DNA of 38,205 nt from Acholeplasmataceae bacterium (GTDB taxonomy: Bacteria > Bacillota_I > Bacilli_A > ML615J-28 > CAG-698): assembly GCA_012718985.1 (NCBI GenBank), contig JAAYBG010000099.1, forward strand, positions 1-38,205, written 5' to 3'. Under the pieces are notes generated by a model. It saw only the letters and a program-made list of their open reading frames with translations. It was not told the origin of the DNA and ran no database searches. This document shows positions 1 through 38,205 of this stretch, piece by piece (within the stretch, counting starts at the first letter, position 1; the number at the start of each line of letters is the position of its first letter). A program made the position numbers and the translations under genes.

Positions 1-774
1 TAATGGCATGCCTAAACCACCAAAAATTCGCGGTAACACATTTTGTAAAATAATCAATCCAACCAAAACGATTAAAGGTAAAATGACTGTCCACTTGGTT
101 GTTTCTAACACTTTAAAATCCAATACTTCTTTTATTTCTTCTAAATCAATTTTTCTTACATGTTTTAATCCTAAAAATAAAACACAAAATATTGCCAACG
201 GTAGCGTCAAAGCCAATAAGGGTAATACAAACCCTATATAGGGAATATCAACTACATCACAGATTAACATAACAGGAATATTAATCGGTGGTGCTATCAT
301 TCCTAGTATTGATCCAAAGGCGACAATGGCACCCGCTTTTGCTTTTGGAATTCCCATTTTCAACAGGATTGGCGCAATAATAGCACCAGTACAAACAACT
401 GATGATAGGGAAGAACCCGTTATCATCGCAGGAAACATGATAATCAACATAAAAAAGATCAATAAAATAACCGGTTTTTTATGGAATGTTCTCACAAGAA
501 TGACACTGAAATAATTGAGAGCTCCACTGGCAGTTAATCCTGCCATAAAAATCATAGCTGTTACAATTACTAGAATATTATCTAAATAGGCAAATCCGCC
601 TTCAATAAAATGTCTTAACGTAAACTCCGTACCAGAAAATATAGCTGATAATGCCGCCCCAATAATAGCGGACACCATCAAAGAAATTCCAGCAGGAATC
701 TTTACAACAAGCAGCAATATTACAAATACTGCCAGCATTGCCACAAAGTACAATAATTCAATCTCCCAAAGCAT
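1..774 (-). CDS. TRAP transporter large permease (DctM-like), partial
   Basis: This gene is missing from the ORF track because its stop lies beyond the window; I read 258 codons open to position 1. The protein is a very hydrophobic multi-helix membrane protein. It contains a segment typical of DctM/TRAP large subunits (MITGSSLSSVV, then GSILGMIAPPINIPVML), which forms the sodium-driven organic-acid channel. The start is ATG at 774, with GGTGA five bases upstream, only 12 bases after the gamma-glutamyltransferase stop, so the two are probably co-transcribed. No solute-binding subunit or small permease is visible here; they may lie beyond the left edge. The substrate is unknown. Glutamate or another organic acid would fit the neighbour, but that is inference. 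Confidence 0.8.
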   Translation of the reverse strand, partial: MLWEIELLYFVAMLAVFVILLLVVKIPAGISLMVSAIIGAALSAIFSGTEFTLRHFIEGGFAYLDNILVIVTAMIFMAGLTASGALNYFSVILVRTFHKKPVILLIFFMLIIMFPAMITGSSLSSVVCTGAIIAPILLKMGIPKAKAGAIVAFGSILGMIAPPINIPVMLICDVVDIPYIGFVLPLLALTLPLAIFCVLFLGLKHVRKIDLEEIKEVLDFKVLETTKWTVILPLIVLVGLIILQNVLPRIFGGLGMPL

Positions 775-786
775 TTAGTTCACCGA

Positions 787-2604
787 TTAGTAACCTAATG
801 CTTTGCCATCACGGCGAGGATCAGCACCTCCATGAAGTTTGCCTTCTTCGTAGATGAATCGTATCCCTTGAACTCCGCCAAAATATAAATCGATATCGCC
901 GCTACCCTCAACAATTACATTGTAATTCATCGCTGTTAAGCCCTCTTTTACTGTCTTATATAGGGCTCGTTCAACATAAATATCTTTTGATGTCGATGAA
1001 TAGTCGGTGCTTGCACAAGCATAACTATAAAACCTCGGCATATTGATTGCTGTTTGAATATCCATACCAAAATCAATCATGTTTAGGATAACTTGCAATA
1101 CAGCAGAAGGAATTCTCATACTTCCCGGAGATCCCAAAGTAGCATACGGATTGCCATCCTTCATAATAATCGTTGGCATAATATGACTAACAGGCTGCTT
1201 AAATGGTTTAACATAAGAAGCGCTTGTCGCTGTTAAGGTAAAACTACTCAATTGATTGTTCAAGAAAAATCCAGTTCCTTCAGGAACAATGCCATTACCA
1301 AAGAAATGGTTGATTGTCTGGGTTACAGAAACAATATTACCATCTTTATCGGCAGCGGAAAATGTTGTTGTTGAGAAATGCTCATCGTATTCAGTCTCAG
1401 AAAAGGCAGTTTTTTGAGCATTTGATTGATATGGCCATGGATTACCAAAATCATTATCCCCAATAAAACGACCTAAATAGGCTTGATTAGGGTTAAATTT
1501 TTGCCAACGTTCTTCAGCATAAGCTTTAGATAATAATCCTTGAATTGGCACATCAACAAATCTTGAATCAGCGATATATTTACGCTTATCACCATAAGCC
1601 AATTGCATCGCTGTTGCTACAACATTAATATATTCCAAACTATTGTGTTCTAAATCGCCTACATTGCCATAGACTTCTAACATGTTTAAGGCTTCAAGGA
1701 GAATAATGCCTCCTGATGATGGGGTTGTTGCGGAAACAATATCATATCCGTGATATGTTCCCTGAACCGGTTTTTCAACAATCGGATAATTATTCATTGC
1801 ATATTCTAAATCGTCCAATGTGATAATTCCCCCTTTTTTTGCCAATGTATTGACAATTGATAAGGCAACTTCACCTTGATAAAAACCTGCACTTCCTTGA
1901 TCCGATATCAATTGTAATGTATGAGCTAAATCTTTTTGGATCAATAATTCACCCGTAGTCAATGGAGTAATTCCATCACTGGTAAAAACATCTTTTGTTT
2001 CACTACGAGAATCCATGATGATATAGAAACAGTCATTGATATTTTGTGCTAATTCTGGGGTTACGGGAACTCCATTCAACGCCAAATCAATTGCAGGTTC
2101 CATCACTTCTTGCCGAGTCTTTACTCCTCGTTCTTTTTGAATGGTTATCAACCCTGCAACTTGCGTAGGAACCCCGCATGAAAGTGGCCCATAATCTAAA
2201 TCCACTGCTCCATTGGGATATATTGATGCATCGCCTGCTGCAGGAACAAATTCTCTAAAATTATAAGAAATATATTCTCCTGCACTGGCATCATAAGCAA
2301 CTAAGATACCACCTCCACCCAAACCGCTTCCGTTTGGTTCTACTACTCCTAAAGCAAAACTCATTGCTACAGCAGCATCAAAAGCATTTCCACCTGCTTT
2401 TAAAATGTCAAGCCCAGCCTTAGCAGCATAGGGATTTGCAGCAGCGACAGAACCATTTTTACTAATATAATCTCTTACTGATAAATCAGTATAATCATAT
2501 CCTCCAAGATTTTCATTTGGGGTTTTACAACCAACCAAAGCAATGGCAATAAAAACAACAATCAGTGATAAAACATACCTTTTTATGCTTTGTAAATTAA
2601 TCAA
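787..2604 (-). CDS. ggt: Gamma-glutamyltransferase, lipoprotein
   Basis: This is an Ntn-hydrolase that cleaves or transfers gamma-glutamyl groups from glutathione and related peptides. Visible signs are an N-terminal hydrophobic segment ending in lipobox LVGC (Cys26, probably lipid-anchored outside the cell) and GGNAFDAAVA near 71. The autoprocessing site TTTFSAADKDGN puts the catalytic Thr near 412. Further signs are GSPGSMRIPSAV and the C-terminal GGADPRRDG. The length of about 605 aa is normal for the precursor. The start is TTG at 2604: a strong GAGGAGG lies about six bases upstream and no ATG is available before residue 81. A TRAP permease gene follows 12 bases later. Release of glutamate outside the cell followed by uptake is a reasonable, unproven role. 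Confidence 0.93.
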   Translation of the reverse strand: MINLQSIKRYVLSLIVVFIAIALVGCKTPNENLGGYDYTDLSVRDYISKNGSVAAANPYAAKAGLDILKAGGNAFDAAVAMSFALGVVEPNGSGLGGGGILVAYDASAGEYISYNFREFVPAAGDASIYPNGAVDLDYGPLSCGVPTQVAGLITIQKERGVKTRQEVMEPAIDLALNGVPVTPELAQNINDCFYIIMDSRSETKDVFTSDGITPLTTGELLIQKDLAHTLQLISDQGSAGFYQGEVALSIVNTLAKKGGIITLDDLEYAMNNYPIVEKPVQGTYHGYDIVSATTPSSGGIILLEALNMLEVYGNVGDLEHNSLEYINVVATAMQLAYGDKRKYIADSRFVDVPIQGLLSKAYAEERWQKFNPNQAYLGRFIGDNDFGNPWPYQSNAQKTAFSETEYDEHFSTTTFSAADKDGNIVSVTQTINHFFGNGIVPEGTGFFLNNQLSSFTLTATSASYVKPFKQPVSHIMPTIIMKDGNPYATLGSPGSMRIPSAVLQVILNMIDFGMDIQTAINMPRFYSYACASTDYSSTSKDIYVERALYKTVKEGLTAMNYNVIVEGSGDIDLYFGGVQGIRFIYEEGKLHGGADPRRDGKALGY

Positions 2605-2630
2605 TGTTTTTCCTCCTCATTTTATAATTT

Positions 2631-2645
2631 ATGTAAGCGTTTGTA
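2631..2645. promoter_or_regulatory. cre-like site upstream of ggt
   Basis: ATGTAAGCGTTTGTA fits the WTGNAANCGNWNNCW form of the CcpA operator at all but one fixed position. It lies just ahead of the ggt ribosome-binding site, where binding would block transcription. This is a single weak match with no proven CcpA in view. Confidence 0.3.
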
Positions 2646-3156
2646 ATCAATTCCCTAAATAAAACGGTATTTAATAAATTCGTAAATATCGTTATCATTT
2701 CCTGTATTTTAATCTTGATATGGAAGGGACCAATCAATTGTCATTTGAAAATCTCTCTTCGAGATGACGCGAATGATGATTGTTTTCATTTTTCTTCCTT
2801 GCACCCTCATCCCCTATAGTTTATGATACCATTTTTTCACTTATATTTCTATAAAGGTATTGTAAATATTTCGTAAATATTCCTTGATAAATGAAATCTT
2901 TTTACTATTACATTTCACTTCTTTCAAAATAATTTTAGTTTTCTTCTGACCAGATAAAAAATTATCTATTAAAATAGATGATAAGCAAAAAAAGATATAA
3001 AAATAAGGAAATTATTCACCTACCAAGTAATACTCAAATGATGATTTAGGGGTTCAGTACACGGAGAGTTTTTTTAATCGTTATGAGATTACTCTTATTT
3101 TTAAAGAACATTAATAGAAAAAAGAGGAAAATTTTATAAGTGACAAAATATCAAAT
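2646..3156. other. Long AT-rich gap upstream of ggt
   Basis: No convincing gene is visible in this half kilobase. It holds a 26-codon minus-strand reading frame at 2709-2789 (MKTIIIRVISKRD...), with AAGGAAG before its ATG, which could be a leader peptide or chance. There are also AT-rich small hairpins around 2950-2985 and a stretch reading TGTACTGAACCCC on the minus strand (3049-3061) that looks vaguely like an insertion-sequence end but has no partner. Confidence 0.4.
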
Positions 3157-3205
3157 AAAAAAAGCCATTTATTTTCCTTTTCAATGGATTTTATATAAAT
3201 GACTT
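3157..3205 (-). terminator. Terminator of the SLC13-type permease gene
   Basis: On the minus strand AAGTCATTTAT pairs with ATAAATGGCTT (one G-U pair) and is followed by a T run, 28 bases after the stop codon. The loop is long, so the stem is only moderately stable. Confidence 0.6.
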
Positions 3206-3232
3206 CATTTCATTTAAATGATAATTCTTTTA

Positions 3233-4495
3233 TTACTTCCACAAGAACCAAATAAGAATATATCCAACTGAAACTGCAGCTAAAGTGAAGGGTACCCCTA
3301 ATTTCATAAATTGTTTGGCACTTACTTCGTAACCCTCTTTTCTCAATATTCCTATAGCAGCAATATTAGCAGAGGCCCCAATCGGTGTAAGATTTCCCCC
3401 TAAAGTTGCACCAGATATTAACCCAAAGTACAACAAGTATGGATTTATCCCTAAACTCATTGCAATCGTTCCAACTACTGGAAGCATTGTAGCAACATAG
3501 GGAATATTGTCGATAAAGGCAGATAATAAAACTGAGGCCCATACAATAATGGTGTAAACTAAAAATACATTTCCATTACCAATACTACTTAATAGTTTAC
3601 TGATTTCTGCTATCACGCCAGCCTTGCTAATTCCTTCGATTACGACAAATAAACCTGCTAGTAAGAGCAAAGTAAAATAATCTATATCCTTTAAAGTTTG
3701 TAAAGCTTCCTTAATGCTTTTTACCTTGATTAGTTTCCAAACAAGTCCAATTATAAATAATCCTATGCATATATATCCATTAATTTCATTCGGCATATTT
3801 TTTAAGAATGAAGCGACGATTAACAGTACAACCATTCCCACTAGGAGAACCGAAGGAAAATATGACTTTACCACAGTTCTTTCACCAACTTCTATCGGTT
3901 GTTTGTATTTTCTGAATACATAAGCTAAAACGAATGTAGAAGCTAAAGCTCCTAATTGTACAATCCAAAACATGCCTGGTTTTCCCTCTAAAAAAAAGAA
4001 ATCAAGAAAATCTAAACCGGCATGCCCACCTAATAAAATTGATGTCGTATCACCGACTAATGTAGCAGCTCCTTGTAAATTGGATGAGATAGCAATTGCA
4101 ATAATACTAGGGACAGGTGAAATCTTTAATTTTTTAGATATAGTCAAAGCAACTGGTGCTACCATTAACACCGTTGCTACATTATCGACAAACGCAGAAA
4201 TGATACCTGCAAACAGAGCAAGAGAAATTATCGTCCATTTAACATTAGGCATTTTGCTTATGATTAAATCGGCCAATAATGATGGCATTTTTGATTCTAT
4301 AAATAACGAAACAATACCCATTGTCCCTGCTATCATCATAATGACATTTAAATCTATCGCATTAATCGCTTCATTAAATGGTAGACCGATAATGATAAAT
4401 ATGATTGCGGAAGCTAAAGCGATATATGCCCTATATTTAGGGAATAGCAATAAAAGTGCATAAGTAATAATAAAAATAATTAAAGCGGTTACCAT
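3233..4495 (-). CDS. ArsB/NhaD/SLC13-type ion permease
   Basis: This 420-aa integral membrane protein has about ten or more hydrophobic segments in two similar halves. Each half carries the family's paired signature: FVDNVATVLMVAPV near residue 102 and FIDNIPYVATMLPV near 320, followed by GATLGGNLTPIGASAN. This layout is typical of the ion transporter superfamily that includes ArsB, NhaD and CitM/SLC13 carriers. The substrate cannot be told from sequence: arsenite, Na+/H+ or a dicarboxylate are all possible, and no arsR or arsC lies nearby. The ATG start has AAGGA seven bases upstream. The gene has its own promoter and terminator, so it is monocistronic. Confidence 0.82.
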   Translation of the reverse strand: MVTALIIFIITYALLLLFPKYRAYIALASAIIFIIIGLPFNEAINAIDLNVIMMIAGTMGIVSLFIESKMPSLLADLIISKMPNVKWTIISLALFAGIISAFVDNVATVLMVAPVALTISKKLKISPVPSIIAIAISSNLQGAATLVGDTTSILLGGHAGLDFLDFFFLEGKPGMFWIVQLGALASTFVLAYVFRKYKQPIEVGERTVVKSYFPSVLLVGMVVLLIVASFLKNMPNEINGYICIGLFIIGLVWKLIKVKSIKEALQTLKDIDYFTLLLLAGLFVVIEGISKAGVIAEISKLLSSIGNGNVFLVYTIIVWASVLLSAFIDNIPYVATMLPVVGTIAMSLGINPYLLYFGLISGATLGGNLTPIGASANIAAIGILRKEGYEVSAKQFMKLGVPFTLAAVSVGYILIWFLWK

Positions 4496-4533
4496 ATGAA
4501 AATCCTTTCTATTTTGATAATTTTACCTTTAGT

Positions 4534-4562
4534 ATTATAATTTTTTTTCGAAAACAAATCAA
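4534..4562 (-). promoter_or_regulatory. Sigma-A-type promoter of the SLC13-type permease
   Basis: TTGATT, a 17-base spacer, then a consensus TATAAT lie about 40 bases upstream of the start codon. Confidence 0.7.
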
Positions 4563-4679
4563 GATAATTCTTCACCATCTTAAAATATGTTTACAGGCTA
4601 TGAATCAAGAGAATATTCTATTGATATAATATTATATTCAATATTTTTAAAAAAACAGCGAAGATTTTACAATCAAATC

Positions 4680-4708
4680 AAAAAAAGCTTACCATCTCTA
4701 GTAAGCTT
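4680..4708 (-). terminator. Terminator of the XRE regulator gene
   Basis: On the minus strand AAGCTTAC, an eight-base loop, GTAAGCTT and a run of T follow the stop codon by about a dozen bases. Confidence 0.85.
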
Positions 4709-4719
4709 CCTGGTTAACT

Positions 4720-5556
4720 CTATTTACCCTTTTTAGTAAAATATTGAGTGGAACCGCCTGCATAATAATAAAAGCAATTCGGTCTATCAACCACCATATT
4801 TAAAAACGCCACAAGACCGACAAGATGAGGATTAGGACATGTCTCATATAATTCAACAAAATCATCATCTAGCAGTTCTTTCGAATAACATACTAAGTTG
4901 AATTCTTTCAGTTTTGTTAGAATATCCTTTGCTTTATCGCTAGTAATATTCATTTTTTCAACAAGCAATTTTTCAGTGAATTTTCCCCCATCTCTTGAAT
5001 ATAAAAGAATTAAAGCATCATAAAATTTTTCATCGCTTAAATATTCACAAAATACTCTTTGTTTGTCCTTTGTTTGCAACATTTTGGAATAATTGGATAA
5101 TTCATTCTTGGGAAAGCAAGTGAACATTAAATTATCTTTTGCTAATGAAGTCATAATAATTCCATTTTTATTGATAATTTGCGAGTGATAATCGTCATCT
5201 AAATTCTTATAATCTAATTCCTTTATATCTAGATTATCTGTATCAGCTAGATACGCAACAGACATTAAAAATCCCAGATTAAATATTTTTTCAGTTCGTT
5301 CATCTAGTTTAAGACTTCGAATATACTGATATAATTTCTTTTCAATATCGACTAATTCTCCTTGTTTAATATCAAATAGATAATCTGTTGTAACATTAAA
5401 ATATTTTGCAATCTCCGGTATCAACTCTAAATCAGGTAATCCACCATTTTCCCATTTTGATACAGCTTGTGAGGATACATTTAAAGTTTTACTAAGTTCT
5501 TCTTGAGTAATTCCTAATTTTGTTCTTAACTCTTTAATTTTATTTCCCATTTCCAT
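4720..5556 (-). CDS. XRE-family transcriptional regulator
   Basis: This 278-aa regulator begins with a classic Cro/CI-type helix-turn-helix at residues 5-62 (ITQEELSKTLNVSSQAVSKWENG, shortened here: SSQAVSKWENG is the recognition part). A remaining region of about 200 residues has no motif I can name; part of it (residues 185-235) looks like a winged helix. A Cys pair and a YYYAGGST end suggest a small ligand or partner domain, function unknown. The start is the first ATG, nine bases after AAGGAG; the second ATG (M3) would be too far. The promoter carries a perfect 16-bp palindrome just after the -10 box, so self-regulation is likely. No obvious partner gene lies next to it. Confidence 0.85.
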   Translation of the reverse strand: MEMGNKIKELRTKLGITQEELSKTLNVSSQAVSKWENGGLPDLELIPEIAKYFNVTTDYLFDIKQGELVDIEKKLYQYIRSLKLDERTEKIFNLGFLMSVAYLADTDNLDIKELDYKNLDDDYHSQIINKNGIIMTSLAKDNLMFTCFPKNELSNYSKMLQTKDKQRVFCEYLSDEKFYDALILLYSRDGGKFTEKLLVEKMNITSDKAKDILTKLKEFNLVCYSKELLDDDFVELYETCPNPHLVGLVAFLNMVVDRPNCFYYYAGGSTQYFTKKGK

Positions 5557-5608
5557 AATAAAGTTCTCCTTTCAATTAATTTTTGTTCGCAATCGTCATC
5601 GCGAGAGA

Positions 5609-5624
5609 TGTAAATTAATTTACA
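5609..5624. promoter_or_regulatory. Perfect palindromic operator at the XRE gene promoter
   Basis: TGTAAATTAATTTACA is its own reverse complement over 16 bases and lies five bases downstream of the -10 box, over the expected transcription start. That is where a repressor of its own gene would bind. Confidence 0.6.
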
Positions 5625-5629
5625 ATACC

Positions 5630-5657
5630 ATTATAAACAAATATGATTTTATTTCAA
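5630..5657 (-). promoter_or_regulatory. Sigma-A-type promoter of the XRE regulator
   Basis: TTGAAA, 16 bases, then TATAAT on the minus strand; the leader to the start codon is about 65 bases. Confidence 0.7.
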
Positions 5658-5746
5658 GCGAGACAAATTTGATAATCTCAAACATCATTTGGCTCAATAA
5701 AAAATATCAAACAATAGTTGGATTAATAAATTGTTAATTTTCATAA

Positions 5747-5775
5747 TTAAAAAAGTGGTTTGTTAGACCACTCAA
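5747..5775 (-). terminator. Terminator-like hairpin with no gene before it
   Basis: On the minus strand AGTGGT pairs with ACCACT and is followed by six T. The nearest upstream gene (the HD protein) already has its own terminator at 6118-6145, so this one would end a separate short transcript or catch read-through. Confidence 0.55.
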
Positions 5776-6117
5776 TTTTACTTTTCCCAAAAATTTATCT
5801 TATAATTATGTGTCAATTAATGATTTCTTGCAACATAACTTTCCCATTTTTTTGTGCTAATCTAAATTTTTTCGATTTTAATAAGCACCAAAAATAATTT
5901 TTACTTTTTTCATCTAAGAGTGATAAATTATCGTTTTAATACTAAAGATATTTCCTCATATCCTATCAATATAGGTTTTATTAACTTCCCCTTTTCAACA
6001 ACTTACGATTAAGAAATATATCGCAATCCGAAGATTTTACTATAATTATATAGTTATACAACTTTTTTATAGTGTAGTTGAGAAAAAAGGGTATGAAAAC
6101 GAATGATTTGTTTTTGT
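5776..6117. other. Gene-free AT-rich gap between two terminators
   Basis: I find no reading frame longer than about a dozen codons with a ribosome-binding site on either strand. Both ends are marked by minus-strand terminators, so a small RNA is possible. Promoter candidates around 6030-6060 are too AT-rich to judge. Confidence 0.35.
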
Positions 6118-6145
6118 AAAAAAAAGACCACTATTGCTAGTGATC
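6118..6145 (-). terminator. Terminator of the HD-domain gene
   Basis: On the minus strand GATCACTA, loop GCAA, TAGTGGTC and eight T lie shortly after the stop codon. Confidence 0.88.
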
Positions 6146-6159
6146 GTACTTACTATAAT

Positions 6160-6585
6160 TTAGTTTTCTAAAAGTTTTAATGCAATAGAATAAATATCAC
6201 TCTTTGGTGATAAAGTTCCACCTAGTCTTGTTGAATCTAAATTATGTTTCAAGTCAGCTATTTTTACTTTTCTTGCAATTGAATTATTCTTAATCTTTGC
6301 AATATAATCTAAATATGGAACATCTTTACTATGAGTAAGCAGTCTTATAGCTTCAATGATTTTATCACCAAATCCTAGCTTTTCTAAATCATCTATCGAA
6401 TATAGATCTCTATGATCTTCTATAACATCATGCAATAATGCAACACAAGTAGACTCTTCATCATCCATTTGTGTGGCTAAATAGAATGGATGAAAAACAT
6501 AGGGATACCCTCCTTTATCTTTATCATCCTTGTGAGTTTCAAACATAATATGGCATGCTAGTTTTACTTTTTCTGTATAAATCAT
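6160..6585 (-). CDS. Small HD-domain phosphohydrolase, RSH/MESH1-like
   Basis: This 141-aa protein consists of one HD domain of the RelA/SpoT-hydrolase type. Metal ligands expected for the family are present: His32 (FHPFYLA), His52-Asp53 (ALLHDVIED) and Asp111 (VKIADLKHN). There is no synthetase, TGS or ACT domain, so it resembles stand-alone (p)ppGpp hydrolases (MESH1/SAH) or a related nucleotide phosphohydrolase. Activity on (p)ppGpp is inferred from motifs only. The ATG start has GGAG eight bases upstream. It is apparently monocistronic and ends in a strong terminator. The neighbouring sequence upstream looks decayed, so it may belong to an accessory patch. Confidence 0.8.
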   Translation of the reverse strand: MIYTEKVKLACHIMFETHKDDKDKGGYPYVFHPFYLATQMDDEESTCVALLHDVIEDHRDLYSIDDLEKLGFGDKIIEAIRLLTHSKDVPYLDYIAKIKNNSIARKVKIADLKHNLDSTRLGGTLSPKSDIYSIALKLLEN

Positions 6586-6765
6586 ATTTTTTTCTCCATT
6601 ATAATAAATATTTAAATGGTAAGTCTATTAATTGTTTTGTTGATGTTTATGATTAACGGACCATTGATGAGTAACATCCTTTTTATTTGTGGATATTCTT
6701 AATAGCGATCCTGATTTAAAAACATTTGTGTTACCCATAAAAAATAGAAGCAAATTTCTCTCATT

Positions 6766-7011
6766 TTATCGTTTTATATAATATCCACCTGTTTTTTTTG
6801 ATCCTCTTAATTCAATATATTGTTTAATATCTCTTTTAATTGAATTTCTTACTATATTAAGTGTTATATCACTATGTTTTTGAGTTAATAAATCATATAT
6901 TCCTTGAACTTTAATGCCGCCATTATTACTTATAATTTGTAATATCTCCAAACCAAGAACATTTATTTGGTCATTTATTTGGTCAAATTTGATAGTTTTA
7001 GTATACATCAA
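6766..7011 (-). pseudogene. C-terminal fragment of an AlbA_2-type regulator
   Basis: This 81-codon frame encodes a DQINDQIN linker and a winged-helix tail ending GSKKTGGYYIKR. The same arrangement ends the full-length AlbA_2 protein in this window at 17805-19154 (NDRTNDR linker, then GSNKTGYWKIK). The AlbA_2 and ATPase-like domains are absent. No Shine-Dalgarno is visible ahead of the TTG/ATG start, and an inverted copy of the linker repeat spans the start region. I read it as the remnant of a larger gene. A small free-standing DNA-binding protein is the alternative. Confidence 0.6.
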
Positions 7012-7025
7012 ACGACCAAATAAAT
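6962..7025. repeat. Short repeats: two direct copies and one inverted copy
   Basis: GACCAAATAAAT occurs twice in tandem on the minus strand (coding DQINDQIN) and once in the opposite orientation at 7014-7025, just upstream of the start. A transcript could fold over the start codon. Confidence 0.6.
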
Positions 7026-7065
7026 CAATTAATAATATAATACTTATTCATAAATTACTTTGTAT

Positions 7066-7110
7066 TACAATTGATATGTTCCTACACACTTGAATAAATA
7101 GGTAAACTTA
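7066..7110 (+). pseudogene. Decayed fragment resembling an rlmCD 3' end
   Basis: On the plus strand AATTGATATGTTCC, then CACAC, then GTAAACTTA occur in the same order as in the last coding stretch of the RlmCD-type gene at 19334 (coding IDMFPHT...CKLT). The fragment reads IDMFLHT then stops. It lies opposite in orientation to the intact rlmD gene next to it. It is short, so chance similarity is not excluded. Confidence 0.4.
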
Positions 7111-7130
7111 ACCCTAGGTTGAGCATAGAA

Positions 7131-7180
7131 AAGGCCATTTTGAAAACTGGATTACCCAACTCTTTTAAAATGGCTTATTT
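7131..7180. terminator. Probable terminator after the first rlmD gene
   Basis: GCCATTTT and AAAATGGC form an 8-bp stem with a long AT-rich loop. T-rich tails exist on both strands, so it could work in either direction. Confidence 0.45.
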
Positions 7181-7215
7181 TTCTTTATATTTTGCTTTAA
7201 AACGGTCAAAAATAT

Positions 7216-8592
7216 CTATCTTCTCTCAAGACAAACCACACACTCTACGTTTGCAGTATTTGGGAACATATCTACTGGTGATACACTTCTTACAATGTAC
7301 GCTTTTTGTAAATGATTTAAATTTTTTACTAAAGTAGAAGGATTGCAAGATACATAAACAATCTTTTTAATCTTTGACTTTTGCAAATAATTGATAACAT
7401 TCAAATCCATTCCTCGACGAGGTGGATCAATTATTAAAACATCGGGATTGAAGTTTTCTTTACTAAAATCCTGTAAATGGGGTGTTATATTACCATGATA
7501 AAACTTGGCGTTGTTAATATTGTTTAGTTTCGCAAATTCACGAGCATTGATAATATTACTTTCATTATTATCGATTCCCCGGACTTCATCAATACTTTTT
7601 GCTAGATAAAGGCCAATACTTCCAATCCCACAATAACAATCCAATATTTTTTCTTTTCCCGTTGGATTGATGATTTTTTTAATTTCCTCGTATAAGATAA
7701 TAGTTTGTTTTGTATTTAATTGGAAGAAAGAATCTGGTGAAATCATAAACTCCAAATCGCTCAATTTTCCCTTGATTCTATCTGTCCCTGTTAATTTATA
7801 AACAGGACTGGAAATGATTTCGATAGCTTTTGGATCACTATTGATGGAATAATTGACAGAAGTTAAATTCGCATAACTACCAACTTTCTTTAAAATACCG
7901 ATCAATCTAGGTTCTTTTTCCATTAATACAAAGGTCGCTTGCACTTCCCCTGTTTCTTCAAAGCCTCGTAAAACGATATAACGTAAGTTTCCTTGGCGGA
8001 AACGAGGATTATATACATCTATGCTGCTTTTGGAAAGAAATTCTAAAATCAATTTCATTTTTTCAGAAATCAATTTATTTTCAACAAGGCAGTTATCGAT
8101 ATAAACTACTTTATTGGAATCTGCAGCATACATACCAACAACAACATTTTCTCCATCGTGTCTTACCGGTAATTGCGTTTTGTTGCGATAATTCCAAGGA
8201 TCTTCCATACCGATAGTATCATTAAATATAACATGAGAATAATCTCCTTGATAATATCGTTCAAATGTTTCAAGAATCATTAGTTTCTTTTGCCTTAATT
8301 GTTCTTGATAATCTATATGTTGTAATTGACAACCACCACATTTTCCATAATAAGGACAAGCAGGTGTAATTCGCTTTGAGGAAGTCTTTTTTACTTTATT
8401 CACGATTCCATAGGCATATTTTTCTGTTGTTTTTGTAATTTTTACTTCTACCACTTCTTCTGGAAGTGCATCGGCAACAAAAATAGCCAATCGCTTAAAA
8501 TAACCAATTCCTTCCCCATTGATTCCTAAACGTTTAATCGTCAACAAAATCAAATCATTTTCTTTTACTAATTCATTTGCTTGTTTATTCAT
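7216..8592 (-). CDS. rlmD: 23S rRNA (uracil-C5)-methyltransferase, RlmD/RlmCD family
   Basis: This SAM-dependent enzyme makes 5-methyluridine in RNA, most likely 23S rRNA. The domains are complete: an N-terminal TRAM domain (about residues 8-70), an iron-sulfur cysteine cluster with CPYYGKCGGC (Cys79, 85, 88), a SAM-binding ILDCYCGIGSIGL, the DPPRRG motif, catalytic Cys416 in VYVSCNPST, and the NVECV end with the general-base Glu. The 458-aa length is normal. The ATG lies six bases after the stop of the GH2 glycosidase gene, with GGAAAG overlapping that stop, so the two are co-transcribed. A second paralogue is at 19334. Which one modifies U747 or U1939 cannot be told. Confidence 0.93.
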   Translation of the reverse strand: MNKQANELVKENDLILLTIKRLGINGEGIGYFKRLAIFVADALPEEVVEVKITKTTEKYAYGIVNKVKKTSSKRITPACPYYGKCGGCQLQHIDYQEQLRQKKLMILETFERYYQGDYSHVIFNDTIGMEDPWNYRNKTQLPVRHDGENVVVGMYAADSNKVVYIDNCLVENKLISEKMKLILEFLSKSSIDVYNPRFRQGNLRYIVLRGFEETGEVQATFVLMEKEPRLIGILKKVGSYANLTSVNYSINSDPKAIEIISSPVYKLTGTDRIKGKLSDLEFMISPDSFFQLNTKQTIILYEEIKKIINPTGKEKILDCYCGIGSIGLYLAKSIDEVRGIDNNESNIINAREFAKLNNINNAKFYHGNITPHLQDFSKENFNPDVLIIDPPRRGMDLNVINYLQKSKIKKIVYVSCNPSTLVKNLNHLQKAYIVRSVSPVDMFPNTANVECVVCLERR

Positions 8593-8598
8593 ATTTTT

Positions 8599-10317
8599 TT
8601 ACTTTCCATATTTAACGCGATTATTGAGCGCTTTTGTTTCATTAACATCCAACTTGCATATTTGACGATCATAGGTAAGAATTCCATTCGTTTCTTCCTC
8701 AACATCGCTTACTTGTGTATAAATAGCTGCTGATAGTCCCTTTTCGATATTCGGAATGATTTGTTTTTCGTATAATTCAATGAATGCTTGGCGAAATGAC
8801 CCTTCATCTCTAAAAAAACGATAGCCATAAGTTTTATCTAGACTATAAGAATGCTCTGGTATTTTGTAAGAATATCCGCCAAATTCGCTGATAATGATTG
8901 GGCGTTTATCTTTTTTAAATCTTACCTTTTTAAAATAAATGTGAAGACTCAATAAATCGCTTACTTTCTGATCAAACCAACCGCTTGTTGAATCAATCAA
9001 TCGAGTATTATCAATTTGTCTTAAAATTTCTGTTACTTTTACACTATTAAATTGACCCCAACCTTCATTAAAGATTGTCCATAAAACAATCGATGGGCTG
9101 TTATACAACAAAGAAACTGTTTCTTTCATGGAATCAATGAAAATCTTTTTATTTTCAGCGGGTATTGGACGTTTTTCATCATTTTTACTTTGAAAACCAA
9201 GCGTAGGAAGAATAGTATCGTGGAAAAATGAATAAGGGGAGTTATTCACCATATCTTGCCACACAATCATCCCTAGTTTATCACAAAGATGATACCAAAT
9301 TAGAGGTTCAACCTTAATATGTTTACGAAGGGTATTAAATCCCAATTCTTTCATCTTTAAAATATCAAAAATAAAACCATCGATGTTTGCTGGTAAGTAT
9401 AAACCATCGGGATAAAACCCTTGGTCTAATAAGCCATTGAAAAAATAAGGCTCATTATTAAGTAGCAATACTTTCTTATTATGATGTTCACCAATCCCCA
9501 CTTTTCTCATGGCGAAGTAAGAATCTACTTGATCTGTTTTAGTAGTAATAATAAGTTTATATAAATGAGGATTATCTGGTGTCCACAACTTCACTTCTGG
9601 TAAAGATATAGTGACTGTTTTATCTTCTGTTTTTTTATTAACTAGCGGTTGATTATCATCGAATATTTGAATAGTAATCTCTTTTGCTTCTGTTTTAAAG
9701 TTAAATGCGACTGTTTTTTCATCAATATTCGGAGTAATTTTTAATTCTTCAATATAACCTTGTCTGACGCTTTCTAACCATACTGTTTGCCAGATTCCAG
9801 AAACTGGTGTATACCACATTCCCCTTGGTTTTTTGCTTTGCTTACCGTAGGGATACTTTGTGTCTAAAGCATCTTTTACCCGAACAATCAACTCATTCTC
9901 TCCTGAAAGTAAATATCGGGTGATGTCGAAGGAAAAAGGGAGATATCCACCCTGATGGCGTCCTATTTCTACCTTATTTAGATATACAACGGCTTCCTGA
10001 TCTACTGCCCCGAAGTGAAGAAAAACAATATCTTTCTTAAAGTTTGACGGCAAACGAAAAGTCGTATGGTAAAACAGATACTCGGTTTCGGCTAATCTCA
10101 ATTCCACTCCCGATAAACTCGATTCAAGAGGAAACGGAACTAAAATTTTTCCCTGGTATTCCGTTGGTAGTGTAGTACTCGTTGTAATACGATAATCCCA
10201 CAAGCCATTCAAATTATAGTAAGAATCTCGCTTTAACTGAGGGCGGGGATAATCTTGCCATGGTTTTTCTCGATTCATGAGTTTTGTAAAACTAGTTTGT
10301 AATTTTTGTCGTTCCAT
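8599..10317 (-). CDS. Glycoside hydrolase family 2 (beta-galactosidase/glucuronidase-like)
   Basis: This retaining glycosidase of the GH2 clan has 572 aa and no signal peptide, so it is cytosolic. Seen in order are an N-terminal sugar-binding jelly roll beginning PRPQLKRDSYYNLNGLWDY, an Ig-like middle domain (to about 275) and a TIM barrel. The acid/base Glu418 lies in FNEGWGQ and the nucleophile Glu478 in ISEFGGY. It is much shorter than LacZ and nearer to the length of beta-glucuronidases. The true sugar (beta-galactoside, -glucuronide or -mannoside) is open. It has its own promoter, and GAGG seven bases before ATG. The rlmD gene follows by six bases. Two exported NAGPA-domain proteins lie upstream, hinting at glycan use. 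Confidence 0.9.
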   Translation of the reverse strand: MERQKLQTSFTKLMNREKPWQDYPRPQLKRDSYYNLNGLWDYRITTSTTLPTEYQGKILVPFPLESSLSGVELRLAETEYLFYHTTFRLPSNFKKDIVFLHFGAVDQEAVVYLNKVEIGRHQGGYLPFSFDITRYLLSGENELIVRVKDALDTKYPYGKQSKKPRGMWYTPVSGIWQTVWLESVRQGYIEELKITPNIDEKTVAFNFKTEAKEITIQIFDDNQPLVNKKTEDKTVTISLPEVKLWTPDNPHLYKLIITTKTDQVDSYFAMRKVGIGEHHNKKVLLLNNEPYFFNGLLDQGFYPDGLYLPANIDGFIFDILKMKELGFNTLRKHIKVEPLIWYHLCDKLGMIVWQDMVNNSPYSFFHDTILPTLGFQSKNDEKRPIPAENKKIFIDSMKETVSLLYNSPSIVLWTIFNEGWGQFNSVKVTEILRQIDNTRLIDSTSGWFDQKVSDLLSLHIYFKKVRFKKDKRPIIISEFGGYSYKIPEHSYSLDKTYGYRFFRDEGSFRQAFIELYEKQIIPNIEKGLSAAIYTQVSDVEEETNGILTYDRQICKLDVNETKALNNRVKYGK

Positions 10318-10338
10318 ATCCTTACCTCATTTGTCATA

Positions 10339-10367
10339 ATTATACTATATTTATCGTTTATAAACAA
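10339..10367 (-). promoter_or_regulatory. Promoter of the GH2-rlmD operon
   Basis: TTGTTT, 17 bases, TATAAT, about 20 bases before the start codon. The -35 box directly abuts the terminator of the preceding gene. Confidence 0.7.
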
Positions 10368-10369
10368 GT

Positions 10370-10391
10370 AAAAATCCCTGAAGAGGGATTC
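10370..10391 (-). terminator. Terminator of the second NAGPA gene
   Basis: On the minus strand AATCCCT, loop CTTC, AGGGATT and a short T run follow the stop by a few bases. Confidence 0.8.
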
Positions 10392-10396
10392 TTATC

Positions 10397-12247
10397 TTAC
10401 TGAAATAAATCTTTTGTTAGTCGCCTATGAATGGCTAGCATCTCATCAAGAAAACGAAGCGAAATACTATCAGGGTTATGAATAACAATGGTTTTTGTTC
10501 CTAGAGAATTCACGACTTGATAGGTTAATACGACTGTTTCTAGTTGAGAAACTGTTGCAAACGGTAAGGATAGTTTTCCCCCAATCAAGGTGTAATTTAT
10601 TCCATTAATCATTAAATTTGCCGTGGATAGATTTGTTTCTTGATCACGATCACGGTATTTCACTTCAAATTCGAAAGTATCCGCTGTTTTAGTTACTTCG
10701 ACACGGAAGAAACTATGTGGCGTCACTGTTGTAGTAAATTTATAGGTTTTTAAGAATTCAATTTTTCGATTACCTAATTTATAAAATAATTTACAGGTGT
10801 ATTCGGTATTGGCTTGAAGTCCAGTAAACATTGTTTTACCATCAACCACTTCCACATCTTCACCATTCATACTCGCATAGAGTGCATCATATTGGTGTTC
10901 CTTCTGATCCAAAACATTAACATCGAGACTGATTGTTTTATCGGTTGCGGCTGACATTTGAACATCAATATCGGGTTCTCGGGTCACCACAAGTAAAGCA
11001 TTTGAATCACGACGTTCAGATCCATCAGATGGTACATTGACTGTCTTTAAAACCCCGTTTTCTCTTAAGACCATTGTGGAAGAACCGCCTCCATCAAGAT
11101 TATAAGCTTCGACACAACCTGCATGAGCCATAATAACAGCCAGTTCATCTCCATATGCACCTGCAGCTATCGATAAATTAACCCGACCATCGACAACTGC
11201 CAGCACAATACTTCCATCCGCTTTTCGACCAATAGCCGTACGAGGATGTGCTGAACTCATAACTGAAGCGACTGTATTAACATCACTAGGTACTTCTCCA
11301 TTTAATAAAAGAGCTGTTCCTGAACCAGTTGCATATCTGATATTGACAAATTCTCCAGTCCATTTTCTTTGCACTCGGATTTGTTTACCAATTGATAGTG
11401 CATCTGCCACAGTTTGATTATTAGTAATCACAGCAAATTGACCTTTTTCAACGGTTTGTGGACTTAGAGACGAAATTACCCCCAGGCCATAGAAATCATT
11501 TGCTGAATTGGGTAAAGCCAACTTAGCTTCTTCAACATAGAATTTCGCTAATACTGACCCTAAATTCAATTTTACTGGAACGCATTCTTTAAAGGAATTA
11601 TAGGTTCCATAATAAACTGCAGTTTCATTTACGCCTGGTTCTGCATTATTCTTATGAACCGGAAATGATGCTACCACTTTATTATCATCCCCTAGAACAT
11701 CGAGGATAAAACCGGTCTCGCTAGGATTATATCCCCAAACTAGCGAATCTTCTGAACCATCATTTTTAATACCAACGGTATATCCCCCACCAGTTTTATA
11801 GAAATGGCCATCGTAAACTACACCACCATTAGTTTGAAACGGAAGATTACCCGTACCATTGATATCAAAAAAATCACCATTTACTCCACCAATTACTTTC
11901 CAACCTGGATTTTTCTTTTCAAAATCAAGGGCAAAGTCTTTTACGGTAGCTTTCACCCAGGCATTATCTTTAAACTTAGCCCAAGATACAACTCGTATAC
12001 CATCTGTTGATGGAGAATTTAAATAATAAACCGTTTGATTGAATTCACCACTTCTTACAGTCGATGAAGTTCTACCAATACTTTTATAATAAGAAACACC
12101 ATAACCAAGATTAGTTCGATCTAACATCTGACTTTCAATATAAGTTGCTCTTCCAGCTGTTGTTGCTTCAACGCTGAAAGGTTGAATAAACAAAAGTGAA
12201 AATATAAAAATAAACAATGCACTAAGTAGTCTTTTCCAAGTCTTCAT
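10397..12247 (-). CDS. Secreted NAGPA-domain (phosphodiester glycosidase family) protein
   Basis: This is an exported protein of 616 aa with a clear signal peptide (cleavage near FSVEA, residue 28). The NAGPA/DUF2233 fold is marked by GVNGDFFD (121-128), HPRTAIGRKADG (334-345), VVDGR and CVEAYNLDGGGSS (378-390). Known members remove GlcNAc from phosphodiesters or act on related sugar-phosphate links; the substrate here is unknown. Residues from about 425 to the end form a beta-rich C-terminal region of fibronectin-like look, ending without an anchor motif. AAAGGG lies before the ATG. A paralogue lies 108 bases upstream, separated by a terminator, so the pair looks like a tandem duplication with separate transcripts. 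Confidence 0.85.
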   Translation of the reverse strand: MKTWKRLLSALFIFIFSLLFIQPFSVEATTAGRATYIESQMLDRTNLGYGVSYYKSIGRTSSTVRSGEFNQTVYYLNSPSTDGIRVVSWAKFKDNAWVKATVKDFALDFEKKNPGWKVIGGVNGDFFDINGTGNLPFQTNGGVVYDGHFYKTGGGYTVGIKNDGSEDSLVWGYNPSETGFILDVLGDDNKVVASFPVHKNNAEPGVNETAVYYGTYNSFKECVPVKLNLGSVLAKFYVEEAKLALPNSANDFYGLGVISSLSPQTVEKGQFAVITNNQTVADALSIGKQIRVQRKWTGEFVNIRYATGSGTALLLNGEVPSDVNTVASVMSSAHPRTAIGRKADGSIVLAVVDGRVNLSIAAGAYGDELAVIMAHAGCVEAYNLDGGGSSTMVLRENGVLKTVNVPSDGSERRDSNALLVVTREPDIDVQMSAATDKTISLDVNVLDQKEHQYDALYASMNGEDVEVVDGKTMFTGLQANTEYTCKLFYKLGNRKIEFLKTYKFTTTVTPHSFFRVEVTKTADTFEFEVKYRDRDQETNLSTANLMINGINYTLIGGKLSLPFATVSQLETVVLTYQVVNSLGTKTIVIHNPDSISLRFLDEMLAIHRRLTKDLFQ

Positions 12248-12316
12248 ATAATCCCTTTCTATTACTATATTACTATTTTTACGCTATAAGTATATCATTC
12301 TTCCTCAATAAAATAA

Positions 12317-12350
12317 AGAAAAACCTTCCTATTTTACCAAGGAAGGTTTG
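12317..12350 (-). terminator. Terminator of the first NAGPA gene
   Basis: On the minus strand AAACCTTCC and GGAAGGTTT form the stem, followed by a T-rich tail, a few bases after the stop. Confidence 0.85.
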
Positions 12351-12355
12351 TATTA

Positions 12356-14221
12356 TCACTTGAATAAACCACTAGTAATACTTTTTTTCTTTTCAAAAAA
12401 ATCTTCAATAAAACGCAGTAAAATGCTATCCGGATTCTTTATCGTTATCGTTCTTACTCCTAATGAGTTTGTACAAATATATTCAATCGACAATTCTTGA
12501 ATAGGTCCTATCTTAGCCTTACTTAGTGATAATTTACCATTCTGGAATTGATAATTCTCTCCATTGATATAGAGGGTAGCAGTAGCTAAATTAGTCTCTA
12601 AATCCCGGTCGCGGTATTTTACTTCAAAATTATAGTTTCCATCGAGTTCATTGATCTCTACTCTGAGGAAAGTATGAGGAGTTACTGTAGTTTGAAAACT
12701 ATATGTAATAGGTAAATCTACATTAATGTCCCCTACCTTATAATAGAAGCGGCAATTATAAGTAGAATTAGCCTGTAAACCGCTAAAAGATACCTTCCCA
12801 TCGATTACTTTTCCTTCAATGCCACCAGTAATATAGGCATAAAGATTGTTGAAATCGTGACCATTGGTAATGGTTGGGTTGACACTAATCTCTAATGTTT
12901 TATCGGTTGCGTTTGTCAATTTTGCTTCGTATTCTGGCTCTCTGGTTACTACTAAAAGACAATTCGTAACTGGCCTTTCGTATCTTTCAGATAAAACATT
13001 TTTAATAACAAATTTTCCGTTTTCACGAACAGCTAGTGTGGAAGAACCACCACCATCTAAATTATAGGCTTCCACGCAACCCGCATGTTTCATAATGGCA
13101 GCTAATTCATCCCCATAGACACCTCGTGATACACTGTCATCAATCCTTCCATCAACAACGCTTAACACAATACTGCCATCTGCTTTTCTCCCTATTGCTG
13201 TTCGAGGATGATTTGTTCCCATTACCGACGCTGCTGTATTCACATCGCCTGGAGCTTCTCCATCCGTTAAAACAGCAGTTCCTCCTCCAATGACATATTT
13301 CAAATCAGCAAATTCACCTGTAAAATAACGTTGAACTCTTATCTTCGCTCCTATTGACAACGCATTAATAACTTGTTGATTTCTACTAGCAATTGCAAAT
13401 TGGCCAACTGCTATCGTAAAAGCACTTTGTGAAGTTATCGTTCCCTTTCCATAAAAATCTGTATCTGAATTAGGTAGTACTAAATCTGCTTCCTCAACAT
13501 AATAAACACTAGCACCAGGTACCCCCGGCATTGTCCTTGCTTCATAACTATGTGAAGCATTATAGGTACCAAAGAAAACAGCTGTTTGGTTATTTTCAGG
13601 TGTAGCATTAATTTTCTCTACATCAAAACTAGCTAATATTTGTTCGTTTTCACCTAATACTTCTAAAGTTAGATATTGTCTTGTTGGTGGTACTGCTCTC
13701 ATAATCAAAGAATCAATCGAACCATCATTAGTAATTCCAATCGTACGATTATAGCCTTTTCCACTAGTTTTATAAACGTTTCCTTCAAATACTTGACCAT
13801 TATTCGGTTGATAAGGAAGTGGATTTAAAGCATTAATATCAAAAAAATCAGCATTAACGCCAGCTAAAACAATCCATCCTGGATTTTTTTCTTCAAAATC
13901 AGCCATTAAATTACGAACGGTAGTTAGTTTCCATTTGTTATTGACAAACTTTGTCCATGGTACTACCCGGATTGTCTCATTAGATACAGTATTTAAATAA
14001 TGAACAGTTTGATTATAGGTTCCTGAACGAATGGTTGTTGATGTTTTCCCCACACTGCGATAATAACTAACTCCATATCCTACGTCCATTTTATCTAACT
14101 TTTGTGTTTCATTATAGGTTGCATTTCCTGTTGTCGTTGATCCAGCTTGAACCGGAACAACCATTAATATAGAAATAACTAATACAATGATGATTTGTAA
14201 TACTCTCTTTACAATTTTCAT
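12356..14221 (-). CDS. Secreted NAGPA-domain protein, tandem paralogue
   Basis: This 621-aa exported protein is clearly homologous over its whole length to the one at 10397-12247. It has the same order of blocks: a signal peptide ending VQAG near 27, GVNADFFDIN near 125, HPRTAIGRKADGSIV, VVDGR, CVEAYNLDGGGSST and the same C-terminal beta-rich part. A notable substitution is Ala for Gly in the VNADFFD block. The start ATG is preceded by GGGAG at seven bases. It lies 62 bases after the cardiolipin synthase gene and may share its transcript. It ends in TGA with TAA directly in frame. Enzyme activity on a particular glycan phosphodiester is inferred from the family only. Confidence 0.85.
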   Translation of the reverse strand: MKIVKRVLQIIIVLVISILMVVPVQAGSTTTGNATYNETQKLDKMDVGYGVSYYRSVGKTSTTIRSGTYNQTVHYLNTVSNETIRVVPWTKFVNNKWKLTTVRNLMADFEEKNPGWIVLAGVNADFFDINALNPLPYQPNNGQVFEGNVYKTSGKGYNRTIGITNDGSIDSLIMRAVPPTRQYLTLEVLGENEQILASFDVEKINATPENNQTAVFFGTYNASHSYEARTMPGVPGASVYYVEEADLVLPNSDTDFYGKGTITSQSAFTIAVGQFAIASRNQQVINALSIGAKIRVQRYFTGEFADLKYVIGGGTAVLTDGEAPGDVNTAASVMGTNHPRTAIGRKADGSIVLSVVDGRIDDSVSRGVYGDELAAIMKHAGCVEAYNLDGGGSSTLAVRENGKFVIKNVLSERYERPVTNCLLVVTREPEYEAKLTNATDKTLEISVNPTITNGHDFNNLYAYITGGIEGKVIDGKVSFSGLQANSTYNCRFYYKVGDINVDLPITYSFQTTVTPHTFLRVEINELDGNYNFEVKYRDRDLETNLATATLYINGENYQFQNGKLSLSKAKIGPIQELSIEYICTNSLGVRTITIKNPDSILLRFIEDFFEKKKSITSGLFK

Positions 14222-14283
14222 TTTTCTTCTCCCAATAAATAGTTTTCTTATGATAATTATTTTTTTTAATTGTTTTTTTCATT

Positions 14284-15810
14284 TTACAACATTGGAGCAA
14301 AAGCTCGCAGAATGCCAACCAATATTCTTTTCACAATATTCACTTTTTTACATTTCTCTAAGGTAATTAGTTCTGATTTCTTAATCTCCTCATCGATATC
14401 AGCCTTGATATCTAATAACGATGGTGTATTATATAATAAACAAGAAGATTCAAAATGTAAATATAAACTACGAAAATCGAGATTTGCAGAGCCGACTACT
14501 CCTAATGAATCATCAGCAATAATCGCTTTCGCATGAATAAAGCCCGGAGTATATTCATAAATCTTAACGCCTGCTTTAATTAATTCTAAATAATAGGATT
14601 GGGTAATCCAAAATACAATCCTTTTATCGGGAATGTGAGGGACGATAATCCGAACATCTACACCACTTAAAACAGCAGATTTCAAAGCAGTGATCACTTC
14701 GTTATCGATGATTAAATAAGGAGTCGTGATATAAACATATCTTTTGGCATAGGTAATTAATTTCATATACACTGTTTCCGTAACCAAATATTCTTCAAAA
14801 GGACCATCACCGAACACTTGAACGATACCTTCACCTTCTACTTTATGGTCAGCTTTGTAATTTCGATAGTTCAGTTTTTCACGAGTACAAAATTCCCACA
14901 TATCGATAAATAAGTTGGTTAAGCTTAACACCGCTTCTCCTTCAATCTTAATCATCGCATCTTTCCAATAACCGAACACTTCTTTTTTATTAATGTATTC
15001 ATCCCCGATATTCACTCCTCCTGTCCAACCTACTTTTCCATCGACAATCGCTATTTTTCTATGGTCACGATAATTGATACTAATTGACAGAACCGGAATC
15101 AAGGGATTAAATGTTGCTATTTTAATGCCTTCTTTGATTAATTGTTTTTTGAAATTCCGCGATAAATATTTTAGACAACCAAAGTCATCGTAAATAATTC
15201 TTATTTCCACTCCTTCAGCAATTTTTTGGAGTAAAACTTCATGAATTGCATTCCACATCTTACCCTCGGCAATGATAAAGAACTCAAGAAAAATAAACTT
15301 TTCTGCCTTCTTCAATTCTTCTATCAAGCTCGGGAAAAATTTTTCTCCTGGAGAGAGCATAGTTGTTTTTGTATTTTGCCATGCTGGCATTGTGGTCGTA
15401 TTGATTAAATAATTATATATTTTTTGATGGTCATCATTATCAAAGTCCTTAAACCCTGGATTTTCCAAGTAAAAACGCTGTTTTTCTTCTTTTATCTTCT
15501 CAATTCTAGCAATGGTCTTCTTGCTCATTTTAATACATCCAAACATAGCATAAAAGATAACTCCAACAAAAGGAACTGCCAAAATAGCGATAATCCAAGA
15601 AATCTTATATGCTGGATTAAAATCTCGATTCAAAATAGTAAAAGCAAAAAGACCGCCGATGATATTGAAAACGATATAATAAACAACTCCGCGAAAGCCA
15701 ATAACAAAAATAACTGTAATTAATAAAGCGAGTTGCAGGAATAACAGTAATGTGACTATAAATAAGCGACTCAACAAAAACTTTACGATTTTTTTAAAAA
15801 ACTTAATCAT
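14284..15810 (-). CDS. cls: Cardiolipin synthase (phospholipase D family)
   Basis: This membrane enzyme joins two phosphatidylglycerols into cardiolipin. Two transmembrane segments (about 16-90) in the N-terminal PLDc_N region are followed by two HKD-type catalytic motifs: HRKIAIVDGKVGWTGG near 250 and HAKAIIADDSLGVVGSAN near 430. The length of 508 aa matches bacterial Cls. I chose ATG at 15810 rather than the track's GTG at 15819, because the AGGTGGAG ribosome-binding site itself contains that GTG. It follows the phosphofructokinase gene by about 50 bases, with a terminator between, so it is transcribed by read-through or from a promoter I cannot see. Confidence 0.92.
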   Translation of the reverse strand: MIKFFKKIVKFLLSRLFIVTLLLFLQLALLITVIFVIGFRGVVYYIVFNIIGGLFAFTILNRDFNPAYKISWIIAILAVPFVGVIFYAMFGCIKMSKKTIARIEKIKEEKQRFYLENPGFKDFDNDDHQKIYNYLINTTTMPAWQNTKTTMLSPGEKFFPSLIEELKKAEKFIFLEFFIIAEGKMWNAIHEVLLQKIAEGVEIRIIYDDFGCLKYLSRNFKKQLIKEGIKIATFNPLIPVLSISINYRDHRKIAIVDGKVGWTGGVNIGDEYINKKEVFGYWKDAMIKIEGEAVLSLTNLFIDMWEFCTREKLNYRNYKADHKVEGEGIVQVFGDGPFEEYLVTETVYMKLITYAKRYVYITTPYLIIDNEVITALKSAVLSGVDVRIIVPHIPDKRIVFWITQSYYLELIKAGVKIYEYTPGFIHAKAIIADDSLGVVGSANLDFRSLYLHFESSCLLYNTPSLLDIKADIDEEIKKSELITLEKCKKVNIVKRILVGILRAFAPML

Positions 15811-15822
15811 ATTCTCCACCTA

Positions 15823-15858
15823 GAAAAAATATGGACATTCTATGCCCATATTTTTTTT
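15823..15858 (-). terminator. Terminator of the phosphofructokinase gene
   Basis: On the minus strand AATATGGGCA pairs with TGTCCATATT (one G-U pair) and is followed by T. The plus strand also has a T run, so it may act both ways. Confidence 0.8.
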
Positions 15859-15863
15859 ACTTT

Positions 15864-17111
15864 TTATTTTTTTGCACTAATCTTTTTTAGTCGGGCAAAA
15901 CGAGGTAATCCATCTTCAACTGGTGAATTAGAAGCACCTTGGATTAGTGGTAATGCATATTTATAGAAATCATCCGTCAATCCTGTATGTCCTTCTTTAA
16001 TCCAGGCATCTGGGATTTTCTTCTCTGTATTTGCTGCTAGTTCTACTGGTAATAATTGATAACTAATTTTATATTCTTCACTGTTTTCATCACGAACAAA
16101 AGCAACCATTTGATCAGTATGACCTTCAACAGCATATTTAACCGCCATTTTCCCTGCGTTAAATGCTTCTTCAATATCTCTACCCGATGCAATATGTGCA
16201 GCACAACGTTGTAATAGACTAAATTCAATTGGGCGAACTTTAATTTTTGTTTTTTCACTAATAATACCAGCAAGTACCATTGCTGTTCCACCAAGTAAAG
16301 CATGACCGAATGAATCGCGCTCTAACTTTGAAGAATATTCAGAAATATATCTTCCTTCTTTGTCTTTGATTCCTTCAGAAATGGCAACCAGCACTTTGTT
16401 TTCTTTTAAAGCAGCTACCTTCATTACATCCGCAACAAACTCATCAACATCAAATGGTTGTTCTGGTAAGTAAATTAAATCTGGACCTAATCCTTTAATA
16501 GAAGCAAGAGAAGCTGAAGCGGTTAACCAACCAGCATTACGCCCCATTACTTCAACAATCGTAATCATTCCGGTATTATATACATGAGTGTCTAAATATA
16601 ATTCCATCATACTAGTTGCAACATATTTTGCAGCACTTCCATAACCAGGACAATGATCTGTTCCGAATAAATCGTTATCTATTGTTTTAGGAACACCGAT
16701 AACATTACAATCATATTTTTGACTCTGTAAATACTTACTAATTTTATTACAGGTATCCATAGAATCATTGCCACCGTTATAAAAGAAATAGCGGACATCG
16801 TATTTTTTAAACACCTCTAAAATTCTCTTATAGTCAGTATCATCAACATGTGATGGTTTTAACTTATATCTAACGGAACCTAAAGCAGATGAAGGAGTAT
16901 TCTTTAAATACTCTAATTCCTTAATCTCTTCTTGACGGATATCTATCAATTTCTCATCCAAGATTCCTTTAATACCATGTTCAGCACCATAAATATTTGT
17001 AATTTGTTCGTGTTTCATCGCTTCTAGAAACACACCAGCAGCACTGGCATTGATTACTGCGGTAGGTCCTCCTGACTGACCGAATAAACAAGCACCTCTT
17101 AAATTTTTCAT
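15864..17111 (-). CDS. pfp: Phosphofructokinase, pyrophosphate-dependent type
   Basis: This enzyme catalyses the fructose-6-phosphate to fructose-1,6-bisphosphate step of glycolysis. Donor choice in this family is read from two sites. Here they are GGND at 113-116 (ATP enzymes have GGDG) and PKTIDND at 141-147 (ATP enzymes have PGTIDND). An Asp and a Lys at these places mark PPi-using enzymes, so reversible PPi-dependent activity is likely. Other motifs are GQSGGPTAVINAS at the N-terminus and EVMGRNAGW near 190. The 415-aa length fits the long-PFK group. GGAGGA lies before ATG. It has its own promoter and terminator. The donor specificity is inferred from these residues only. Confidence 0.88.
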   Translation of the reverse strand: MKNLRGACLFGQSGGPTAVINASAAGVFLEAMKHEQITNIYGAEHGIKGILDEKLIDIRQEEIKELEYLKNTPSSALGSVRYKLKPSHVDDTDYKRILEVFKKYDVRYFFYNGGNDSMDTCNKISKYLQSQKYDCNVIGVPKTIDNDLFGTDHCPGYGSAAKYVATSMMELYLDTHVYNTGMITIVEVMGRNAGWLTASASLASIKGLGPDLIYLPEQPFDVDEFVADVMKVAALKENKVLVAISEGIKDKEGRYISEYSSKLERDSFGHALLGGTAMVLAGIISEKTKIKVRPIEFSLLQRCAAHIASGRDIEEAFNAGKMAVKYAVEGHTDQMVAFVRDENSEEYKISYQLLPVELAANTEKKIPDAWIKEGHTGLTDDFYKYALPLIQGASNSPVEDGLPRFARLKKISAKK

Positions 17112-17138
17112 CTTATTCCTCCTGAATTCACTTTATCT

Positions 17139-17167
17139 ATTATACACATTTTTTTCAATTATTTCAA
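17139..17167 (-). promoter_or_regulatory. Promoter of the phosphofructokinase gene
   Basis: TTGAAA, 17 bases, TATAAT, about 28 bases upstream of the start codon. Confidence 0.75.
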
Positions 17168-17197
17168 TCCTTTTTATCACTTATCAATGAAAACTGA

Positions 17198-17313
17198 TTA
17201 TTTTAATGTAAGATAAGCTACGCATTCGACGGACCGCCGAGAAACGAACCCTACTGGGAACATATCTACTTTTCAATGAGTACAGTAGCATCGTTTAACT
17301 CATATTTTATCAT
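17198..17313 (-). pseudogene. Remnant of an rlmCD-type C-terminus
   Basis: The minus strand reads VDMFP, eight unrelated residues, then SVECVAYLTLK and a stop. This is the conserved end of RlmCD-type methyltransferases (compare VDMFPNTANVECV in the gene at 7216). Upstream, ATG at 17313 opens MIKYELND...IEK; one missing base puts it out of frame with VDMFP. The 25 bases at 17227-17251 are about two-thirds G+C, far above their surroundings. Sixteen bases around the DMFP codons (17255-17270) are identical to those of the rlmD gene at 7216. It looks like a displaced 3' end left by an integrated element. Confidence 0.6.
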
Positions 17314-17379
17314 ACTACTCTATAAGTTTTTATTAATCTTATTCCGACAAATTCTAAAATAATATTACGATAGTTTCAC

Positions 17380-17808
17380 TTATTTTTGCTCAATAATATC
17401 TATGAATTCTTTTGGCATTTTGTTTTCAGATCTATATGTTCCATCAAGACCATTAAAGCACAGATATCTAGTGTTATAACTAATATAAAAATTTATACCT
17501 GCTTCTAGTCCATCTATATCACTGTGCAATACATAAGCATCATCTTTTAGTTCTGATGGTGGCCATGCTGATAAGAATTCAGCGTTAATATCAAAATCAA
17601 CTTTCACATATTTACAATCTAAATATTCATAAACTTCATCTGATATAGGTCAAGCATGACTCTGATAAACACTTTCAGAAGCCATAATAGAGTTAAGACT
17701 TGATACTTCAAAACCACTTGCTTCTTTAAGAGAATATGTCTTTGTACTAGAACATGAAGTCAGGAAAATAACAATTATTAATGATAAGATAAATAATAAT
17801 TTTCTCAT
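17380..17808 (-). pseudogene. Small lipoprotein gene broken by one in-frame TGA
   Basis: The track shows only the second half (75 aa from a GTG). Reading upstream in the same frame reaches ATG at 17808, whose ATGA overlaps the stop of the AlbA_2 gene. The N-terminus is a textbook lipoprotein signal (MRKLLFILSL... FLTSCSS). One TGA at 17650-17652 interrupts SHA/PISDEVYEYL. The remainder reads smoothly to the TAA at 17380. As TGA is a true stop elsewhere in this window, I call it a pseudogene, unless the base is a sequencing error. No family is recognised; the tail contains YNTRYLCFNGLDGTYR. Confidence 0.7.
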
Positions 17809-19154
17809 TTTATTTTCCAATACCCTGTCTTATTTGAGCCTATTCTTTCAATCAATCCTAATTCAACAAGCTTTTTAATGCCACGTTGTATTGTAATTAT
17901 TGATTTATTTAATTCTTTTGCGGTATCTTTTGCATTATTAATTATCTTTTTTTCTAATATATGTTCATATATTTGAAGTTCAGATCCCGTTAACTTTTCT
18001 TTTATTCTATCATTTGTTCTATCATTTTGATGTAATAATGATGTAATATTTCTTTCAAAAGTGAAAGCAAACCCCAATCCCTCATTTGTATATGAGTACT
18101 TAACATCATTTAAATTGCATAAATCAAACACCCTTTTAAATCCAGTACCAAATGCTTCAATAGTTTTATTCTTATATAAAGTTAGCGCAATTAGAGGATT
18201 ACGAAGTTTTGAACCAATTATACCCTTAGCAAATTCTTTTGGATCTTTATTTAGAGCAATTGTACCAGGATTATATATTCTTAAATAATGAGGACTTATT
18301 GTTATCTCATTATAATCGCCATCATTTACTCTCATATGGGCAAAACTATTAACAACAATCTCTCTAATGGCTTCAAGAGGAATTTCAGGTTTTTCAACAC
18401 GCTCTATTCCCACAATTATTGCATTAAAATTTATTGAAGCCAAAATGTAATTATAGGCTTCTTCTATACATTCAAAAATATTACCTTGATAGTGGCGATT
18501 ATCAATAAATGTAATTCTTTCATCTGTTGCATATCTTGCAAATTTAACAAGTAAGGGCTTCGATTTTGAAAACAAATAATACCCAGCATTATTTAGCTTC
18601 CCATTTTCCATAAGCCCAAGGCGAGTCATAGCATCTTCTACAGATTTATATCTATAATTCAATCTATTAAATTCGTTAGCTTTATCAATATATTTTATTA
18701 GTAAATCTTCATCAACATCATCTGCTCCAAATTGAGTAATTGTCTTTTCCCACTTCGTATAGGAAATATTTTTGTTGTTGAAAAAATATTCTAACTCATT
18801 TTGTGTCATTTCTAGATCCTGGTCATCGCATCTCTTATAATATCTTCCATAAGCAGAATACGGGCTATCCATACCAATTGCTTCCACTTTAATCAAAGAT
18901 AAATCATCATATTTTTCTATAGTTACTTTAGGATTAATAAAAGGTTTTAAATGATTTTTTATCTCATTAACAATATTTGTAGTTGTATGTTCACCTGTTT
19001 GCTGTCCAACAACATCTCCATTATTCTTAACACCAAATAACAAAGTTCCTTCTCCGCTTTTATTCAGCATAGACGCAAGAGAAATAACCCCTTCTTTTAA
19101 TTCACTAATCGTTTTTTTAAACTCTAATTTTTCGCCTTCTTTACCAAGATTCAT
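17805..19154 (-). CDS. Schlafen/AlbA_2-domain regulator with ATPase-like and winged-helix domains
   Basis: This 449-aa protein belongs to the group often annotated as ATP-binding protein or transcriptional regulator. Visible parts are an AlbA_2 domain (residues 5-120, LEFKKTISELKEG and GTLLFGVKNNGDVVG), an HATPase_c_4-like region (about 265-365, AIREIVVNSFAHM, then FGTGFKRVFDLC), a polar NDRTNDR linker near 380, and a winged helix to the end. It is probably a DNA- or RNA-binding regulator; the function is unknown. It has a strong TTGACA promoter with a 23-bp tandem repeat. GGAAGG is about 11 bases from ATG. It overlaps the broken lipoprotein gene by ATGA. It sits in an accessory patch between an rlmCD gene and an rlmCD remnant. 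Confidence 0.82.
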   Translation of the reverse strand: MNLGKEGEKLEFKKTISELKEGVISLASMLNKSGEGTLLFGVKNNGDVVGQQTGEHTTTNIVNEIKNHLKPFINPKVTIEKYDDLSLIKVEAIGMDSPYSAYGRYYKRCDDQDLEMTQNELEYFFNNKNISYTKWEKTITQFGADDVDEDLLIKYIDKANEFNRLNYRYKSVEDAMTRLGLMENGKLNNAGYYLFSKSKPLLVKFARYATDERITFIDNRHYQGNIFECIEEAYNYILASINFNAIIVGIERVEKPEIPLEAIREIVVNSFAHMRVNDGDYNEITISPHYLRIYNPGTIALNKDPKEFAKGIIGSKLRNPLIALTLYKNKTIEAFGTGFKRVFDLCNLNDVKYSYTNEGLGFAFTFERNITSLLHQNDRTNDRIKEKLTGSELQIYEHILEKKIINNAKDTAKELNKSIITIQRGIKKLVELGLIERIGSNKTGYWKIK

Positions 19155-19172
19155 GTTGCATTTATCCTTCCT

Positions 19173-19218
19173 TTATTATATCATTTATTCTATCATTATT
19201 ATATCATTTATTCTATCA
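19173..19218. repeat. Two exact tandem copies of a 23-bp unit in the AlbA_2 promoter
   Basis: The unit contains TATCATTTATTCTATCA and each copy carries a TATAAT -10 box on the minus strand. The inner sequence AATGATAGAATAAA recurs inside the same gene, in the linker-coding repeat at about 18005-18030. Confidence 0.85.
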
Positions 19219-19227
19219 TTATGTCAA
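19198..19227 (-). promoter_or_regulatory. Promoter of the AlbA_2 gene
   Basis: A perfect TTGACA, 18 bases, and a perfect TATAAT overlap the tandem repeat. A second TATAAT lies 23 bases downstream, without its own consensus -35. Confidence 0.75.
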
Positions 19228-19333
19228 TTTGATTTAGTTTTTTCTGTAATATTTTTGTATTAATTCTAATAAAAAAGACCTTGACTCAAATGCCCCAAAA
19301 TCTTTTTGATGTTACGTTTTATTAAATATACTA

Positions 19334-20692
19334 TTAGTTCCCAGCCCGGTTCGTAAGTTTACAGACGCATTCCACTTCACTTGTGTGAGGGAACATATCA
19401 ATTAAGGTTACTTCTCTAACTAAATAGTCGCAAGAGAAAATTTCCAAATCACGAGCTAAAGTCGCTACGTTACAAGAAACATAAACTACTCGTCTTATTT
19501 TCTTAGCTTTAATTACTTCTATTAATGAAGTTTCACAGCCTTTTCGAGGCGGATCAAGAACAATAACATCAATTGCAGTATTCGTAAATTTTTCAATTTC
19601 GATTTCCGCCTTCCCGCAAATAAATTCGATATTATTCATTTTATTTAGTTTTGCATTGTCAATAGCTTTGGTAACCGCTTCTGCAACAATTTCAATCCCA
19701 TAAACTTTTTTCGCTTTTTTTGCTAGTAAAATCCCAATCGTTCCCACTCCACAGTAGGCATCTATCACGACTTCAGTTCCTGACAATGCTGCATATTCCA
19801 ATACTCGATTATAAAGTTTTTCTGTCTGGAGATGATTTGTCTGAAAAAAGGAATTATACGAGAACTGAAACTTCGTCTCACAAAGAGTGTCTGTCAATTG
19901 ATCAATTCCATTTAACACCAAGCTCTTCTTGCCTAAAATGACATTAGTCGATTCTTTATTTATATTTTGAATCACACTTTTAATGGCAGGAAATTTCGCC
20001 ACTAGCTTATCAACGAGTTCTCTTTTGCCAGCAAAGTTCTTCTCACGGGTAACAAGAACCACCATATATTGATAATTAACATTATTTCTTATCAAAACAT
20101 GGCGCAATATTCCCCTACCATCTTTTTCATTATATCCAGGAATGATCAATTCATTGGCAAGTTGACAAATATACTTAGCAATCTCAGTAGCAAGTCGTGA
20201 TTGAATAAAACATTTTTCTAACCTGATAATCTGATGGCTTTTCTTTTTATAAAAACCACAAATTGTTTGGTTAGTATCCATACTAAAGGGGATTTGCACT
20301 TTGTTACGATAATAATAGGGCTCTTCCATTCCGATAATTTCTCTGATCGGTATATTTTCTAAATGACCAATTCTTTTTAATGTTTCCATGGCCATCTTCT
20401 TTTTAAATTCCAGCTGTTTTTCATATTTCAAATGCATTAAATTGCAGCCACCACATTCTTCATAAACAGGACATATTGGCCTTACCCGCCAGGTAGAATA
20501 GTTTAAATGTTTTAGAACAGTTCCTTGAGCATAACTTTTTCCTACTTTTTCTATTTTAATTTCAGCAACTTCACCGATTAGCATGTCATCAACAAAAATG
20601 GGAAAGCCGTCAACCTTAACAACCCCCATTCCTTGATGATTTAAATCAACACAAGTTCCTTGGATTTTTTCCTTCATCTTCATATTTTTCAC
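19334..20692 (-). CDS. rlmD: 23S rRNA (uracil-C5)-methyltransferase, second RlmD/RlmCD paralogue
   Basis: This protein has the same architecture as the one at 7216: a TRAM domain, the cysteine motif CPVYEECGGCNLMHL, SAM-binding VIDAYCGVGTIGILLA, DPPRKG, catalytic Cys in VYVSCNVAT and the end IDMFPHTSEVECVCKL. Two such paralogues are common in Bacillota. I place the start at GTG 20692: AGGTGA lies five bases upstream, whereas the track's GTG at 20701 is part of that same ribosome-binding site. A promoter lies 20 bases upstream. The 3' end borders an accessory patch, and fragments resembling its C-terminal coding sequence occur at 7066-7110 and 17198-17313. Confidence 0.92.
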   Translation of the reverse strand: MKNMKMKEKIQGTCVDLNHQGMGVVKVDGFPIFVDDMLIGEVAEIKIEKVGKSYAQGTVLKHLNYSTWRVRPICPVYEECGGCNLMHLKYEKQLEFKKKMAMETLKRIGHLENIPIREIIGMEEPYYYRNKVQIPFSMDTNQTICGFYKKKSHQIIRLEKCFIQSRLATEIAKYICQLANELIIPGYNEKDGRGILRHVLIRNNVNYQYMVVLVTREKNFAGKRELVDKLVAKFPAIKSVIQNINKESTNVILGKKSLVLNGIDQLTDTLCETKFQFSYNSFFQTNHLQTEKLYNRVLEYAALSGTEVVIDAYCGVGTIGILLAKKAKKVYGIEIVAEAVTKAIDNAKLNKMNNIEFICGKAEIEIEKFTNTAIDVIVLDPPRKGCETSLIEVIKAKKIRRVVYVSCNVATLARDLEIFSCDYLVREVTLIDMFPHTSEVECVCKLTNRAGN

Positions 20693-20711
20693 AAATATCA
20701 CCTATTGAGCA

Positions 20712-20740
20712 ATTATATCATTTTTCTATATTTTGGTAAA
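20712..20740 (-). promoter_or_regulatory. Promoter of the second rlmD paralogue
   Basis: TTTACC, 17 bases, TATAAT. Confidence 0.65.
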
Positions 20741-20748
20741 GACACAAC

Positions 20749-20776
20749 AAAAAAAATCTTATCCTATTTTAGGATA
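20749..20776 (-). terminator. Second terminator downstream of gap
   Basis: On the minus strand TATCCTA, loop AAA, TAGGATA, then a run of eight T. It backs up the terminator at 20807-20845 and shields the rlmD promoter. Confidence 0.75.
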
Positions 20777-20806
20777 CCATCCACTCATCATCAAATGTAG
20801 GCAAAT

Positions 20807-20845
20807 TAAAAGGAGCACAAATTGCTAATAGCACTTTGTGCTCCC
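20807..20845 (-). terminator. Terminator of gap
   Basis: On the minus strand a 15-bp stem with one mismatch starts GGAGCACAAA and closes TTTGTGCTCC, followed by TTTTAATTT, shortly after the GAPDH stop. Confidence 0.9.
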
Positions 20846-20857
20846 CCTTATTTTTGT

Positions 20858-21871
20858 TTATTTTAATGATGCAAGGTACTTAATAGTACGAACCATTTGC
20901 GACGTGTATGAATTTTCATTGTCATACCAAGCAACAACTTTTACCAAAGTTTTTCCACCATCTAGACCTTTTACTTTTGTTTGTGTTGCATCAAAGATTG
21001 AGCCATAGGTTGAACCAATCACATCAGATGAAACAATTTCATCTTCATTATAGGCATAAGAATCAGATGCAGCAGCTTTCATAGCAGCATTAACTTCAGC
21101 AGCGGTAACTTGCTTATTAACAATTGCAACTAATTCAGTAACTGAACCTGTACATACAGGAACACGTTGTGCTGAACCATCTAATTTTCCGTCTAATTCA
21201 GGAATAACAAGGCCAATTGCTTTAGCAGCGCCAGTAGAATTAGGAACGATATTAATAGCAGCAGCTCTAGCTCGACGTAAATCTCCTTTTCTATGTGGTC
21301 CATCTAATACCATTTGATCGCCTGTATAAGCGTGAATAGTTGTCATAAATCCTTTATCAATACTTGCAAACTTATTTAAAACATCAGCCATTGGTGCCAA
21401 ACAATTTGTTGTACATGAAGCAGCAGAAATAATTGTATCACTTGCTTTTAATATCTTTTCATTAACACCGAATACAATCGTTGGTAAATCATTGCCAGCT
21501 GGTGCTGAAATGATAACTTTTTTTGCTCCTGCTCTTAAATGAGCTTCTGATTTTGCTTTAGAAGCAAAGAATCCTGTACACTCAAGAACTACATCTACAC
21601 CTAATTCACCCCATGGTAATTCTTCTGGATTTGGTTTTGCATAGATAGGAATTGTTTTTCCATCAACTTCAATAGCACCTTCTTTCACAAAAACAGTATC
21701 AGCTTTTGCATATCTGCCTTGTGATGAATCGTACTTTAATAAATGAGCTAACATCTTTGCATCTGTCAAGTCATTAATTGCTACTATTTCAAAACCTTTT
21801 TCACCAAACATTTGTCTGAATGCTAGACGTCCAATACGTCCAAAACCATTTATAGCTACTTTTACAGCCAT
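20858..21871 (-). CDS. gap: Glyceraldehyde-3-phosphate dehydrogenase, type I
   Basis: This glycolytic enzyme oxidises glyceraldehyde-3-phosphate to 1,3-bisphosphoglycerate. The 337-aa protein begins with the Rossmann motif [14 protein letters not shown]. Asp34 in AINDLTD favours NAD over NADP. The active-site [12 protein letters not shown] has Cys153, and the C-terminus is [15 protein letters not shown]. Strong signals suggest high expression: GGAGG ahead of ATG, a promoter with an extended -10, and two terminators in tandem. It stands alone, without pgk or tpi beside it, unlike many Bacillota where these form one operon. Confidence 0.97.
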
Positions 21872-21911
21872 ATTAAATTCCTCCTTATGGTTTATATTTT
21901 TTTACATGCTT

Positions 21912-21940
21912 ATTTTAACACAATTCAAGGGTTTTTTCAA
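21912..21940 (-). promoter_or_regulatory. Promoter of gap
   Basis: TTGAAA, 17 bases ending TGT (extended -10), then TAAAAT, about 40 bases before the start codon. Confidence 0.7.
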
Positions 21941-21983
21941 GAAATTTACTGCATAAAACGTTATCAATGAATTGCTTATTATT

Positions 21984-22415
21984 TTATTTGTTTTTATGTA
22001 AATAATCCAATGCTTCTTGATAACTAATAAATCCTTTTCCATAAAAGCTTTGTTCACAAATATCCCTAATTACCGAAGTTTTACGGAATGGTTCTCGATG
22101 ATCAATATCAGTCAGATGAACCTCAATGCAACGAATGCCGACACTAGTGATGGCATCGCGAATGGCATACGAGTAATGACCAAAGGCTCCAGGATTGATA
22201 ATCAGCGCTTTTACTCGATCAAAATAAGCTTGTTGAATCTTTTCGATGATTTCTTTTTCCCCATTGCTTTGGAAAATTTCTAGCTCATCCTGATATTTTT
22301 TTGCATAATTTGTTAGATATTCAATCAAGTCCTGATAGGTTTTAGTACCATAGAGATGAGATTCCCTAATTCCTAACATATTTAAATTTGGACCATTAAT
22401 AATAAGTATTTTCAT
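21984..22415 (-). CDS. aroQ: Type II 3-dehydroquinate dehydratase
   Basis: This enzyme dehydrates 3-dehydroquinate to 3-dehydroshikimate. The 143-aa length is typical of the type II dodecamer. Residues known to work in this family are all found: Arg17, Tyr22, Asn74, His80, Glu98, His100, Arg107 and Arg111. The context of several is unusual: GIRESHLYG for the common REPxxYG, SNGEKE for SNHEG, and NPGAFGHYSYAIRDA for NPGAYTHTSVALRDA. No other shikimate gene is in the window. GAGGG lies five bases before ATG. It follows the Bax-inhibitor-like gene by 50 bases with a terminator in between, so expression may depend on read-through. Confidence 0.88.
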   Translation of the reverse strand: MKILIINGPNLNMLGIRESHLYGTKTYQDLIEYLTNYAKKYQDELEIFQSNGEKEIIEKIQQAYFDRVKALIINPGAFGHYSYAIRDAITSVGIRCIEVHLTDIDHREPFRKTSVIRDICEQSFYGKGFISYQEALDYLHKNK

Positions 22416-22431
22416 ATTTTCCCTCTTTTTT

Positions 22432-22463
22432 TAAAAATAGGTAGATGCAAATTGCATCTACCT
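22432..22463 (-). terminator. Terminator of the Bax-inhibitor-like gene
   Basis: A near-perfect palindrome, GGTAGATGCAA and TTGCATCTACC, is followed on the minus strand by TATTTTT; it overlaps the very end of the gene's 3' region. Confidence 0.85.
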
Positions 22464-22465
22464 TT

Positions 22466-23197
22466 CTAATCTCGGTTAGCAAATAATATCGTTACAATTC
22501 TTAAGATTTCGATATACAACCAAACCAAGGTAAATACTAAACCGAAAGAAGCATACCACTCTAAATCTTTTGGATAGCCACCCTCAACAACTTGGCGAAT
22601 ATGTTCTAAATCAAAGAATAAATATAGTGTTGCAAGAAATACTGTTAATACTGAAATTCCCAAACATAAACCGAAATTGTAAGCTTGCCCTGTAAAGGTC
22701 ATGATTAAATACAATATGATTTGAGTTAAAAATAGACCAATGGCAAAAATAACTAGGAACTTGATAAACCCTGATTTCACTCTGACGATATTAGTTAGAA
22801 ATAAAGTTGTTACAACCATAAATACCATGATTGTTGAAAGAAGGGCGGTAACAACTGCTCCATCAGCAACAGCACCGTAGACTGCTGAAAGAAAGCCAAC
22901 AAATAGACCTTCCAATAAACAATAGATTGAGCCCGTTACTTTTACTGCACTTGGTGACAAAAACGAAATCAATGCAAAGATAAATGTAGAGAAAATGGAT
23001 ACCGAAAGTAGGATCGCATACATATCTGGATTGACTCTAGCCAATAACAAACCACCAAATGCTCCTGCTAGAACCAACAATAAATAGAATATTGATTTTC
23101 TAGCTATTCCACCATAAGTAGCGACCTCATAATCAACGCCTGCTACTTCGCCATTAAGAATCTTTTTGAATACGATATTTGAATTTCTAAAACGCAA
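22466..23197 (-). CDS. Bax inhibitor-1/YccA family membrane protein
   Basis: This is an integral membrane protein with about seven transmembrane segments and the acidic C-terminal pattern of the Bax1-I family (FFDLEHIRQVVEGGYPKDLEWYASFGL, quoted in part: LEHIRQVVEGGYP). Members may handle calcium or protons; the role in bacteria is unclear. I place the start at TTG 23197 (MRFRNSN...), because GAGGTGA lies about five bases before it. The track's GTG at 23206 falls within that ribosome-binding site. An MR-RNSNPVF-like start is usual in this subfamily. It has its own promoter. Confidence 0.85.
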   Translation of the reverse strand: MRFRNSNIVFKKILNGEVAGVDYEVATYGGIARKSIFYLLLVLAGAFGGLLLARVNPDMYAILLSVSIFSTFIFALISFLSPSAVKVTGSIYCLLEGLFVGFLSAVYGAVADGAVVTALLSTIMVFMVVTTLFLTNIVRVKSGFIKFLVIFAIGLFLTQIILYLIMTFTGQAYNFGLCLGISVLTVFLATLYLFFDLEHIRQVVEGGYPKDLEWYASFGLVFTLVWLYIEILRIVTILFANRD

Positions 23198-23229
23198 ATG
23201 AATCACCTCTTCTTTATGCTATGTTATAT

Positions 23230-23258
23230 ATTATACACTTGATTACAATAATTTTCAA
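23230..23258 (-). promoter_or_regulatory. Promoter of the Bax-inhibitor-like gene
   Basis: TTGAAA, 17 bases, TATAAT, about 30 bases upstream of the chosen start. Confidence 0.75.
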
Positions 23259-23295
23259 GTTTTGCGCATAAATTATATGACAAAAATTAATCCAA

Positions 23296-26200
23296 TTAAT
23301 TATTAAAAATCTCCAGTTGATCATCTTCAGGAAGATTCTTTAATATTCCTAAACGATTAAATCGCTCTATTAAGGTATTCGATAACCTCGTTCTTCTTGA
23401 TAAGTCTTTTATCGAAGTAAAAGATGACTCTTCTCTTGCCTCAACAATTGATTTCGCTGTGCTTTCTCCTAAAGAATCAACAGCAATGAATGGGATAATC
23501 AAACTATTATCCTCAATCAAGAAATCACGCCAATTTGATTTTTCCAAATCGATTTGTTTGAAGCGATATCCTCTTGCTGTCATTTCTAGTGCTAATAATA
23601 AGGTATCGTAAATATCAATCTCTTTACGACTAACATCTTGTTTGTTGTTTATGCGTTCTTCAATATCCTTCACTTTTTGGAAAATAGCATCATAACCAGC
23701 TACCATTGTCTCAACGTCAAAAGCGCTTGCTCGACGAGAAAAATACCCAGCGTAATAATGAATCGGTCGATATAATTTAAACCAGCCTATTCTTAAAGCC
23801 ATGATTACATAAGCAGTAGCATGAGCTTTCGGGAACATATATTTAATCGCTTTACACGAGTCAATATACCATTTAGGAACATCATAACGTAACATTTCTT
23901 TTTCTTGTTCTGGCAAAACTCCATTTCCTTTCCTTACTTGTTCCATAATAGTAAAAGCAGAAAGGGCTGGTAAGCCTTTTTCAAGTAAATAAATCATAAT
24001 ATCATCTCGACATCCGATTAAATCATTGAATGGTATCGCAGAAACTCCTTCTTTTATTCCAAAGAAATAATCTTTTGCATTTCCATTCCAAACATCACGA
24101 CCATGACTTAATCCGGAAATCTTAATTAAATCACTCACTGTTTTAGGGCGGATATCCTTCAACATCGTTTTAGCTAATTGAGTACCAAATTCTGGTAAAC
24201 CTGTTGTACCAATCTCCATCTTTACTTGTGCAGGTGTTACATTTAACACTTCAACACCAGAAAACAAACTCAAAACTCCTTGATCAAATAGGGGAATTTC
24301 TTCAACTGTCGTAAAAGGAAACTTTTCCGGTTCCTGATGAACAAAATTCATCAAATGACGAATCATGGTAGGATCATCGTGACCTAAAATATCGAGTTTC
24401 AATAGATTATGTTCGAAATCATGATAACCGTGATGAGTGGTATACCAATTCTTTGAAGTATCATCAGCAGGAAACTGGACTGGTGTTATCTCATTAATAT
24501 CCATTCCTTTTGGAACTACAACAATTCCGCCGGGATGTTGTCCAGTCGAACGCTTTACGCCACATAATCCGGCAGCCAAACGTTTAATATCGCTTTGACG
24601 CATTGGTTTGCCTTCTCGTTCATTATGACCTTTTACATAGCCATAGGCGATGTTATCTTGAATAGCCGATATCGTTCCTGCTCTAAAAGTATATTCCTCA
24701 CCAAATACTTCACGACAAAAATCATGAGCTTTTGCTTGATAATCCCCAGAGAAGTTTAAATCTATATCAGGAACCTTATCTCCTTCAAATCCTAAGAATG
24801 TTTCAAATGGTATATCACAACCATTTCCTTCTAGTTTTGCACCACAAATAGGGCAGATGTTTTCTGGAAGGTCATAGCCTGTACCGCTATTATGAAGTAT
24901 TTCCATAAATTTAGCAGCTTCTGGGTGTTGTTCATAGTTCTTCTTTTCTTCCACATTCAATTTAAAGGCACTAAAATGGCATTTAGGACAAATATAATGT
25001 GGTGGTAAAGGATTTACTTCAGTGATTTCCATAAAGGTAGCAACCAAACTTGAACCGACCGAACCACGGCTACCAACAATATATCCAGCATCTTTAGAAT
25101 GCTTCACTAGCAAATAAGAAATATAGTAAATCGTAGCATAGTTATTATCGATGATACTCCTTAATTCTTTATCCAAACGATCTTGAATATATTTTGGTAA
25201 AGGATTTCCATACTTCTTAAAGGCGTTCCGATAAGTTAGTTCAATTACTCCTTGTTTTGCCGATGGAACACCTCGTTCTATTAAGAAATCATCAGCAGGA
25301 GCAAACAATTCACTAGGGAAAAGGTCAAATTCCTCAATCATATCACCAATTAAATTGGTGTTTTTCACAACAATTTGATGAGCTAATCCTTCATCGAGAA
25401 AAGAAAATTCCTGCAACATGGTATGGGTATCTTTAAAATATTGTTCTGGCATCTTATTGATGTCTTTTAAATCGTGTAGCCCGCCACCAACTAGAGGTAC
25501 CTCAACCAACATTTTTCGTAAAATATCATCATTTGGATCTAAGAAATGGACATCCCCTGTAGCGACTACAAGAATTCCTTTTTCTTCTCCCGCTTTTATT
25601 ATTTTCTTAATTACCTCTCTAATGATATCGGCAGTAATGATTCCTTCTGAACTTTCAATCAAATGGCAATAACATTCTACCGACTGAACTTCCAGATAAT
25701 CATAAAAACTGACAACTTCTAATAATTCCTGATAACTTTTATTTAGTGCAGTGTCAAACACTTCACCGCGATAGCACGCACTACCGACCAATAATCCTTC
25801 GCGATGAGTTTCTAAAAATTGCTTTAAAATTCTTGGCTCTTTGTGAAATGTTTTTGTATGCGATTCTGACACGATTTTATTTAAATTCACCAAACCTTGA
25901 CGATTCTTTGCTAGAAGAACGATATGAGTGGGAATAGCATGTTTAAAAGCTTCTTCGGGATTAATCATTCCATTAATTTGGTTATAATTATAAATTTTTT
26001 TATCCAATAATCCCTTCAACATCTTCAAAAATATTTCAGTAGTTGCTTTCGCATCATAAATAGCGCGATGATGTTGTTCTAAATCAACTCCAAATAATTT
26101 CGCAACATAGTTCAATGAGAATTTTTTTAACTTATCCCCATAATAAATACGAGCAAATTGTAACGTATCTATTGTTGGCAAAATAGAATACACCATTCCT

Positions 26201-27801
26201 AGTCGCTTTAAATTCTCATACAAGTGAGAATTATCAAAGCTTGCATTATGAGCAACAAGAATGGCCCCATCAATAAATTTCCAAAATCTCGGTAGTACTT
26301 CTTCAATAGTGCCTGCATTTCTGACATCATCTTCGGTAATACTAGTCAATCTTGTAATTGCGGAAGTGATATGATTTTTAGGCTTTACATATTCCGAGAA
26401 TTCTTCAATAATCATTCCGTTTTTTACTTTACAAGCAGCTATTTCAATTATTTCATTATAAACTACCGAAAAACCTGTCGTTTCTAAATCGTAAACAACA
26501 TAGGTTGCATCACGAAGATCAATATCTGCATTTGTTAGAGCAATCTTAAACTTTGCTTCATCAACAAGTCTACCCTCTAAACCAAAAATAGGTTTTATTT
26601 TATTTTCCTTGGCATATTTATAAAAATCCGGGAATGCTTGCACATTATAGTGATCAGTAACTGCTAATGATTTATAACCATATTGAATAGCTCTTGAAAC
26701 ATAGGCTTCAATGTCTAAAACCGCATCTTGTGCAGACATCTTTGTATGAGCGTGCAATTCTACCCGAGGTTCGCTCAATTCATCTACTTTAAATTCTTTT
26801 TTCTCTACTGGATGGCTGTTGATTTCGTTAATATTGATGACCAAATCACGAGAATACTTATCATAAGCCATTCTGCCGACAACTTTTACCGTAAATCCTA
26901 CCATACAATTTTCTCGATAGAATTTTTCATAGTATGGATCGGTTAGATTAATGAATGTTTTTAGTAAAATTGAACTCGTCCCATCGCCAATAGTGGCTTC
27001 GTATATTTTATACCCACCTTTTAAAGTCTTGATTTCTGCTTCTAAAACATCTCCCTCAACAACAAATATATCATTGAAGTTCTTGTTCACGTATTCCGTC
27101 AACTCAAATTCCGTTGTTGGCAAATCTTTTAAAGGAGTGGGGTCTTCTGACAATTTTGTCTTGCTACGACGAGTTAGTGTTTTTGTTTTCTTGCCTTCAG
27201 TCTTATTGTTTTTTTCAGCCATTTCTTGAATTTGAATATCTCGTCTTGCCTGATTAATTGAAGTATCTACACTAATCTTTATTTCCTCTTCGATGGGAGA
27301 TACCAGAGTATTTATTTCGATAACAAAAGATACAAAATCGACTCCATATGTCTTCATTTGAAGTTCAATACTAGGCAATAATTCCTCAACAATCCTTTTC
27401 TCTACATCAGATGCAACAGAAAAAGTAATTTTATTATCGCTGAAAATAGTGATAAATTTCTTTAACGCATTGCAGCGAGCCCGATTATTACATGCACTAT
27501 CAACAAAATATTCATAATACTCTTTTAAAAGAGTTTCATCAATAAATTTCTTTTCAAATACAAATTCAACTTTTGTTTTTGAATTAAGGCTGATATTTTT
27601 ATTCATATAATCAGAAATATCTGTCGCTAGTTTCGCTAGTTTTTTGATAGAAAACGGTTTTTCAAATGCTATGATTAATATCGTAGCCATTTCTTTGGTA
27701 TCGACTACAACTTTCTCCAATATTCCTTTATCAATATCATCATCAATATCGTAATCTATTAATTTTAATAAATCATAATATTTTTTTCTTTGTTCGGTCA
27801 T
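23296..27801 (-). CDS. polC: DNA polymerase III alpha subunit, PolC type
   Basis: This is the replicative DNA polymerase of low-GC Gram-positives and mollicutes, with built-in proofreading. In the 1,501-aa protein I see an N-terminal domain, an OB fold (about 245-335), and a PHP domain starting VELHAHTKMSAQDA near 347. The PHP domain is split by a 3'-5' exonuclease with VVYDLETTGF (438), VAHNASFDN and HHRAIYDAKAT. Then follow the cysteine-rich CPKCH...CPICG and the catalytic PDIDLNFSGDYQ palm. The length is usual for PolC. The start is ATG 27801, because GAGGTGG sits three bases upstream. The track's start adds 12 residues that lack a ribosome-binding site. It lies about 60 bases behind the amidohydrolase gene, probably in the same transcript. 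Confidence 0.98.
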   Translation of the reverse strand: MTEQRKKYYDLLKLIDYDIDDDIDKGILEKVVVDTKEMATILIIAFEKPFSIKKLAKLATDISDYMNKNISLNSKTKVEFVFEKKFIDETLLKEYYEYFVDSACNNRARCNALKKFITIFSDNKITFSVASDVEKRIVEELLPSIELQMKTYGVDFVSFVIEINTLVSPIEEEIKISVDTSINQARRDIQIQEMAEKNNKTEGKKTKTLTRRSKTKLSEDPTPLKDLPTTEFELTEYVNKNFNDIFVVEGDVLEAEIKTLKGGYKIYEATIGDGTSSILLKTFINLTDPYYEKFYRENCMVGFTVKVVGRMAYDKYSRDLVININEINSHPVEKKEFKVDELSEPRVELHAHTKMSAQDAVLDIEAYVSRAIQYGYKSLAVTDHYNVQAFPDFYKYAKENKIKPIFGLEGRLVDEAKFKIALTNADIDLRDATYVVYDLETTGFSVVYNEIIEIAACKVKNGMIIEEFSEYVKPKNHITSAITRLTSITEDDVRNAGTIEEVLPRFWKFIDGAILVAHNASFDNSHLYENLKRLGMVYSILPTIDTLQFARIYYGDKLKKFSLNYVAKLFGVDLEQHHRAIYDAKATTEIFLKMLKGLLDKKIYNYNQINGMINPEEAFKHAIPTHIVLLAKNRQGLVNLNKIVSESHTKTFHKEPRILKQFLETHREGLLVGSACYRGEVFDTALNKSYQELLEVVSFYDYLEVQSVECYCHLIESSEGIITADIIREVIKKIIKAGEEKGILVVATGDVHFLDPNDDILRKMLVEVPLVGGGLHDLKDINKMPEQYFKDTHTMLQEFSFLDEGLAHQIVVKNTNLIGDMIEEFDLFPSELFAPADDFLIERGVPSAKQGVIELTYRNAFKKYGNPLPKYIQDRLDKELRSIIDNNYATIYYISYLLVKHSKDAGYIVGSRGSVGSSLVATFMEITEVNPLPPHYICPKCHFSAFKLNVEEKKNYEQHPEAAKFMEILHNSGTGYDLPENICPICGAKLEGNGCDIPFETFLGFEGDKVPDIDLNFSGDYQAKAHDFCREVFGEEYTFRAGTISAIQDNIAYGYVKGHNEREGKPMRQSDIKRLAAGLCGVKRSTGQHPGGIVVVPKGMDINEITPVQFPADDTSKNWYTTHHGYHDFEHNLLKLDILGHDDPTMIRHLMNFVHQEPEKFPFTTVEEIPLFDQGVLSLFSGVEVLNVTPAQVKMEIGTTGLPEFGTQLAKTMLKDIRPKTVSDLIKISGLSHGRDVWNGNAKDYFFGIKEGVSAIPFNDLIGCRDDIMIYLLEKGLPALSAFTIMEQVRKGNGVLPEQEKEMLRYDVPKWYIDSCKAIKYMFPKAHATAYVIMALRIGWFKLYRPIHYYAGYFSRRASAFDVETMVAGYDAIFQKVKDIEERINNKQDVSRKEIDIYDTLLLALEMTARGYRFKQIDLEKSNWRDFLIEDNSLIIPFIAVDSLGESTAKSIVEAREESSFTSIKDLSRRTRLSNTLIERFNRLGILKNLPEDDQLEIFNN

Positions 27802-27862
27802 AATCCACCTCATTGTTCCTATTCTATCATACATCAATTATTTTTTCTATAGTTGTTCCTTA

Positions 27863-29434
27863 TCAATAAAAATTTGCATTATATACTTTTTTACCCCCAA
27901 CATAAGTTGCCAATACCTTCGTCTTAGTAATTTCTTCTAGGGGGATTTCAAAAATATTGCGATCGACAATAATAAAATCAGCAAAATATCCCTTTTCCAA
28001 GCGTCCTTTTTTATTTTCCATAAATTCCTGATAACTGCTACCAATAGTATAGGCATCAATTGCTTGCTCTAATCTGATAAACTGATGATTATTATATATT
28101 TTTGTTTTTTTGAAATTTCTCCGCGTAACTGCTAGATAAATCCCCAAAAAAGGATTGATTTCTTCGACTGGTAAATCAGTTCCAAAGCTAGTTGGAATCG
28201 CTTCTATCATCGTTTTAAATGCATAACTAGTTTGAGCGAGTTCTTTACCTACCCTTTCTTCAACAATTCCCATGTCATAATCAAGAAAAGCCGGTTGTAC
28301 TAAAGCACAAATATTATATTTCGCAAGAAAATCAAGGCATTTTTCATCGGTGATTTGCAGATGAACAATACCATGGCGTAAAGGATTCGTTTTATCATTA
28401 CTTTTCATCAAAGCATCAAGGGCTTCATGAATTGCTTTATTACCAATTGCATGAAAAATTAACTGGACTTGTTTTTGATTTGCTTCTGAAACAAGTTTTT
28501 CTAAACAATCATATGGAAGACACAAAACACCTGTAGTCATTGGATCATCCTGATAAGGAATTGTTAATGCTGCAGTTCGTGCTCCTAAAGAGCCATCAAG
28601 AAACATTTTCAAAGGACCGATATTGTGATAGGGATTATTGAAAAATCCCCTTTTTATTTCAAGATATTGGTCAATAGTACTCGTTGTAACCTGATGAGTA
28701 ATTCTTATTTTTTTAGTATCAGCAATCTGCTGATAAGCCTTTAATAAATAGTTATAGTTTTCCAGGGTGCAGTCGTTAGTTTGAATTGAAGTTACACCAT
28801 AACTTAAAGCATAATTAACAGCATCTTCTAGAAGTTCTCTAGCTTTCGTAACATCTAATTTTTCATAAAATCTATCAACTAAACTACAGGCATTTTCCGT
28901 TAAAATTCCATTGGGTTCGTTTTGTTCGTTGAGTAGTACTTGTCCTCCAAGAATCTTTGTTTCATGATTAATACCACATAGCTCCAATGCTTTTGAATTC
29001 ACACATACAATATGCCCACAAATACGAGAAAATATAATTGGAATTTCTTTACTTATCAAATCGAGTTCTTCTTTTGTAGGGATTATTGGTTTTATGAATT
29101 TATCTTGGTTAAATCCTTCGCCGATTAACACCGATGAATGCGGATGATCAGCCAAATATTTTTTTCCTATAATAATGATTTCTTCCAAACTTTGCGCATC
29201 ATTTAAAATTATAGTTTTTGCCTTTTTGGCATGATGAAACAAATGAAGATGGGAATCATTAAAACCTGGTAAAACTAATCTCTGTTCAAGATCAATCTCT
29301 GCGTCATAGCTATGTTTCTCTTTGATTAGGGATTCTTCACCAATAGCGATAATCTCTTCTCCTTCAACAATCATTGCTTGGCAAAATTCGTTATTTGAAT
29401 AAATTTTTCCATTGAAATAGAGAGTTTTTTTCAT
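27863..29434 (-). CDS. YtcJ-like amidohydrolase (Amidohydro_3)
   Basis: This 523-aa metal-dependent hydrolase has the YtcJ layout. An N-terminal beta-sandwich strand set (NGKIYSNNEF) is followed by the metal-binding GFNDSHLHLF (His62, His64), DGSLGARTAAL, FHAIGNKAIHEALDAL, and a C-terminal GRLEKGYFADFIIVD as seen in the family. Substrates in this family are mostly unknown (amides, imidazolidines, N-acyl compounds). No signal peptide is present. The ATG overlaps the upstream PHP gene's stop (ATGA), so translation is coupled. It ends TGA-TAA, 61 bases before polC. Confidence 0.85.
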   Translation of the reverse strand: MKKTLYFNGKIYSNNEFCQAMIVEGEEIIAIGEESLIKEKHSYDAEIDLEQRLVLPGFNDSHLHLFHHAKKAKTIILNDAQSLEEIIIIGKKYLADHPHSSVLIGEGFNQDKFIKPIIPTKEELDLISKEIPIIFSRICGHIVCVNSKALELCGINHETKILGGQVLLNEQNEPNGILTENACSLVDRFYEKLDVTKARELLEDAVNYALSYGVTSIQTNDCTLENYNYLLKAYQQIADTKKIRITHQVTTSTIDQYLEIKRGFFNNPYHNIGPLKMFLDGSLGARTAALTIPYQDDPMTTGVLCLPYDCLEKLVSEANQKQVQLIFHAIGNKAIHEALDALMKSNDKTNPLRHGIVHLQITDEKCLDFLAKYNICALVQPAFLDYDMGIVEERVGKELAQTSYAFKTMIEAIPTSFGTDLPVEEINPFLGIYLAVTRRNFKKTKIYNNHQFIRLEQAIDAYTIGSSYQEFMENKKGRLEKGYFADFIIVDRNIFEIPLEEITKTKVLATYVGGKKVYNANFY

Positions 29435-30933
29435 AATTTTACCAACGATAATCCTTCTTTTTTACGATAATAAGGGTATCCACTTTTTGTATATTCCAGA
29501 TTCTCTTCTTCAAGTATATCACAACTTACTTCCTCAAGAGGTTCTTGATTTCCTTTTGCTATATATATCGGATTCGTAAAACCAAATCCTAAGCCGTAAT
29601 AATCGCCTAAGAAAGCTCCAGGACCAATCGTTCCTTCTTTAGTAATCACTTCTAAACGATAAAATTCATTGTATTTTACTTCCACATCAAATTCTTCAAG
29701 AAAGTGATTGATGGTTTCATCAAAATGATATTCTCTGAAAACGACTGATTTTTGAGGCTTCTTTGTTATTTTGTTTTGTAAGATCTTTATATTTAAAATC
29801 GGAGAAGAATCAAAAATATGAATTCTAAATTTTACTACCTTCTTATTTGAAACAAAAACAGTTTGGTTGTTTTCTTTACCATCAATCATAAAACGGATAT
29901 GAACACCATTTGAACCATAGCAACAACCTGTTTGCAATACTTTATAGATATTGTTAAGTGACAATTCGTCCATATTCCCCATAATGAAAGGATGCCCTAT
30001 TCGGTGTAAAAAGTGCCCATCTGAATTAGCAATTCCCACTATTTTCTTACCAACAGAATTCATTTTATCCCATAAATCAAAAGCTAATCGATTTGGTTCA
30101 TCAAGAGCGTGGTAATCTCCTTGCCATACTTCAATTCCTGTTACATTTTTCAATCCAAATGCTTCATCATAATCCCACCAAATAGAAGGGTTAAATGGAT
30201 GCGCTAAATAAAACAATCCTCCTTGAGCAATCGTTTCATCGACAATATCTTGCCAACATCGTCCTTCTGTCAAACGATTATTCACATAATCAACACGATA
30301 TTGTAACGCATGTTCTCCTATTTTCCCTTCTGGATAGTGACCTTTTATTAAGGTTTTTCCAATTTGACCATACTCTCCCGAATTTGGAAAAGCAAGAAAA
30401 TCAGAGAAACTATGATTAATTTCATCACAATCTAGGGTATTTAGGTAACAGTGGTCAGTAGGCGTAATCCAAGATAAGGCCCGGTCTGCCCTTGCTCGCT
30501 TTGCATTATCAAATACGGTATTATTATTTTGTCCATCAGAACGAGTCGAATGAATATGATTATCACCACGATATAAGCCCTTACCACTAACGCTGATAAT
30601 GGATGTTAAGATTTGTGGTCTAGTATCAAACAATTCTGTGATAACAATTTGTACTTTTAAAAAGTCGCGCCCTCCATGAACAGCAATAAAGTCAACATCA
30701 ACGCTTTGCTGTTCTGTTGGCTCAATTCTTTTAATTTCTAGGTTTTCAGCGGAAACTCCTAACATATAAGGACAATCAATGGTAATTTTCACACGCCGAA
30801 AAATAACTTGCGAGTCATTTCGCACATGAATCGTCGCTTTAAATTGATCTCCAGCAACGATTTTCTCGGGAATATTTGTTATCACAACTTGGTATAAATT
30901 AATATTTTTTAACGATAATTTTTCTAGTTCCAT
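29431..30933 (-). CDS. PHP-domain metallohydrolase, CehA/McbA-like
   Basis: This 500-aa protein has an N-terminal beta-sandwich (about 1-115) and a PHP metal-dependent phosphoesterase-like domain. The domain is marked by YRGDNHIHSTRSDG (His126, His128), WITPTDHCYL, LAHPFNPSIWW and ANSDGHF. CehA-like proteins are named from a carbaryl hydrolase, but natural substrates are mainly unknown. There is no signal peptide. It is coupled by ATGA to the amidohydrolase gene downstream, which suggests that the two act on the same compound. An extended -10 promoter lies about 30 bases upstream. Confidence 0.82.
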   Translation of the reverse strand: MELEKLSLKNINLYQVVITNIPEKIVAGDQFKATIHVRNDSQVIFRRVKITIDCPYMLGVSAENLEIKRIEPTEQQSVDVDFIAVHGGRDFLKVQIVITELFDTRPQILTSIISVSGKGLYRGDNHIHSTRSDGQNNNTVFDNAKRARADRALSWITPTDHCYLNTLDCDEINHSFSDFLAFPNSGEYGQIGKTLIKGHYPEGKIGEHALQYRVDYVNNRLTEGRCWQDIVDETIAQGGLFYLAHPFNPSIWWDYDEAFGLKNVTGIEVWQGDYHALDEPNRLAFDLWDKMNSVGKKIVGIANSDGHFLHRIGHPFIMGNMDELSLNNIYKVLQTGCCYGSNGVHIRFMIDGKENNQTVFVSNKKVVKFRIHIFDSSPILNIKILQNKITKKPQKSVVFREYHFDETINHFLEEFDVEVKYNEFYRLEVITKEGTIGPGAFLGDYYGLGFGFTNPIYIAKGNQEPLEEVSCDILEEENLEYTKSGYPYYRKKEGLSLVKL

Positions 30934-30962
30934 ATCTCTTTTTACCTGTTTTAATTATTTAT

Positions 30963-30971
30963 ATTATAGCA
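30963..30971 (-). promoter_or_regulatory. Extended -10 promoter of the PHP-amidohydrolase operon
   Basis: TGCTATAAT on the minus strand, with no good -35 box, about 30 bases before the start; polC probably lies on the same transcript. Confidence 0.6.
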
Positions 30972-31024
30972 TATTGAGCTCTGAAAATCATTATTTTTTT
31001 TAATTATCGATGGATAAATACCAT

Positions 31025-31062
31025 ACAAAAAAGCGATATTTAAAAGAGTATCGCTTTTTTTC
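31025..31062 (-). terminator. Terminator of the Ig-like NAGPA lipoprotein gene
   Basis: AAAAAAGCGATA and TATCGCTTTTTT form a strong stem with A and T tails on both sides, so it can act on both strands. Confidence 0.88.
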
Positions 31063-31067
31063 CTTTG

Positions 31068-33707
31068 TTATTTTGTTCTATGATCAATATATAGATAATC
31101 GACCTTTTCTATCTCCACAACAATACGTCTTTCCATACCTAAAGCATAGGAATAAGATAAAGATATATCGCTTAAAGGACTGCCATCTTTGATATAGCTC
31201 TTTTTAAAGGTATATCGACCATCGCGCATGAACAAAGTGAATCCATTACAACGAAGTGTGGCTGTTGGCAATGTGCTTGCACCATCATCATCTCGATAGT
31301 AAATATAAAATTCATAAGCTTCATCGGTTTCTTCAACAACAAAGGTATAGTACTCTGGCATATTCTTCAATGTTTTAAATGAGCCAGAAGAAAGAGAACG
31401 TCGCATTTCTTGTTTACTCGTTTCAAAATAGATATCGAAAGTATATTGAGTATTATGTACTAGTTGTTCTAACACCACTTGATTGTCAACTACTTCATAA
31501 AATTGTTGATTGAATTTGATAAATACTTTATTCACATCTTTACCCATGGTGTCAACCACATCAATAGTCAGTGTCGCTGACGTTTGCGTTGTTTCCTTAA
31601 CTTCATAGGTAATAATTGGATCGCGAACGACGATTAAAACACAATTGGCATCGCTTCGCTCTTTTCCATCAGAAGGAGAATTAGTAGTGATAAACTTATC
31701 CCCACTGCGAATTACCATTGTTGAGGAGCCACCACCATCAAGATTATATGCTTCTACACATCCATAGGCAGACATAATAGCTGCTAATTCACGAGCATCG
31801 GCTCCATACATCGCTTTATTGCCTTGTCGGCCGTCAATTACCATCATCACAATCGTTCCATCTTCCTTTTGACCGATTACGGTTCGTGGAGCACGATCAT
31901 TAATTGCCGATGTCGTTGCTGGTAATAAGGTAACTCCTCCACCAGTAATATCCGTAGCAGCTGCATAAGCACCTATATATTCAAATTGGCAACGAATTTT
32001 TTTACCAACTGCAAGAGCATTGTTTACCGTTTCATTATTTGTAACAATCGCAAAATTACCCTTTGTAATTGTAGTTGATTTTGTTGATGAAATAACACCT
32101 AAGCCATAGAAATCAGTGGCATTATTTGGCAATGCTTTGATTGCTTCCCCAACAACATAACCATTTTTCCCCGTTAAATCTAACTCAAAACTAACAATCT
32201 CTTTATCGCTATTATAAGTAGCAAAGTAAATACTCGTTTCATTACTACCTGGGGCTTGATTTAATTTATCAATATCAAACTCTTCAACAATCCTGTTATT
32301 CTCATCATAAATAGCTAGGATCATCTTCTCAGTACGTTTGACTACCTCATTACCGATTAGCGTGTTGGTAGAACCATCATTGGTAAATCCAACTGTTCGC
32401 CCCGTAGAAGTTTTATAAAACTCCCCATTAGAAACCATTGCTCCGCTAGTTTGATAAGGAAGATTCCCTTTAGCTCCAATATCAAAGAAATCACCATTAA
32501 TCGCAGCAATTACTTTCCAACCAGGATTGGCTTCCTCATATTTATTAATCAAAGCTCTCACTGTTGCCAGTGCCCATTTATGCCCATCGAGATTTGCCCA
32601 AGTAGTTATTCTAATATCTGTTGAAGAAGGAACTTCTAAAACATTGACTTGTTGAGGGTAGAGTTTATCGGGAACAATTTCTTCAGTAATTCCACTATAA
32701 CCATCTGCATCAACCCCTGATAATGGAGTAGATGTAAAGGCTCTGTTTGTGGAGTGAATCACACCATAAGGTAACTCATGATAAGCAGTAATTTCATCAA
32801 CGATATAGTTCGCTCCCAAGATGTTACTTGCATTTACTGCCTCTACAACGATGATTTCCTTGGCATATTGAATATTTGAATTGCTTTTTGCCGTTGCTGT
32901 TATTAGTACAGTTCCAATGCTTTTACCAAGCAAGATTCCTTCTGGTGTAATAGAGGCAATATCCTCATTGTTTGTTGTCCATATAACTTCATCAAAAACG
33001 TGATTGGGATATATTTCCCCCTTCAAATCGATTGTCTTACCAATCATAACAACATTGCGACCCGTTATACTTATTTTTTCTGTTTGATAACTCAGGTTCT
33101 TTGCTGTAACAACAATTTCATCGCTTAATTCAAGGTATTCATGGTAAGAATAAGTTGCAGTTATGGTAGCTGAACCAACAGACAATGCTGTTACATTTCC
33201 CCCAGAATCAACATAAATCGTCGACAGATCACTACTTGTCCATGAAGACAACACAATTTCTTCACTCGGAGTTATTTGTGTCGATAAACTAATCGTTTCT
33301 CCTATCACTAATTCCAACTCTTCCACCGCTTCAAGAGCTTCATTCTGGATGGTAATCGCTAATTCACCCGTTACAGTAACAATTACTTCAGCACTAATTG
33401 GCTCTTTATCGGGAACGGTATAAGTAGCCGTTATCGTAGTTTGCCCTTGAGATAGAGCAATGACTGAACCATTTTGATCAATACTGGCAATAACAGGGTG
33501 CTCGCTATCCCATGTAACAGTTACACTCTCTTCTTTCGGTATTAACATCGCTTCTAAAGTGCTCTCTTCCCCGACTTCCAAATCGAGAATAGTAATCATT
33601 TCCCCAGCCTTGTTATAAATATTCAATACCGTTTTTTTACAACCAACTAACCAAAAGCCAACAAATAAAACCAGCAAAAATAAACATAATTTCTTTTTAA
33701 ATTTCAT
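31068..33707 (-). CDS. Lipoprotein with three BIG2 Ig-like domains and a NAGPA domain
   Basis: This 879-aa surface protein has, in order, a lipobox LVGC (Cys23 from my start), three bacterial Ig-like (BIG2) repeats and a NAGPA domain. The repeats span roughly 30-115, 118-205 and 207-290; each ends in a form of G-ATITATY, as in GSATITATY. The NAGPA domain carries AINGDFFDIG, DRAPRTVIGQKEDG, VIDGR and CVEAYNLDGGGSST. A C-terminal beta-rich region matches the two smaller paralogues. The Ig repeats probably hold the enzyme away from the membrane. I prefer ATG 33707, with GAGAGG just upstream, to the track's 33719. It is co-transcribed with the M42 peptidase gene, whose stop overlaps this region. 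Confidence 0.86.
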   Translation of the reverse strand: MKFKKKLCLFLLVLFVGFWLVGCKKTVLNIYNKAGEMITILDLEVGEESTLEAMLIPKEESVTVTWDSEHPVIASIDQNGSVIALSQGQTTITATYTVPDKEPISAEVIVTVTGELAITIQNEALEAVEELELVIGETISLSTQITPSEEIVLSSWTSSDLSTIYVDSGGNVTALSVGSATITATYSYHEYLELSDEIVVTAKNLSYQTEKISITGRNVVMIGKTIDLKGEIYPNHVFDEVIWTTNNEDIASITPEGILLGKSIGTVLITATAKSNSNIQYAKEIIVVEAVNASNILGANYIVDEITAYHELPYGVIHSTNRAFTSTPLSGVDADGYSGITEEIVPDKLYPQQVNVLEVPSSTDIRITTWANLDGHKWALATVRALINKYEEANPGWKVIAAINGDFFDIGAKGNLPYQTSGAMVSNGEFYKTSTGRTVGFTNDGSTNTLIGNEVVKRTEKMILAIYDENNRIVEEFDIDKLNQAPGSNETSIYFATYNSDKEIVSFELDLTGKNGYVVGEAIKALPNNATDFYGLGVISSTKSTTITKGNFAIVTNNETVNNALAVGKKIRCQFEYIGAYAAATDITGGGVTLLPATTSAINDRAPRTVIGQKEDGTIVMMVIDGRQGNKAMYGADARELAAIMSAYGCVEAYNLDGGGSSTMVIRSGDKFITTNSPSDGKERSDANCVLIVVRDPIITYEVKETTQTSATLTIDVVDTMGKDVNKVFIKFNQQFYEVVDNQVVLEQLVHNTQYTFDIYFETSKQEMRRSLSSGSFKTLKNMPEYYTFVVEETDEAYEFYIYYRDDDGASTLPTATLRCNGFTLFMRDGRYTFKKSYIKDGSPLSDISLSYSYALGMERRIVVEIEKVDYLYIDHRTK

Positions 33708-33715
33708 TTTTCCTC

Positions 33716-34753
33716 TCATCCTTCATATGGGTTAAAATTAAAGTTCTCATCGATTTCTAATATTATATCTTCAATTAAACGAATGACCTTTTCAACATCA
33801 CGCATATCCACCAGTTCCGCAGAAGAATGCATATTCCTTAAGGGAATGCTGATTAAAGTAGTCGGTACTCCTAAATTAATCGTATGAATGGCATCAGCAT
33901 CCGTATAAGAACGATAAACAACAGTTTCATTTTGAAGAGCAATTCCCAGTTTACATGCTCGCTCACGAATAAACGCTTCCAATTTTTTATTCATTGTCGT
34001 TCCCGTAGCAAGGATAGGTCCTCCGTTTAAGCGGTTCAAATTACCATTTTCCAAATTAGGTGAAACTGAAGTATCACTACCCACATCAACTACAATAGCC
34101 ATATGGGGATTGATCGTTCGAGCAGCCACCAAAGCCCCGTTTTTAGTAGTTTCTTCTCCTACGGTGCTTGCGCAATAAACACCATTCTTCGCCTTTTTTT
34201 CTTTGGCACGACGCATTGCTTCCGTTATAGCATAGACACCTATTTTGTCATCGAGAGCTCGAGCGCATAGAATATTTTCATTGATTACTCGGTAAGTAGC
34301 ATCATGTAAAACCAAATCACCAATCTTTACTAGTTTTTCTGCTTCTTCTTGGGTGCTAACCCCTAAATCGAGAACTAAATCTTTTACTTCAACCTTCCTA
34401 TCAAAACTTTGACGATTCTTTGCAATTGCACCATAAATTATTTGTTTTTTTGTTATGATTTGAACTCGTTGCCCTACATATACACCCGGCGTAATCGAAC
34501 CTACTTCTTCTAATAAGCAACGCCCATCGCTTAAAATTTGCGAAATAGTTAACCCGATTTCATCAGCATGAGCCGCTAACATAATCCTAAAAGGAGCTTC
34601 AGGATTACAAATACCAATCACATTCCCAACATGGTCAGTAATTACTCGATCGGCAATCTTCTCCATCTGTTTAATTACTAGTTTTTGTAAGGGATATTCA
34701 TATCCCGATATTGAATGTGTTTCTAAAAGATCATATAGAAATTTTCTATTCAT
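33716..34753 (-). CDS. M42 family metallo-aminopeptidase
   Basis: This cytosolic di-metal peptidase is of the glutamyl aminopeptidase/FrvX/PepA-like group. Metal ligands and catalytic residues are visible in order: His in AAHADEIG, Asp in ARALDDKIG, the Glu pair in STVGEETTKNG, Asp in VVDVGSDTS and His in MHSSAELVD. The 345-aa length is normal. I chose ATG 34753, with GGAGG five bases upstream, over the track's ATG 34765, which lies inside that signal. An extended -10 promoter is just upstream. The role is trimming of imported peptides. Its link to the downstream surface protein is unexplained. Confidence 0.9.
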   Translation of the reverse strand: MNRKFLYDLLETHSISGYEYPLQKLVIKQMEKIADRVITDHVGNVIGICNPEAPFRIMLAAHADEIGLTISQILSDGRCLLEEVGSITPGVYVGQRVQIITKKQIIYGAIAKNRQSFDRKVEVKDLVLDLGVSTQEEAEKLVKIGDLVLHDATYRVINENILCARALDDKIGVYAITEAMRRAKEKKAKNGVYCASTVGEETTKNGALVAARTINPHMAIVVDVGSDTSVSPNLENGNLNRLNGGPILATGTTMNKKLEAFIRERACKLGIALQNETVVYRSYTDADAIHTINLGVPTTLISIPLRNMHSSAELVDMRDVEKVIRLIEDIILEIDENFNFNPYEG

Positions 34754-34786
34754 TTTATCCTCCATAATTGATGATTCCCACGAAAT

Positions 34787-34795
34787 ATTATATCA
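34787..34795 (-). promoter_or_regulatory. Extended -10 promoter of the M42-NAGPA operon
   Basis: TGATATAAT on the minus strand with a poor -35 region, about 35 bases before the chosen start. Confidence 0.5.
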
Positions 34796-34816
34796 CTTTC
34801 TTCTTTATTTGGCTAT

Positions 34817-34844
34817 GAAAGAAGGAAAGATATTCTCTCTTTCC
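34817..34844 (-). terminator. Terminator of the MFS and small membrane protein operon
   Basis: On the minus strand GGAAAGA, loop GAGAATA, TCTTTCC, then a pyrimidine-rich tail, directly after the last stop. Confidence 0.6.
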
Positions 34845-34845
34845 C

Positions 34846-35184
34846 CTATAAGCCGAATATTAATAATCCTATCGCAAATGAAAAAACATTTGCTAGTGCT
34901 GTAAGCAAAAACAATCTTTTTTTGTTTGGAAAAAATAAATGATATATTTTCCATTCTCCAAAAATTACTGCAATCTCTAAGGGAAAAATATAACAATAAT
35001 CAGGAACCTTTGTCAATGTTACTCGCAGTAAATAGACTATTAGATTTAGTAAAATATTGCTGGCAATATTAGTATAAAGAAATATTTCCCAAAATAATCG
35101 TTCGCGATATTGAAACAAGAAAAAGATAATGCCTTCTAATCCTAAAGTAAGGAATAAAGCTAAGAATAAATAAATCCAATCCAT
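34846..35184 (-). CDS. Small integral membrane protein, 112 aa, unknown
   Basis: I recognise no family. The protein is almost wholly hydrophobic, with about four likely membrane helices and short charged turns (QYRERLF, FPNKKRLF). Its ATG overlaps the stop of the preceding 59-aa gene (TAATG), so it is translated only in step with that gene. It is the last gene of an operon with an MFS carrier and two other tiny membrane proteins. The overlapping track line 34805-34996 is a shadow. Confidence 0.75.
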   Translation of the reverse strand: MDWIYLFLALFLTLGLEGIIFFLFQYRERLFWEIFLYTNIASNILLNLIVYLLRVTLTKVPDYCYIFPLEIAVIFGEWKIYHLFFPNKKRLFLLTALANVFSFAIGLLIFGL

Positions 35185-35363
35185 TACTCTTCCAAATGAG
35201 AATTATCTTTTTGAGTTTCTTCGCCATTGACTTTGGTTTTTTTTGCTTTTCTAGTAATCAGTTTAATAACCAATAAAATAGAAGCTATTGCCCCGATCAG
35301 CAAAAAAAGAATAATCGCCAAAATACCGATAATTATTGGTCCTGGAACTACATCAACAATCAT
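35184..35363 (-). CDS. Single-span membrane micropeptide, 59 aa
   Basis: This gene is too short for the ORF track. It reads MIVDVVPGPIIIGILAI..., with one long hydrophobic helix (about residues 8-36), then a basic patch (KLITRKAKKTK) and an acidic polar tail ending SHLEE. By the positive-inside rule the tail is cytosolic. Its ATG overlaps the stop of the 47-aa gene (ATGA), and its own stop overlaps the next ATG (TAATG). This double coupling argues strongly that it is a real gene. I know no family for it. Confidence 0.72.
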   Translation of the reverse strand: MIVDVVPGPIIIGILAIILFLLIGAIASILLVIKLITRKAKKTKVNGEETQKDNSHLEE

Positions 35364-35503
35364 TTTTTATTCCCTCTTTTCCATTTAATCATAAATAAAA
35401 TAAAACAAACAATCGTTATCAATACAATAACTGAGCCAATCACAATATACCAAAAATTAACTTCTTCATAGAATTCTGGGGCGATAATATCAATAAAATT
35501 CAC
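35360..35503 (-). CDS. Single-span membrane micropeptide, 47 aa
   Basis: This gene is absent from the ORF track. It starts with GTG at 35503, inside the end of the MFS gene in another frame. AGAGGTGA lies about six bases upstream. It reads MNFIDIIAPEFYEEVNFWYI, then a hydrophobic helix (about 18-38) and a basic end KWKRGNKK, which predicts N-outside and C-inside. The stop is shared with the ATG of the next gene (ATGA). The function is unknown. Position and coupling suggest a subunit or assembly partner of the MFS carrier. Confidence 0.68.
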   Translation of the reverse strand: MNFIDIIAPEFYEEVNFWYIVIGSVIVLITIVCFILFMIKWKRGNKK

Positions 35504-36536
35504 TTTTTTTCACCTCTTTTGAAAATAAAATAACAAAAATGATGGTTAAGAGAGAGGCAATAAGAATAATCAGATTATACCTTGTCGGATATTCTTGTAA
35601 ATACATCCCAATAACATAACCAGGAAATAAAACCATTGCTGCTAGTCCAAAGGCAGTCGCTTCATATCTTGGCATCATTTTGTATAATAGATAAAGAGTA
35701 ATTGGCATTGTCATATTAAATAACAGTATTCCTAGAAGTCCACCGATTATACTATCTCTTGCAAATAGTAAAAATCCTAACGAACCTAATCCGCTAATAA
35801 GGATAGTCTTAGTTATTCCGATTTTGTCGGCGAGGACACCCCCTAACAATTTCCCTAAAGCTGTAGCAATTGCTACAAGTAAAACCAGATATGCCTCGTC
35901 AGCCCAATTAAAAACAGTGTATTTACCAATAATCCCCCGAAACATGACGATTATGATAACGCCAACAATCATAACTATTTTTATATTCGTTAATGATAGA
36001 TTTAAACTTTGTTTTTTTTGCGTTTCATCTAAAAATTCTTTTTTTTGATGAAAAATAAGATAATAGCAACCCCCTATCAAGATAGTTAAAGTAATAAGAA
36101 TTACTAACAAGGAAGAAAATTGATAATACAGCATCCCTAAGGTTAATCCCACAACACCTAAAGAGACAAAAACTCCAAGCAAGCTTAGTTTCTGATTGCT
36201 ATTTGTAATCGTTATTTTACCGGCAGATACATGAAATAAAGCATTACCTAAACCTAAGAATAATAGACATAAATAAGGTATACTTCCTAACAAAGAACCA
36301 GTAACGACTAAAAATAAAGAACCTAAAACGAGTAATCTTTCTTTTTTAACGGTGTCTACTAAGAACCCTACCAATGGTTGCATCATAAAAGCTAAAACAT
36401 TATAACCAATAAACACTATCGTTGGAAGAATGATATTATCTTTGTATAAACTAGCATAAATTGTCGTTGAACAAATCCCATCGACCAACATGTGGAGAAC
36501 TGTTAGAAAAAAAACTTCTATTCTTAATTTCTTCAT
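35490..36536 (-). CDS. MFS transporter
   Basis: This 348-aa membrane protein of the major facilitator type is on the short side for the family (usually about 400), with roughly ten to eleven helices. MFS-like features are PLVGFLVDTVKKERLL near the 2-3 loop, GLGNALFHVSAGK (as in fosmidomycin-resistance-like carriers) and LGGVLADKIGITK in the second half. The substrate is unknown. The end of the gene contains the ribosome-binding site and start of a 47-aa membrane peptide, beginning a four-gene coupled operon. The RBS AAGGAA is before ATG; the promoter is not clear. Confidence 0.83.
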   Translation of the reverse strand: MKKLRIEVFFLTVLHMLVDGICSTTIYASLYKDNIILPTIVFIGYNVLAFMMQPLVGFLVDTVKKERLLVLGSLFLVVTGSLLGSIPYLCLLFLGLGNALFHVSAGKITITNSNQKLSLLGVFVSLGVVGLTLGMLYYQFSSLLVILITLTILIGGCYYLIFHQKKEFLDETQKKQSLNLSLTNIKIVMIVGVIIIVMFRGIIGKYTVFNWADEAYLVLLVAIATALGKLLGGVLADKIGITKTILISGLGSLGFLLFARDSIIGGLLGILLFNMTMPITLYLLYKMMPRYEATAFGLAAMVLFPGYVIGMYLQEYPTRYNLIILIASLLTIIFVILFSKEVKKSEFY

Positions 36537-36618
36537 AAAATATTCCTTTTATACCATTTCCTTTTTTAGTTTATCATAAATCCATTTCTTTATCAATTAC
36601 TAATATCGAATGAACAAA

Positions 36619-36647
36619 GGAAAAACCCAGTTTTAAAAACTGAGTTT
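36619..36647 (-). terminator. Terminator of the acyltransferase gene
   Basis: On the minus strand AACTCAGTTTT and AAAACTGGGTT form the stem (one G-U pair), followed by TTTCC. Confidence 0.8.
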
Positions 36648-36682
36648 ATTTTGTTTATTTTTTATTTTTTAATCAAGCCTTA

Positions 36683-37909
36683 TTAAAGTCCCAACTGATG
36701 AATATCTATAGTATTCTCTGTTTTTTCTCCTTTATGATTTACTTTAAATTTATAATATTGGAAAACGAGTAAATATTTATATGGACTAGAAAGCCCATCT
36801 AAAACTAGGAAAAACGTTTGTCCATCAGAAAGGTAGATAATAAGTTTATTTTTACCTTGAATAGCAATGGTTGTAATCTCCTGATAGGAATAATGGCAAC
36901 TTAATTTATCTCCTGCAAAACTCATTCCTTCAGGGGTAATGTTGAATTCAAGCAAACCTTGAGGTTCCTTCTTACCTTGTTTACTGATGAAAACCCTCGC
37001 TTTATCCTTGAAAATAATTTCACCAGTAAATTTATGTAAATAAGCAATCAGATTTTCTTTATTTTTTTGATCTGCTTCTACCAATGAAATTTCTTTTTCG
37101 CCATCTTCCAAATATCCATAATCATTGTAATGAGCTTGATATCCGCAGCTAAAGCACCGGATGTCCTCTCCTTCTCCACGTAAGGTCAGCGCTTTATGAC
37201 AATTAGGACAAATAAATAATAGTCGTTCCAATCCTTCTGCTTTCTTTTTACCGCGATAACACTCTCGTGGTTCATCGTAGCAATTATAAGTAAATTCTTT
37301 TTTAATTGCCTCATATAATTCATCATTAGTCCAAGTATTAAAATCTTTAGGGTAGAGAATTGTTTTTATTCCCCCAACTGTTTTTCCATATCTTCTGGTA
37401 ACACCCCAGCGCGGATTGCTTAAGTAGAAACCTTTAGTTCGATAAAAAATAACAGGAACATTGAGAAACTTAACTAGTTTTGCGATACTCGGTGATAAGG
37501 GGGCAGTTTTACCCGTATAGGTTAGATTACCCTCAGGAAGAATACCAACGTTTCCGCCTTCCTCGATGATTCTTTTCATTTTTTTTATTGTTCCGACATC
37601 GGATAATGATTTTCTTTTTGAAATAGGATTAAAGACGAATTTCAATAGTTTCGTAACAAAACCCAAGTTAAAAATCTGGTCACTAGCAACAAAATAAACT
37701 GGAGCATTAAAAGATAGCCCGATAAAAGCCGGATCTAGAGCAATAGAGTGATTTGCTAGAATTAAAAATGGACCTTTCTTTTTAATATTACTTCTTTTTA
37801 CCTCATAACGATAAACTATCTTGGCAAAAGGCCAAAATATGATTTTTGAAAATGCATGAAAGAAGCGATGACGAAATTTGACTTCCTCATGTTTGCGTTT
37901 TTTTTCCAT
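36683..37909 (-). CDS. PlsC-like acyltransferase with zinc-ribbon extension
   Basis: This is a phospholipid/glycerol acyltransferase. The HX4D motif is NHSIALD, and the second block reads GILPEGNLTYTG, with PEGN in place of the usual PEGTR. A C-terminal extension absent from classic PlsC holds a four-cysteine zinc ribbon (CPNCHKAL...CFSCG), then a beta-rich tail of about 130 residues. I place the start at ATG 37909 (408 aa): GTGGTGA is four bases upstream, and the promoter's -35 box lies where the track start (37972) would be. The likely role is acylation of lysophosphatidate or a related lipid in the membrane. The ribbon's partner is unknown. Confidence 0.85.
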   Translation of the reverse strand: MEKKRKHEEVKFRHRFFHAFSKIIFWPFAKIVYRYEVKRSNIKKKGPFLILANHSIALDPAFIGLSFNAPVYFVASDQIFNLGFVTKLLKFVFNPISKRKSLSDVGTIKKMKRIIEEGGNVGILPEGNLTYTGKTAPLSPSIAKLVKFLNVPVIFYRTKGFYLSNPRWGVTRRYGKTVGGIKTILYPKDFNTWTNDELYEAIKKEFTYNCYDEPRECYRGKKKAEGLERLLFICPNCHKALTLRGEGEDIRCFSCGYQAHYNDYGYLEDGEKEISLVEADQKNKENLIAYLHKFTGEIIFKDKARVFISKQGKKEPQGLLEFNITPEGMSFAGDKLSCHYSYQEITTIAIQGKNKLIIYLSDGQTFFLVLDGLSSPYKYLLVFQYYKFKVNHKGEKTENTIDIHQLGL

Positions 37910-37943
37910 ATAATCACCACTTTTATACATAAAGATTAGTCTT

Positions 37944-37972
37944 ATTATACCAATTTTTCTTCCTATTAACAA
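37944..37972 (-). promoter_or_regulatory. Promoter of the acyltransferase gene
   Basis: TTGTTA, 17 bases ending TGG (extended -10), TATAAT. It rules out the upstream start given in the ORF track. Confidence 0.75.
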
Positions 37973-38036
37973 TACATTTTTGTCATTCTTATTTGTTTTA
38001 AAAAAACAGAAACATATTTTTTTATTGAAAAACGAC

Positions 38037-38065
38037 TTGAATAAAACCTACTTTTATGATAATAT
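38037..38065 (+). promoter_or_regulatory. Promoter of the tRNA cluster
   Basis: TTGAAT, 17 bases ending TGA, TAATAT on the plus strand, 16 bases ahead of the first tRNA. Confidence 0.65.
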
Positions 38066-38081
38066 ATTTGTGTTTTAATAT

Positions 38082-38158
38082 GCGCCCATAGTTCAATTGG
38101 ATAGAGCGTCTGGCTTCGAACCAGAAAGTTACGGGTTCAAGTCCTGTTGGGCGTACCA
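38082..38158 (+). tRNA. tRNA-Arg (TCG), CCA encoded
   Basis: A full cloverleaf can be drawn. The acceptor arm is GCGCCCA with TGGGCGT; the anticodon stem TCTGG/CCAGA closes the loop CTTCGAA (anticodon TCG). The T arm is ACGGG-TTCAAGT-CCTGT, and the 3' ACCA is encoded. The anticodon reads CGA and, by wobble, other CGN codons. It is the first tRNA of a plus-strand cluster facing away from all protein genes in the window. Confidence 0.95.
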
Positions 38159-38159
38159 T

Positions 38160-38205
38160 GGCCTGTTGGAGAAGCGGTTTAACTCATAAGCCTCTCAAGC
38201 TTACA
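38160..38205 (+). tRNA. tRNA-Glu (CTC), cut by the window end
   Basis: The 5' part matches tRNA-Glu: it starts GGCCTGTTGG, has a long D loop with AGCGGTTTAACTC, and the anticodon stem TAAGC/GCTTA around CTCTCAA gives anticodon CTC. The T arm and 3' end lie beyond the window. It begins one base after the CCA of tRNA-Arg. A CTC reader is an extra to the usual TTC tRNA-Glu. Confidence 0.8.

Follow-up and report, generated by a model that had tools for sequence, protein, structure and literature searches.

A conserved operon of an MFS carrier and three small membrane proteins as a probable multi-subunit transporter

MFS carriers are usually taken as single chains, yet several described systems place such a carrier beside a partner protein. 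EmrA-EmrB consists of an MFS pump and a periplasmic adaptor (PMC4158417). The mycobacterial carrier Rv1410 (P55) acts with LprG, an operon-encoded extracytoplasmic partner (PMC10576003), and the eukaryotic carrier MFSD1 depends on GLMP, an accessory membrane subunit (PMC6819133, PMC11252000). Transporters are also bound and tuned by proteins with a single helix or of very small size (about 50 aa), such as AcrZ, WatS1, and similar examples (reviewed in PMC10710835). The same review cites Willson et al. 2019 for bacterial MFS carriers with fused C-terminal domains.

The locus described here lies in a window of 38,205 nucleotides, the whole stretch of DNA analyzed, from an Acholeplasmataceae bacterium. 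In place of a single chain, one MFS family is paired with, and repeatedly fused to, a four-helix protein that belongs to no database family. A further protein, recognizable by an outward-facing D-[V/I]...P motif, accompanies them. Like EmrAB, the system joins an MFS carrier to a dedicated single-helix partner with its bulk outside the cytosol (PMC4158417). However, EmrA forms a long coiled coil and serves as the adaptor to a channel in the outer membrane, whereas the partners considered here measure 42-300 aa and have no adaptor fold by Pfam; the present system also occurs in bacteria without an outer membrane and adds the four-helix protein. Searches with Pfam and NCBIfam returned no adaptor-family match of an EmrAB-type tripartite pump in the four window proteins or the scanned partners. 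The operon-encoded extracytoplasmic partner is shared with Rv1410-LprG, and the top fold matches of a modeled MFS/four-helix fusion include MHAS2168, a homologue of Rv1410. Rv1410 nevertheless belongs to the DHA2 carriers with 14 helices, and LprG is a lipoprotein that binds lipids, whereas this MFS has 11 or 12 helices (11 in the modeled carrier) next to a separate or fused four-helix protein. Its minimal partner is a 42-aa protein with no ectodomain, and Pfam gave no LprG-like match.

The proposed dependence on an accessory membrane subunit recalls MFSD1-GLMP, but that pair is eukaryotic, its subunit is unrelated, and it has neither a four-helix partner nor a D-[V/I]...P motif. The 47- and 59-aa proteins of the window, with one helix, about 50 aa, and a basic tail, fit the size and helix number of AcrZ and WatS1; those proteins, however, act on RND pumps, and a conserved N-out Asp motif with constant operon linkage is not described for them. 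An extra C-terminal domain on the carrier is also found in the fused MFS proteins, but the examples named in PMC10710835 are soluble regulatory domains (CBS, CNBD, PAS, UspA), in contrast to the membrane-embedded four-helix domain seen here. The initial annotation had called a multi-subunit carrier unusual for the MFS. EmrAB, Rv1410-LprG, and MFSD1-GLMP are precedents for that kind of system, and it is the composition of MFS, four-helix, and D-[V/I]...P proteins that is apparently undescribed. Its remark that no described system has this form agrees with the open-access full text, where no multi-subunit MFS system of such make-up was found.

The four-gene operon in the window

All four genes are encoded on the minus strand, in the order MFS (348 aa), 47 aa, 59 aa, and 112 aa. 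The MFS gene occupies 35490..36536. It is overlapped by 14 nt by the 47-aa frame (35360..35503), which starts with GTG and is preceded by a Shine-Dalgarno-like AGAGGTG at 35511..35517 on the same strand, inside the 3' end of the MFS gene. The 59-aa frame (35184..35363) follows through a 4-nt ATGA overlap and has a Shine-Dalgarno-like AGAGGG stretch before its start, and the 112-aa frame (34846..35184) is joined to it by a 1-nt TAATG overlap. The four frames and their out-of-frame GTG, ATGA, and TAATG junctions are thus present as first annotated. A hairpin with a T-tail resembling an intrinsic terminator (36623..36647, minus strand) separates the upstream acyltransferase gene from the MFS gene, so the operon probably starts at the MFS. 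A functional tie to this PlsC-like neighbor was considered and rejected, because the terminator-like hairpin intervenes and genome G001, from the same genus, has another gene there. The neighbor (36683-37972, minus strand) is a PlsC-type acyltransferase; its chain continues with a CxxC...CxxC stretch resembling a zinc ribbon and then with a C-terminal domain for which Pfam gave no strong match. Farther along the same strand, positions 31068-33719 encode an 883-aa putative lipoprotein with Big_2 repeats and an NAGPA phosphodiester glycosidase domain.

Membership of the 348-aa protein in the MFS follows from a Pfam MFS_1 match of 38.8 bits (gathering cut-off 33.4) and from the family alignment. 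The alignment displays conserved LHxLVDGxC in TM1, GxGNxxFHVxGGK in TM4, an Arg in TM7, and conserved charged and polar positions along the helices. LHxLVDGxC and FHVxGGK resemble the fosmidomycin-resistance-like subgroup (HxxxD in TM1, FHP in TM4), but no NCBIfam model matches the window protein. The shortness of this carrier, noted initially, lies in its loops: it aligns across all MFS helices and keeps a TM12-like helix. Bacteroidales members, by comparison, end just after TM11, with the four-helix part directly next or fused.

Each of the two smallest proteins has a single helix and a basic end, as initially noted. The 47-aa protein begins MNFIDIIAP and ends in the basic tail KWKRGNKK, and its net charge is -4 just before the helix and +5 after it. 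The 59-aa protein begins MIVDVVPGP and has a basic segment after the helix, followed by a polar tail; the corresponding charges are -1 and +6. Both N-termini contain the D-[V/I]...P motif, and both proteins are assigned an N-out orientation.

G001 is the sole genome of the same genus with the MFS, and its operon order is identical to that of the window. The equivalents of the MFS, 47-, 59-, and 112-aa proteins measure 344, 47, 58, and 112 aa, with amino-acid identities of 56, 36, 48, and 45%, and both the 14-nt and the ATGA overlaps are kept. In the same order, pN/pS values are 0.30/0.69, 0.35/0.59, 0.39/0.87, and 0.39/0.72; synonymous sites are near saturation, and pN < pS is therefore read as a sign of constraint and gives no rate. 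Loss of the small frames or of the gene order had been named as the result that would speak against the initial proposal, and neither is observed: all four frames have pN < pS, and the order persists in G001. The second small protein of G001 reads LDAMS..., without V/I and without P. Direct homologues of the 47- and 59-aa proteins are few, although the latter shows weak similarity to a 57-aa protein at the equal position in locus L042. Within the order to which the window belongs, the 10 genomes with the MFS are the identical 10 with a close four-helix relative (E < 1e-30). In a sister family, the 112-aa homologue comes directly after the MFS, without 47- and 59-aa genes, and a gene for a secreted protein precedes the MFS.

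The four-helix partner and the motif protein across lineages

The 112-aa product was recognized as a four-helix membrane protein from the alignment of relatives, from homologous four-helix domains, and from fusions to the MFS. Ten residues are invariant in nine aligned relatives (T13, E17, N39, N43, N47, E70, E77, Y81, N99, S102), and no model in Pfam or NCBIfam recognizes the family. A scan of one genome per species yielded 80 MFS loci, a few of them relatives already known, and 90 loci were analyzed. They belong to Bacteroidales/Prevotella, Lachnospiraceae, Negativicutes, and Anaeroplasma-like Bacilli. MFS and four-helix protein form one ORF in 15 of the 90 loci and are adjacent in about 70 more; the four-helix protein went undetected in only three, one of which (L092) lies at a contig edge. 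Where the two are split, 55 of 67 measured junctions fall within -29 to +40 nt. Over 85 loci, the distance matrix of one protein corresponds to that of the other (Mantel r 0.88, a value that none of 500 permutations reached).

AlphaFold models a natural Bacteroidales fusion with pLDDT 91.5 and pTM 0.84, as eleven MFS helices plus four. The PDB fold matches of this model are MFS carriers, and a PDB sequence search with the MFS/four-helix profile returned nothing; no solved structure matches the four-helix part.

In Bacteroidales, the two genes of a split pair mostly share a reading frame and are parted by a single stop codon. Fused and split forms of the pair in Prevotella loci differ by little more than one codon. 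At L073, L079, L083, L100, L102, L106, and similar Prevotella loci, the two genes are in-frame with one stop codon (TAG, TAA, or TGA) between them and an ATG within a few codons. Stop-codon read-through was considered for these pairs and set aside, as re-initiation is simpler when all three stops occur and an ATG lies so close; occasional read-through may still take place.

A third component, of which the 47- and 59-aa proteins are the local forms, is defined by the motif [L/A]-D-[V/I]-x(1-5)-P near the N-terminus or directly after a signal peptide, with the Pro most often five residues after the Asp. Examples are MTILDVPPLP, MFLDIAPGYAGG, MLFLDIITGP, MILLDVLPITP, ..RA|DVIWEP, and ..YA|DVPDPYGRP. 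At 80 of the 90 loci, the neighbor is a small D-[VIM]...P protein that has a signal or membrane tail; this count is partly post hoc and descriptive, since some loci were already known when the pattern was drawn up. The same pattern occurred in 3/90 distant same-strand control windows and 4/90 on the opposite strand. Motif ORFs with a C-terminal helix and basic tail were found at 69/90 loci, against 0 and 3 in the controls. When a Shine-Dalgarno sequence was required, 39 loci remained and nearly all Bacteroidales were lost, as expected of a phylum that seldom uses Shine-Dalgarno; the requirement was dropped.

Motif, helix, and basic tail are constant features of this component, whereas its ectodomain varies from nothing (42-aa proteins) to SH3-like, repeat-type, or long-linker forms. 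All 49 signal-less short forms have a net charge of 0 or below just before the helix and +2 to +6 just after it, and so obey the positive-inside rule for an N-out protein. For Bacteroidales versions with Lys-rich linkers, where the pre-helix net charge rises to +12, N-out topology is uncertain. Gene order also varies, although the components remain together. The window has MFS-motif-four-helix, most loci have MFS-four-helix-motif, and the sister family has motif-MFS-four-helix. All three components are present in the window, where genes for two motif proteins separate the MFS gene from the four-helix gene. Pfam and NCBIfam searches of the four proteins from the window, together with ten partners of other lineages, gave only MFS_1, a weak SH3_3, and List_Bact_rpt, small-protein matches being below cut-off.

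A candidate multi-subunit carrier and competing readings

The best explanation, to which we assign a probability of roughly 0.6, is that the locus encodes one membrane complex built on the MFS carrier, with small subunits docking from outside. Fusion, co-inheritance, and motif conservation point to a physical complex. The MFS would provide the transport path, presumably by secondary active transport, and the 112-aa protein would be permanently packed against it. The two smallest proteins, of 47 and 59 aa, would be bitopic subunits with an outside N-terminus. Their Asp-Val/Ile-x-x-Pro end may dock on the outer face of the carrier/four-helix pair while the basic tails anchor them inside; they probably gate, stabilize, or select substrate for the carrier. 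Other lineages would use the same subunit with an SH3-like, repeat-type, or linker ectodomain. The initial proposal of a multi-subunit carrier is retained as the best reading, with the small frames and their order conserved, but its treatment of the three small proteins as one set is not: the 112-aa protein is the core partner, and the 47- and 59-aa proteins belong to an interchangeable third component, defined by a D-[V/I]...P motif that the initial annotation had not noted. Translational coupling alone is no proof of fixed stoichiometry.

A broader proposal, about evenly balanced in our estimate, is that these loci form a widespread, undescribed class of hetero-oligomeric MFS transporters in at least two phyla. 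The four-helix subunit would complete the carrier, beside TM12 or replacing it in Bacteroidales, and the outside Asp-Val/Ile...Pro peptide would dock as a built-in gate.

Fusion and co-inheritance also fit an enzyme/substrate or a transporter/regulator pair. The motif proteins could be clients, with the MFS/four-helix pair delivering or flipping a molecule, perhaps a lipid, by which the partner N-terminus is modified, processed, or helped in its export. Such a role would account for conservation centered on the N-terminus, beside the signal or hydrophobic stretch, next to a variable ectodomain; a Cys soon after the motif in some f2-family partners and the long N-out tails without signal peptide in Bacteroidales point the same way. 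A processing system, however, would be expected to have scattered clients, whereas each locus has a single motif partner, apart from 8 listed loci that have two, and motif-type ORFs number 9 in 379 kb of flanks against 71 inside cassettes. The SH3-type partner occurs once per genome in 5/5 Lachnospiraceae genomes and so looks like a dedicated subunit, and the Cys does not sit in a consistent lipobox. Given the rarity of motif ORFs in flanks and the single SH3-type copies, a dedicated subunit fits better than scattered clients, and the client role is judged unlikely.

Somewhat less probable still is a receptor or sensor role, in which the MFS no longer transports and a signal is passed on by the small proteins. 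MFS-derived sensors such as UhpC exist, and at some loci (L107) an XRE regulator gene overlaps the MFS start; nevertheless, the loci contain no kinase and no consistent regulator, and charged and polar positions remain conserved along the helices. That the operon merely co-translates membrane proteins without joint function appears very improbable: short overlaps and dense operons are common in small Bacilli genomes, but this would leave the MFS/four-helix fusion, the co-inheritance across phyla, and the recurrence of the motif protein despite changes of order without explanation. Spurious 47- and 59-aa frames, suggested by their shortness and lack of a database family, can practically be dismissed in view of the retained position, overlap, and near-identical lengths in G001, pN < pS, the Shine-Dalgarno-like stretches, and the common motif and charge pattern.

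Should the proposed carrier complex hold true, it would be well suited to studying how permanent subunits are acquired by an MFS carrier. Genes of 42-60 aa that annotation overlooks can be constant parts of a system, and the loci give a function-directed lead on many gut and rumen bacterial proteins that lack annotation, the D-x-G-P-K-P/four-helix fusions of Bacilli among them.

The four-helix domain in other settings

The profile search with the 112-aa protein also retrieves these fusions, proteins of about 285 aa (AD-GPKP proteins) in many Bacilli (L130-L154). They comprise a signal peptide, a mature N-terminus reading D-x-G-P-K-P, a domain rich in beta structure, and, at the C-terminus, a four-helix domain to which the 112-aa protein is homologous (E 3.5e-20). 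As an independent link, a D...P N-terminus and a four-helix domain share one chain here without an MFS, which makes it more probable that the motif belongs with the four-helix domain than with the MFS. For L047, a member of the family, neither Pfam nor NCBIfam gave a match. An AD-GPKP protein was modeled by AlphaFold with pLDDT 92.4; in Foldseek, the beta domain of the model resembles CBM-type folds (E 1e-3 to 1e-2), and the four helices have no convincing match. A PDB sequence search with the AD-GPKP/four-helix profile gave only folate S-components, at non-significant E values of 0.19 and 1.6.

Two further arrangements were observed. In a Negativicutes locus (L112:5026-5499), the four-helix protein itself begins MMLFDVPVITP and thus carries the motif at its own N-terminus. 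In several Bacilli genomes (L033, L035, L038, L039, L041, L043, L046), a solo four-helix gene with no MFS nearby is followed by a lipoprotein gene (..GCY.., ..LNSPAP..).
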